NCBI GenBank assembly: GCA_900169235.1
Contig: FWCC01000141.1
Location: 214,807-278,806, forward strand
Source of the DNA: Zarea fungicola
Taxonomy: Eukaryota; Ascomycota; Sordariomycetes; Hypocreales; Cordycipitaceae
Length of the DNA: 64,000 nt
Direction of reading: 5' to 3'
Shown: piece after piece, positions 1 through 64,000 of the stretch
Layout: each line of letters begins with the position of its first letter
Position numbering within the stretch: the first letter of the stretch is position 1
Notes under the pieces: model-generated
Database searches by the model: none
Told to the model about the DNA's origin: nothing
The model's input: only the letters and a program-made list of their open reading frames with translations
Made by a program: the position numbers and the translations under genes

Positions 1-165
1 GAGGGCTCTGCTGTTGAAGTTGATGCATTAACAATTCCAACGACATCAGCGGTAGAAGTATCCAGGCGTACTGACTCGCATGATACGGTATTTAGAATTC
101 GTCATGGCCGGATATACATAGACATTAAAATATTCGGTAGTGGCAGCGGAAGCCAAGCGATTTGA
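1..165 (+). CDS. possible 3' end of a gene entering from the left edge
   Basis: Frame 1 is open from the first base of the window to a TGA at 163-165, giving 54 codons. The tail contains an Ile-rich stretch and a Gly-Ser run just before the stop. No domain is recognisable. An open frame of this length could arise by chance, so this is only a candidate C-terminus of a gene lying upstream. Confidence 0.22.
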   Translation, partial: EGSAVEVDALTIPTTSAVEVSRRTDSHDTVFRIRHGRIYIDIKIFGSGSGSQAI

Positions 166-2809
166 CATCGCAACAAAGCAGCCAGAAAGGCCTTAGACCA
201 TGAATGACGAGCTGTCTCTTATCGTTGGGCTATGAAGCGATATAGGAAGTGTACATGCGTTATGCTGCACTACAGGAACTACACATTACACCGCTTTAAT
301 GCATGCTTCGGCAATTTTTTCTAAACTTACTGACAAGCGCGGCAAGCACTCGATATGGCCTACTAGCACATAGTATTTTACCATGTCTTCTCTCAAGTGG
401 GTAATGAATGCATCGACAAAGTATATCGGAAATATCTTTGACCTTCGTACCTTTCTTGCACTGCATTCACTAACGACATATGTACGGATAAAAATTGTCG
501 CGTAACGCGAACCGGACTTCAATTTGCCAACACCAAAATGAGATTCCGAACTAGTCGTTTCTATGTATGTATGATAACAGAGAGTAAATATTTAAACAGT
601 TTCAACTCTGGTTTATGGCAGTGCCATCTGAACCTATAAGTGTAACGGTCCAGACCCAGTATATTGACAACCTAACTAGGCAAGTACTACGACTATCTTA
701 AAGCGAGGCTGAAAAGGAGAGCTCAGGGGTGGAACTATTGAGCTCGTCGCTTCCCGCTTAATGGTGAGCACTGGCGAGGATGGCCGGGGTCATGGCTTGA
801 GTGCCAACAGCGACACTCATCTCGGATGAAGTCAATTTAGATATCAGGAAAACCAATCCAGTAGTATATTTTGCTTTAGTTAGATGTCTGCAACACAACT
901 ATTTTCAAAAACTCTCCTTCTCCTTGTGCATCAAACTGCTGCTCTATCCCGTACCACTAACCCTGCCATACCTCGCCGCCTAACCTCTCAAAGGATTCTT
1001 TTATACCCCCAAGGCAGGCCAGTGCCTGCATTTATGGGAGAAAACGCTGGAAATCACCCTCGACTACTTTCTCCCTAGTCATCACTTGTTCCCGGATGGC
1101 ACAGATGAGATCCAGCGAGGAATATAGTGATGCCATTTCTCCGCGCAGATCTGACATATCATTGAGTACGGTCAGTGTGTCGTCTTCGTTCGTGCCTGCC
1201 GTTGGCCCTACAACCGCATAAAGCATTCTTGTCCCCTAGCAGGTATGCTGATTATAACTTGATGAACAATGGGAAAGCGAATGCACCACGGTCGTGAAGT
1301 CGAGGCATTCCTCAAGGCAGATGTAAGCGGCGACAACCGGCCAGTACATTTTACCTCCTGACACCCCCTGCAGTGGCTCATACGACGGTAGACGACTCGG
1401 GCAGTGCCGTCAGCAGCAGTACGGAGAGCATGGCCGACATGGCAGCCCTCGGCTGTGAGGCGATGAGAGAAACCATAGCGGGGCCTATAGTGAGACCCAT
1501 GGTGAGGGGCCAACAGTCGCATTGCTGTTGGACGTGCTAGGCAAACAATCCGGGCACCACGCCGCCGCCTCGACCCGCCCGCAAGTGGTACGGAGTAGCG
1601 CACGGAATAGCGCCCGAAGATTCCAACGCGTCAGCACTTTCACCAAACAGGCGGAGAAGCCTACATACGAGAGCCCGCTCGGTGGGTCGAGGCAATCACC
1701 AAGTCAATTTGCAGCACCTCAGGGTGCGTCTAGATGGTTGATGGTTTTTGGGGTTATGCAGGAACATGTGGGCCATGTGGACAATGCAAGACATGAGGGA
1801 TTTGCAGGTTTTGCAGACATGCAGGGCATGCGGGACATGGGGAAAGACTATCAAAAATATGATGGTATGATTACTGGAAAATGGTGCTTTTTGTATTCTT
1901 CCTGTTGGGTTTTCTAGCTCGAGCGGTTCATGTTTATCTTTTCATTTATATTGAATACAACTTCCCAACCCCTTGAGTTTTATGTGGTTGGCCTTCCTTT
2001 CTTCTGATCATGAATGATTACTACTCTCTTGGACTGTTGGCCGTCAGTTTAGGCAGCAACTGGGTTAGGAGGTGTGGTGGCAGGCAGATCGGCAAAAACA
2101 ACTCAATCGGGGCAAGCCACTAAAGGCGAACATTGGTGTGCCAGATGCCTACCGACCCCTAGCCACCAGGTGGAAGCTAGAATAATGAGGAGGTATCCAG
2201 TGTGATCTTATTGCTACGGGTCGGTAGGAATCCAGCACGCTGATGTTCGATTGGAGGAGCAGAAAGCGCAATATGGCCCAAGCGCGGGCAGAAAGTGGCC
2301 TCGACGCCGAGAATAGAGGGTCGGAAACAAGGCCAGAAGAGGAAGAGGGTGGCTGCTGCCAGAAATAGCTGTGGAGATGGGGCCAGGGCCTAATCGGCAC
2401 CAACCGGCTGGTCAAGAAGCTGTTGGGTAATACGTACTCCATGGTAGAAGGGCTGACAGGTAGGGGAGTATATGAACAAGTGGATAAGGACGCAGCCGTG
2501 GTCGGGAACGACGGCCAAAAAGCCACCAAGGAACAGCACTATCTAGACGCCACCACCAAAAGATGCTCTAAACTCATTCCCCATACTCCTATTCCCTTTC
2601 CCACCCTTGTTTGTTATTGACGCCAACAACTGGCATATCAAACAGGAAGACAGAAGCATTATTCTTACAGCCTTTACCCCATGATAACTGAACAACTGTT
2701 ATTAAGAATTAAATAGCATGCATTTTGGCAGAGAAATTGGAAATAGAAAGCTACTAATATTGTGTTTACTGCACTTCTTTTTAATCAAGGATAGTCCCCA
2801 AATACTAAA
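166..2809. other. intergenic region, no convincing gene
   Basis: About 2.6 kb with only short overlapping open frames on both strands, none with a domain, signal peptide or splice structure I could defend. At about 1755-1850 there is a locally repetitive GACATG/GCATG-rich stretch. The base composition is mixed and no terminal repeats of a mobile element were seen. Confidence 0.5.
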
Positions 2810-3850
2810 CTACTGAGCTGGTTGTGTATCCCAGGTGAATTCCTGGCTCTTATGCTGTGGCTCTACATAGCCGCCAGGTACATACCGACCCGAAGCCTTA
2901 ATATGCCAGGCATAGATCCCCTGCAGCGCGACTCCAAGATCCTCAACGTAATCCTCAGCCGTGCTCTGCCATTCTCCAAAGTCGGGTAGATTCTTCTGCA
3001 AAACGACAAACTCTGCAAGAGCATCATCGTGAATTTCCATTGACTTCTTATAGGCACTAATCAAGTCCAGTCCCATCTCCGACTGGATGGTCATGACAAG
3101 GTTAATGACATCTCCCTTGCGGGCGAGCTCCTTGGGCAGCGAGACAAAGTCGTTGTGATAGCCAACCAATGTTCCGAGTAGATCGTGCAGGCGCAGAATG
3201 ATGGGGTGGCGAAGGACTGTGAGAGGGAGCTGGCGGTAGTTTTTCTGCATGCACAGGTACTTGGCAAAGGGGATTGACCCGCTGCTCTGCTGGCGAATTA
3301 CATTGTAAACGGGCAGCGGCGGCGGCTTGTCGGCGGATATATAGCGCTTCTCGTCAATGTACCCTGTCAAGAGCGCCATGATGGAATCGATGAATTCCTC
3401 GTACAGGGGTTGTGGCATTTTGCATGCCATTGCATCCTGTCGCAGCAGCCAGACTTGGTGGTAGAATCCCGTTTCTGGCTCTTGCTGATCCTCGCCGCTG
3501 AGCAGCGCCTGGGTTTTTGATCTGTACACATTGACCTCATTGTTGCTGCTGTGGTCTAGGTAGTCATCAATGATGGCAAAAAAAGCAGAGAAACGGGAAA
3601 TGGGCCGAAGCTCCTCAATCGTCATGGATGGATACGCGCGTGCCGCAATATCACCAAACCGGTGTCGTTTATGTGCCTCCCGTGCCTTGATTGATTCAAA
3701 GGGACAATCTGCATCAATCCATTGATCGCATTCTGCAGCCAGATCGTCAATCAGAGGGTTTGCCAGATCAGCAAACGGGTACTGAGGGCGTGGCAAGTCC
3801 TTGAGCTCTGCATAGAGCGTAGCTTCAATATCGGCAGCCATTATGCCCAT
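2810..3850 (-). CDS. class I terpene cyclase (predicted diterpene cyclase)
   Basis: Single-exon gene of 346 residues, a usual length for fungal class I terpene synthases. It ionises an isoprenyl diphosphate with Mg2+ and cyclises the carbocation. The aspartate-rich motif DDYLD is at residues 95-99. The second metal-binding triad (N-D-x2-S-x3-E) is at 233-241 (N233, S237, E241), and an RY pair near residue 322 matches the C-terminal diphosphate-contacting Arg-Tyr of the family. No class II DxDD motif or prenyltransferase domain is present, so this is a stand-alone class I enzyme. Met4 is an alternative start. The GGPP synthase next door on the same strand suggests GGPP is the substrate and the product a diterpene. 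A sesquiterpene product using FPP cannot be excluded. The product skeleton cannot be predicted from sequence. Confidence 0.9.
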   Translation of the reverse strand: MGIMAADIEATLYAELKDLPRPQYPFADLANPLIDDLAAECDQWIDADCPFESIKAREAHKRHRFGDIAARAYPSMTIEELRPISRFSAFFAIIDDYLDHSSNNEVNVYRSKTQALLSGEDQQEPETGFYHQVWLLRQDAMACKMPQPLYEEFIDSIMALLTGYIDEKRYISADKPPPLPVYNVIRQQSSGSIPFAKYLCMQKNYRQLPLTVLRHPIILRLHDLLGTLVGYHNDFVSLPKELARKGDVINLVMTIQSEMGLDLISAYKKSMEIHDDALAEFVVLQKNLPDFGEWQSTAEDYVEDLGVALQGIYAWHIKASGRYVPGGYVEPQHKSQEFTWDTQPAQ

Positions 3851-4865
3851 CTCCGTTTGTTATCTAAGAATTCTGGTGCTTCGCTTGGCTGCACCAAGTG
3901 AGAGCAAGGTGAGTAAGGCGATGGAAGATGCTGTCGTGCAGAAGAGTTGGCAATGCCTTGACGGAATCCAGCTGCCGGCAATGCGAAATACAGAATACCT
4001 TGCCGGGGAAATAATGAATTACACTATTTCACTGCAATTGTGTTCAGTCTAGTTTTATTTATATTCCTCCATCCAGGTCCGGCTGTATTCGGGGGAGCCG
4101 TTGTGCCTGCCACTAAAATCTTACTGAACGATAACTCTCTCAGTGGAGCGGTGTAGTCCTTGCTCAAATTCAAAAAGCACTTACAAACACAGCCATCTGG
4201 CTCCAGCTCATCTACTACTAAGCGTATGCTGTTCGGGTGGAATGGACCGACGGAGTTTATGGAACCAATTTTCTACAGCCCTATAAAGTACCCCTGCCAA
4301 GAGAGATGCCGAAGACCCGCCTGCCGCCCGGGCTAGTTATAGTCTCTGTTGATCTTTTGACCCATGGTCGGCTTTTGCCGCCTCGAACCTAAACGGTCTG
4401 TTCGTAATTGTCAGACCAGCCCCTTTTGACAAAAATTGGCTCAGTTACTCATGGGTAATAGCCACGTGCATGGCGGAAAACGGCTAGGAGAAGTGGTTCT
4501 CTTGCCGCACACCGCCGAGCAGGGTCTCTGCTCCATAATCAAGGCCACGTCATGGTAAGATTATGACATTACTTGATGAACAAGGGGAATTAGCTGCTCA
4601 CAGAGCAGTAGTATGCTGGAATATCTTTGATTAATTCATGCTCTCAACGGCTGCAGGCAGCGTACTGGAAAATACGATGCTCGACATTGCTCATGTCGCT
4701 CTTGAGTTCCTAGCTTACAGGCAAAGGTCATGAGTGGATGGATTAATGTTAACATGGCATTTATCTCGGCGTGTAATTAATTAGATTATTTCTATACCAA
4801 CTTGATCAGATACAACTACAACTAGTAGATGTAGGGCTCCTTCAACACTGAATCGTCATTGATGT
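3851..4865. other. spacer between terpene cyclase and GGPP synthase
   Basis: About 1 kb of non-coding sequence between two genes on the same strand. It contains the promoter of the terpene cyclase (read leftward) and the 3' region of the GGPP synthase. No additional gene or repeat is evident. Confidence 0.5.
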
Positions 4866-5867
4866 TTATAATGTCAGCTTATCCAACAAAATGTACAGCG
4901 GATTTTCCCTCCCATTACCGAAGCTGAGATTGTTTATTATTTCCCTTGCTCTATTGATTTGCACGTCAATAAAAGCACGTGTGTACTCAAAGCTGCCGGT
5001 CCTCTCCATGCATTGAACCGCATATCTCTTTTGGTCAGGATCGGCGGTTTTCTGCCTTAGGATATTCATCAGGTCCATGTTGGTCGGGTCCTGATGGATG
5101 CTATGTATGACGAGGTATGAGAACTTTCCCTCAGTAATATCCTCACAATAACCTTTTGTCTTTGTGTATTCTTCTGAACAAAGATTTTGATAATCATCTC
5201 GGACTTGGAAGAGAACTCCAATGATATCGGCTAGGAGGAGAAGATCCGGAGATGTCGGCTGAGTAGATTGCGTTTGTAAGAGTTGGACGCCGAGCCTGAA
5301 AAGGCCGCCAGTCTTATGGCCAATCATTTCAAGATAGTCGGCCTCCGTCGGACAAATGAGCGAGTCTCGCCAGTACAAGTCCATAGCCTGCCCAAGGTGC
5401 AGCCTCATCATCTCGTTGACAAAGTGGTCTGTAGCTTCAGTGCTGTCCAGTTTTTGAAGCACCGTCATTGCTTTAAAATAAAAGTAATTGGCGCTGTTAA
5501 TCGTCTGGGGTACGCCATAGATGCTGTGTGCCACAGGCAACCCTCGGCGCAAAACGGAGTCATCTTCGATGTCGTCAACTAGTAACGACGCGGTGTGAAG
5601 CATTTGGATGGAATTAGTGATAATTTGAAGGCTGGAAGCCGGCACACCCATCCAAGTGTTGAAGCCCTCGAGGACTTGCGAGCGCACACCTTTGCCCGGA
5701 TGCTGTAGTAAATAGTTGAGCGGGCCGGCGACCACTGCCTCGCTTTTCTCCCTCCATCCAGGAGACGCAGTTTCCGATCCAAGCCCTTCGTCTGTAAAAG
5801 AACCAGGCATTTCGATAATCAGCCGACTTTCCCCAGTCTGTGTTGAGAAAGGTTGATACAATGGCAA
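4866..5867 (-). CDS. geranylgeranyl diphosphate synthase, cluster-type
   Basis: Intronless 333-residue trans-isoprenyl diphosphate synthase that condenses IPP with FPP to give GGPP. The first aspartate-rich motif (DDIEDD followed by the conserved RRG) is at residues 98-109. The second motif, in the short DDYQN form usual for fungal GGPP synthases, is near 224-228. The substrate-binding HKT triad is near 184. The N-terminal 40 residues are variable. A second GGPP synthase beside a class I cyclase is the standard sign of a diterpene cluster; the housekeeping copy would be elsewhere in the genome. The next gene, the P450, is divergent, with about 2 kb of shared upstream sequence. Confidence 0.93.
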   Translation of the reverse strand: MPLYQPFSTQTGESRLIIEMPGSFTDEGLGSETASPGWREKSEAVVAGPLNYLLQHPGKGVRSQVLEGFNTWMGVPASSLQIITNSIQMLHTASLLVDDIEDDSVLRRGLPVAHSIYGVPQTINSANYFYFKAMTVLQKLDSTEATDHFVNEMMRLHLGQAMDLYWRDSLICPTEADYLEMIGHKTGGLFRLGVQLLQTQSTQPTSPDLLLLADIIGVLFQVRDDYQNLCSEEYTKTKGYCEDITEGKFSYLVIHSIHQDPTNMDLMNILRQKTADPDQKRYAVQCMERTGSFEYTRAFIDVQINRAREIINNLSFGNGRENPLYILLDKLTL

Positions 5868-6229
5868 CTTTGACGTAGCTCAGTATCTTGGTCACCGGGA
5901 TAAATTACAGCTTTATAATATTACATATTACTAGTGCTGACCAATAAATGGACAGCATTGCAAGTGGGGAGAAGTTTAGATATATGATATAATTGCAACT
6001 ATCTAAACTGTACCAGTACATGCCACATTCTCTAAGCCAGCTTGAGGAGATTACCGTTCAGCGACTAATTGACCGTGGTAGGCAGGCTTCTGTTGATCAG
6101 TTTATATAACAGATATATTCTGGCCAATTATAATAACAAGAGTTTAGTCCATGTTTCAATTTTACGCTCAATCCTATGGTCATTGGCTAAGATCGGACTG
6201 AATACTGATGCGGCAAAGTAGCGCGATGG

Positions 6230-6320
6230 TCTTTTCTTTTCTTTTCTTTTTTTTTTGTACAAAAAAGAAACTCTTATCACTTTTCTTTCTTTCTCTCCTT
6301 CTTTCTTTCCTTCTCTCTTG
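6230..6320 (+). repeat. polypyrimidine simple-sequence tract
   Basis: A nearly pure C/T stretch on the plus strand built of TTTTC and TTTC/TTCC units, interrupted by a short GTAC-containing segment. It sits between the GGPP synthase and P450 genes. CT-rich tracts are common in fungal promoters and 5' UTRs. Confidence 0.7.
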
Positions 6321-7156
6321 CTATCTAATCGAATCAGCCAACATCCTTAACGACCAACCAATCGGTGGCCATAGTTAGCTCACCGTGGACTCGGCAACTC
6401 CGGGTCAAGTCCGTGCGCTCCGTTGCAATAACGGGATCTATTGATTACGTCTCACCTCCGCTTTGGCTAAATATCTTATTGATTGTCTTACACGGTGGAG
6501 AGGTGAAAATGGCGCACAGTAATAGGAGGCTTTGGTCAGGCCAGAGAAATTCTTGGCAAATCCAATACGTGTGCGTTTATATTGACACACCAGTCGGGTG
6601 GCGGATTACGGCCTGGGAGGCTTAGCCATCCATATTCGATATTTCATAGATCGGTAAGTGGGTAAACAGGTATTTAGCGCTGACTTAACTCAGAAGTGTA
6701 GAGCATTTGTCACACAGTGGCTATAGATTCGGATAGTAGCCGTTACGGCCCCCTCCCTCTGTTTCTAAATTTTATTTGTTGGTCATCTCCTTTCTTCGCT
6801 GACATGCAAAAATAACAAACAAAATGCATAAACAACACAATACAGCTTATTAACATAAAAGTAAACAATAACGGATTTCTGAAATTCTCCTTCCTATTTC
6901 AAGCATATTATGAAATGGGGTTCATGGTAGGGCTATGTTCATGCCTTGAGCTTATATATGTGGATTGTGTTATGTATTGACTGTACTCTCCTCATCGTAT
7001 GTATTGGTCCGGCTGTTCGGCATTTCCCTCTGTGGAAGCCAATGCAAGCCCTCACTGCTTTAAGGTGGGCGCTCCGGCAATGGGCCAAAATAACTCAATT
7101 GCTGGTCTGTGATCCTGACTATCCACAATTTGTCGTTTGAATGCTGTCTTTTCGAA

Positions 7157-7275
7157 AGGACAAGGGTGCTAGGTAACCACTCGACCACAGAGACCCAAAA
7201 AAGATCAAGCAATGCCAGACCCTAGTCGGGTACCCTTGGCATCCAATATATAGCTACGTTCTAGATCCCTGACAC
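7157..7275 (-). repeat. dispersed repeat with tRNA-like A-box, copy 1
   Basis: About 120 bp that recurs at 61161-61275. Read on the minus strand, both copies contain TGGYCGAGTGGTTA. This matches the RNA polymerase III A-box (D-arm) of class II tRNAs such as Ser or Leu. No complete tRNA cloverleaf or convincing B-box follows, so this is a tRNA-derived relic or SINE-like element rather than a working tRNA gene. Differences between the copies are mostly transitions. Confidence 0.55.
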
Positions 7276-7925
7276 TTTTTTAACCCTGTTACAGTAGCCC
7301 CTACAATGATCGGCTCCAGCCACTGCCCGCCTAGACTGGTGCTCTGGTGGCTACTGATAACACTGCATTGTATCCACTACGGAGCAGCTTCTCGAAGAAT
7401 TGAGAGGCGGTACAGTAAAGAAATATGGATGATTCCGTCAATACAAATATGGATCGCGTCGTGAATATGAATGTGACCAAGGCTACGGATATCCACCATA
7501 CTTAGCTCGAAGCCTCGCGTCAGATTCTAACGCAACTTCGGTACTCAATTCTATTTAATACAATTCTCAGCCATTCGGCTACATTCCATTTGGGGTTTCG
7601 CGGGACTCTTAAATGACTCAACATAGACTACGTTTGATTGGGTACTTGCATATGAGCCGGTGGGGATGACCAATGCTGCTTATTTTAATCTTTGCCAAGC
7701 GTGTGGAAGCTGAAAGAAAGGTCGGGTTTTTTCATACATAAAAGCACTAGCAGGGATAGGGGTTTTTTCTCTCATTGTTCTGATTACGAAGTAGACGCAG
7801 TGCAAATGCTGCAGATTCTGCGTATGGTAATATATACGCAGCCACCTACACTCCGCCTATATGTTAGCTCAGGTTCGGAGCGTTGCCAATTCGCCGATTA
7901 TTTACAGTAACAGCGCATTCAGGCC

Positions 7926-9810
7926 ATGGAATCCTTATATCGTACTGTCCCGTACAGCTGGGCTACGATGTTCAAGTCGGTAGGCGATGTAGAGCAAAGG
8001 CTTCAATTATATTTATGGACTGCTCTGGCCCTACTCACATCCTACTTGGCTTATTCATGGTTATACAATTTATACCTACACCCACTGCACCGTTTCCCTG
8101 GTCCTAAACTGGCTGCAGCAAGCAGTTTATATGAATTTTGGTACGATGTCATTAAAGATGGCCAATACCTCTGGCAAATCGAGAAGATGCATGAGAAATA
8201 CGGTACGTGCGAAGACTGTGCCATTACTTAACGACGAGTTCTGTGAATGCAGCGCTGACATTTACCTCTCTAGGGCCAATCGTCCGCATTAACCCAAGGG
8301 AGTTGCACATCCGCGACTCACATTACTACAGCAACATTTACGCTGGAGGTGTTCGCAAGGTTGACAAGGACGCGGCCATTGGCCAGGCACTTGGACTCCC
8401 AACTTCAATCGTCGCAACAATTGACCACCACCACCACAAGGCGCGTCGTGGCTATCTTAACCCCTACTTTTCCAAACGTGCTGTCGTTTCTATGGAGTCC
8501 ATGATCAATGAGCGCCTTGACAAACTATGCGAGCGCCTTGAAGCCTCCATGAAGAACAAGGAGCTGGTTATCCTCGACTCCGTATTTTCAGCCCTGACAG
8601 CTGATATTATCACCTGCCGTTTTTATGGAGAGCACCATGACTATCTTAGTCTCCCTGACTACAAGATGGCGGTCAGTGAAGCTGTCCTCGGCGTCTTGTT
8701 TGGCTTTCACTTTGTGCGATTTGTTCCGAGTCTAGTTACCATCCTCAGAAAGCTCCCTATTCCCATCATTCGCTTGATCTTCCCACCGGTTGCGGAGCTG
8801 CTGACATTCAAAGAAGAGGTAAGGCACACAATTCTTGCCTCTTTAGATGAAGCAACTGAAGACACGGCCAAGTCGGTCATTGTATCGGTACTCCTTAATC
8901 AAAACATTCCAAAAGCGGAGAGAGACATTGATCGTTTTCTGGATGAGGGCACTGCACTCCTCCTTGCCGGAACTGAGACAACATCGAGAGCTCTAAGCGT
9001 TGGCATGTTTTACCTTTTAAACGATAAAACGCATTTGACGAAGCTCCGTGAAGAACTGAGTACCTTGCCATCTCGGCCAGGAAACGATTATCCAATGTCG
9101 CAGCTGGAGAGCCTTCCTTATCTTGTGAGTCACCCTGTATCATGTTTTACATCAACAAAATGACAAGACACCTGAAGTCTAATTTGTCGCAGACTGGAGT
9201 CGTGAATGAGAGCTTGCGCTTGTCGTTCGGATTTGCAGGCCTTTCCTCACGATTATCTACACAGGAATCGCTCCAATACGGCAGTTATGCTATCCCACCC
9301 GGAGTAAGCAGGTTCCTATCTATTGACAACTATTCAATTTGAACAGTCTTTTCTGACTTTGAATAGACTCCAGTTAGCCAGTCGGCATACTTTGTTCACA
9401 CTGATCCCGAGATCTTCCCCGATCCTCACACATTCAACCCTGTTCGGTGGATTGAGGCGGCGAAAGCTGGGTTTCCCTTGAGCAATTTTCTCGTTAGCTT
9501 TAGCAAGGGCAGCAGAGCATGCATTGGTAATCAGTAAGCGGAATTTTTTTTAACCTTATCTTATGTCGGGAGAGGCCATTTAACAGCAGCATGACCTAAC
9601 TTCTCCTGCAGGGTGGCAACAACAGAGTTGTACATGACAATTGCAAGAGTTGTCCGCACATTTGAGATGAATCTTTGCGGAAGCACAGTAGAAGATGTCA
9701 GAATCCATTATATTCGTGTCATTGGTTTTCCAAAGAAAGCCAAGAATGCGGTAAATCCGCTCGGCGAAATCATGGTCAAAGTTACAGGCAGGGCTGGCCT
9801 CATAGCTTAG
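7926..9810 (+). CDS. cytochrome P450 monooxygenase, TRI4/CYP58-like
   Basis: Five exons: 7926-8202, 8274-9124, 9193-9303, 9367-9533 and 9612-9810. All introns are GT-AG and the reading frame joins cleanly to 534 residues. It is a haem-thiolate monooxygenase expected at the ER membrane. An N-terminal hydrophobic anchor (about 29-50) is followed by the proline-rich hinge FPGPK. The I-helix oxygen motif AGTETT is at 324-329, the ExxR pair is E382 and R385, and the haem loop [10 protein letters not shown] has its cysteine near 465. The segment after the hinge ([16 protein letters not shown]) resembles P450s of terpenoid pathways such as trichodiene oxygenase. The likely role is hydroxylation of the diterpene made by the two neighbouring genes, giving the hydroxyl that the downstream carbamoyltransferase could use. 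Confidence 0.93.
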
Positions 9811-10416
9811 ATTGGATCTACTGGGAGAGATGTAGAGGAAACTTGATTAATTTTTCTCCCACGTAGATGAGCTAGCCCGTTAATAGCTGTATCATTGTTA
9901 GAGGTCCCATTTCTTGAAATGGTTTTGAGTACTCATCCATAACTTTTGGGACCTCTAACTGTCGCTCCTGTGACCAACACTTCAGTAGTTTCTCACCTCC
10001 CAGCACCCTTAAAAGTTTTGAATGGAAAATTGAAAATTAAGACACAGTGTTCTGGCGTCTATTAGCTTAGCTCTTCAGAAAAGTTATGTAATACAAATAC
10101 AAATCAATCTATCATCCTTGCGGGAGACTATCATCATTGAAGCGCTCAACTTGCGCGTGAACTCCGCAGCTTTTTCCCAGTTAATAATGTACCATTCGTT
10201 AGCTCCATTTTAATTGATTTTTCAAGACAATTATTATGTGAGATTTTAGTGGCATATGCCATCGGCCCTGCCGGATGTACATATATGGCTCCTAATGCGC
10301 CGCAGAACATTTGTTCCTGTTTTGGCTGCTCTTGATCGGCACACCTCTTAACCCTTCTCTTTACTGGCCTGTTTGATTTTGAACCCAGCCTCAGCTACCT
10401 CTCTCTGACTTATCGT
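9811..10416. promoter_or_regulatory. intergenic region upstream of the carbamoyltransferase
   Basis: About 600 bp of AT-richer sequence holding the 3' end of the P450 transcript and the promoter of the next gene on the same strand. No ORF, repeat or specific motif is supported. Confidence 0.4.
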
Positions 10417-12558
10417 ATGGCTGGACCGCGTAACCCGGCGTTTGCGCGCTGGGCCGGCCAGACTTGGCAACGCTTTGCAACGCGCCGCTATGCGAAAGCG
10501 GGCCTGTTCTCTGCCGATTCTCCCACCGGGATGAAGATAGTTGACGACATCAAGCAGCGAGTTCGCTCAGGCAAGACTTGCTACATTGTCGGTTTAGGAG
10601 TAGCTGGGCACAACGCCGGTGCCGCGCTTTTGAAGGTTTCGCTGCTGGACGGCATCCAGCTCCTCTCCAACGATGAAGAAGAACGATTTAGCGGGGAGAA
10701 GCACTATAAGCATTATCCCAAGCACGCCATTAATGAGCTGCATCGCCGTCTACTTGCCCGCGGTGTACAGCCCTCTGAAGTGGCGGCCTGGGGGACAAGT
10801 TGGGACTACAGCAACCTGGAATCATTGTTCGTGAGGAGCTTCGCCGAAGAGTTTCCATATAATCTAAAGCTTTTAAAGAGCGACGATGCAATGGATCCGG
10901 CCGAACAATTCAAGGAAGCTCTTCAGGCGCCAAACAAGATCCGTGAGCAGCTTGGCCTCGATGTCACTCCGCAGCTGCTCATGTTTCCACACCACGAGAA
11001 CCATGCCTCCTTTTCATATGCCGCCTCTCCATTCGCGAAGAATGGTCGACCGACCATGATCTCAGTCGTGGACGGGACTGGGGATCGGGGATCCATCTCG
11101 TACTATCGAGGAGAGAACGGAAAGGTCACCGAGCTCTATTGCAACCAAAGTGTGTGCGACTCGCTTGGTTGGTTCTACAGTGTCATCAGCTCGACACAAG
11201 GCGGCTGGACGCCGCTGAGCAGTGAGGGCCGCTATATGGGGGCGGTCGCTTGGGGGGACGACAACAGACTTACCAATCCCTATTATCGACGTCTGCGAGA
11301 CATCTTCCATTTCGGCGCCGATGGACAGGTTCAGCTGAATCGCCAGCTGGCGAATTGGCACATCGCTGGATGGCATGCTCCTTACACGCCGGCACTCGAG
11401 GCCATTCTCGGCAAACCCATCCCCCTCGAGCGAATGTGGAACCCCGATGCTGTCCTCGACATCAATTCCATCCAGCATTCGGCCATCACCCGTGATCGCG
11501 TCGATCTCGCTGCTGCCACACAGCTTGTTTTTGAAGACGTCATATTCCATATCGTCGATTACCTGATTCGCAACAGTCGCAGTGATCAGCTTGTCATGTC
11601 GGGCGGGACTGCACTTAATGCGCTCGCTAATATGAGACTACTGGAACACTTCGATAACCAATGGTACAAGCGCAATCTAGGCATGGACACACAACTCAAG
11701 TTGTGGATTCCTCCTGTGACAGGCGATGCCGGTGTCACAATAGGGGCTGCGTACAGCGCTGCCATGCGAGCAGAGGTCCCCTGCGGTGACAACCTGAAGC
11801 AGGCCTCCTGGTGCGGAATTCCAGCTACAGTCGATGAGATTCAGGCTGCCTTAGACAAGGATCCAAAAATCGCCTTCCAGCGACTCGGTAACGTCAACCA
11901 TGACGCTGATCGTCTGAGGGTCGCCGACCTCATGGCGTATACCCTTGAACGCGACGGCGTTCTCGGCCTGTACCAAGGCTCAGCTGAGACTGGTCCGCGT
12001 GCATTGGGACAGCGTTCCATCCTTGCCAATCCCTGCAACCCCGACACTAGGCAAATACTTAATGAGCGAGTAAAGTTTCGTGAAGCAATTCGTCCCCTGG
12101 CGCCGATGGTGACACGGGAGCATGCCGACCGGTTCTTTGAGCTGTCCGAGGGCGCGGCGGCCGATGACTACAACGCCTACCGCTACATGGTTCTTGCAGT
12201 AAAGGCACGTCGTTTGGCTCACGAAAAGATTCCCGCTGTTGTCCACAAGGACGGGACGTGTAGGGTTCAGATAGTTACGTCTGAATCCAACCCGCTGGTC
12301 CACGACTATCTGCAGGCTATGGGCCGCCGGCTCGGAGCGGAAGTATCTGTGAACACGTCGCTGAATGTTGGCGGCCCAATTTGCCAAACTCCTGCGCAAG
12401 CACTGGCTGTTGTGAAGCGGGCGAAGGCGCTCACGGGGCTGATCCTAGTTGGCGGTGAAGGAGAGATGTTCCTCGCTTGGCATGCTGTGGACACCGATTT
12501 TAAAGATGGCGGTAAACGATTGCAGAAATTGGTATCCAGTCATGCCGCTGAGCTCTAG
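10417..12558 (+). CDS. bacterial-type O-carbamoyltransferase (NodU/CmcH/TobZ family)
   Basis: Intronless 713-residue protein. In the family, the N-terminal Kae1-like domain and C-terminal domain convert carbamoyl phosphate and ATP to a carbamoyl-adenylate and pass the carbamoyl group to a hydroxyl. Visible motifs in order: metal-binding HHENHA at 192-197, DGTGD at 219-223, EGRYMG at 270-275, SGGTALNALAN, PPVTGDAG, the signature GSAETGPRALGQRSILANP, and NTSLNVGGP near the C-terminus. Family members are usually 550-600 residues. The extra 50-60 at the N-terminus are Arg-rich with few acids, like a mitochondrial presequence. The gene looks more GC-rich than its flanks. Placed beside a cyclase, GGPP synthase and P450, it probably carbamoylates an oxidised diterpene. 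Such enzymes are mainly known from bacteria, so transfer is plausible but unproven. Confidence 0.9.
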   Translation: MAGPRNPAFARWAGQTWQRFATRRYAKAGLFSADSPTGMKIVDDIKQRVRSGKTCYIVGLGVAGHNAGAALLKVSLLDGIQLLSNDEEERFSGEKHYKHYPKHAINELHRRLLARGVQPSEVAAWGTSWDYSNLESLFVRSFAEEFPYNLKLLKSDDAMDPAEQFKEALQAPNKIREQLGLDVTPQLLMFPHHENHASFSYAASPFAKNGRPTMISVVDGTGDRGSISYYRGENGKVTELYCNQSVCDSLGWFYSVISSTQGGWTPLSSEGRYMGAVAWGDDNRLTNPYYRRLRDIFHFGADGQVQLNRQLANWHIAGWHAPYTPALEAILGKPIPLERMWNPDAVLDINSIQHSAITRDRVDLAAATQLVFEDVIFHIVDYLIRNSRSDQLVMSGGTALNALANMRLLEHFDNQWYKRNLGMDTQLKLWIPPVTGDAGVTIGAAYSAAMRAEVPCGDNLKQASWCGIPATVDEIQAALDKDPKIAFQRLGNVNHDADRLRVADLMAYTLERDGVLGLYQGSAETGPRALGQRSILANPCNPDTRQILNERVKFREAIRPLAPMVTREHADRFFELSEGAAADDYNAYRYMVLAVKARRLAHEKIPAVVHKDGTCRVQIVTSESNPLVHDYLQAMGRRLGAEVSVNTSLNVGGPICQTPAQALAVVKRAKALTGLILVGGEGEMFLAWHAVDTDFKDGGKRLQKLVSSHAAEL

Positions 12559-12966
12559 TCAATATTGAATGTCCCAACTGCATTGTCTTGATCTCCAACA
12601 CCTGCATTCAGTTGGCTACGCTTGAGATGACTCCCGGAGAACCCAATCTTGTCATCTGGTCTTTTGCCTTCTTTTGTCTTGATTTATCCTCTTAAGCTTG
12701 TAACCTGGAATTTTTTAGATAATTTGCATCCATTATATACTGCACTTTGCCCTAGTAGGGATATACCAGCTCTGAGTACGGCGCACAATCACTACTACTA
12801 CTACAAATGCCGGAAGTCTCGGCTTATTACACGTGATAGCTATCTAGCCATAGGCTATAAGTATTCATTTACAGGCCAATCCTAGCCAGTAATCATCAAT
12901 CTTAAAACTAACCCCTGAACACCTCGGCTGCTGAAATGAATGATACATTGACCTTAACACTATAAT
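12559..12966. other. convergent intergenic spacer
   Basis: The 3' regions of the carbamoyltransferase (+) and the membrane protein (-) face each other here. There is no gene and no clear terminator structure. Confidence 0.4.
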
Positions 12967-14571
12967 TTAACTCACGTAACTTGCTTTCCAGGAAGTCCAC
13001 CTTTCCTTGGCAGTCGCTTCCAGATCCTTCCACTTTGCCTTCTCACCCTCCTTGAGGTCTCCTGGGAAGAAGGTAGCTAGCATACTCGCACCCGCGTATG
13101 GGTACTTGTCCTCCACCTGAAATAAAGTGTCCATGACCTTTGCCGACCCAACAACTCCAACAAATGTAAGCGGCATACCATATGCGGCGGGATCCCGCAT
13201 TATCCCCGCGGCAAAAATGTTCTGGCAAATGCCAAGGCCGCCCACAGCCAGCAAGAACCAAGTGTTTTCCTTGATACCCGCCGCGGTGATGAGGAGGAGG
13301 ACCCATAGGAGAGCGAGAGCCAGCAAGGCAAACCGGGTGGTGCGCTGGGTTGACACTTTGATGTCACTTGGACCTGCGGCAAGGTCTTCAAGGTCCAGCC
13401 CTTTCCCCTGGCCCAAGATAAGAACGGCATGCTGGCTGCCATTGCCTGTTGTCACGATTACATCCTTCTTGGACTTGTTGCGGCAGGCCCATTTCTCCTC
13501 CTTCCACTGCGGCAGGCTTCCGGTGGCAAAGGAGAGCAGGATACCAACGACTGTGATCAGCATTATGCCCCAATCGCCGTATACACCGCAGGGAATGGCT
13601 GCAATGCCCAGTTGTAGGATGCTTGTGCCCCACCCGAACCAGTAGACAGAGTCATATCCTGGAGCACCAACGTGGGCTTGCTCGGCCTTGTAGACAGAGA
13701 CACACAAGCCGGCTTTTTTAGGAAAGGCCAAGTCGTTACCCGATCCAGGTACTTCCTGATTCGCCTTATTCGTGTCAAAATCGTGTTTGGCCTTGAGCAT
13801 GGTCTCAAGGTGCGCCGACACCTGCTTATCTTTCCACACATCAAAGTCCCTAACAATGCGACTGATGATCCAAGAGTTGTTGCTCCGCGTGTATCCTGAT
13901 TTGGCGTTGGTGACTTGGCAGGGAGTCTCAGGGGGCGGCATGAGTTTGTTATCCCCAATTGCCCTCACCACTGCAGTGACAGCAAACGCGACCCATCCTA
14001 CGACATAATCAGCAAATGAATGACTTGGGGCATTTTGGAAAGAGAGGTTACCAAACGAGAATGCGACTGGAGTTATCTTTGAGCCAACAAGCTGCGCAAG
14101 GGCGCGGGCGACAATGTCACCACCAAGAATGAGGAGCACGGAGAAGACGTCGCCAGGGTTTCGCCATTGGGCCGAAAACGCGTCTGACGGGCGGCCGGGG
14201 GCAAAGGCGCGACGGACAAGGTCTAGCAGGACGGGAGCCATGGTGTTGGTGTGCCAAGTTCTGTATGCGTTGAAGTTCTCTAGAATAGACAAGACCAGAG
14301 ATACGCTCGTGATCGTTAGGTTTACATCTGCAAAAGAAAAATGGGGTGCTTGTATCTCATCAGCTCTTGAAGCTGACGCCGTGTCACTTGTGATATTGGC
14401 CACTAATAATAACAAAGCTGAAATCAAGCCACACAGTAGTGAGTGGGTCGACGTGGCGCATGGGCTTGTGGCTGGCGGCCTGCTTCGGGGGTTAGGGTTA
14501 GCCATTATCCAGCACGGCCGAGACAGGACAACAGCAAGAAATACAGAGGCCGCCATGACGTCTTCCACCAT
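12967..14571 (-). CDS. polytopic integral membrane protein, unrecognised family
   Basis: Intronless, up to 534 residues. Several hydrophobic segments are visible: near the N-terminus, around 125-165 and 185-200, two around 325-360, and three in the C-terminal third. Charged loops separate them, including a long hydrophilic loop at about 200-300. An internal start at Met23 (14505) would remove a short hydrophobic N-terminal stretch and is equally possible. No catalytic or transport motif was recognised. It lies tail-to-tail with the carbamoyltransferase. Its function is unknown and nothing ties it to the terpene pathway except position. Confidence 0.75.
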   Translation of the reverse strand: MVEDVMAASVFLAVVLSRPCWIMANPNPRSRPPATSPCATSTHSLLCGLISALLLLVANITSDTASASRADEIQAPHFSFADVNLTITSVSLVLSILENFNAYRTWHTNTMAPVLLDLVRRAFAPGRPSDAFSAQWRNPGDVFSVLLILGGDIVARALAQLVGSKITPVAFSFGNLSFQNAPSHSFADYVVGWVAFAVTAVVRAIGDNKLMPPPETPCQVTNAKSGYTRSNNSWIISRIVRDFDVWKDKQVSAHLETMLKAKHDFDTNKANQEVPGSGNDLAFPKKAGLCVSVYKAEQAHVGAPGYDSVYWFGWGTSILQLGIAAIPCGVYGDWGIMLITVVGILLSFATGSLPQWKEEKWACRNKSKKDVIVTTGNGSQHAVLILGQGKGLDLEDLAAGPSDIKVSTQRTTRFALLALALLWVLLLITAAGIKENTWFLLAVGGLGICQNIFAAGIMRDPAAYGMPLTFVGVVGSAKVMDTLFQVEDKYPYAGASMLATFFPGDLKEGEKAKWKDLEATAKERWTSWKASYVS

Positions 14572-14954
14572 TCCTACAGCCAGTAGCCAGCTAGCTCACA
14601 TCCATTAGAACTTCACGCTCAATGAAGCAGACGCTGCCTAATTATCTGCCCCGACACGTCTTGCCTGGCGTCGTGGGCGCATTAGGAAATATAGCGGTTC
14701 TCTAGCAGCCGCACTTCAAACCACCTGGAATATCGGTGTCTGGTGGTGACCAAGCCGCATTACCAACAGAATCCGGGGTGCGTTGAAAATTTCCGCAATG
14801 CTGCAAATCGCTTATCGTGGGGCACATCGAAGCGCCGCCAGAGAGTTTATCCGCATGGCAACACAAGCCATTGATGCATTTGGCGCCGCTGTTGCAAGAT
14901 CTATCTGTAAGACATTCAAAGACTAAAGTGTAACATTAGCACTAATCTTGTCTA

Positions 14955-15570
14955 CTAAAGAGTCTGCGAGATCGGAAGCGGCGTACAGTTGGGGACTTGG
15001 CCATTGCCTCTCCAAGTAGTAATCTTGCAGTGGTCGTTGAAGTATGTGTAGGCGCAGTATTTGGCGACGTTGCAGCCGTTCGGCGGAGGAGTTATATCAG
15101 CAATACCTGATACAAGGTTGTATGTCTGGCCGTTATAGACCCATCGGCCGTCGAAGTAGTGCTGATTATAAACGCACTGGTTGATAATGTCGCTTTATTC
15201 CATCAGATTTAGGTATTAACAACAGCAACCATGATTGACCTACTTTGTACCATCCTAAAGCATATATTAGCAACGCTAGAAGGATTATCCCCTATTATTA
15301 AAGAAATCATACATAACAATTCGGAAATCCTGAGCCTGAACTCTTTGTCCGTGATAGAATGACTACTAGTTGTTTGTTGTTGCTAGTCCCCGATGCCGAA
15401 ACCTGACAATTCTTTCCAAGGGCGCAATCGGAATTGGAACACATTTTGTTGCGAGCATCCCAGTAAACATGCAACAGCTCCGACGGAATAGGACCCGCCG
15501 GATTCGAGCAGTCTGCTGCGAGTGCAGAGGCGGCGAAGCAGCCGAGGGAGGCAAAGAGAAGCTGCTTCAT
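14955..15570 (-). CDS. small secreted cysteine-rich protein with an 11-nt exon
   Basis: Three exons on the minus strand, 15313-15570, 15244-15254 (11 nt) and 14955-15192, join in frame to 168 residues. Introns of 58 and 51 nt start GTATGA and GTAGGT and end TTTAG and AAAG. Without the 11-nt exon (encoding Asp-Gly-Thr plus part of Asn) the flanking frames do not connect. The first 18 residues form a signal peptide ending around ALA-AD. The mature part has ten cysteines, consistent with five disulfides in an extracellular protein. No known family was recognised. It could be an effector or a cell-surface protein. Confidence 0.75.
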
Positions 15571-16389
15571 TTGGGCTGTGTTCGACGAGTTTCAATATAA
15601 ATCAAGAACACAGGTCAATGTGAGTTTTGCACGGAGTATTTATATAGTTTATATAAATCTACTCTAATTACGACATGCGGGGTTATACTGAAATCACTCA
15701 ATGTAGATAAGTTTTACCCTCTAAGTGGAAGTTGTATGGCGTGCACATGGCCGCTTCGGAAAATTCAACGAGATCCCTCCGGTAATGATGTGGATGTCTA
15801 ACGCTGCCCTGTGCGTGCCCCCTGCTATTTATCTTTATTGCTCGCATCAGCACTAGAAGGGTCAGCTGAAGATTGAAGCTGGGTGGTACCAACATCAAGT
15901 GGGAATACGCCGAAAGGGGGAATACGCCACGAGGGGAATTTATGGCGAACCTGATAAACGGTGCTTATAAGCACTATACAGAGAAATAGATAGCCAACTC
16001 GAGTCTAAAACTAAACTTAATTATTTCAAAATAGGAAAGCCGTATCTAATACCTATTCATTTGCCGATTTGCCGATTTCAGGTATGCGACATCTGGACAG
16101 ACTCAATTTCTCCCCAAAACGACCCTTCCAGTATCCCCCGTACCGGCTAAACCGTGCCTGCGGGGCTGAATGAGTCGGAAGACATTGTATGGCTTATTAT
16201 CGCAACATCACATACGAGATTAGGCGGCTGGGTGACAACTTGGTTCCATCATTCTTGCATCTAACAACTACCGAAGGCGTCTCAACCACTATTTTATAGC
16301 AGTACGGGTCGTGCCCGCTTAAATAAATGACGAACTAGCCAATTCAAGGCTAGTATTCGGCTGGAAGCGGGTCGATTCATACTTTGGGA
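15571..16389. other. intergenic region
   Basis: About 800 bp containing the promoter of the secreted protein (with a TATATAAA-like element near 15640-15655 on the minus strand) and the 3' region of the MFS gene. No other gene is supported. Confidence 0.4.
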
Positions 16390-18581
16390 TTATACTTTCC
16401 CGGAACTTCCAACCTTGTCCTCTCTCTTGCTCTTTACCGACTTCCACCCTACGCCCCATGAGAATGCAAACTGCAAAACGGAAAGACCTGCCACAAAATA
16501 AAAGACCCAATTAATGCTCTTACAATAAGCAGCTAGCACAGCTGGCAGATCTGCCGGCGGAACGACTGACTGGAAACCTGTCGCGCCGGTTTTAAGTACA
16601 GCATCGACGTCGACAGTAAGGGCGTATTTTGGAATGTTGGTTCGTAGCCCCTGCGCGAAGATGACTTGAGACACTGACGCTGATACCGCGCCAGCAAAAG
16701 TTTGGCTACATGTTAGGATGGCCATGGCAGCAGCCAGATCGGTGCGAGACACAGAATTTTGAATAGCAACCATTGGCTGCCGCGCGCGCGTCAGCATTTG
16801 TCGGTGTATCTGACAGGGGTAGTGCTTAAAAACATGGAGACTCACCACCTGAAATGCTGCTCCACGGCCCAAGCCGCTTACGACGAGATAAGCAGCCCAC
16901 TTTACCGTTGAAGTATCCGTTGACAGGGTCGAGATCAACCCGCTGCTGACTGCGGTGAGGATGCTGCCAAACACACCCCACGGCAAGTAATAACCGAGTT
17001 TGCCCGCTAGAAATCCGGCAGTCAGCGCCGCGCTCATGGGACCCATGGAAGGATACTAAGATAATCTACTTACTCATGATGCCGGAAAGAACTGCCATGA
17101 CCAATTGACCAATGATAGTGGGCAGCAAATCAACGCCACTAATGAGGGCCGACTTGCCACGTACCGCTTGAAAGTATAACGGATTGTAGTACAGCAACGG
17201 GACCGTGATGCCGAATATCATTGCAAACATCATACTGCAGGACCAAACCACCCGCTGTTTGGCCAGGTATCCAGGGAACATGGCGTCTTTGCCCATGTGA
17301 TTCTCCCAGAGAGCGAACACAGCAAACGTGGTGATGCCGCCGCAGAGGAGGCCAATCACCGTGGAGCTGTTCCATGCGTATTGGTTGCCGCCGTACTCAA
17401 GCCCTAAGAGGAGCTGCAACGATGCGCCCACGAAGAATACAAATCCAATAATGTCAAAGTCGCGGGTGAGTGACAGCGTCGGCAATACTTTGCGGAAGGG
17501 TTTCTTTGGCATCTGCTCCGGAATGCGCGTGAACATCAGTAGGACAGCAACGAGGCCCCCGATAGGTAGATTGACATAAAAGCCTAGACAAGACGTTAGC
17601 CAAGGAAAACGTAAACCTGGGCCTGATGGACATACACCAGCGCCACGATGAGTATGTTGTAAATGCGCCTCCAAGCAGAGGACCGCAGGCGAAACCAATC
17701 TGCGCGACTAAGAATGACAAGCTGGTTAGAGCCAGACTCTACATGCCACAGAAAAATTTACAAACCAGTACTTACCTCCCATGCTGATTCCAGTTATGAC
17801 TATTCATTCAAGAGAAAGATTAGCATCCGACTTGTTTGCAGCTCGCCGTCTTGCATTTACCTGGTCGGCGGTGCATGGGCACAGAGCCGGCAACGATAAG
17901 CAGGCCGCCATTCATCAAAGCCGCGCAGCCTATGCCAGCTGTTGCGCGTCCAATGATGAACATTGTTGATGAGGTGGCCACGGCGCAGATGAGCGAGCCA
18001 AGCTCAAACACAGCGAAAAAGGAGAGATATGTCCACTACCGACCGTATAAGTGACAGCCTGCAACGGATCTAGTATAAAACGCCTACCTTGAGCGTGAAA
18101 TGTCTGTAGAGCTTTCCATTCATTGGTTGCAGAGCAGCGCTGTGGAAGGTGTTATTGAGCACACTTGAAAGAAACTATCCGCGCCTCGTACCTCGAAATG
18201 GTGTAGGCACTTCCGTACCATCCAATGTCCTGCAGTGAGTGAAACTCGGTCGTTATGCGAGGAATCGCCTGGACCATTGCGTTAGAAAGATCTTATAGTA
18301 GTGATAAATGTATTATTTACCGTTGTCACTATGGCAACATCCAGCATGAATAGCATGGTAACGAGCGTCACCCCAATCGTCGCCATCACGAGGGGAATGC
18401 CCGTCAACCAGGCCGTCTGGCTCTCCACCCCTTGTGCCTGGTGGTTGGAGGATTCATTTTTGGTTTCTTCTCCCCTTTCTTGTGTATGATCTGGGGAACG
18501 CATTTTGACTTCCTTGTCCGCGTTTGATGGCTGCTGATCGCTGGCGGAGTTGGAGCTGTTCTCGGTAGTAGCGCTTTCCAT
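16390..18581 (-). CDS. MFS multidrug transporter, DHA2 (14-TMS) family
   Basis: Nine exons read leftward: 18321-18581, 18192-18268, 18088-18139, 17861-18035, 17776-17799, 17636-17707, 17074-17583, 16846-17006 and 16390-16776. They join in frame to 572 residues. The product is a plasma-membrane drug:H+ antiporter. A hydrophilic N-terminus of about 55 residues precedes TM1. Family motifs include DVAIVTTAIP in TM1, GWYGSAY, the antiporter motif C region ([12 protein letters not shown]) followed by [14 protein letters not shown], and many hydrophobic segments to the C-terminus. Exon 5 is only 24 nt. Such pumps often export the product of a neighbouring biosynthetic cluster; the terpene genes lie 4 kb away and the Zn2Cys6 regulator is adjacent on the same strand. 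Confidence 0.9.
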
Positions 18582-18960
18582 TGCTGCGAGAATGACGATA
18601 GTTCAAGTGGAAGAATATTAACCGGCTTTTCAACCGACTGCAACTGCAACAGATTCTGCTCCTAATATGATGACGTTTTGGGGTTTCCATCGGCTCCCTT
18701 TTGTATCTGACGCAAGAGCAGCATCATCGGAGTTGGGACTTGTGCCGCTCCGTACCACCGTTGCTTGCACCCTGCCACAGGGTCTCGGAGCCAAAACACG
18801 GGTTCAAGTGGAGTATCACATTATTATAGTAACGTACTCTAAGTATTGATTTATCAGCTTTATTATTAACCCTAGTCTCTCTCTGAACTTCTGTTGAAAC
18901 ACTCCGTATGTAGCTAACCCAACAGGCTCAACTGCCGTTGGAGTGCAAAGTACTCATTGC
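18582..18960. promoter_or_regulatory. MFS promoter / regulator 3' region
   Basis: Short spacer between two genes transcribed in the same direction. It should contain the MFS promoter. No specific motif is assigned. Confidence 0.35.
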
Positions 18961-20917
18961 CTATGCTGCCGGATCACTCATCCACAGATCCTCTGACAAG
19001 CCGAAAAAGCTTTCCCACTCGCCCATATCTTGGGTTGTCACATCCACGGTCAAGTTTGGCGCAGCCGCTCCCTGATCATTCAGGATCGTCCCCCATAACC
19101 CCCGGAGCCTACGGACCATTAGAACAAGGTTGCTAAGGTTTCCGGGTTGGTTATCCCACGTCCGGAGGGCGAGCTGCTCCTGCGCTTGTTGCAATAGCCG
19201 ATCGAAACGGTCGGTAACTTGCAGAATGTCCACCGTATTACGAACTGCTTCGCGGTCCCATCCAGGCCGCTCCAACACAGTCAGGCGAAACAATATATAG
19301 AGGCACCGGGCACCCTCAATCAAGTCCAACCCCGAGAAAGCTGCATAATCTGTAGGGATAATTGTGAAGAAGCAGTCGAAATATCTCTTTGAAGCCATTA
19401 AGCACGCGTAGAGGTAATCTAGTCTCTTCGTCTCCCCCGCGTCTGTCTGAGGATATATTTTCATGGCCGCAGTTACGTATAGGGAGATTTCGGCATGAGA
19501 AAAATGTAGAGTTATGCGTTCTATAGCTCCCATTTCAGTCAGATCAGACGCAATAGTCGCAGCATGGCTGTAGGTTTCTTGACTTACTATCTTGCAGAAG
19601 ATCAGGTGATGTTTTACGTTTCAGCGCGTCAAGGTCGTGTTTGATTGCGTTCATATGGAAGTACAGTGGTGCTTGTGGTGTTTCAGAAATTTCGTGTTCA
19701 GAGCGTGTTAGCTGTACAATTTTGTCCGTGATCAATCGAATGCGACAAATTTCCACCAGGATCAAATCATGTTTTGTCTCGTGCCTTTCTGAGAGGATAT
19801 CTAGAGACTCCGCTAGATGTTTGTTCCATCGCAGAGGCTCCACGAGCCCGAGGAATTGAGAGTTTCTAGTTGCATATTTAGTAAATACATCTCCAAGCCA
19901 CGGAAGAGAGGAAGCGTGGCATACACCGAGCTGAGTATATAACAGCTAATTACAGAGCGCCTTTCATTCATGGTACGGGCGGATGACGCTGGCAGCGGCA
20001 GATGCGGTAGAGCCTCCGCAATGGGGAATTCAGAGATTGTGTTGACCCCTGCGTCACGAGGCGGCCTGTCGAGACCAAGCTCTCGAGTGATAGCCATGGC
20101 CATTTGGGTGTATATGCAAGAGGATCGTACCTGTGGCTGGACTCGGTACGTGATCCTACGTATGTTTAGTATCATAAAGTGAGGCTCTTATCGCAAGAGA
20201 TGGCCTTACCAGCCCGCGTAGACAAGCAAGCCCTGAAGAAGATCCAGGCTCTTGTTACAGTCTACAAGCAGCTTCCTGGCAGCCGTTTCCCTTATGTTAG
20301 CAGCGATTAGGGCCTGTTGAATGGAGTTGCTGGCTTGAGCCGCGCCGATGCATTGCCAAAGGAACGGGGAGGTTTGTTTCAGCTGCTGTGCCGATGTGCC
20401 AGGCGTTATGTTGATGAAGGGAAAGTAGTACAGTTTGTCACGGCAGAAAGCTTGCAGGAGTTCCTCTTCCTCGACCGCTGAAAAGACGGTTAATAGCCCA
20501 TGATGTGACGGCTCATCCGATACTGAGGTGGCGACTTGATTTACACTCTCACTGGATGATTCTTGGTCACAATGGATTGGTGCTGGCGATTGCGTCGTCT
20601 GATCCGAATTGGGCTGCAATTTGGCCATCAAACCGTCCAGCTTTTGTTCCAGTTGCGCCGTCTTGGACAGCGCCTTGGGTTTGCGAACCCGCACCGAAGG
20701 GCGGCACTCCTTCTGCAAGCGGTGACATCTAGGGGATGGGGAAGGTTAGAATGGCCGGGCTGCTCCAGGCTTCTGCGGAGGGTAATAATATGCAAGCCCG
20801 CACCTACCTCTGGCAACCGTGCCCACTAGCGCGAGGAATGCAGCGGCATTTGGATTGTGCGCAGGCCCGACAAGCCCGGCCGTATTCCATGGATATATAC
20901 GAGACGGGGATTTCCAT
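18961..20917 (-). CDS. Zn2Cys6 transcription factor (fungal-specific)
   Basis: Exons read leftward: 20808-20917, 20210-20728, about 19891-20155, about 19588-19837 and 18961-19526, about 569 residues. The DNA-binding cluster is split by intron 1. C16, C19, C26, C35, C38 and C45 give the canonical C-x2-C-x6-C-x8-C-x2-C-x6-C, followed by a basic stretch and a short coiled-coil (LEQKLDGLMAKL). The middle region resembles the fungal transcription-factor domain (IYTQMAMAITRELGLD). The start at 20917 puts the zinc cluster at the N-terminus as usual. Oddity: joining exons 3 and 4 in frame requires loss of 53 nt (19838-19890) that begin AT rather than GT. The canonical GT-AG choice (51 nt) shifts the frame. 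It may control the adjacent MFS gene or the terpene cluster. Confidence 0.85.
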
Positions 20918-22918
20918 TTCCTATGCCCGGTCATCCAGAAAATGATAGCGGCATCAGCGTCGATGAAATGTTCGACCTGGTATGCGCGTCTGACAAATCC
21001 GAGACCGATGAATCGTGTAGGCTGCCAGGTGGGGACGGAACTCCGTCCAAAAATGCCGGAATGCCGGCCGATTGGGCCGGAAAATCGCCGAGTATTTTGA
21101 GAAACACCAAACACGATATACTTGATTAGGCCTACCCGGTAACAGAATTTAGATACAGGTAGGTAGCTGCCTACGATATTAAGGCAAGCAATAATACGTC
21201 GAGCCAAGCCTTCGCCAGTGATAAAACAAGAAACTAGCAACAGGTGAAACATTAACAATAACGAAATGACTTCCAATGGCAAAATCGGTCGCAATAGTAA
21301 TGTTGGTTGCGTCAGGATCAGGACCTAGGGATTAGTGCGAATTCGCAAGGCATTTTCATTTATTCCTTTCCTAGGTACCTTTTACTTTTTTAAATAATGT
21401 AATTAAAGTATTAGCAGAGGAGTAATATATAAACTATTATTTAGTGCCTAGAGTTCTAGCGCATCTTATTGTCTGCAACTGGCCAAAGTGCTAACCCTCT
21501 CTTGCCCGACTCCAAGTCTATAGCCTTGAGAATGCCGCTCTATAAGTCCTCCTCTTGCCATTTCATAATGTAGTCTATATTTTGCGGCGCATGTAAAATA
21601 GCGACATTTAAATTATGAAGGCGCCGTATTGGGCAGCTTTTGCGCCATTGTGTCAGCGGGTTGATCAATGATCTGCACTCGCGGAAACTTTTCTGGGGGT
21701 TCGTTGACTCTCTCTAGACTCTTTCTGCTGCCATGTGAAGGATTGTGAAAAGGCCGGAGTTCCTGGGTCTCTCACAATAACAATACTATATCCACTTTGC
21801 GGTCATAGTGCGGTGAAGTCTGAAGCTCCAGGCGGCGATTAGATCTGTTCACCGCGTGCCGGTTGCCGGTAGAGACGAACCCAGCCACACCTCCGTCGGG
21901 TAGTTGTATTAGTACATTTAAAATAGGAGTATCCATGTAGAAAATCTAAATAGTGCCAACTAGCTGAATCCTTTGTACCAGTGTATACTTAGAGAAGTAG
22001 CTAATAATACAGAAACTAAGACTTGTAGCTAGTTAACTGCTGTTCTAAGGCTAACTTGTATGCTATTGTTATAAGTATAGTATTAATACTCCGTACACAA
22101 TGGTATGATAAAAAATATTATCACTCGTGTCTAGTGTTCGTTCCCTCTTTTTTTTCTCTCACTCTTTAAGTTTTCTCGGAAGAGTTGAGCTGTTTTGCCT
22201 GCCTTCCAATTCCTGCATATAGAGGAGGAGTCCGTCCTCCAAAAGTAGCTAGATAATAGAAGATCAAGTTACCACAAGCATATCTACTGAGAGACGCCCC
22301 TCTCAGTACCGTGAATTGTAACTACTCGTGATCGTACCAACAAGCAGTGAGCCATACGACCTCGACGTCATCATCGCTGCACTGGTTGAGCACGCACGAG
22401 TGCCCACATAGTTGTGCATAAATTCGCACAGATGTAAGGTGAATAATCCAGTGCTTCGTTGATGGAATGGACCGAAATTCATGAAATACGGGGCTGCATT
22501 CAATGAAACGGTTCAACTTGAGAATCCCGGTCAGTTGATTAGCATTTCGGCTACGGCGACTTTTCAAGTAATCATGAGCTCCCCACTATGTAGCGTGAGA
22601 GATATGTTGTCGCGGCTTTATGTGGAGCTATTGCTATGTCCGTTCAAAGTAAAAATATCCGGAAGTATGGAATGATTGTGGTTATTGTGAATTACATGAC
22701 TAAAGAAAGATCATAATAGGAAGGTGAATGAATACTGGCTGAGAAGGAGAAGGCTAATCCCCTGCCCACCCAAAAATATAAATACGTGCTCTATTCGTCG
22801 AAATAAAGTCCTTCTCTAGATTTAACAACCCTCCAAACCAACAATAAACTCAAGCAATCAACCATCCCAGTCTACAACACAACTACAAAACATCCATAAA
22901 AGCCTTCGAATATTCAGA
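20918..22918. other. 2-kb intergenic region, AT-rich in parts
   Basis: No gene is supported. AT-rich stretches occur at about 21360-21480 and 21900-22130. The right end contains the promoter of the next secreted-protein gene, with a TATA element at 22777-22784. Confidence 0.45.
22777..22784 (+). promoter_or_regulatory. TATA box of the 8-Cys secreted protein gene
   Basis: TATAAATA about 140 bp upstream of the ATG at 22919. The intervening leader is rich in C and A (CAACAATAAACTC, CATCC), typical of a strongly expressed fungal 5' UTR. Confidence 0.6.
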
Positions 22919-23248
22919 ATGGTCAAATACGAGCTCGTCGCTTTTACGGCTTTCCTTGCCGGTGTTGTTGCAGACCGAATCGACGTCACCATCTATACCA
23001 AGGGTGACTGCACTGAGCCTTCAACCACCATTGAACCAATGAGCAATACCGATCAAGTCAACGCCTGCTACAATTACGTGTGGAATGGTTCCAACAGCGC
23101 TAAAATAACCCACTGCCAGAGTGGTGCCAGCTGCGCATGCACCTACTATGCTGAGGAAAACTGTGGCGGGCAGAGTGTGAGGTTGGGAGAAAACAAATGC
23201 GCTTCTCATGGCGGAGGCTGGCGGAGCTACAAGTGCTCCGCCTTCTAA
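22919..23248 (+). CDS. small secreted protein with eight cysteines
   Basis: Single-exon gene of 109 residues. A signal peptide of about 18 residues ends around VVA-D. The mature protein of about 90 residues has eight cysteines, including a CAC pair, consistent with four disulfides. The promoter has a good TATA element and a long A/C-rich leader, suggesting strong expression. No known family was recognised. Candidates are a secreted effector or a small disulfide-stabilised antimicrobial protein. Confidence 0.8.
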   Translation: MVKYELVAFTAFLAGVVADRIDVTIYTKGDCTEPSTTIEPMSNTDQVNACYNYVWNGSNSAKITHCQSGASCACTYYAEENCGGQSVRLGENKCASHGGGWRSYKCSAF

Positions 23249-24061
23249 TTATTAAACTTTGAGTTTTATTTGTCTGAATATGGTACCTTTGTCTTCTAGA
23301 ACATAGGTATGCATAATATAGCTTCAGTTAGATATTTTACAAGAGTTCTTGGCTGCCTTGCTTTCCTCGGCAGAAAACTTGCTGAAATAAAATTCAGAAT
23401 TGACAACTTCAAATTATATCTTTATTGCAGTTGGTAATTACATGTAAATTAATAAGCATCTTTCGAGGTGCTAGTAGCCTCGGACTCGATTTCGTCTAGA
23501 AGTTGCTTTGCATTTCTGCTTAATCACAGCGATCGCATCAGCTGCAATAGATCACAATGGGATCGAAAGCCAAGATATCACAGAAAAAGAGATGAAGTGT
23601 GAATGAACAGTAGCTCCTAGTGCTTGTTTTCATGATGAAGCTAAGCTGAAGTTAAGGGACATCATGAAGGGGGAGTTGCCTAATAGTGGCTCAGGTGACA
23701 ACCGAACAGAAGTCTTATTAATTAATATAAGTAATGGTTTTTCTTTTAAGGGTTCTACTCCTATGAATAGTTCTAGTCTTAACAATAGTTAGAAGTATAC
23801 TATTTAATTTATCGTGACTTACTTTAGAGAATACCCTAACTGTGACTTCCATTCATAAGCCATCGTTACAAGTAACGATCGCCCATGCCGTTAGGCCACG
23901 GAGCAAAAGGTTTGGGCTATTAGAGCAATTCTAGCAATAATTGTAGGCGCAATAGCAGTATATATAGCTTTTTAGGCCACCAATAAACCGTTTATTACAT
24001 AGTCGTAAAGTGATATGGTGATTCTGCACTGGAGTGGGTAGTCTGTTAGCTATGGCTACCT
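23249..24061. other. convergent spacer containing a dispersed repeat
   Basis: About 800 bp between the secreted protein (+) and the APH-like gene (-), mostly AT-rich. It holds one copy of a degraded dispersed repeat at 23766-23868. There is no gene. Confidence 0.45.
23766..23868 (+). repeat. degraded dispersed repeat, copy A
   Basis: About 100 bp that matches, in inverted orientation, 40816-40932. Shared blocks are AAGTATACTATTTAAT, then CTTTAGAG-ATACCCTAACT, then AAGCCAT. The copies differ by many substitutions and small indels, as expected for an old, mutated mobile-element fragment. Confidence 0.5.
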
Positions 24062-25558
24062 TCAATCTTCCATCAAAACCTCAGCCATACGCTTGCGAGC
24101 GTCGCCTGGCGTCCAAGTAAACAATTTTCTAACTTTTGTGTCGCTCATCTTCTTCTCAACAAACGCGTCCATGGCCAGCTTTTCCTTATCATTAAGCATA
24201 CCAATGCGTGCCATCCACAGTGATCCACCGGCGGCCATGTGTTGTCGCTCTCCGAAAAACCTAACATCCAGATACTTCCAATAGATGGCGTCAAATGCCC
24301 AGCTTTTTCTTGCGGCGTAGTTGAGCCAGAAACGCCCCATTACCCAGCTGTCGCGCATGTATTCAGATAGATTAAACTGCACCGTATTTGGATGTGTGGA
24401 CGATTCTGCTGTTTTAATGGAGGAAAGCCAAGTATGCAATCGTTGCTCATAATGCATTGCCCAGTCTTCTATCCCTGCAGGCCACATCTCTGGTATATGC
24501 AGTAATAACCACCATGGAGGATCAAGGATGAACTGCGTTGGCGCCGCATATGTAAATTCCCAGTCAATCGCGGCGACGATGTTCTTGCATTCATTGACAA
24601 GAAAGCTGTCAGGGCGGAGGTCATCACACCAAAGCCGAAAACGCCCTTCCATATCGGGTGCTGAGCAGGAGGATTTCACCGTCGCTGCCTTAGCAGACCA
24701 ATTATCGTCGGCGAACCCAAACGTGGAAAACTTCCCTTCCTTCGCCAACTTGTGGAATAAATATCTAGAGATGTATTTGTTTTTGCAGTCATCCGCTGAT
24801 TCAACTAGGTCGTTGTGTTGAAAAGTCAACTGAGCTATGTGCATCCTTGCCAACGTGGTATACCACTCATCTGCTGATTTGTAAGTGGTATTTGGTGATG
24901 GTAATACATCTCGGGGAATATTTGCTAGCTGGACCATATTGCTCATGTTCTGTGTAATTGGTCTTCCAAGGACAAGACACTGTGTGTTGTTATTTTCAGG
25001 GGATCCAATTCGATTGAACTCTGGCTGCCATAGTTGTAAAAGACACAAAGCCAGTTTTGAATACATTTTTTCTAACAAATTTTCGTCAATGTCAGTATCT
25101 AGTACTGGTACTTCGTTGGTATTGTCTCTGCGTCTAGACAATAAATCAGACATATCTCCTTCATTCTCAATGTATGGTAACATTATAAATGGACCAATTT
25201 CCGATATGGTCTCATATTGAAGCATCTCTGGGACAGGAAGGTGAGTTGCTTCTCGAAGGAGCAGCCCCGTTGTCGCCTCGTGCAGTGTCTTCTCCTCTGG
25301 AAACTGGGATGAGCTGGGACAGGGTATGCGGACGAGAATATCGCTCCGTGATCCATCAACTCGCACTCTGTAAAGTATATTGTAGCCACCGAGCCGTATC
25401 TCCACCAGCTCTGCTGCTGCTTCTCCAAACCGCTTTGAAACAGCTGATACCACCTGCTTGCAGAATGAACTGCTCACGAATTGAAGTTTAGCGGTTTCAA
25501 GCTCTTCATCATTCAAATCCCAAGCAATATCATCGTAATTTGCACGCTCTTGTTTCAT
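24062..25558 (-). CDS. aminoglycoside phosphotransferase (APH)-type kinase-like protein
   Basis: Intronless, 498 residues. The fold is that of the APH/choline-kinase superfamily common in fungal accessory regions. There is an N-lobe with ILYRVRVDG and an invariant-type ILVRIP strand, a hinge (PFIMLPYIENEGDM), and a catalytic region where the usual H-x-D-x4-N appears as CDDLRPDSFLV. A metal-binding IDWE follows 20 residues later. The catalytic loop keeps the Asp but has Cys for His and Ser for Asn, so activity may be altered or lost. The substrate is unknown; fungal members are rarely tied to antibiotic resistance. Confidence 0.82.
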   Translation of the reverse strand: MKQERANYDDIAWDLNDEELETAKLQFVSSSFCKQVVSAVSKRFGEAAAELVEIRLGGYNILYRVRVDGSRSDILVRIPCPSSSQFPEEKTLHEATTGLLLREATHLPVPEMLQYETISEIGPFIMLPYIENEGDMSDLLSRRRDNTNEVPVLDTDIDENLLEKMYSKLALCLLQLWQPEFNRIGSPENNNTQCLVLGRPITQNMSNMVQLANIPRDVLPSPNTTYKSADEWYTTLARMHIAQLTFQHNDLVESADDCKNKYISRYLFHKLAKEGKFSTFGFADDNWSAKAATVKSSCSAPDMEGRFRLWCDDLRPDSFLVNECKNIVAAIDWEFTYAAPTQFILDPPWWLLLHIPEMWPAGIEDWAMHYEQRLHTWLSSIKTAESSTHPNTVQFNLSEYMRDSWVMGRFWLNYAARKSWAFDAIYWKYLDVRFFGERQHMAAGGSLWMARIGMLNDKEKLAMDAFVEKKMSDTKVRKLFTWTPGDARKRMAEVLMED

Positions 25559-26608
25559 TGTCAGGTCGCAAAATGATCATGTCGTTTCCAAATGATATAG
25601 CAAGAAGATTAGCCAACCCTGGCGATGGCAGCCGTCCAAGCAATCTGCGCGGTGTGGCCATGCATGGATAAATCTTTACCCACTTCCGTGAGACCTCCGT
25701 AGTTGGCCAAACTCGCCGGAACCTGATGCAAACTGACGGGAGCGAGGTAACAACAGTTCGTAAGGCTGCCTGGCCTCACAATGCGACCACATATCGACTC
25801 TGCACAGTTTTGAATCTGGAATGAGACTGACTGGCGCATCGAAAAACATGATTAATCTGGCACTCGTCCTGTGATCTAGCGATGGGGTGTTCACTAGACG
25901 CCATCACCAATTTAAAGATAATTGCCAAGAAATGACAAAAGTAAAGTAAGCATGCATGTCTATATAGGTATAGAAGATTCAGCTATATATTGACACTTTA
26001 CAGTAGTTTGTTCTACATATAGGACTAAGTGCCGAAATCATAAACGTAGACAGCCCAGTCCCAATGACCGATTAGGTAGGTCTATGTCATAGCTAGTGGC
26101 GCCAACCCCAGGATTAGAAATAGTCAGTAGGGCGTGCAATATTAATAAATGCATGCCTGCTCGCATCTATATTGGCCGCCACTATGCATGCATGACCTGC
26201 GTGAGGCCGAATGCAACGTTGAATCAGGCTGATGTTGGGCGAACCCCTCTTTATCTCCCCAAAGTCCATTCCCATCAATGTCATCTGATTTTTATTATTA
26301 AGGTATCCTTTCGCTAGACCGATACCACTTTGACGGTAGTAGAGACTGCAACAGCCTTACACGCTGCCGCTGAACACGCACGTGCGAGAAAGCATCGATT
26401 ACTGGTGACTTACAGCGGTTGTATTCCACTCCGACCTACCTCTTGCGTTTTGCTATGTACTGCAGCTCCCTCAATCAGGGCAGGCACATATATTTGTGAA
26501 CTTCGCTGGAAATATCTAGTTAGTGCTGAGCCATATTGCTTAATCGACTGTTATCTAATAAGCTGCAATAGATAGACGATTCAACTAGTTCAATAATCTG
26601 GTTAGGAT
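25559..26608. other. divergent intergenic region
   Basis: About 1 kb between the APH-like gene (-) and the ankyrin gene (+), containing both promoters. The short open frames here show no coding features. Confidence 0.4.
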
Positions 26609-28682
26609 ATGGAACTCATCGAAGCGGCATCCCGAGGGGATAATGTCGCCGTGAACAGGCAGCTTCAGCAAGGTGTTGATGTTACCTTCGAAGACGAGAA
26701 CGGTCGAACAGCGCTTTCATGGGCTGCTGAGGCAGGGTATAACGAGGTCGTCCGAAAATTGCTTCCTGCACCGAATATCGACGTAAACTCGAGAGATTGC
26801 AAAAATGGATGGAACCCGCTGCAGTGGGCTGAAGACGGCAATCACAAAGATGTGATTGCGAGTCTCTTGACTGCTAAGGGTATTGACCTGAGTTTTCAGG
26901 GCTCGTGGGGGGAAACTCCAGTGCTTTATGCCGTCGCATTTGGGAAGCCAGAGGTTCTAGAAGCTATTTTATGCCCTCAGATGGAGAATACTACCACCCA
27001 CAGGCCTGACATTGACAAGAAGGATACCAAGAGTGGTTTAACGCCCTTACGCATTGCAATTCGGAACAAATCTGAACGCATTATCGAACTACTTCTCCAG
27101 TCTTCAGCATCCAAAGAAGGAATAACGCGAGAAGATTGGCTCCAAGCATTTGGAAGCGAAGCTTCAACAGACACTGTCATAATATCCGAGACGAGCGTTC
27201 GCTTCATCTCAGATATCTCAATAAGCTTAGAGAGATTCTTCTCTAAGGAATTCTACGATCTCACTGGGGAAAAGTACTTGGTGTAAGTTTAAATATGCAG
27301 TCTTTTTTCAAGATTGCGGACTAAAGTGTGTTCTGTAGTTTAACCCGAGACCTTTCACTCTGGGAGAAAAAGTGGCCCCCTAACACAGAACCTCTTGGAA
27401 ACTGTGGGCGGCGCCACAAGTTCGTTGACCCCTATGGTAGATCAAAGGTCTTGGTCAATTTCAGGATTGATATGCCTATACTCAGCGAAGCTCGGGACGG
27501 TCCCGCTGGCATGACCTGGAAGGTATATGAAGTAGCTTGGACTTTGGCCGAAAATAATACGCGAGGGCAGTCATCATGGACCTCGATAAGCTACTTCAGC
27601 GTTCTCACAGAGGGCAAAGTCCCAACAAACGGCATGGAGCTTTTACTGCAGCTTTTGCGCCTCTTGGAACTAGACTGGCTCAGCATCTGCGGCCAAGCAG
27701 AGCGAACCATCGATACTATCGTGAGTTCAGCGAATCAGATTCCATTACTAACATTTCCAGCATCTGCTGTCAATTGTACTCTTACTTCATCTAATAAATA
27801 TTATTAGAGACAAGATCAGGTCTCAGCGCAAGGAACAAGTCCCCGAGTCATCCGCCAGCTTGCCGAACATGCGCAGAGGTGTTCTTATATTCGTGTTCAC
27901 TTACAGCACCAAATCAGTGGTTTAAGCTCATTCGTACAGGAGTACTGTCGAGAGTTCACTGCTGATCCGGATGAGCCAACGATGCTCAACGTGATCGCCG
28001 ATTTTGGGAAAGGTATGCGTGAGAGATCAAACCGTCAAGATCAACTCATACGCGATTTACTACAATTCGTCAGTATACATCTAATCTATGGGCTTGGATA
28101 ACTTATTCAACATTGTATAGGAATTTGCATGGGTCTCTATTAACGAGGCCCAGCGGTCTGTTAGCGTCGCGATAAGCATGAAACGCCTTACTTGGATTAC
28201 GGTAAGATCTGCCTGCAGACTGCTCACAATTTAGATTCTCTTCTTCAACCTGATTTGGCCTTGACACATAAAAACAGTTCATTTTTCTTCCATTAATGTT
28301 TACCTCGGTAAGGAAATAAGGGGGTGTCCTTGGTCTCTAACGAGGTTGCCCTATGTGACGTTCGTATTGCTAACAGGCAGCTGTTTGACGTTTCGAATAC
28401 CAGAGTCTGTTCGGCATGAATGTGGACATTCTGAAGGACAATCCAAGCTGGTATTGGTACTTTCTCATTGCTGCAGCAGCCCTTATCTTGACTGCGATTG
28501 GATGGGTCGCTGTTCGCATGCGTTTTGTACGTGATAGAACAATCTTAATAACCCCACTCTCCCCTACCATAATCCCACCACGTCCAAAGCTCCTAATATA
28601 GAAACAGTTTGAACCACTCTCGGCAAAGTTAGCAGTTATTGAGCAGAAATTTACGAATTTCAAGGGCCATACGAGGCATTAA
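26609..28682 (+). CDS. ankyrin-repeat protein fused to a CorA-like membrane domain
   Basis: Seven exons, 26609-27282, 27339-27720, 27808-28068, 28121-28201, 28278-28307, 28404-28526 and 28608-28682, join to 541 residues with all borders GT-AG. Residues 1 to about 170 hold ankyrin repeats (NGRTALSWAAEAGYNEVVRKLL and later TPLRIAIRNKSERIIELLL). The C-terminal part resembles CorA-type Mg2+ channels: a charged helix, then TM1 (LTWITFIFLPLMF) ending in the family signature GMN at 480-482, a short loop, and TM2 at about 491-512. The 30-nt exon 5 encodes the core of TM1. Ankyrin-CorA fusions are known in filamentous fungi; their role is not settled. Some fungal CorA-like proteins may be regulatory rather than transporters. 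Confidence 0.85.
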
Positions 28683-28862
28683 AAGCTCTTCCGGACGAAA
28701 TCAAACGAGGCATTAAAGTAGTCTACAATGGAGTCTAAGGAGGCATATTCAAATCGTATTATTCAATTTAGGGAGACTGTGAATGGGCTTGAGATAATCT
28801 ATGTAACCAATTCTAATACAAATTACCGTAAATTCCATGCCCATCCGCAAAGTAGCACCCCC

Positions 28863-29615
28863 TTACACCTCAGATTTAACAAATTTGGCGTGAAACACGC
28901 GTCGTTCCTCTGGAAAAGGGAGACATTTGCCTTTTATATCATTGTAAGATTGCCGAAACTGCTCCGTTGCCATTGCCGCCTGGTGGTCTTCTAAACTATC
29001 CCAAGCTAAAAGAAACTTTAGCACTTTTGCCATTCCAGTTGGCGATGCCCCATGAGGTATCTCGTCCAGCAGCCACGCGTAGGTGACGGCCCTCACTCCG
29101 TTCTTCTGATTCAGAGACGATTGGGACAATCGCACACATTTTTCTTCCAGGTCCACAATGCCAACTTCAGGGGTATCTGAAGCGACGAAAAGCATTAGGA
29201 CCTCGGTCACAGGTGCAGCATTCACCACATCTGCAACGTTTAGGGGTTTGTATGCTGCCGTGTCCCGTAAAACATAAGAACTTTTGGCCATGGACTGAAA
29301 AAGTTCACCATATTGCCGGGAATCGTTATGTTGGGGACCGGATCGATTCATCCAATCTGTTTTTGTAGTAAGACGGAAATGAATTTAGCATACCACTAAG
29401 TCTTATGTTCTGTTAAGTGACGTACCAATTTTCACACAAACCCAGTCTGGCTTCTCGATTTGGTGACCCCAGTGAAGCGCAAAGCAATCGGTTTCGGAAG
29501 CGATCACGGTGATTATTCGCCGCCAAGCTTTTCCATCATCTGACTCTGCATTGTTAAAATCTTTTAAGCTGCTGAGCTGGAAGCTAATGAACTCTGTCAA
29601 AATGCTGCTATTCAT
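28863..29615 (-). CDS. two-domain A/B-barrel (ABM-like) protein
   Basis: Two exons, 29426-29615 and 28863-29356, join in phase 1 to 227 residues across an intron starting GTACGT and ending ACAG. Each half has an A/B-barrel pattern: a strand-like start, a helix ending in Trp, and strands such as VTEVLMLFVAS. The fold fits the dimeric ferredoxin-like superfamily that includes stress-responsive A/B-barrel and antibiotic-biosynthesis-monooxygenase domains. No catalytic residue can be named. It may be a small enzyme or binding protein. The assignment rests on pattern and size rather than a strong motif. Confidence 0.65.
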
Positions 29616-30265
29616 CGTGGATATGGATATGTGAATGGTAAGTTCGTCTATGGACCAAAAGTTGGAGGTTCAGCACTGTCTTATTTAGCGATATGGGTGG
29701 ATTAGCTACATCATTACAAGGGCAACCCTTAATGGCTTATCACGCCTAGGCCGGCAATCCGAATACATTTGTCAGTCGACACTCGTGAAAGCCCTTGGAG
29801 CCACTGGCCGGAAGGTCGGGATCGGGATCGGGATCGGGGAGGAGTGCTAACATGCTTTAATTGTAGATCGCTGATGGCAGGCGGACTAGTCCGCAGCGGC
29901 GGCCCACTGCCTTGGTCGCATTAATCCTCTTTGGACCGAGTAAAGTTCTGAGCGACGCCGGTTGGATCACACTTGCTTCTAATCTACGGAGAACAGGTCA
30001 TGGAAACTATTACTATCAACTTCTTGCCTATTATCGCTAGATGGTAGATTCATTCTGATTATAAAGCACCAATAGAGTGAAGTTGTATCTAATGCACGCA
30101 TTAGTAATTCATGACGAGTTTTTTTGTCCGTGTGACGTACACACTTACGTTATTTGGATTTTCGATAAATTGTCAAACTACTCATATAAAATGGTAGAAT
30201 TTGCATTTCACAAGCTGCTGTAGACCGCCACAAACGCAAATCATTTTCATTTCATCCATTACCAC
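29616..30265. other. intergenic region with a short GGGATC tandem repeat
   Basis: A divergent spacer. At 29816-29839 the hexamer GGGATC is repeated about four times. No gene was seen. Confidence 0.45.
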
Positions 30266-31283
30266 AATGACCGATCTTGTTCTTGTAAGCCCGAGCGGCT
30301 GTCCGAACGCAGTCTGATTTCGACAAAATTTCCTCGTCAAAGGAAATTTCAGCATTTTCCTCTCAGCTCGAGTGTGTTGTGGTTCCAGACATCACTATCC
30401 ACGGGGCATACGATGAGTCTGTGAGAGGGACGAAATATATTATCCACGTCGCTTCTCCACTGCCTGGAAAGGTCCAAAATGAAGCAGATTATGCGACTGC
30501 ATTGATTCAACCAGCAATTCAGGCCACAGTTGGTATGATGCATTCTGCCATGAAGGAATAAAGCGTCCAAAGCTTGTCATCACCGCCTCTGTGCCCTCAT
30601 TTGCGTCTGTGGCCGCTCTTGCCAGCGGCATCAAGGTTGACGGTGAGCCATGGTTCAGAATCCGGTTACTCTTGCTGCATACTAAAGACAAGGTAGAACA
30701 AACCAGAGCGGCAAACACAGAAGGCCCATTCAAAAGCAGCTTCCTCACATACGAGGCCTCAAAAGCCCTCGCGTTTCAGGCTTCGGAGAAATTCATCGCA
30801 GACCAAAAGCCGCCGTTTGATCAACATCCATCCTGCGGTTTTTTAGGCCGTGATAATACCGTGAATGAGGTCCAAGGTCTCATGAAAGGGACAAATCGCC
30901 TTATCGTCGGTCCTCTGCTCGGACACAGCAATCCCCAACCCGCCCTAGGAATTACAGTGCATGTCAATGACGTGCCAAGGCTACATGTTTTGGCTCTGAA
31001 TCCTGAGATTAAGGGCCATCAGAGCTTCATTGCTGTAGGACCGGATTACGGCAGGGTGAACCGGGCAGACTCCATTGATATTATCACAAGACGGTACCCT
31101 AAGCCATATGCTGCCGGCGCCTTTCAATTTGATGCATGTACTCCCACCAAAACTGTGCCCGTAAAGGTGGACAGTTCCAAAGCCACTAAGACATTTGGCA
31201 TTCAATTTGAAACATTTGAGGAACAGGTCGTCTCCATAGTGGATCAATTTCTGGAGCTTGCAAAGAAATCTGCTGCAACTTGA
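30266..31283 (+). pseudogene. decayed NAD(P)-dependent SDR/epimerase-type reductase
   Basis: A broken extended short-chain dehydrogenase of the ketoreductase/dihydroflavonol-reductase type. The ATG at 30266 opens correctly, but the Rossmann glycine motif is lost and a TGA follows within 20 codons. Homology resumes near 30366 with VPDITIHGAYDES and IIHVASPLPG. A frameshift near 30555 then interrupts the strand before LVITASVPSFASV. The downstream part still has the active-site Y-E-A-S-K (YxxxK) and an open C-terminus to 31283. The missing cofactor site, frameshift and stops argue that no active enzyme is made. Confidence 0.75.
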
Positions 31284-32103
31284 AAAAGATAACAATGTTC
31301 AGCATGGAACGGGGCGATCAATCAGCTATCCTTTTACAATTAAATAACTAGCTCCTCGCTCCTAATGGCGTCTGTCCCACAAATAGTTCAACAATTAACC
31401 AACAAGGGAGGTAGCCCGCACGACGGTGGTGGGTGGTTGTTCTGTTCGACACCTATTATGACAGGTGATTAGTGGAATAACTGCAACAAATCATATTGCC
31501 ATATTTAGTGACCATTCTGTGGAGGGGTACCCTTTTGAGCACCACTCGAAGGACCTTGCGGGTATCAGCGCTGACGCGTCCTGTCTAGAGTGCAGCAGAA
31601 CACAAGCAGGTCGAGGCACACTGTATTCACTGATATCTGACCGTCTTCGTCCGAACCTGACTGCGTTCCATTCTTCGCCTTCCAGTTCGTACGGAACTGT
31701 ACAGAGTACAAAGAACACACTTGCTATTGCCAGAGGAAACTTGAAGAAACAACTACGGTGGGGCTGCCCGGCACTTACACACCAGTGTGGATCAAGGCGC
31801 CGTCTTAGGTATTCTGCCTGGAAGGGCTGACTGGCCAACGAGATTGGCCAACCGGTTAAAAGAGTTGATTGGAAGTAGACCCTGGTCTGGGAGGAGCTGG
31901 TCATTAGGGAGCCCATGGGTATAGGTGCAAGAAAAGAGTTTCTACAACAAGTTATGTATAGACTAACAAATGCTAATAGTCTATAGCCTATGTTGCATGC
32001 AAGACATTTCGCACGGAGCATAGAAGCGTATGAGAGGAATGCAGTGAGAGTAAATTCATCGCTATCTAACTCCTAATATAGCTAAGCGTGTGATCACTAG
32101 GGA
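31284..32103. other. intergenic region, no supported gene
   Basis: Only long chance-like open frames on opposite strands (for example 31491-32021 on minus), without domains, signal peptides or splice support. Confidence 0.4.
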
Positions 32104-32842
32104 TCAAAGCTTTACTTGATGAGATTTAGGAAAGCCTGCAGGCTGCGGAGGGTTGCGACGTAGGAGCTCGTCGATGTTGAACTCTTCTGTGGGCTTGGGT
32201 TAATTCCGACCAAGGGTTGAGAGGGGGTGGTCTGGAGCGTGCGAAATAAAGCTGGTGGAAGGCTTGGCCGATGATTTGAATGCATGTGTGCTCTCCAGCT
32301 CTTCCCGTGTTTCTTGCTCTTGTAGCAGAGCGGCGTGTAAGTCCTGCTGAAACTTTTCAAGTGTAGCCTTAGAATCTCTGTAAGCCTGCGATGATCCGCA
32401 ATGGGAACATATTCGGCCCTGGGGGTATGCGATGAGGTCAGTTTCCTTAGGCTTGTTAGATGGTGTGTTGAGAAACTGGGCGCCAGTTGGATTTTCCGTT
32501 CCGTAAAGTAGGGCGAGAGGGGTTAGGGCAGTCCAATCTTAGCAGAGAGAGTCGAAAGACAACACGCCTTGATGATAAAGCAATAGGTGCATTTGAGATT
32601 TGAGGGGTAGTACAGAACCGGCCTCTACAGCTGAGGGAAGCTGAACTTATCAAGTTTGGCTGTCTGTGTATTCGTGTATTAGGATGTACCTGGAGGAGGA
32701 GGTGGCAAGATGTGATGAGAACCGCCCTATGACTTGCATAATTGAAACGCAGGCGAACGGACCGCGAGTGAAGAAGGGCCATGGCTTCGGTCGCGTTTTC
32801 GGCTTCATTCGGGTCTTTTAAGTAAGCGTCCCATATCTTCAA
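32104..32842 (-). pseudogene. decayed gene of unrecognised family
   Basis: The minus strand has an ATG-initiated segment from 32842 of about 50 codons, rich in Ala/Glu/Arg (NEAENATEAMALLHSRS). A second, longer frame then runs from about 32660 to a TGA at 32104-32106. That frame encodes a CxxC-containing segment (ICSHCGSSQ), an amphipathic acidic helix (LEKFQQDLHAALLQEQETRE) and an acidic C-terminus (EEFNIDELLRRN). It is interrupted by in-frame TAA codons at 32539-32541 and 32200-32202. No intron choice removes them cleanly. It therefore looks like a decayed gene; an undetected exon structure is the alternative. Confidence 0.35.
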
Positions 32843-34096
32843 CCCAATGGCCTTTTAATTTTCTTCTCATCATCGGGGGCCACCCAAAGCTGGTTGGGTG
32901 CATGAAGCCAAAGCGATTGATTTACCGTGCAATGGCACCTCTAATCGTTCTATGAGTAGTGAATTTGCAACTAGTGACCTGCTGCACCAGTCCTACGCCG
33001 ATTGCTCTATCGACTTTGACCGGATCATATCTAACGCAATGGCCCTATAATATGTAGCCACAACTGAACTAGTAATTAGATTAACTGTTTTATTAAGCTA
33101 AGTAACACCGGCCCATCATGACCATGTTCTCATCCGCATTGGTATACCTAAATCAGTTAGCTGGTGGAGGTCAGTGGAGTTCCGGGCGGCCCGACTACAC
33201 GGCACATACACCACATGTAGGCACAAGAATTTGTTCGTCGAGCGGTTAGCGGGATCCTAGTCACTCTTACGAGATGATGCCTCTGTTGGGAAGCGGTTCC
33301 CCTCGTCGTGGCCCTGCCGCGAACGGCCGAGGATCTACGAAACGAACCCCGAAACGATGTTGACGCGGCACGTAATGGATACCGAATCAACCAATTAAAG
33401 CCTAGAGGACTAAGGTATACGCTACCAAAAGACTAAGATGCTTACTATTCTGTCAGAACTGTCACCTTGGCCTTAAAAATAACCTTCTTTTTGAAGTCAA
33501 ATTTAAGCCAACTCAGTATCTCCAACAACGTAAAAACAATCACCACTGTATCAATTTAACACGAAAAAGGCAGAAGAGCAATCGGTTCACCCGCCTAAAC
33601 ACCACTTTATGACGCTACTGAAATAAACTCTCCGCACCGCCACCACTCAAGCCAAGTATCGTCGCCAAGAATTCCCATAGTATTCAATTTCATGCCCCTG
33701 CATGATACCTATCGGCCGGGCGTAGCAGTGTACGCCACTCATACTACTTAATTGAGGATCGAAACAAATGCCGCCCACTAACTAATTATCCGGAGCGGTT
33801 CTAGAAGCGTCCTGGACCTATTTGTCAGACAATCACCGCTAACAGACATCATCAAACCGATACTCTTGGCTGTGAGAACATCTGCCGCGTTACATGGTCT
33901 GACCAGCTAGGCAGTGGACCAGTGGATGGCGAGCTGAATATGCAATAATCAAAGACTTTTCAAAGCGTACTGTTAAACTATAAAGTATATCAAATGCGCC
34001 GTTTCACTGTAAGAGCACTTAAAAAGCACAGCAGCACTTACAATTACATTTTCAAATTATACACACTCGTCTTTTACTTAATCCTCTACCATCAGC
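32843..34096. other. intergenic region with promoter of the secreted pro-protein
   Basis: About 1.25 kb with no supported gene. A TATAAA element at 33979-33984 lies about 115 bp upstream of the next ATG. A short tRNA-Glu-like D-arm sequence (TCGTCGAGCGGTTAG) at about 33236 has no matching remainder of a tRNA. Confidence 0.4.
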
Positions 34097-35222
34097 ATGA
34101 AGTGGCTCTCTCTCGCCGTAGTGCTGCTTGCTCGGCTCGGAACTGCGGCTCCAGCAGCATCAAGCGTCTATGTCCGCTTTGAGCTGATTAGGGAGTCTTC
34201 TGAAATATCGTTGACTATTGTCGACGCAGCTACCAAGAAAGCGCTTGGCAGGTCCTGCTCCGCCAAGCTTGACAGCGGAAAGTTCGCAAACTGGCCTGTT
34301 TCCATCAACCTGGATACCAGCGGACAAGGCAACATCACCTTGGGCACCAATACCCAGCCGATGGAATACAATCTGGAGCCAGCTGCTAGCGTATCCTGTG
34401 ATAGCATCTCTGATGAGAAGGCAGTTTTCATTTCTTGTAAGGTTTCTGTGCCAGCAGGCGTAGATCTTACGCCTGCGGAGGATATTGAGACTAGTAAATG
34501 TCTCTCAGACGAACGTGCTTCTCTGGCCACGGTGGCGGATGCCATGGCCGCAGGAGGCAACGCCGACGGCCCCCCTATTCATGCTCCCACTGGCAAGGTC
34601 GACGGCGCTGTAAACTCTACAGACATTGATATCAATGGCAAGAGGCAGACCAACCCATGCTCGCAGTGGACGCCAGACGTGCGACGCATTGGCGACGGTG
34701 ACCCATGGCAGCACCACCTCTATACGCAATTGAGTGTATGTGAATCCCCCCGCAAAGGAAACCCCTACCCTTCTCGTCCTCATACCGGTCATTAAAAGCT
34801 TAAAACGAATAAATGTACTAACACGCTCTTAGGAACCCACCACCTGCGATGGCAGGAACCCCTGCTCAGCCACCTTCACCGAAAGCAGGGGCTGGTCCTT
34901 TGGCGCCAACATCAACGGCGCGGCGAAGTGGATCAGCGGCGGCTTCTCCGTGGCGTATAGCGTGACCTCGGGCAATTCCTACTCATGCAACGGCGGTGGA
35001 AGGGACACCGTCTGCGTTTGGTACGACCAGGCATTTACCGAATACAAGGTCGTCTCCGGCTCACGCAATGGGTGCGGGACGTTCTCGCCTAGCTTTAACA
35101 CTAAGATCTCATCGCCTAATCAGAATAACCGCGGCGGAAAGATGTACTGTGTTTCAGGTGGACACTGTCGTGGCAAGAGTGATAGATACTGGCAGCTCTA
35201 CACCCGCCGTGGCGGCCCCTAG
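34097..35222 (+). CDS. secreted pro-protein with Lys-Arg processing site, 342 residues
   Basis: Exons 34097-34735 and 34833-35222 join in phase 0. The intron begins GTATGT, contains a CTAAC branch site and ends TTAG. A signal peptide of about 18 residues ends at TAA-P. The first part (to about 190) has few cysteines. Then comes a GKRQ dibasic site near residue 190 where a Kex2-type protease could cut. The C-terminal part, about 150 residues, is rich in Gly, Ser, Asn and Tyr with regularly spaced cysteines (PCSATFTES, SCNGGG, VCVWYD, GCGTFS, YCVSGGHCRGK). The pro-region/mature-domain layout suggests a secreted disulfide-rich protein activated by cleavage. No family was recognised. Confidence 0.8.
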
Positions 35223-37417
35223 ATTTTTAGGCTCCCGTCGCAATGGTTCGGAGTGGTCTTTATTTCAGTTTGGGTCATATACTCTCCCATCTAGGGTTGT
35301 AGATGGCTAAAAAACTAAGGATTGATTAAACCGTTTCGCTTGCCCTTAGCCTTCAGTTACCATCATCAGCAGTGTCTACTGTTGTTACGACGTGGCAGTG
35401 GTTTATTTTTGTGGGAAACTTCCACTTTAACTTCTATTCTTATTTTATCTAAATATTCATAAATGATACATTTTTGCAACGCCGGCTCCGATTATTAGTC
35501 AGAGTTAAAGATGCCAACACATGCTAGACTACTGCTCGTCTCATATGCTATAGTACAAGATAGTTTCATGAGCAGAAGGGGATTATGATAGCAGCTTTAC
35601 ATGCAATAGGTATTATTTGATGAAAATGAGGAAATAATCTGGAAACCCAAAGTTTGGGGGCGGCACATGTAGGTGTTGATCACTGATACTGCTGTACTGG
35701 CTCACATCAGATCAAATATGGGGTTGAAAACTGATTTCTAGGCAAGTCTCTTGAACGTAGCAAAGCTTCTAGTATTTAATATGTAATTTTCGCTTCCTCG
35801 CGAGAGGAGGCGTACGAGGGAGAGGTCTGATTGACCAGAATCGCTGTATTACCCTACTTTTCAACACCACCACTTGTCACTGCTGGTCTACATCAAGAGG
35901 CTTACGCTGTACCTGCTATCACGTGCACACGCGCCGTTCCTGTATTTAGCCAGATTCCTACAGGCTCCCAATTGTAGATCTTTGAGCTACGTCTTGTAAA
36001 TAGAGCCTGCCCTGCCTGAACAGTGCCTATCCGTAGCAATAGATCTAACTCAACCTACCTGGATGCTCTCCGTCCTACCTGCCGTCCTCTGACCCTGACA
36101 CCACTTTTAGTAATAATTAACGCCTAGCCTAGCACATAATAAGAATTAATATTTATATAAATAGACCAAAACGAGGAATTCCTTACAAAAACCTTAATAA
36201 CCTATACCTAATACTAATTAGTACTATTAGGTATAAACTTAGTAAGGTAACTAAAAGAGATAAGAATTTTTCTTATTTTTTACTATAAGCTTATTATAGA
36301 AAAGTTTTCATACTAACTATTATACTAGGGTAGGAATACTACGTCTATTAACCTTAACCAAGTTAAGGTCATTATTAATGAGAACAGCTAGGTACCAGGT
36401 AGGCTAGTAACTATACTGCCAACACACATAACTTCTAAATTTGTGATTTTAGGTAGGAGGGGTCCTAGGATGACTTATATAAAGTGGATTGAGGCGTTAT
36501 TTCTTTTCTATATGAGTTGATACTTAGATCAGTGATGAGGCACTCCATTTTGAACACTTGTTTTATATTTTCCTTGTTGCTTAGACGACCGTGATTTGAC
36601 ACATGCCTTGCTGGTCTACCTATGCTCCGCGCTATTTCTCGATACCTATTGCCTTGTGCACACATTGGCAGCACAATGCCGATCATTCTGTAGTTCTTTG
36701 CTTTGGCAAGACGAACCAGAGGCGCGTCGGCAAACAAAAGATCAGCCAAAAAAATGATCGCCAAACAAAAAGAGGCAATGTCTCTCGTGTTTCTGCTCAC
36801 ACAGAGCTGGTGGAAACGAGTCAACAACTTCATAACCAACTGCTCGGTTTTAGTGGCGATTATTTGCATCTTTTCCGAGAAATAATATAGAAGCATTAGG
36901 TGCACGTTTACACTAAAAGGTAAAAGTGCATTAATAGAATTTGGAGGTCCTTTACAGCAAAACTAAAAGAGCCTTTAACCTAAAATAAATAAATTTTAGT
37001 AAATAATATTTAATTGGCCAAGATGCAAGCAAGTATTTATCTTTATTTTATCATTGTGCGCGAAATCACATTCAGGTCTACTATCTCTTTAAATTCGTGA
37101 ACGCTACAAAGCTAAAAAGCGGTGTTTAAATGTAGATGGTTTATATCTGTGGTCGTATGTATTAGAAGTCGATCTAAATCACTTGATATCCGACACGGTG
37201 CGTGATATCGGGTTACATGGTATGTCGTAGTGCGACAACTCGTTTAGGGTTTGGAGTTTCCAATTTTATATCTAAATGCCATTGATACTCGCGATTGAAA
37301 CCCGCCAGCGATCGGCCGAGCTTAAACTCCAGTAGAGAACTCCATACAACGATCGAGGCTTCCCACACCGCGTGATCCTCCACCTCAGCCCTGCTAGTCG
37401 GACGCGAATCGTTCGAG
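35223..37417. other. AT-rich, gene-poor region (probable mutated mobile-element DNA)
   Basis: About 2.2 kb. At 36120-36420 it is very AT-rich with many TA and TAA steps, resembling DNA altered by repeat-induced point mutation. The open frames here (for example 36465-36905 on minus and overlapping plus frames) are AT-biased and show no domain. The right end contains the 3' region of the micro-exon gene. Confidence 0.45.
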
Positions 37418-38478
37418 TTACTGTAACAAGCCATCCATATCAACAATGTTATTCATAGCAGCTATGGCAGTCAAATACTTACACACTATAATTATTAGCT
37501 ACGTTAGCATACCACGGCGAGAGATTTGTTTCGACACAGGGCAAAGCACTTACCTCCTAGAGTCACAGGAATATATTAGCAATTTACAAGTTTGTCAAAC
37601 ATCTCCTATCAAGAAATAAATAGATAGATACTTACGCACTATAATAGTGAGTTGTGTTAGTACCCTTGAATCAATCGACTGCTAAAGGTTGCGGTCTATA
37701 CTTACAGTCTGCGGATATTGCATATGTAAATATTACGATTATATAGCTTTTATCGGTAATAAAAGGTCTAATACTTACGCACTATAAGTACTATTGTATT
37801 AGCGACATTTCTAGTCTAATAATATTGGCCTTAATAGGAAAAATACTTACACACTGTATAACATTATATTAGGTCGTCAAATACAGGTGAGAGTTGTCAT
37901 ATATAATGGGAGAGGTACGTACACCAAACTAGTTGGTTTGTTAGCGACCCAGTGCTTAATTAACGTCGCAGTATAATTGAAACTTACGCGAGGCTGAGCA
38001 GATGATTGATATTAGCATACCCAAAGTCATGGCCGGATAGACATATGGATAGCTTACATTCTAAAATGCCGAAATATATAAATGCATTGCCAGTGGGAGC
38101 CGCGTCGTAACAGATGGCAGAAAAACTTACACACTGTCAAAAAAAACCCATTCATGTATAAGCTTCTATATCCTATTAATCATAGTCAAGTACAACCTAC
38201 GTCCTGTTTGTTTCACTTAGCAGAGTATTCATACAGATGACAGGATTCTTACTCACACACTGTTGCAGTGGATATTAGCTAATCAAGCATCACGCCAATT
38301 CTTGCAATAAATTAAGTACAAACCATCTAATTAGCAACACAGTTAAAACCTCGTAAATAGCGAGCACAAATCAGTAACCAGTACTTACGCGAGCTTCTAG
38401 AGGATCAAACCACTTGTTCACCGGGCTGGCTGCAACCACAGCCACGAGAACGGTCATGATCATTATTTCAAACTTCAT
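37418..38478 (-). CDS. secreted Cys-rich peptide gene built from 3- and 6-nt micro-exons
   Basis: Exon 1 (38389-38478) encodes 30 residues: a hydrophobic signal peptide, then SPVNKWFDPLEAR. It ends in phase 0 at GTAAGT. Leftward, splice acceptors are followed at once by 3 or 6 nt and another donor: TGT 38257-38259 (Cys), GAC 38201-38203 (Asp), TGT 38131-38133 (Cys), AAT 38058-38060 (Asn), CCTCGC 37988-37993 (Pro-Arg), TTTGGT 37923-37928 (Phe-Gly), TGT 37851-37853 (Cys), TGC 37779-37781 (Cys), ACT 37706-37708 (Thr), TGC 37636-37638 (Cys), GAG 37554-37556 (Glu), TGT 37483-37485 (Cys), then TAA at 37418-37420. An optional ATG at 38324-38326 has a weak donor. Introns are 53-79 nt, most with CTAAT/CTAAC-type branch sites and GTAAGT donors. 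The 44-45-residue product would carry six cysteines in its last 14 residues. The weakest exons are AAT and the optional ATG. The function is unknown. Confidence 0.72.
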
Positions 38479-38665
38479 TTTGGTCGTTGATAGAGGTTCT
38501 GTCGCTGTCAGGCGTATTGAAGTGATTAAATCAATGTTACATATCAATAGAGCCTCCAACAAGCGTCTTAAGTAGCTTATACAATAACCAATACCCCGCC
38601 TCAGCGCTGATCAAGGCACTACTACCTGCTATTTGCAGTTAGATAATTCGTGTATTTTTTGCATA

Positions 38666-38675
38666 TATTTATATA
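38666..38675 (-). promoter_or_regulatory. TATA element upstream of the micro-exon gene
   Basis: TATATAAATA on the minus strand, about 190 bp upstream of the ATG at 38478. The ATG context on the minus strand, ACCAAAATG, is a good fungal start context and supports this start. Confidence 0.5.
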
Positions 38676-40216
38676 CGAGCTACCGGAAACCTCAAGCTGA
38701 CCCGGCTACAACGGCACTCGTCTCAAACTTCGGGCTGACTTGGGCACGAAGGCTCTCTAAACGTATGCAGGCCTTCTCGGATCTCCACTACTAGTAGGAA
38801 ATAGATTGTCAATGTTATCAAAGCTGAAATGCGGGGGTTCTCTGGATGCTGGTATGGCGCTAGCGTGACCTGCCATAGGTGGCTATTGCTCGAATGGTCA
38901 GACACATAGTCCCATTCTAGTAGCTCGTACGGGAGAATGAAACATCTAGGTGTCATCTCCTTGTATAAACCACACAAGTCTCCATATTTGCATCGCGAAA
39001 CATTTCGGGAACTCGGCCAGCAGTTCACCTTTTGAAATTGTACCAATCTCGGCCCGAGCCAAACCATAAACGTAGTCTGTGCCTTACATCCATAACTTCT
39101 GCAGACGTTCCAATGACAACCGATTGTGTAGCGTCACTAAAGTCCAGAAGTATTTATATAACACAACATACAATGTCTTGCCCGCTTTCTGTAATTGTGT
39201 AATAAGAAATTGATGCGCACCTCTGGGTAGACCAGTCTATGTTTAGTCAGTCTTAGTCGTCGAGCGGTCAAAATTACCCGACCCAGTCGTCAGGTGAACC
39301 TGCTCTCGCTTGGATACATAAATCGATCGATATGCTAGTGGGGGAGCTAGATAAATCAAAACAGCGAGCAAAGACATAGGTTTACGCCGACCAATTACGT
39401 TCTTCTGTTCTGCCTCAGCTCGCTTGGGCATTCGACGGGGTCTCAGTGGCGGGCAACCCCGGAGCGGCAGCCCGATCATCGGGCTGTGGGCCTAGCACCT
39501 ACCCGGCAATAGTAGCAAGCCACAAGTTTCAATACAAAAATGAGTGATAGTGGTTTATTTATACAGCCCTTTACTTAACCCTTTTACAGCATATCTTATG
39601 CATTATTTATATAAGTAAAAGGATAGGATAACTAATCAGAGAAGGCCATGGTTTCCTAAGAGCCCTAGTCTTAACTGTTACCACTCTGGCGCTTGTCAGC
39701 TTTCGGAAAGGACGGTTATGCCGGCCACGACTGCACTCACGGGTCGGTCGACTTTACGCCGATTGATACTGTTGCGTTGCATTACATGCCTACATTGGGT
39801 CTCTCGTAAGTATTAAAACTGAAACTTAGAGTCGAAGGGGATCCTTCGCTTTCACGTGGCCACAGGTTCCATATAATCGCTGCATCGACCACATGAAAGG
39901 AGATGCTGACAGGCTGGACACATTCGATCCTTGCAATTCAACCTAGGATGTCGCAAATGTGCATCGTCGAACCGAAACTGGTGCTTCGTATAGATTCCAT
40001 GTCTTTTAGTTATAGAATCTTACATTTATTATAAATAGCTTCGCCATTTCTTCTTGACAGACAATACTTGTCTATAAAGTCCCTCCAATCCTCCCAGACA
40101 AGGAACCTCTCTAGCAATAAAAGCAACATTATTTCAAGAATATTCTCGAAGCAAACCTTGTAAGTTTACCTCTGCGGCATGTTATGTAAGACCATGCTGA
40201 CTCCTGTCGCAGCATC
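38676..40216. other. intergenic region
   Basis: About 1.5 kb. A minus-strand open frame at 38723-39067 lacks recognisable features. A TATAAAG element near 40074 probably serves the next gene. Nothing else is supported. Confidence 0.4.
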
Positions 40217-40474
40217 ATGCAATTCTCTCTCGTCAACATGGCCACTACCCTCCTTTGGCTCTCTGCTACAGTTGAGGCGTCCAAGTGCTTTTGTAATGGA
40301 GGCACTGCCATCTCGAAGCAGGCTTGTGATAGAATTGGAAAGGACTACGGTTGTTTTGGGTGTGGCTATGCCGGATGCTGCGTTTTTCCAGGCCCCGATC
40401 ATGATGCATTCGTCAATGCGTGCAATGACTTGGGTACCGGCTTCCAAGGATGCGGCGAATGTGCCGAGTGTTGA
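40217..40474 (+). CDS. small secreted protein with eleven cysteines
   Basis: Single exon, 85 residues. A signal peptide of about 21 residues ends near VEA-SK. The remaining 64 residues include 11 cysteines (CFC, CFGC, GCC and a C-terminal CGECAEC). This dense framework, with an odd number of Cys, suggests a compact disulfide-stabilised fold, possibly with one free thiol or dimer. The ATG is about 140 bp downstream of a TATAAAG element. No known family was recognised. Confidence 0.75.
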   Translation: MQFSLVNMATTLLWLSATVEASKCFCNGGTAISKQACDRIGKDYGCFGCGYAGCCVFPGPDHDAFVNACNDLGTGFQGCGECAEC

Positions 40475-41498
40475 GATATCGGCAACCTGCAATGCAGATT
40501 TTATATTATACTTATTAAAGATAAGTCCTTTTACACTTAACTAAATAGGTCTTATAGTAAGTTTTAATTAATTTCTCTTCTTTAATGCTAAGGATATAGT
40601 ACTGTCGCTGCCTCTAATGGCAGCGCAGCAAATGCGGCTTTCTGATTAGTTAGAATGGGGAGTAGCCCTACATAATCTAGGCACCCTCTCTATAAGGAAG
40701 TGATCATCGCTATGATCACTTAGATAGCTTCAGACATCAACAATCAATACAGCATTGAGCAAATGACCTAGGTTCACCATTCCTAAAGGAATCCAACAAG
40801 TACTTACTTATAATAATGGCTTAATCGATGTAAGCCGTAGTTAGGGTATGCTCTAAAGCAAGTTATTAGATTATATTAAATAGTATACTTATAAGTATTA
40901 TTAAGAGATTAACTGTTAATAGAAGAACTATTTATTAGATTAATTATTTTATAAGGTATTTATATAAAAATCTTTTATATATATAATTATCAACACCTAT
41001 ATAACCCAGAATGTGGAAGTTCCAGGGTCCACAAGGTAAGCTCAGAGTACCAAGTCAGCCACTTATGGGAGATGAGGAAAATGCAGAGACCCCACTCTAG
41101 TTTGTAGAGTCATCTCAAATCGAAGCCTATTTAAGCAGGTGCAGCCGACGGAACCTTTTACGGGAAGTGGAGAGGATTTAGACGGTGCTTTACCGTAGTC
41201 TCTAGCAATCTGGCCCAAGCTCTTGAGCCTTTGCCGACGTCAGATAGAGATAATTGTATTACAGAATTACAAACCCCGCTCGAAATTCAGCCGCCCAACC
41301 AACCGGGACATGGCCTGGTTGTCTTCATTCGCATGCAGTTGGCCTTCCTTATTTGAAATAGCACGCCTGATCCACTAAATCGTAGAATGACCACCGGCGC
41401 CACGTATAAAATCGGTCATTTCTTTTCTCTGCTCTGGGAATCTAGTCCTCTGCATCGCTTGTTGCCCCTCTCGTTAATATCAAACAAACCAGTCAATT
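40475..41498. other. AT-rich intergenic region with a dispersed repeat
   Basis: About 1 kb. The part at 40480-41000 is AT-rich and includes repeat copy B at 40816-40932. The right end is the promoter of the HRI1-like gene. No gene was seen. Confidence 0.45.
40816..40932 (-). repeat. degraded dispersed repeat, copy B
   Basis: Inverted-orientation partner of 23766-23868. It is embedded in a longer AT-rich tract that may be the rest of the element. Shared blocks are listed at copy A. Confidence 0.5.
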
Positions 41499-42254
41499 AT
41501 GGGCACGCAAGCCATGGAAGTGCCATCGCAAGTCGTCCAACGCCTGAGCATTCGTTGGCTTCCTGACGAGCCGTTTGAAGATACTGCTACCGTTGCCCTC
41601 AACGTTGGGGGCTATTTTATCGACTTGCGTGTGACGATTGCAGATCAATCAATCCAATGGAGTCAAGCGGGAGAAAGAATTATATTGAAACAAGATCCTT
41701 GTAAGTCTGCCACCCAGTCGTATCGGAATAGTGATTCGTGGTCACGTACGTCGTGCTGACCTCTCTTCTCAGTCACTGTCCGTTGGACACACATCATAGA
41801 CTCCCTAGGCCTTACCGAGCCTGACGAGGCTCAAATCAAAAAGCTCCCGAATGGAGATGAACTCGAGAGCGGCGTCACGCCAGCGCCGCATAAGGACAAC
41901 ATCCCGACCGCCTTTGAAGAGGTGTGGAGAGATGTCACTACCAAGAAAACCCAATCTGAGCTGTCATGGATTCTTCAGAGCACTGATGGGAATACTTTTA
42001 TTGGAAAGGTTGGCAACATCTACGTCACAAATCGGAAGAGTGTTACAGGCTTTGCGGCACGGAGGGAGGATCGAGTTGATGCTACGGGTAATGATACGTG
42101 GAAGATTACCTTCCAGTCTGAGAATGGCACAGCGCTTCCAAGTGCGACACAGGCTGTTGCCGCCATTGACTCGCCAGGGCAGAGCTGGACCAATGGCCAA
42201 AATGTAGATATTGCTGGTGTGAACTATATATTCAGGGCAGTTAGCTCGAGTTGA
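41499..42254 (+). CDS. HRI1-family protein
   Basis: Exons 41499-41700 and 41773-42254 join in phase 1 to 227 residues, across an intron starting GTAAGT and ending CTCAG. The sequence matches the general shape of fungal HRI1 proteins: an N-terminal SIRWLPDEP and TVALNVGGYFIDLRV, a central TVRWTHIIDS, then EEVWRDV and a C-terminal beta-rich half ending IAGVNYIFRAV. HRI1 is a two-barrel, lipocalin-like protein first found as a casein-kinase-I (Hrr25) partner in yeast. Copies occur as accessory genes in filamentous fungi and their role there is unclear. Confidence 0.75.
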
Positions 42255-42967
42255 TTTTTTGTCGCTCTCATTTAATAAAAAACTACGCTGTTGAAGAGAG
42301 TGGTAACGTCTGGTAGCCATCCTAATCCGAGTCCAGCTGTGTTTCCCAGTAAGGGTACCCGCCAAAAATTTAACACAAGCTAGAGTTTCTAATCCGATGA
42401 AGATGGTCCCTGACCAAATTTTGGTATTGGACATTGCATAAACCGCGGGCAGGCGGATTTCCTTAGATACTGTAAAGGCTGGGGGTCACGCATCTGATCG
42501 GGACTCCCCATTTCAGAAATCAATGGGCAGCTTTTGGTTCGCTCGCCTTTACTTGGACTGCTCGGCGGTTGTGGGAGCGACTTTACAACATGTGACGTAG
42601 GGCACGCATTAAACTAACGTGTCGTGAAGACAATTGCGGCTCCAATGGCTCCATGATAAGTAGCGACATCCGAAAAGGCTGCAACCTTTTCGAGTGGTTT
42701 GATCAACAACCAAGTGAGAGTCGTTATGAGATTTGACCGAGGGGGTTGTCACCACACCGATTCAGACATCGTCGTTGAGGGTGAAATTGGGCCGAGCCGT
42801 TGCGATATATCTTTGACGTGAGTGGTCCCACGAGGAAATGTATCTGCTTCGAACAGTAGAACATCTACTGACCCCTCTGGTATTTGCGTGAAAGGCTGAG
42901 TCAATTTGCAAGAAAGTCTGCGTTCCCAGCGAGGAACTGAGATATCCTTACTCCTGTTTCGAAGCCG
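42255..42967. other. convergent spacer
   Basis: About 700 bp between the HRI1-like gene (+) and the Zn2Cys6 gene (-). No gene or repeat is supported. Confidence 0.4.
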
Positions 42968-44401
42968 TCATGGGCCGATGCAGAATTCTGGCGTCTCATC
43001 AACAATCTCAAACCACGACCATGGATGCTTCTTGTCGCATGACAGCCAAACAGTATCCATAAACTCAATCATGCTCCTGCAAGAAGTAGGGGCCAATCCA
43101 TTTGTGATTTCTTCCATATGTTCAGCAACCTGCAACCGCGACGACTCAGAAGTAAGTAAGGGTGCCAACTCCAGACAGCTGATGAAGTAAGGGAACAGCA
43201 GATACCGGGGTCCACGGGGGCCTCGTTGCATTTCGTTGACTATACTCTGCCTCAGTTTGATTGCTGTCTGGCGTCTCACTGCGCTGCCGTTATCGGGCTG
43301 CAATGATTGTATCAATAACAAGGCCATCAACCGAAATATGTTTCCTTGGGAGATGAGGTGCTGTTTTTCAAATTCTTCCATAGGTTGCATGTGTACCATG
43401 CGGCGGGAAGCCTCCTGTACGGGCATCCAAGCCTTGATAGAAGTTGCCAGTTGCTGAGCTTGCTCAATCGACTCTTCGCGGGACAACAAGGCGAGTTTCT
43501 GTCGATTCGCCAATTCGCATACATCGTAGAGATATGGTAGAAGCCCATCACAAACTCCATAGTGTCTATCTATGCGATGATCCTGAACAGGTGGCGTGTA
43601 GCGAAAGACTGGGACCTCGCGTCGCATCAAACACTCATAGATTTCAGCAAATAGTAGGCTGGTAATGTTGGCGTCGGATTCAATGGCGGCAGCTCCGACG
43701 AGGTCGCTTTGCCACGCATATGCGGCCAATAGCGCAGAGCGGGAGATTGGCAGAGATTGATGGCCAAGGTTGATATCATTATACCACAAAAGTAAAAGAG
43801 CTAGGGTCAAGGCTGTTTGTACACCGAACAGAGTTCTCGGCTGTAGCGTGCGCAATGTTTCCAGAGCGTGACTGGCCCTAGTCATGTGTGTCGTGGTGTT
43901 ACCAGCAGTGACGATGGCATTGTGACCAGAGCCTAGCATGAGAACCTCGGCCAACGCCAGAGCTGCGTCTTTCAAACGAACCGGGTCCTTGAATAGCTGC
44001 TCGAAGACAGCGGACCTTGCCACGCCAAAGAACGCGCGACCGTACACATAACGGCTCATCTGGTCCGAATGTAGCAAGAATTCAAGCAATTGTACCTCGA
44101 GTGCTTGATCTGTGGCGTTGGGTGGCAGGATCCTTTGCAAGTCAGGCCCACCTACTTGAAGGTGGGACAAGCCATCTGACGACGACCTTATACCAGGGGC
44201 GCGGTAGTGAATTCTTGGTCGGCCATTTCGCTTGACTGGTCGCTTGCGCTCGCAATCATGGCCCAGTCTGTCGCAGCGCGAGCACCTCGTGCACTGCGCC
44301 TCATAAAAACAACGGGCTTTGATCGCGTAACATCGATCACATGTCTTTGTAGACTTGACATTTGTGCTGGACTCCTGCATCTTTGGGTACCGGCGATGCA
44401 T
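42968..44401 (-). CDS. Zn2Cys6 transcription factor, probable catabolic regulator
   Basis: Intronless, 477 residues. The N-terminal binuclear zinc cluster uses C21, C24, C31, C40, C43 and C50 (C-x2-C-x6-C-x8-C-x2-C-x6-C), with an extra cysteine at 37. It is followed by the basic segment KRPVKRNGRPR. The rest is helical with Leu-rich segments (ALTLALLLLWYND), as in fungal regulatory domains. It is divergent from the aldehyde dehydrogenase, and that gene, an alcohol dehydrogenase and a permease follow. By position it probably regulates them. Met8 is an alternative start. Confidence 0.87.
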   Translation of the reverse strand: MHRRYPKMQESSTNVKSTKTCDRCYAIKARCFYEAQCTRCSRCDRLGHDCERKRPVKRNGRPRIHYRAPGIRSSSDGLSHLQVGGPDLQRILPPNATDQALEVQLLEFLLHSDQMSRYVYGRAFFGVARSAVFEQLFKDPVRLKDAALALAEVLMLGSGHNAIVTAGNTTTHMTRASHALETLRTLQPRTLFGVQTALTLALLLLWYNDINLGHQSLPISRSALLAAYAWQSDLVGAAAIESDANITSLLFAEIYECLMRREVPVFRYTPPVQDHRIDRHYGVCDGLLPYLYDVCELANRQKLALLSREESIEQAQQLATSIKAWMPVQEASRRMVHMQPMEEFEKQHLISQGNIFRLMALLLIQSLQPDNGSAVRRQTAIKLRQSIVNEMQRGPRGPRYLLFPYFISCLELAPLLTSESSRLQVAEHMEEITNGLAPTSCRSMIEFMDTVWLSCDKKHPWSWFEIVDETPEFCIGP

Positions 44402-45135
44402 TTGGGCTAAGGTGAATCAGCTATGGTGGTGGAACAAATTGTAAGCAATCGTTGCGTGGATGTGAATTGGAAGCTGCCCAAAGCCCCCAACGCTAGTCAA
44501 GTCAATTACGCGGGCTCCTAAGGTAGGCAATAGGTTATCTGTATGTATCCCCGCAAGTGCTCAACCCAGATTAGCTTCATGTATGAATCCCCGCTCGCCC
44601 AATACACGCACGGGCCTGGTCATGCTAAACATTCACCTAACTGGGACGTGGCGCCTTGTTTCTGAGAAATGTACTGGCAATCGCAAACAATTTGAGTGGG
44701 GAATAACTGTTCCTTCATAGCCCCATGCTTCTAGCCGCCGTTGACGCCCGGCACATGAATATGGTTGCGGGCTTTGTCATATACCCCTCATTCTTAGTCT
44801 CCAACTTGAATGCCTCCGGCGGAAGGTTTTTTACCCCTCATGGACTTGCAAGCCTGGTTCCTGCGTTTGGGGTAAGTAAATATCGGGATAGACCCACCGC
44901 CAAGGCCACTGCAATTGGCTTCCAGAACTCACGTCTTAGCCTCAGAGTGATGATAGCGATGAGACAACAAACGCAGACCCTGCAAGAAACCCCACCATCC
45001 ATGTCTGCTATGTAGTTTTGAGCGTACTGCCAACCCTGGGCTAGACATATTGCGAACCTCCAGTAAGGGCGCTGCGCGGAGCCATGGTGAAGCAGGTATG
45101 ATTGAGATTTAAGAACATGAGTTATCCCGCTAGGC
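44402..45135. promoter_or_regulatory. divergent promoter of regulator and aldehyde dehydrogenase
   Basis: About 730 bp separating the Zn2Cys6 gene (-) from the aldehyde dehydrogenase (+). The arrangement favours a shared control region. No binding site could be assigned by eye. Confidence 0.45.
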
Positions 45136-46764
45136 TTGAAGCCTGCAACTGTTTCTCTCTCTCTTCATATGTCGTCAGGAATAGTCAACATGTCTTCTTC
45201 ATCACACGAGTGGCTGACAACGCCTAATGGCATTCGTTATGAACAACCTACCGGGCTGTTTATCAACAACGCATGGCTCAGCAGTAAGAGTGGTGAGAAG
45301 ATTATTGCCATCGACCCCTCAACAGAGACTGAGATTACCTCTGTACATGCTGCCAGTGTAGAAGACGTTGATCTTGCGGTGCAGGCTGCTCGTGCAGCCT
45401 TTAACCAACCGTCCTGGCGCAACCTCGGCGGTAGTGAAAGAGGAGACCTACTTCTGAAGCTCTCTATGCTCGTAGAGGAACATCGTGTCACACTCGCTTC
45501 TATAGAAACCTGGAATAGCGGTAAGCATGTTGCTCATTCAATAGCCTCAAACATCATCGCTGGGGCATGAACATAACACGTGCAAATAGGTAAGCCTTTG
45601 CAAACGACAATCGATGAAGATATTGCGGAAGTCATTAGTACTCTCAAGTACTATGCCGGCTGGGCGGACAAATTGCACGGTCAAGTTATCGATACAACGC
45701 CTGCAAAGCTGGCTTACACCTTGCGAGAACCCCTCGGTGTCTGTGGCCAGATTATTCCTTGGAACTATCCCTTGTCGATGGCTGCCTGGAAACTTGGTCC
45801 TGCACTTGCATGCGGGAATAGTGTGGTACTCAAGGCCGCGGAGCAAACACCACTCTCCATTCTTTACTTTGCCAATCTAGTCAAAGAGGCTGGGTTCCCA
45901 GCGGGCATAGTCAACATCATTAACGGTTACGGGCCGGTTGCTGGTGCTGCCATGGCCCAACACCCCGACGTGGACAAGATTGCCTTTACTGGAAGTACTG
46001 CCACGGGCCGAGAAATCATGAAAATGGCTGCCACGACCTTGAAGAACATCACATTGGAGACTGGAGGAAAGTCCCCATTGATTGTCTTTGAGGATGCCGA
46101 TCTTGAGCAAGCTATCAAGTGGGCGCACATAGGTATCATGTCCAACATGGGGCAAATTTGCTCAGCCACCTCACGAATTCTGGTCCACAGGGCTTTGTAC
46201 CGCAAGTTTATCACCGGTTTCACAAAGCACATTGCTGAGACATCAACAATTGGTGATCCGTTTAAAAGCCCCTTCCAAGGACCTCAGGTCTCTAAATCGC
46301 AGTTCAATAGGATCTTGGAATACATCCAAGCCGGCCTTGATGAGGGAGCAACTCTTGAAACCGGCGGTAAGCCTTTCAAAACTGAGAGCGGCAATGGCTT
46401 CTTTATCGAGCCTACCGTGTTTTCCGATGTCAAGGATAGCATGAGGATATATAGGGACGAGATCTTTGGCCCTTTTGCTGTTATAAGCTCTTTCGAGACT
46501 GATGACGAGGCCATCACAAGGGCCAACGACAGTATATATGGGCTCGGAAGCGCAATCTTCACCAGGGATATCGGCAAAGGTCATCAAGTTGCGCGAGCTA
46601 TTCATGCTGGCATGGTCTGGATCAACTCAAGTAATGATGTGGACTTTAGAGTGCCATTTGGCGGTGTGAAGCAGAGTGGCGTGGGCAGAGAGCTAGGAGA
46701 GGCAGCCTTGGAAGCTTACACGAACAAGAAGGCCGTGCATGTGAATATAGGAACTCAACTCTAA
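45136..46764 (+). CDS. aldehyde dehydrogenase (NAD(P)+)
   Basis: Exons about 45136-45520 and 45590-46764 join in phase 1 (ETWNSGKPLQT). The length is about 500 residues depending on the start; Met codons at 45136, 45169 and 45190 are in frame, and 45190 (MSSSS) is the most family-like. It oxidises an aldehyde to the acid. Family motifs: PWNYPLSM and KAAEQTP (cofactor), FTGSTATG (Rossmann), catalytic Glu in LETGGKSP, nucleophile Cys in GQICSA, EIFGPF and PFGGVKQSG. The acceptor AG is directly followed by GTAAGC, so the junction also reads as a donor. With the neighbouring alcohol dehydrogenase and permease it suggests uptake and two-step oxidation of an alcohol or amine-derived aldehyde. Confidence 0.93.
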
Positions 46765-47341
46765 ATTGATCACATCTTAGTATAGTCCATCTAATGTATA
46801 CTAGTGGTCTGGTCTAGTATAGCGATCTTCTAATAAACCGTCAGTCTACGGACTAATAGTCTGGACCATAGTTTGCACTATTAGTCTTGTCTACGGCCCG
46901 GACTATTGGGAGCTCTGACGGTCAGCGCAGCCTCTATTGTTTCCACAATCAGGATTAGGTGTACCTGAGCCAGGCATGGAGCTGCCCAATGAGTGTTTAC
47001 CCCAACGTAAAAAGCCTGTGCGCCGTATCTTAATAAAGCGGCGTCGCTGCAGTAGAGTGTGGCTTCATTTGTCTACCGGAGGTACAAGCCGACGGAGGGT
47101 TTTGAGGGACCCGATAAAATTTCGTATCTTGACCCAGTTCAGCTTAGCGAATTTGCTGCTTTCGTTGTCGAGACAAACACATCTGGAAACAAATCGCTTC
47201 TCCACCACAGCTGAACCAATACTTAAGCACAAGACTACCGTAAGTAAAAATATTTATCGCATGTGCGATAGCGTTGGAAAACATTACCCAGATAAACAAC
47301 AAACATACAACGTCGCCAAGTTTCGTCAATACAGCAACACC
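46765..47341. other. intergenic region
   Basis: About 580 bp between two co-oriented genes. At about 46835-46910 the motif GTCTACGG and the words ACTAATAGTCTGG and GGACTATTGGG recur in mixed orientation, forming weak short repeats. The alcohol dehydrogenase promoter is here. Confidence 0.4.
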
Positions 47342-48766
47342 ATGGATGACTCTAATAGTGCGGCCGTCAACAGGGCTGTCGTATACAATAAACCTGGCAC
47401 TATTTCCACAAAAATTGTTCACCTAGAGATCCCAGAACCAGGTCCAGGTGAAGTTTTATTGAGGCTGTAAGTCAGATTCCGGGAGGACATCTGTAGCAAT
47501 TTGCATTAATAACTTTACTCTAGATCTTATTCAGGAGTCTGTCATTCTGATCTTGCCGTCATGCTGGGCTCGTACGAATCATCTCTGCCTTTTCCATTGC
47601 TCGTATTAATGCTCCTTCCTCAGATGGCCCGAGTTTCCTGATCCTGTCACCTCGGACCAAGTGGGTGGTCATGAAGGAGTAGGTTCACTTCAAATTCATG
47701 GGTCCAAAGTACCATTTTAGTGGCCTTTGCTAATGCCTTTCAGGTTGGCCGCATCGTCAGGTTTGGCCCAGGAAACACTTCGGCTTTGAAAATAGGCCAA
47801 AGGGTGGGCGTCAAATGGATCCATTCAATCTGTGGGAGCTGTGAGCCATGCTTGGCCGGATATGACGGTATTTGTTTCAACCAAAAGATCAGCGGTTTAT
47901 ACACGCCCGGAACTTTTCAACAATACATTGTAGCCCCAGCGAACTACGTGACGCCGATTCCTAATGGTGTCGACGACACAGTTGCTGCGCCTATGCTTTG
48001 CGCCGGAGTGTAAGTTGCACGATTCATGCGCAAGATGGTATCGAATGATTTTGAGTAACCAAAAAGAACGCATGTAGCACGACGTATGCGGCGCTCAAGC
48101 GCAGCAACACCCGAGGTGGTAACTGGGTGGTGATCATGGGTGCTGGAGGCGGCTTGGGTAATGTGGCTGTTCAGCTCGCCAAGGGTGCCTTTGCACTTCG
48201 GACTATCGGAATTGACATGTCCTCGAAGAGGGATTTCGTGATGCGCTCAGGCGCTGAAGCCTTTGTCGCAGTTGACGGAGAGAGGAGCGTGACTGAGCAG
48301 GTGCTTGAACTCACAGGAGGATTGGGGGCCCACGCTGTGCTGGTTCTGACCGCATCGGACGCGGCCTATGCTAATTCCATGCACCTGCTACGTTTTGGTG
48401 GCACTCTTGTCTGCGTGGGCATACCGAGTGGAGAGCATACGCCTATCAAGAGTGCATCGGCGCAGCTTCTGGTCGCCAATGCGCTCAAGATTGTTGGAGT
48501 TTCCGTGGGCAATAGGCAAGAAACCATTGAATGCTTAGAATTCGCGGTATGTCCCTGTGGCCGGAATGCAGCACGATTAATACTTATCTGTTATAGGCAA
48601 GAAATATCGTTACCTCAAAGGTGGAGATACGACGAATGGAAGACCTAACCCAGGCAAGTTTTCCATCCATGATATTTGTCGTCTGATGATCTGACCAGGG
48701 TTATAGGTTTTTGAGGATATGTCTAAGAACTTGTTAAAAGGACGAGTAGTATTGAGTTTAGACTGA
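47342..48766 (+). CDS. zinc-dependent alcohol dehydrogenase (MDR family)
   Basis: Seven exons, 47342-47466, 47524-47571, 47624-47678, 47744-48009, 48078-48546, 48597-48653 and 48707-48766, give 359 residues. The catalytic zinc ligands are in GVCHSDL and GGHEGVG. The structural zinc ligands are in ICGSCEPCLAGYDGIC. The Rossmann motif is GAGGGLG. It interconverts an alcohol and an aldehyde with NAD(P). The sixth intron (48654-48706) starts GCAAGT and ends TATAG, a GC-AG intron; the joined frame and C-terminus support it. An upstream in-frame ATG at 47261 would add a non-conserved extension, so 47342 is preferred. It probably acts with the adjacent aldehyde dehydrogenase. Confidence 0.9.
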
Positions 48767-49136
48767 GGAACACATAGTACATCTTGACTCATATCCATAG
48801 GTGAAGTGCATGGGAGGAATCAAGCGACTGTTGACGGCATCCGATAATGGCCATAAGTGGCCACAGTTTTACATGGATAGCGTTATTTCACTCTCTTCGA
48901 TTTTTCGGCAAAACCTGTGCGCGTTTTATCTAACAGAATGAAATGAAAACCGGAACTGTATTTAGTCTAACCCGGCCACTGTGACCCAACATACACGCTA
49001 GGAATTGCCATTTTCCTTGTATTTGAAATAAATAGCGGCATTATTATATGATTGGTTGCTAAGACTCTAATAATCTCTGATAGGTACATATCGCCGACGT
49101 TACAAACGCAGAAGAAAAATCTCAAGGTTTCAAGAA
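48767..49136. other. convergent spacer
   Basis: Non-coding sequence between the convergent alcohol dehydrogenase and permease genes. No structure was seen. Confidence 0.35.
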
Positions 49137-50696
49137 TTAAAGGTTACTGACAGACGCAGCAATAAGATCTGGGCCTTTGTAGCCTTTCTTCGCAGAGATA
49201 AACCACCAAATACTGATCAAAGCTGTGAGCCCACCCCATATGACGCTTGAGTAGTTCATGTTTTGAGCGTTCGTGGGCAATGCCGCAGGGAAGCAGTAAA
49301 TCACATTCCAGACAATAATATAGGCACAGGCGATGCCATTGACGTAATAGCCGAATATGCCCCTCATCCTGAACGGCCCGAAAGGAATATTTTTGCGTCC
49401 GGTCAGCAGATGAGGGAGTATACACGCCAAGAATGACATGGTGGAAAACAAAATGAAACTGCCGACAAAGGCGTTGAAGGCTATTGGGCTGCCAACGTAA
49501 ATAGCACCAAGGCAGGTAACCAATACTGCGGTTATAAGAGTAGACCAAATTGGAACATCAAATGATTTGCTGATGTGTCCGATTGTAGATGGAAAGGGTG
49601 TTGCTCCATCGCGAGCCAATGTCCAGAGCGTACGTCCAGCTGTAATGTACAACCCAAGAACCGTCAGAGCGATGCAGATCATGATCAGCGAGAGGAGGCC
49701 TACGGCACCGGCTGCTGAGCCCGTGGCCTGTCGATAAATTTCAGCAATAGGATAAGGCGACTTGAACAGGGCATCATAATCGCTGATCGAGTACATGAGG
49801 GCGACCAAGTAACAAAATCCAGTGGCGAATCCAATGGCAACTTGCATCAAAATGGCCAAGGGTACGTTTCGTTGAGGATTGGGTATCTCTTCCGCCAAGT
49901 GAGTTGTTGCATCCACCGCTCCAACACTATAAGCTCCATTGAGCATGCCAATGGCAAAGACAAATCCATCAGGGTATCCAAGATCGGCATTCCAGTCTTT
50001 CCATACAAATGAAGAGCTTGCATGCTCAGCTGGCATAGCGGCAATGACGATGACTGTGACAATGAAGCCACCCAAAATGAAAAACACACCGCACTTATTG
50101 ACAAAGGGCATCGCACTGTTGGCAAAGCAAACAGCCAGGCAGGCAATCCATGTTGTAACAACGTATGTAATAAAAACATGCCAAGGCTGTACAATGAGAT
50201 TAGAATGGGTTTGTGCGTACATCTGGACGAGAGTATTCGCCAAGATGGAGGACATGCTCGCACAGCCAAGGACCCAGGCAAAGTAGTTCCACCATCCAGC
50301 AAAGAAACCAAACACCCTACCCCAGCGGGTACCCGGCGTGACTGATGCCCAATGATACACCCCGGCAGAGGAGGGCATGGCGCTGGCGAGCTCAGCAATG
50401 CTGGCTGCAACGTGCCAGTAACAAAGAGACACGGCGATGAATTCGTATAGTAGGCCGGGCGGCCCGCCATTAAAGACAGCCACAAGAATAGAGCCGCCAA
50501 CAGCAGGCCAGACATTGCCCACAACGAGCCCGACGCCAGCAAGAGATAACAAATTAAAGTTTCGGTGTAGTTGTTGCACATGCCCAGATGCGTTGATCAT
50601 GGCATCCTCAACCTCGCCATTTTTATTGTCCGATGTAGTCTGCATGAATAATTCCGGCGATTTGGAATTGTGTGACTCCATGTCCGGCTCAGACAT
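49137..50696 (-). CDS. APC-superfamily amino acid / GABA / choline permease
   Basis: Intronless. The frame is open to 50810, but the Met at 50696 (start MSEPDMES) is preferred because upstream residues look like translated leader. That gives 519 residues. It is a plasma-membrane symporter of the amino acid-polyamine-organocation type. A hydrophilic N-terminus of about 40 residues precedes the family start (FNLLSLAGVGLVVGNVWPAVGGSI). About 12 membrane segments follow, including the conserved AELASAMPSSAGVYHW and GRTLWTLARDGATPF. This matches fungal GABA/choline-type permeases. It ends the regulator, aldehyde dehydrogenase and alcohol dehydrogenase group and probably imports the substrate. Confidence 0.92.
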   Translation of the reverse strand: MSEPDMESHNSKSPELFMQTTSDNKNGEVEDAMINASGHVQQLHRNFNLLSLAGVGLVVGNVWPAVGGSILVAVFNGGPPGLLYEFIAVSLCYWHVAASIAELASAMPSSAGVYHWASVTPGTRWGRVFGFFAGWWNYFAWVLGCASMSSILANTLVQMYAQTHSNLIVQPWHVFITYVVTTWIACLAVCFANSAMPFVNKCGVFFILGGFIVTVIVIAAMPAEHASSSFVWKDWNADLGYPDGFVFAIGMLNGAYSVGAVDATTHLAEEIPNPQRNVPLAILMQVAIGFATGFCYLVALMYSISDYDALFKSPYPIAEIYRQATGSAAGAVGLLSLIMICIALTVLGLYITAGRTLWTLARDGATPFPSTIGHISKSFDVPIWSTLITAVLVTCLGAIYVGSPIAFNAFVGSFILFSTMSFLACILPHLLTGRKNIPFGPFRMRGIFGYYVNGIACAYIIVWNVIYCFPAALPTNAQNMNYSSVIWGGLTALISIWWFISAKKGYKGPDLIAASVSNL

Positions 50697-50810
50697 TGTC
50701 GATTGTTGCGCAATGTTGCTTGGTTGTGTCTTGTTATGCTTGAATGAATAGCATGAATAGAAAGTTATCTTCGTAGGAAACTTGGGGCTCGCTGGAGCAC
50801 TTTTCCACAA

Positions 50811-52145
50811 CTGCAGCTTAGCAAACCGATACCAGGTCGGCGGGTTCTTATTTATAGGTATCGTTGCAGAATATGTGGTGTGGCATACAAGGCGTTTTGG
50901 AGAAATGCTCCTACCCCCGCATCATCCACGCCACCGTATCTCTGGGGTACTCCGCATTCACCAAGGGGCAGGCTGGACGATATCCCTACCCCACTGAATA
51001 TGTACAGTAGATAACGCCTAACAACAGGGGGGCCTGGAGAATGCTTCAGGCTTTCACAGGTCGAAGCCGCTGAATCTTTGGTAAGAAGGCGAATCAGACA
51101 ACCTGCACTTCGCTTGCCGACCTGATAAGAAGCAAACTTTGCTAGAACAAGCCCCTGTCAATTCTCTCAATTCACCACTGACCCTGCCAATCTTCTCACT
51201 TCACCACGGATTATTTATCCTTGAGAATCGCGTAGGCTAGTTGCAAAGTTACAGCCACCCATGAGCGAACTGCGCGGATAACTACTTATGGTAGATTTTC
51301 CAATACAGAGCTGTGGGAACTCCAAAGTGCGAGCAAAGCTACGTACAATTGGCCAGAAGCACAAAGTATAGGAGGAATACGGCCACGCCGCGTCTCCTAT
51401 TTCGCCCCTGGGGAATGATCGCTACCTTCAAAGCCGCGAGCTTTCCAAAGCCCTTGGAAGCTAGTAAAGTCGTAATGCATGTATATACCGGTGTGCGGCA
51501 CGAAATGTAAGGCCTGTACCGTGTTTCTGTGCTGTGGGGGCAGATAAGCAAGTACCTCAAGGAGAAAACCCATGAAGTGGCAAAGGCAAGAGTGGAGCTT
51601 GTTTAAAACCCTCCGTCGGAGTTGTGGTGCCGAGTTGCAGGCTGAAGGGACTGTGCTGGTGTGCCCGATGGCTGCTCCAGACCGCATGGTCCATTGTAAA
51701 TGGCAGCAGGGATCCCGCCAATCCTAAAATGGCAGTGATCCTCACTCTAAATTGGTGGCAAAACTTCGCTGATACTTTATTAAATAGAGGATAATAATGG
51801 TGGCCTAGATGTAGAATGTAAGGGGATTCCTACCCACACGTATGGGAAATTCCCAGGTCGGGGAATCCCCTAAGCAATGACAAAAGCCAAAGCAGGCAGA
51901 TGAATGATCCAGACTGCTCGGATTAAAAAGCTAATTAGTTAGCTAAAGTAAAAAAAATAGGTACATTATTTTACTCGTCTACCTAAAAAGGACTTAATTG
52001 AGCTTAGTGCTAGGGTAGAGCCTATAGTATGTTGCTTCTTAGCCTGACAGGGTAAATACGACTAGAACTTGAAATATAAATAAAATTTGATAGTTAAAGA
52101 GGGCCTATAAGATGGGTTAAAACTTTTTTTTTAATCAATTCAAGG
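50811..52145. other. intergenic region
   Basis: About 1.3 kb. It contains the permease promoter and an AT-rich segment at about 51920-52140. Short open frames at 51300-51750 on minus have no recognisable features. No gene is supported. Confidence 0.4.
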
Positions 52146-52490
52146 TTGGTAGGTGGCAATCGAGTGATGGGTGAATCTCCCAATTTTCACATCAATCCGA
52201 CCAGCGAAGGGTGGCAATGCCCTCATCCATCCTGCACATCGAAAACTGTATTTATACGACAGCGCGACTTTGATAAGCACTATCGTTTACATTTTCCCAG
52301 CTTCGCTAGTCTTGTTCCCAACTGTCATCTTGGTAAGGGTAAGCCTTGAATGTTTGCACTGAGAAAGGATAGAGATAGACATGAAGCAGCGCATTGTCCA
52401 TCCTTGTCTTGTAATTTCTGCGGTGGGATTTTCAGCCGGCGAGATAATTTGAGGGATCACTGTCGAAAGGTTCATGGAGGTCTTATCTGA
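52146..52490 (+). pseudogene. decayed C2H2 zinc-finger gene fragment
   Basis: One frame from the ATG at 52146 to TGA at 52488 would give about 114 residues but is interrupted by TGA at 52347-52349. It holds one finger-like unit (CPHPSCTSKTVFIRQRDFDKHYRLH), then RKDRDRHEAAH, and a second finger, CNFCGGIFSRRDNLRDHC, typical of fungal C2H2 proteins. The preceding canonical Cys pair is also missing. No intron removes the stop in frame. It appears to be a truncated, inactivated copy. Confidence 0.6.
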
Positions 52491-52796
52491 GAGGCACGGG
52501 TCCTTCTTGGCGAGCTAAGCCTTATGGTTTCTCGAGCGATAGTACTCAGTCAGGCAACTTTTCGGCAGGACGCGAGATATATTTTCAGGCTTCCTGTAGC
52601 TGTCTGGTGTTCCCCCCTCGCTACTACCGCCGTTTTACGCCAGAATGCAATACTACTACTGTTAGACTACTATTTTTACTCGTCATTGCGCGGCTCTCAA
52701 TACAGTCGCTGTTCACGTAATACGTAAAAGTCTCATGCCGTTACTATTGTGGCCCAACTTCTGTTGCACCTACTCTACAAACAAGTGCCATACCAC

Positions 52797-55700
52797 CTAG
52801 ACACGCAGCTGCCTATCCTCAGTAATTAATTCGTCTGGTGTACCCGACTCCACCAGCGCACCCTGATTCAGCACGACCAGCCTGTCGAACCTGCGCACGC
52901 TCTCAAGCCGGTGCGCGACAGCCAGCACCGTGTAAGTGGAAAAGCATGTCTCAATCACATTCACCATGAGGCGCATTGTTGCATCATCGACTGCACTCGT
53001 TGCCTCGTCCAATACCAGGACTCCGCCTGGGCTCGTACTGCTATTCTTTCGGATAAGGGCACGTGCCAGGCAGAGAAGCTGCCTCTGACCATGCGAGAGC
53101 GATGCCCCGGCGATGTCGGCGTCAAGTCCGCCGGGAATGGCGAGGACAGCGTCTTGAAGCGCCACTTGGGCCAGCACGTCCAGCAACGTTTCGTTATCCA
53201 CACAGGGTGCCAAGGTTTCAGGGCAGAGATTGAAGCGAATCGTGCCTGGCAAGACAACAGGCTCTTGCGGGCCGGTAATGAGGCGGGCGCGCAGCGTATC
53301 AAGTGGCACCAGGGAGATGTCGACACCATCAATTGCGGTCATGCCAGTGTAACGTAAAAGCCTGTAAAGCGTAAGAAGGAGTGACGACCTGCCACTGCCA
53401 GTGCGGCCGCAGATGGCAACCTTTTCGCCAGGCTGGATGGACATGGCGAGTTGTCGGAGCACTGGTTGGTCATTCTCGCCGATTTGCAGGTCAAAAGGCA
53501 CACTGGCATTTGATTCGGATGATGCTGTTGGAGCAGAGCTCTTGTGCGAGGCCTAAAGGTCACAGATCTCAATGTGGCCCCGTGAGGGCCAGTCAGCTGG
53601 TGGCTCTCTAGTACCTGGTTTTTGTAGCTCTGACGGTGTCGTCTTCTCAAATGTCCGCACCCTCGCAATTGCGCCCAATGATGTTTCCAGCTGTGTCCAT
53701 GATGTGATGAGTTGCGCTAGCACAGTGCCAAAGCCTAATACATTGGAGAATGAGATAGCAACAGTAGCAGGCCCAGACTGACGCAACACAACGGCCAGTG
53801 TAACGAGTAACACGGCCAAACCGCCAACCATCATATCCAAGACAAATGTGAGCCAGCGTTCAATGGCATAGAGTAAGTAATGTGGGCGCTGGGAGCGGTC
53901 AAGTAAGAGGATAGCATGGCATTGCAAGGGTACCTCCCAGCGAAAGGCGCGGACGGTGGCAAGCCCGTCAGCACTTTCAACAAGATGTGAAAACAAGGGC
54001 GTAGAAGCGCGGAGTTGTAAGAGACGTAGTTGTCGTGAAGTTCGCAGGTAGAATTTTTGCAATGCGTAAAGAAGCCCTAGGCCAAAGGGAATAGTCGTTG
54101 CTAAGTAGGCGGAACCGAGCATAACGAGAGCGCCGGTGCCGATGACGGAGAACAAGCCTGATGTCATTCATTAGCTTGCGAGCTATGAAAACCGCAGATC
54201 ACGGTACTTGACTAACCTTTAATACAAGTGAAAACGGCGGTGGGGAGATCTTGGTCAATCGGCGTCATGTCTTGACTGAATCGGTTGATGAGGTTCCCGA
54301 TGCTACTTGATGTAAAGAACGACAGTGGAGCTCTACGAATTAGCTCCATTAGTAGCTGTATATACTGGGATGAGGCAAATACGTACCGCAATGCGGTTTG
54401 GAGCAGGTTCTTGTGAAGGTTGCTGGCCGATTTGGGGATAACCATGACAAACATAACCCTATATATTCAATCAGCGGGAGAACATAGAGATTATGCATAC
54501 AGTGATAGATTTGATAGCTGACCATGTATCAATCCCGATCGCAATAATTATTGCCACACTGAATACGCAAAATACACCGTAGTACATGCCATCGCGAGGC
54601 AGGCTGTTTGAGGAGTTTGACTCCGTCCACCATTGCAACCATATTTCTAGCATTTCATATTAGTAACAGATCACTGCGTCGAGATAAAGTGCTGTTGAAA
54701 CATACGCCTCATAATACCAAACACCTCTGTGCTTGCCGCAAGTGATAGGGCCACAATGCCATACTTCCACCCAACTGGCTTGAAATAGTACTTGTACAGT
54801 GATGTGTCTCCCTGAGACTGCACTAGATCGTCAATTTTCTGCTCAATCTCATCCTGCTGGCTTGCTGCAGAAGCATGAGCGCTTTTCACCGTTTCCGGTG
54901 CCTGTTCCGGTGATCCGTGGTCGGCACCAGTTTCGCTTCTCTGCGCAGGTGACTCGTGGCCAGAAACGACAGTGTATGGGCCTTGCCGCAATATACGGCA
55001 TTGATTCATGGTAATAACATGGTCTGATTGCTCCATAATGCGCCCTTATCGAGCATCAGCAAGAGGTTGCGTGCCTGTGGGCATAGTAACTTACTCGAGT
55101 GGGTAGCAATGACGACGCCGGCCCCAAGCTGGCGGATGAGACCACTTGGGCCAAAAACGTGCCTCCAGACATGGTTGTGTGTCTTTTGATCCAAACTTGC
55201 AAAAATGTCATCAATTACAAACAGGGGTGGTGCGGCGAATAAAGCTCGTGCAAGGGCCTGGGAGCACATCGCTGTCAATATGTACAAATCAGGTTCGAAT
55301 ACCATATGAGAAGCTTACCACTCGGTGTCTCTGACCACCACTTAAGGAGTTGCCTTTGGTCGTTAGAACAGTCATGTCGCCTTCGGCCAGTTGAGCAAGT
55401 TCCGTATCCAGGCCACATGCCATGACAATGGTATGATACCGCGTCTCATCGAAATCAGTCGTCATCCAACCAATAATATTATGGCGAATAGTTCCTTCAA
55501 ATAGCCAGGCTGACTGAGAGCAGTACCCGATCTGGGCCACATCGAGATCAGCTTCGCCATTTATGACTGAGAGCTCTCCAAGAAGCGCCTGTAAGAGAAG
55601 ACTCTTACCGGAGCCAACTTGACCACAGACAGCATAGAATTCTCCGGGTTTGATGGCAAGATTGATATCGTGGAGAAGAGCCTCGCCGCCAATTTTGGCA

Positions 55701-56060
55701 GAAAGGAAAGCTCTGCGTAGAGTGATGCAATTTCTGGGTGTGTGGCTTAGCCCACTGGTAGCGCTCGAGCTCTCGGAGGCTGCAGTCCCATGAACGGAGA
55801 CCTGGTTTGAGATCGACTCCCGGAATTTAGCCTGCTCAAGGAAACTCTCAAAACGCTCGAAAATACCGAAAGAGCTGACAAAGCCAGGAAAAGAAGAGAG
55901 CAGGTTGTTCAAAGGAGACATCATTAAGCCCATAATAGAGAGCGAGGTGAACACTGTAGAAATGTCAAGACCGCTGCTAGCAGCATGGCGTCTGACAGCA
56001 AGAGTAATGCCAAAGGTCAAAATTGGGTATGCACAAACTTTCCAGGGCTCGTAACATCCA
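52797..56060 (-). pseudogene. truncated ABCC-type (MRP) ABC transporter
   Basis: Remains of a multi-exon ABCC transporter. Read leftward it contains the end of TMD1 (from about 56050), NBD1 with Walker A GQVGSGKS and LSGGQ, a linker, TMD2 (LHKNLLQTALRAPLSFFTSSSIGNLINRFSQD after splicing) and NBD2 (LSHGQ, LVLDEATSAVD). Most splice junctions still join in frame. Breaks: the first membrane domain is almost wholly missing, the 5' end abutting the UstYa-like gene. A TAG at 53553-53555 separates TMD2 from NBD2 in the same frame, and the NBD2 Walker A Lys is Arg (GRTGSGRSS). The full-length protein would be about 1,400 residues. It is unlikely to work as a transporter. Confidence 0.8.
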
Positions 56061-56978
56061 TCATTTCCTTTTGCGCCCAATCATAGATACTGTTCCAGTC
56101 AAAGCATTGGTGTGTCGTTCGAAAATCGGGCCATGGTCCGGCGTAGCCTTCAATGTATTTGAATGTAAGCAAGGTGGTGTCCGCATGGCATTGTATGTAG
56201 CTCCTCAGCGAGTCAATATAGTGTGCTTGGTGAGAGGCGAGATGTGTCAGGTCGGTGCAAATCTATGCTTGTGCGGCTGACTTACCAGTGTGGAGGTTGC
56301 TAACATATTCATCCTCGTCCATAGCACCAGCTGATGAGATTTGCACTCGAAGATGATCCTGGAGATTGTGGTAAGCTGAAGCCAGGGCTGCGCATCGGGC
56401 AACGTACTAAGCAATGGAGTTGGTGGAAGACATCAATTGTCGCCAAATACCCAGTGCCGTCCGCGAAAGGCACAGAAGTGTCGTTGATCGCTTCAAGTAC
56501 AGCCTTCTGGACCTTAATCAAGCCGACTATTCTGGGTTAGCACTCTACTTGGGCAGCTTGAGGCTTTTTCTGACCAACCTTTCCCTGGTGGCGCTGAAAT
56601 ATTTGCCCATGCATCTGTAATTCCTGAATCGGAATTGTTGGTGTATTTTGTCAGTTTTCCAAGTTGTAGATTCCAGGACACTGCCATTTGCTTGAGTACA
56701 CCAGCTTTATCGGCTGGACCTATCATCATTAGCTACTCGTGTCTTTCAGCTTCATTAACAAATGTTATCGTACTGTAAGCGTGATAATAAAACTCGCGTG
56801 AAGGTTACAATGTAAGGTATATGAAAATCAAGAAAGTGAAGATTAGAGCCCAGAGCGCAACGAAAGAGTTGATAATCCCGAAGTCCTGTCGCTTCCAAAA
56901 GGGCTTTATTGGACTCTGGTAGTTGGAACACCTGCATGTTTCTGTCGACTGCAGCCGCGTATAGTCCGCCTTGGTCAT
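56017..56978 (-). pseudogene. UstYa-like (DUF3328) oxidase, probably decayed
   Basis: The N-terminal exon from the ATG at 56978 encodes a cytosolic tail and one membrane helix (FVALWALIFTFLIFIYLTL), the usual UstYa start. Later exons 56408-56526, 56286-56358 and 56017-56225 join in frame. They encode GTGYLATIDVFHQLHCL (first HxxHC motif) and HTAHYIDSLR, where the second motif has Tyr for Cys, then the conserved THQCFDWNSIYDWA. The preceding exon (to 56579) is preceded in frame by TAG at 56733-56735. UstYa-type proteins oxidise and cyclise fungal ribosomal peptides and other metabolites. Here the altered second motif and the stop suggest decay. Its 3' end overlaps the ABC remnant in another frame. 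Confidence 0.6.
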
Positions 56979-59900
56979 GATGATCAAAAGCCGATTTGAG
57001 AGCATTCAAAAGTTTGAAGTGAGTTGGAAATATGTAAGATTCTCAAGCGTCACCTCCATATGCGACCAAAATCAGGACGGTGGTGATGCAAAGGCAAGAT
57101 GCGAGCTTGTAAGCGGTCCCCCGGTATACACGATTGGCCGCCTGTTCTGGGTTGCCCTACCTTGTTGCTTGCCACCCCATCTGCAAGGCCACCCACGCCC
57201 CGCGCGCCAAGCGTCTGCAAGGCCACCCACATGCCACATCGTCTGCAAGACCATCCATTCAGTCTGGAGGTTTCCCCCATATTAATTGCACGAAGACAGG
57301 CTCGTTACCGCTTACGAACGATCGGACGGGGTCCGTTATCGCCCGGTGTTATTGCCGTTGATGGAGAGGCTGTACCCGCTACCTTTGGAACCAGCACACC
57401 TGGGGTCCAGCGCTGCTTTTCCCGGTGTGCCCGGGTCGGCACGTGTCTGTCTTTGAGTTTTCTACCATCGACGAAAGCCATTCAAAGCTCCAGCGTTGTT
57501 GGTGGAGGCCTGTCACTAAAGCGCGGCTGGTTGAATATCTGCAGTAGCCGAAGTCAGTTGACTTCAGCATAGCGAACTGCTTACAGTCACATTGCGAATG
57601 TATGGTTGATGCCACCAGACCTCCTCTGGCTCCGTTCAATGACAGCAAGATCAGAGCCGCGTAATTTGGCCTTGGCAGCGTCCTTGCGCCATAGCATCAA
57701 TGCTACGCAGCCGGGTCTCCTTCGTGGGTAGTCTGGGGTAACGTCTCGGCCAATATGCGCTAGAAATTAAATTCATTGTAGCGACTGTCATCGGCGGCTG
57801 CAGCGGTGCCCACTGGGTCGCCGTAGACAACGCTCTTATTGCTTAAATCGCCTATTTACTGGTCATGGTGGTGGACGACTCGAGCCGCAAATCATCGATA
57901 ATTCATTACTTTCCCAGTTTCAAAAGCAGTCATCCCTTGCTTACTTTCGATCTGAAGCATTTCTAATCAAGGTACCTTGTGGCACAACCATTTCTACTCT
58001 GATCTCTCCTCAGGGGGGCATTATCCACGATGTGGGGGACGGTAGAGAGAGAAGCGAATACCGAAAAATACTCGGCCCTTCAGCTTACAAGAATAATAGA
58101 ACATGGATATCAGTCAACTTTCTGGTTATATTTTTATCTACTTACATGGTTTAATAAGAACAAGATTAGTAGAGGGAAACTTCGCAGGGGGTTGATATTA
58201 GGCACCTGGATGCAAGGTAATAACACAGTTGGTAGAAAAAGACAAACGACGCCATAAGAAGTAGATCGGCTCAATTCGACGGGGCAGGGCAATGTATCCC
58301 AGATCTCGCACCGATTGTGTTGTTGTTTGCTCTCGCTAGTTCGATACTGCCAAGCGGAGAACACAAGAGACCAAGTAACTTGGCGCAGTGATAGAGCGGA
58401 CGGGGTTGTTAGAACGTCAGAATTGAGCCGCGTCCAAGTGATTGGCAGCACATCTGCAACACCAAAGGAATCGTATTAAGTCATCGCCCACGGCGGGGCC
58501 GAATGATCAGAACACAGATATTCAAGTTAAAACAAACAGAGTATATTAAAAGCAAATGAATGGATAATGATCCCCAATAGCAAAGGTGGGCTGTCAGGCT
58601 ATTTATATGCGTTGTGGTTTTGGTCACCTTGCGCAGCCATGGCGCAGGCCCAACAAACTACAACTTATATTAATAAGCCATTATTATATTCACCTATTAT
58701 CTTAATTGAACTAAGAGATTCTACGCCGAGTTAGGAGAATATAGCCTTTCTTGTCTATAAAGACTAATCCTAAAGCCACCTAGGTTATTAACATCAGGGT
58801 AGTTCTGTGGACCTTGGTGGGTGAATCGTTAGGGTTTTCCCTGCATTGTTACGTAGTGCTTACTGAGTATATGTAACCCGTAAAATGGGACAGAAGCTTA
58901 TTGGGTACATATACCCGTAGATTGGGACAGAAGCGGAGTAACCTTACAATTAGAAAACCCGCTTTGCAAACCACTATGGGACCTACATGGATATACTGTT
59001 GGTATGAATAACTTCGCAGCCACCACAAGCTAGGATGTTGCTTATAATCCGATGGAACTATAGATACTTAAGTGATCCAACTTATAGATTTCGACGAGGT
59101 AGACTGTTATAGCTTGTAGGACTCCTTTGTCTTGGTGAATGCCACAATTATGCTTACGCCCGTTCAAGTATGCCTGCTTTTACGATGTAAATATTGCATT
59201 TTTTTTTAGTAGAGTCTTTCTTGGTTAGAAGTTGTGGCATCTCTTAATCACGGAATGACTCAAAACATTTCTTAGTGGTGGGACTTCCTTGTGGAAAACA
59301 GTGGCTTTGAGTCACGGTTTCCTATGAACCCACGAGAGCACTCTTCAACTTTGTCTAGTGTGAGTGAACGATGAATAAAATACTCGCATGTAATCACATA
59401 GTTTAAATGGCAATAAAAGAATAATGAGCTGGTTGCGGTGTCAGACCTCGGAATTAATATGGAGCCTAGGTGTAGTTAAGTAGAATGATGAATCGCCAGA
59501 CTTGACCCTTAAGCTTGATGCAGCACATCACCCTGATGACCTATTCGGCGTAACCTAAATTATAGTTATAGAAATGCATTCTTAGATTGCCATAATCCAA
59601 TTATAAAACGTTTCCCGTGTTTTATTTTGAAGATAAAAGTTTAGCCATTATCATGAATGAGAGCATCCTTTTATATGTTGCGTTACAAATAATGAGGTGC
59701 TCATGGCTGGAAAACACAGGCCATTTATGATGCAAACTGGAAAAAGACAAGGAAGAAACAAGCTGCAAAAAAATGGGAAAAGCCCGACAATAGTAATAAG
59801 GGTGTGCGAACCTATCCATTATGTACACATCCTCCCTCAACGGATGGATAATTTTGGGTTGCGTACGCGGCTGTAAGTGGTCCGGAACAGAGATGAGGCG

Positions 59901-60306
59901 GCGATAGAGGCGCGTCTGTAGCCAGCTCTGTTTTTCCACTCCACCTGAGCGACGAGTCAGCGGTGCGGGTCTCTCTGCAGGATGGGGTAAACGCGCAAAC
60001 ACTCAGATAGTGCTTGCTGTTAGCTTATTGTCAACTGACTCCAGAAGGTTATGCAATAGAGAACTAGCGAGTCCGTATAGTCTAAGGCTGAACGCCTCAT
60101 ATGGGGCTACGCCGGAGGCTCTCTAGCAATTTTTGTAGTTATGTTACAAATCTTTTAACTTCGTGTAATAAGACGAAATACCTATAAATGAGAAGCAATT
60201 CCTGTCCTGATTGTGTATATACATTGCAGTTTAGGTTCTCTCAATACCATTCTCTCAGTACTATTCTCTCAATACCAAGCTTGATTCGTTAATTTAATAA
60301 CGGAAA
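56979..60306. other. 3.3-kb gene-poor region
   Basis: No gene could be supported. It contains an imperfect tandem repeat at 57181-57260 (listed separately) and AT-richer sequence from about 58540 to 60300. Open frames at 57099-57572 (+) and 59622-60002 (-) lack domain or splice support. A TATAAAT element at 60183-60189 probably belongs to the next gene. Confidence 0.4.
57181..57257 (+). repeat. imperfect tandem repeat, three units
   Basis: The word CTGCAAGGCCACCCA occurs at 57181 and 57215, and a diverged version, CTGCAAGACCATCCA, at 57243. Unit spacing is 34 and 28 bp. The surrounding sequence is C-rich. Confidence 0.55.
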
Positions 60307-61024
60307 ATGAAATTCTCTACTTTTCTTGTAAGGAGATAATCACTAATACGTGTTCTTGATATTAACACCATACTAGGTCTCACTTATTGGACTCGCAGTT
60401 GCAGCACCGAGCCCGTCCAAGCTCCAGGACATCGCCGTTTACGATCCAGTAACCAGGGTTATCAGCCCTATTGCTGGTCTTGAAAAGCGTGTTAATCCTC
60501 AAACTCCTGTTGGCAATATCTATAGGGATAAGAATGGCGTTGTTCGTGCCATCCTCGTATTTCAATTGACCGAACACATAATCCAAGCTTTTGAGAACAG
60601 TGGATTCAACCTGGCTAAGGACATCTTGTCTGAGTTGCTTGAATATGGAAGAGAAAACAACTTCGTTAACCAGGTTCGACGAAACTTGTGGGACGCTGAG
60701 TTTGACGCTACTGCTCGCATTCTAAGTGACAGAATCACGTCCTTCACTCTTGCCATTACCTCGCGTGGATCCAATGACGGTGTCACTGGTGTAACAGAGC
60801 TCATCCAAAGCTGGATGCAACAAGGCAACAACTATGCTAGGGTTAAGGAGGTGACAGATGCACTTGCCATCAACAAGAGGTCTGTTTCCGATGCTCCATT
60901 AGCGGAAAGAGGCCCCTCCACTAGCGACGACTGGTGCAGTGTCCCTATTCATGGACTTTTCAACCTCCTGGTCGACAAGCCAGCCAATGCGGTTTCTCTC
61001 GAAACTGGTTGTCCGTCATCCTAG
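60307..61024 (+). CDS. secreted protein with pro-region and Lys-Arg site, 222 residues
   Basis: Exon 1 (60307-60327) has only seven codons. The intron starts GTAAGG and ends CTAG, and exon 2 is 60377-61024. The joined N-terminus (MKFSTFLVSLIGLAVAAPSP) is a clear signal peptide, which the second exon alone would lack. A dibasic LEKR site near residue 45 could be cut by a Kex2-type protease. The mature part is helical, acidic to neutral, with cysteines only near the C-terminus (DDWCSV and TGCPSS), allowing one disulfide. A TATAAAT element lies about 120 bp upstream, followed by three CTCTCAATACCA-like repeats in the leader. No known family was recognised. Confidence 0.78.
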
Positions 61025-62251
61025 CTTGCAGATTGAGATACCTCCTAGGCACTACCGATAGGGAGTACATTAGATGTGGAAATGGACTAGGGTGTTACAA
61101 ACGTATCACTACGATACAGGGAGGAGGCTGAGGCAGCCTGAAGAAGACCTGGTGACGTGTAAGGACGAGGGTGCTAGGTAACCACTCGGCCACAGAGACC
61201 ATCAAAAGATCAAGCAATAACCAGCCGTGGCCAGATACCCCTAGCATCCAATATATACTTTCTAGGTTTCTGACATGACGGCTGTCTTGCATAAGGCCTA
61301 ATTAAGAAGTATCTCATAACTTATATAAGTAATTTGTGGTAAACATTAAGCCAGCTTTAAATAAGAGTGATTTTTAATTAACTGCTCTTCCCTAACATAG
61401 ATGATATAGCACCTACTATATTACAAGCTGGTTAAGATGTTATATTTAACCTAAAGTATTTTTGAATAGTTATATTCTCCTTACTAGAATAGTTTAAAAA
61501 TTTAATAAAGTCTAGGTTCTTATCTAATTATATAATTCCTAAACCTAGTTACTCTATAACTGTAATGGATTTAGGCTCTGGCCTGGATCGCAAAGAACCC
61601 GGCTAGGGAACGTGTTGGCCCAAGGCGGGCACTTTGGGACCCGCCACAGAACCAACCCCTTTTTAAGAGAAGCCATAGCTAGTCACCTTAGACTCCTCTT
61701 CTCTTTCGGTACGTAGAGTAATAACATTCATCTTGGACCCTTACCGTTGACTAAGGAATGAATAAGCATAATTAAACCATCGAATAAGAGGAATTCCTCA
61801 TAAAAGAGATTATACAACCTATCCGACAATCACAGTCATATACAAACTCGGAGATGACTCGTTTCCAATGGCCCGAATAATCCATCAACCAATCAGAGGC
61901 TCTGAATTAGGGTCTAATCTGCTGATGCGAGTGTCTGTTTCTACAGTGCCGATCAGCCCCAGGGTTCTGCCATGATCAGCCGCACAGAGAAGCTGCATGT
62001 AAGCTTCAGAAATCATCTCATATTTTGTAGTTACTTTTGCACTTTCCTTTCCACTACTGTAGGGAGCTGCAATGCAGCAGGGACGAGCCAATGAGATTGC
62101 TTTAGATGGAGACCGTTTCTTTCCACCAACGATTTAAATACGCGGACCGGCCATCGGGAGTTCCGTTGGGGTGTGATATTTTCTTCGCTTAAACCCGCTG
62201 CGAGGTGTTGGTTGTTGCATTATCAGCTGAATTTGCGAGATACATGATATT
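61025..62251. other. convergent spacer with tRNA-like repeat and AT-rich tract
   Basis: It contains repeat copy 2 at 61161-61275 and an AT-rich, probably mutated mobile-element tract at about 61290-61560. No gene is supported. Confidence 0.45.
61161..61275 (-). repeat. dispersed repeat with tRNA-like A-box, copy 2
   Basis: Partner of 7157-7275. This copy reads TGGCCGAGTGGTTA on the minus strand, a perfect match to the D-arm/A-box of many Ser and Leu tRNAs. The remainder does not fold as a tRNA. Confidence 0.55.
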
Positions 62252-63705
62252 CTACACACAACTTCCGACAAAGCCGGACACCCTCATCTCCAAGTCGCGC
62301 TTAATCAGCTCCGCGTCGTCATACAGTCCAACCAGTTTATAGTGGCGCACAATTGACAACATCTCGTGCCAATCGTGCAGCTCTGGGCCAGCATATCCTT
62401 TCTCAACCATTACATATGGTAGATTTTCAGAATCATCAACTTCCGTTTCGCAGCCATCGAAGAGAACGCCACCAGTACCCATTTCAATAACTGCAAGCCT
62501 TCTTTTGGCGTCCTCGATAATGCTCTCCGAATAAGTTAGGACCAAGTCGTCGAGTCGTTGGTCTTGGACAAGTTTACTCGCTAGCGATTGTAGCTCTTCT
62601 CGTTTTGTTGGAAGCGGCTCAGGAGGTACGTTGAGATTTGGTATAATCTTCAACCAGCAGTTGGCGAAATTGTCTCCTAAAACGTTGCTTCGTTTCTTTA
62701 AGGTCCAGATTCCGACAATAAATGGGTCTGGTGTTAAGCATTCAATGCGCTGCATACGCACGATACTCGAATTGTGCAGCTGCCGGCGGTATTCTGTACT
62801 TGGAAGTTGGTGCTGTAACTCGTCAAGCATGTCCGAATGACACTTGCGGATGACGCCAAATTGATGTGAATCTTGCATATGCATGCGGCGAATTAATCTA
62901 TACATGGGATGCCCAGCGGGAAATTTTACGCGGGTAAGAGCCTCTAGGTGCCTAACGAAAATGGTGAGAAGCTGGGTGTGGCCGTCCATCTTGAGTTCGT
63001 AGACCATGTCGAACACATTCCAGAGGAGGTCAAAACTAGGCTCCTCTAGCACCCTTTCAAGCTGAATAAATAGGCTCTGCAGTGTCTTTCCGGCGAGTCC
63101 GACAAGGTTCAGGGCAAAGAGCTCCATGGCAATAGTGAATGTCTGGTACATTACCTCGCTTCTGTCGTAGGTAGGCGATGGGTGTGGCTGTTTCTTTGTG
63201 AGATGGACCATGCCATGAACCCAATTACGAATTTCCCTGAGAGTGCATTGTAAATTTCCGTCGGACTCGATCAGCGGTTGCACCGCTAGCACGGGCTTGT
63301 ATTTAGGTGAGGCTACCACCTGTGGCAAAGCAGAGCCTCGCGAGCCTCGTCGCGAGGCCGTGCACCGACTTTGCGCACGCTTTGAAAGCCCCCATCTTTT
63401 CAACTGCTTTTTATACATATGCTGGCTGCCGACGGTGTTAATTATGGCCTGCTAATTTTGCAATCGTTGTCGCAACCTTACGTTGCCTTGAAACCGTGTT
63501 TCTGTTCCACATGTGTCATGGTTTCCCGTAGCTTGAATCTCCGAACTTGATACAATTCCTTCACATCCTCATAGATGAGTGCCCAGTCAATCGGCTCTGC
63601 TCCCGCAGCTGCATCAGATAGTTCGCGGTCGGCGGTTCCAGACTTCGGCTTCTTCCTCAAGAGTGGCAAGTCCCGAGAGAGGGCACGCGGTGCGTAGGTT
63701 TCCAT
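62252..63705 (-). CDS. Clr5-domain protein
   Basis: Exons 63482-63705 and 62252-63425 join in phase 2 to 465 residues. The intron interrupts the domain (GFKAT / QHMYKKQLKRWGLSK). The Clr5 domain, about 55 residues (IDWALIYEDVKELY through KRWGLSK), is at about 39-95 and is named after the cellulase regulator CLR-5 of Neurospora. The rest is mostly helical, without a recognised domain. It may act in regulation. Clr5-domain proteins are numerous in accessory fungal regions and most have no known target. Confidence 0.82.
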
Positions 63706-64000
63706 AATGACTGCCCCGACCGATGAAGCATCTATTCAGGCTCTAGCAGCGTCAGGCTGTAACGGCTCTCATGAGAAGTGGCCTGGCTGTTTCAAAACTA
63801 GAAACCATCCTATGATTGTTGAAATTGCCCAACAGATATTGTTGAGAATAATTTGCCGCGTCATGAGTCAGCTATCCTTTCCTTGCTCGAACTAGCGCTG
63901 GTTGCTCGTCAGCCCTAATAAAACAGCAATTGTATTTACTACGTATCCCGCTGAGCTTTGACGCAGCTGGCTGTACACTGTACTTGTGCCACGCCCCCAC
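63706..64000. other. right-edge sequence
   Basis: Promoter-side sequence of the Clr5-domain gene. A short plus-strand open frame at 63707-63895 has no supporting features. Confidence 0.3.

Follow-up and report, generated by a model that had tools for sequence, protein, structure and literature searches.

Can a secreted peptide be spelled almost amino acid by amino acid, through a series of exons that hold only one or two codons each? This question is raised by a locus on the minus strand of a 64,000-nt stretch of the Zarea fungicola genome (hereafter the window). Our answer is that the locus is very probably a gene for a small secreted Cys-rich peptide, in which, behind one ordinary signal-peptide exon, nearly every codon would stand alone between short introns. 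The original prediction had proposed such a secreted peptide built from one- and two-codon exons, and this reading is supported by the statistics of the exon chain, by further chains in the same genome, by the recovery of the same exons when their length was left free, and by a structured RNA element behind the predicted stop.

The gene model starts with a 90-nt exon 1 (38389..38478, minus strand, as for all features of this gene; MKFEIMIMTVLVAVVAASPVNKWFDPLEAR), which by eye and by a simple hydrophobicity rule would encode a signal peptide and a short pro-region. Exon 1 is followed by 13 micro-exons in phase 0, including 11 exons of 3 nt and two exons of 6 nt. In the order of reading, the model places ATG (Met) at 38324..38326, TGT (Cys) at 38257..38259, where a 7-nt reading is possible via a rival donor, GAC (Asp) at 38201..38203, TGT (Cys) at 38131..38133, AAT (Asn) at 38058..38060, CCTCGC (Pro-Arg) at 37988..37993, TTTGGT (Phe-Gly) at 37923..37928, TGT (Cys) at 37851..37853, TGC (Cys) at 37779..37781, ACT (Thr) at 37706..37708, TGC (Cys) at 37636..37638, GAG (Glu) at 37554..37556, and TGT (Cys) at 37483..37485. 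The stop codon TAA (37418..37420) adjoins the last acceptor and forms the start of the predicted terminal exon. The predicted precursor (MKFEIMIMTVLVAVVAASPVNKWFDPLEARMCDCNPRFGCCTCEC) has 45 aa, with six Cys among its last 15 residues, and its micro-exon-encoded part is MCDCNPRFGCCTCEC.

The 14 modelled introns are 62, 64, 53, 67, 70, 64, 59, 69, 69, 70, 67, 79, 68, and 62 nt long. The donor is GTAAGT in 9 of the 14, and the acceptors comprise 7 TAG and 7 CAG. In addition, the branch motif CTAAY was found in 8/14 introns and YTRAY in 11/14, while three introns are without even the looser motif. The original prediction had described a 90-nt signal-peptide exon, at least ten exons of 3 or 6 nt, introns of 53-79 nt, CTAAT/CTAAC-like branch sites in most introns, micro-exons that are all in phase 0, six exons of a single Cys codon, and a TAA directly behind the last acceptor. 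All of these agree with the model, phase 0 holding for 13/13 micro-exons. The locus has a single match in the assembly, namely itself, and none of the 17 ORFs of at least 100 aa listed at 30000-45000 overlaps it. A frame with a Fungal_trans_2 domain lies at 42968-44401 of the window (minus strand).

To score such chains, we used dynamic programming over an acceptor, a whole-codon exon without stop, a donor, a branch motif, and an intron of 44-130 nt. With weights that were set by hand after reading the window locus, and with whole codons demanded by the score, the window chain reached 107.9, whereas 1000 dinucleotide shuffles of the 1.4-kb region had a mean of 11.0 (sd 3.8) and a maximum of 30.4. 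None of the shuffles came near, as had been expected from the claim that chance would not give such a chain. The scored chain has 14 exons, of which the first is false and lies upstream of the 13. Furthermore, the best chain in whole-window shuffles (n = 12, one strand each) scored 20.2, and the runner-up in the real window, over both strands, scored 16.0. Allowing any exon length from 1 to 15 nt kept 12 of 13 internal exons at 3 or 6 nt. The exception was TGTGTGA for TGT, with the rival donor lying 4 nt further on, and the end pieces of this chain (8 and 10 nt) are not among the 13. Elsewhere in the window, strong pseudo-exons of 1-15 nt that arise by chance are not biased towards 3 nt or its multiples (3 nt in 18/245, multiples of 3 in 80/245).

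Is the window gene alone? Four more chains, called C30, C335, C124, and C421, were found by pattern in the same 43-Mb genome. Patterns with a Cys codon between splice sites matched the window (C115), C30, and C421 (4 matches versus 0 in the control, and 13 versus 3), and C124 and C335 came in with a broader set of codons (15 versus 8). Later patterns matched C30 and C335 (7 versus 6) and C124 and C421 (6 versus 5). Another pattern matched C30, the window, C124, and C335 (12 versus 8), another matched the window only (1 versus 0), and one further pattern gave 1 match versus 5 in the control. Since the control counts were often comparable, single pattern matches mean little, and therefore the chain score decides. 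By this score, the pattern matches at C115:17051, C143, C168, C75, C344, C375, C142, C405, C38, C179, C209, and C442 were not chains; the best score among the rejected matches was 16.9 for the places checked, with C24, C57, and C349 outside the check.

The chain score was 218.8 for C30 (28 exons; shuffle maximum 27.4), 366.6 for C335 (46 exons; shuffle maximum 29.4), 55.2 for C124 (10 exons), and 43.8 for C421 (5 exons). None of 500 shuffles of each chain reached its score (shuffle maxima 25.8-29.4 over the four chains); the comparison concerns chains that had first been chosen by pattern, and it takes no account of their selection from the genome as a whole. With free exon length, 28/28 exons of C30 were multiples of 3 nt and 46/49 exons of C335 were exactly 3 nt; by their position in the list, the other three of C335 are two end pieces and the GC-donor exon. 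Meanwhile, the free-length runs of C124 and C421 were mixed, with 3-nt exons in 5/10 and 5/13, respectively. At least two further candidate genes in this genome clearly have the one-codon-exon design, and two more are shorter or unclear.

C30 includes exon 1 (MKSFYLVIAALASLAIAVPAADSLLG), then a DRAIAP exon, and then 28 small exons, 24 of which have one codon: LRQC QG G KAC P A G T R C C T N C G G D Y V C R R P G QA C I C. These are probably followed by P and a stop; exon 1, the DRAIAP exon, and the stop were placed by eye. The free-length run gave the first of the 28 exons as TGT alone. The Cys spacing resembles that of knottin-type peptides, a likeness that no database match supports. A solved relative was sought by a PDB sequence search with the peptide from LRQC on, and it was rejected, with four matches at E 1 to 7.7, not significant, the best of them to nemertide alpha-1. 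C124 (L060, about 39.1-39.8 kb, minus strand) has a short one-codon run with ATAAGT at one expected donor site, and it is possibly decaying. C421 (L007, about 12.3-12.6 kb, minus strand) has five one-codon exons (H, C, P, N, and L) and is without a clear exon 1; a signal-peptide-like frame lies upstream of the run, and its connection to the run is not clear-cut. In both C124 and C421 the runs are clear but short, and their ends are ambiguous.

The longest chain is found in the C335 gene (L057, 18399-21809, minus strand), which reads MKYFVAIVLLLIGACMAIPIPEVNAEEG, then 47 one-codon exons (IITDLPIGVLHGILKGIAIGVYTGFHDVLGDFATVLGNSLPFFPKRP), and then TAA. The exon AAG with its GC donor, the last intron, and the TAA were added by eye. 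Exon 1 has 28 residues, and the micro-exons make up 47 of the 75 codons. Exon 1 is signal-peptide-like in all three clear genes (window, C30, and C335), and TAA lies right after the last acceptor in the window gene and, by eye, in C335. The listed introns of C335 have a median length of 68 nt. Between the micro-exons, the introns have GTAAGT donors in 12/46, CTAAY in 29/46, and one GC donor, and the donors of C335 are weaker than those of the window gene (GTAAGT 12/46 versus 9/14).

C335 contains tandem units of 145 nt, each with two introns and two codons. In the three full units, all six exon columns were variable, in contrast to 19 of 139 intron columns (Fisher P = 1.5e-5), and without the splice-site and branch columns 17/107 intron columns were variable (P = 4e-5), in a test of three related paralogous units and six exon columns of one gene that treats columns as independent. 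This test excludes a fourth unit, the first at the 5′ end, whose first intron is longer and has diverged more. In a second intron pair, the introns are 92 percent alike and the codons differ (AAG versus AGA). This pattern suggests that units were duplicated in tandem and that their codons then changed fast. Codon change with like introns would fit selection on the peptide and not decay, and a mutational cause is also possible. Meanwhile, the introns of the window gene and C30 gave three weak pairs only in BLAST (best E 0.013), that is to say almost no similarity, so the duplication route is visible only in C335. With the same three weak pairs, we rejected the idea that the introns are copies of one mobile intron, and true local intron duplicates are present in C335. 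A repeat or mobile element at the locus was also rejected, with one assembly match each for the window and C335. The sequence design, its recurrence, and the C335 duplication can be read directly from the DNA.

A single database relative was found. P0001 (59 aa) shares 27 of 28 identical residues with exon 1 of C335. Beyond exon 1, it looks like a read-through of intron 1, and its translation, a conceptual one that was read without DNA, is compatible with a kept branch site and the first micro-exon. Homologue searches with the window and C30 peptides gave no match. In Pfam, the window and C30 peptides had no family at E up to 5, with filters that drop most weak matches, and the C335 peptide had none at E up to 0.01.

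A structured RNA element was found in the predicted 3′ UTR of the window gene (37301..37360, minus strand, limits by eye), 57 nt past the stop. Its basal stem pairs CGATCG at 37355-37350 with CGATCG at 37314-37309. The region after the stop has six further matches in the genome, and an 18-mer search with up to 2 mismatches gave 21 genome matches versus 0 in the control. We kept 17 copies, the window's included, namely those with the 5′ half; L044, L045, L047, and L048, in which the 5′ half (TATGGAGTTCTC) is absent, were dropped before alignment. One copy lies behind the C30 gene, and several lie behind secreted-looking genes. The stem-loop model is paired in 85.5 percent of cells over the 17 copies. 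Eight of its 17 pairs change on both sides, which was equalled by 9/500 shuffles, the covariation score was equalled by 0/500, and the number of further pair types by 61/500, in a comparison where relatedness alone can exceed shuffles and where the structure was drawn from one of the aligned sequences, a bias in its favour. Slid controls were far lower (0.075-0.122 versus 0.261).

In addition, a signal-peptide-like frame ends 20-400 nt upstream of 6/17 elements, compared with 163/4000 random window positions (binomial P = 3.8e-5), by an automatic rule that was fixed after the loci had been inspected. The same rule on the other side of the elements gave 2/17. It gives nothing at the other 11 elements, including the two at micro-exon genes, which are undetectable by such a rule. 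By eye, some more of the 17 loci look secreted, and others are without a clear gene. L042 and L040 have secreted-looking and apparently related proteins near the element, and the L042 frame has no Pfam match. A known RNA family was rejected, with no Rfam match at E 5 or better for 36500-39500, and among the literature matches listed (titles and abstract starts) nothing relevant was found on a 3′ UTR motif in fungal effector genes. The RNA element supports the window gene model, because a shared 3′ feature sits right behind the predicted stop.

To our mind, the above results could be explained in other ways. First, the gene could be real and its micro-exons mostly skipped, so that exon 1 would be spliced to a late exon in the main mRNA and the micro-exons would be used in varying subsets. 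Small exons are readily skipped, and since the internal ones hold whole codons in phase 0, their loss would not disturb the frame. Furthermore, schistosome micro-exon genes are said to vary their proteins by alternative splicing (PMC5825161). However, mostly skipped exons would be expected to decay, and yet the window run is unbroken, as is the C335 run with one GC donor allowed, an argument that is partly circular, for the chains were found by their intact sites. The last window acceptor also leads straight into TAA, so the skipped form would have almost no mature peptide. We consider general skipping unlikely.

Second, the chain could be a decaying or neutral intron array, the remains of a once ordinary gene that took up many introns and lost its expression. 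Burst-wise intron gain is known in fungi, and C124 and C421 look partly decayed. However, the reading frame stays open up to a stop in the window gene, C30, and C335, the window and C30 introns are not copies of one element in the BLAST comparison given above, and in C335 it is the codons that change and the introns that stay alike. This origin is thus very improbable. Finally, the idea that splice-like signals lined up by chance in AT-rich DNA hardly deserves belief: GTAAGT and CTAAY are short and the GC content is 0.38 at 36001-38000, but no shuffle came near the window score, and other chains of this design, with as many as 47 exons, occur in the genome.

We therefore return to the reading in which the micro-exons spell the peptide. 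From the sequence, we infer that these genes are transcribed and spliced and that their products are secreted. Two splicing complexes cannot occupy both sides of a 3-nt exon at once. The introns would be recognised singly, by intron definition, and would be taken out in sequence, because splicing complexes cannot flank such an exon simultaneously. Each AG-codon-GT site would then behave as a ratchet point of recursive splicing whose payload is a single codon (rarely two to four). Removal of an intron would join the payload to the growing exon and leave the next donor directly behind it. Exons of 3 nt are difficult for a spliceosome, and many could be skipped in practice. As any of these whole-codon exons in phase 0 could be lost without a shift of frame, splicing might also produce peptide variants. 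Such genes may grow by tandem duplication of intron-plus-codon units, whose codons then diverge faster than the introns. Fungal Cys-rich secreted peptides often act on other organisms.

The wider picture would be that the spliceosome climbs a ladder of up to 47 one-codon exons, adding one amino acid per ratchet point, that the cassettes can be duplicated, swapped, or skipped in frame, that intron-codon duplication serves as a machine for rapid peptide change, and that a structured 3′ RNA element is common to some of these genes and to other genes for secreted proteins. We give this picture about an even chance. If the splicing is confirmed, such genes would test the least exon that a spliceosome can handle in series, as well as the order and fidelity of splicing over some 48 introns. 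They would also make visible how such genes may grow, by duplicating intron-codon units in tandem and changing the codons fast. Since standard programs for gene finding and RNA alignment are expected to overlook such genes, more of them may be hidden.

How do these genes compare with known systems? In recursive splicing, ratchet points are zero-length exons, and splicing recreates a donor at the junction. The proposed scheme shares the recreated donor, whereas here one or a few codons would be added at each site. Isolated microexons of 1 to 3 nt are described for mouse Ncam (PMC8042270), and isolated tiny plant microexons for APC11 and VPS55, the VPS55 donor being a conserved GTRAGT (PMC8831610). 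In addition, lipS of Dactylellina haptotyla is reported to have two 3-nt exons (PMC5639578). These are one or two tiny exons in ordinary genes, whereas the runs here would supply most of the mature peptide. Xlr2 of Trichoderma virens has a microexon, and its authors state that functional ones had not been described before in filamentous fungi (PMC11121469). This is one regulated microexon in a transcription factor, unlike the serial micro-exons here. A fungal gene class with runs of one-codon exons was not among the matches listed in the open-licence literature.

The closest comparisons, made by described features, are two classes of animal genes. Aphid bicycle genes are putative effector genes whose internal exons are small, numerous, and nearly all in phase 2 (PMC9168663). 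They share with the fungal genes the many small internal exons of one phase, but the phase here is 0 (window, C30, and C335), and the exons mostly have one codon. In schistosome MEGs, about 80% of the coding region consists of short symmetric exons, 6-36 bp in size, and they encode secreted or exposed proteins for which alternative splicing was proposed as a source of protein variation (PMC5825161). Here too the short exons are symmetric. The products of that class are secreted or membrane-anchored, and in the fungal genes exon 1 looks signal-peptide-like by eye and by the hydrophobicity rule. The micro-exons, however, cover 15/45 codons in the window gene, about 35/68 in C30, and 47/75 in C335 (33-63%), and 11/13, 24/28, and 47/47 of them, respectively, have 3 nt. 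By this analysis, the one-codon-exon genes would work like schistosome MEGs and aphid bicycle genes, yet they depart from defining features of these classes, namely from exon size and share of the coding region in the former and from phase in the latter. If confirmed, they would give fungi an equivalent of the micro-exon effector genes known in schistosomes and aphids.
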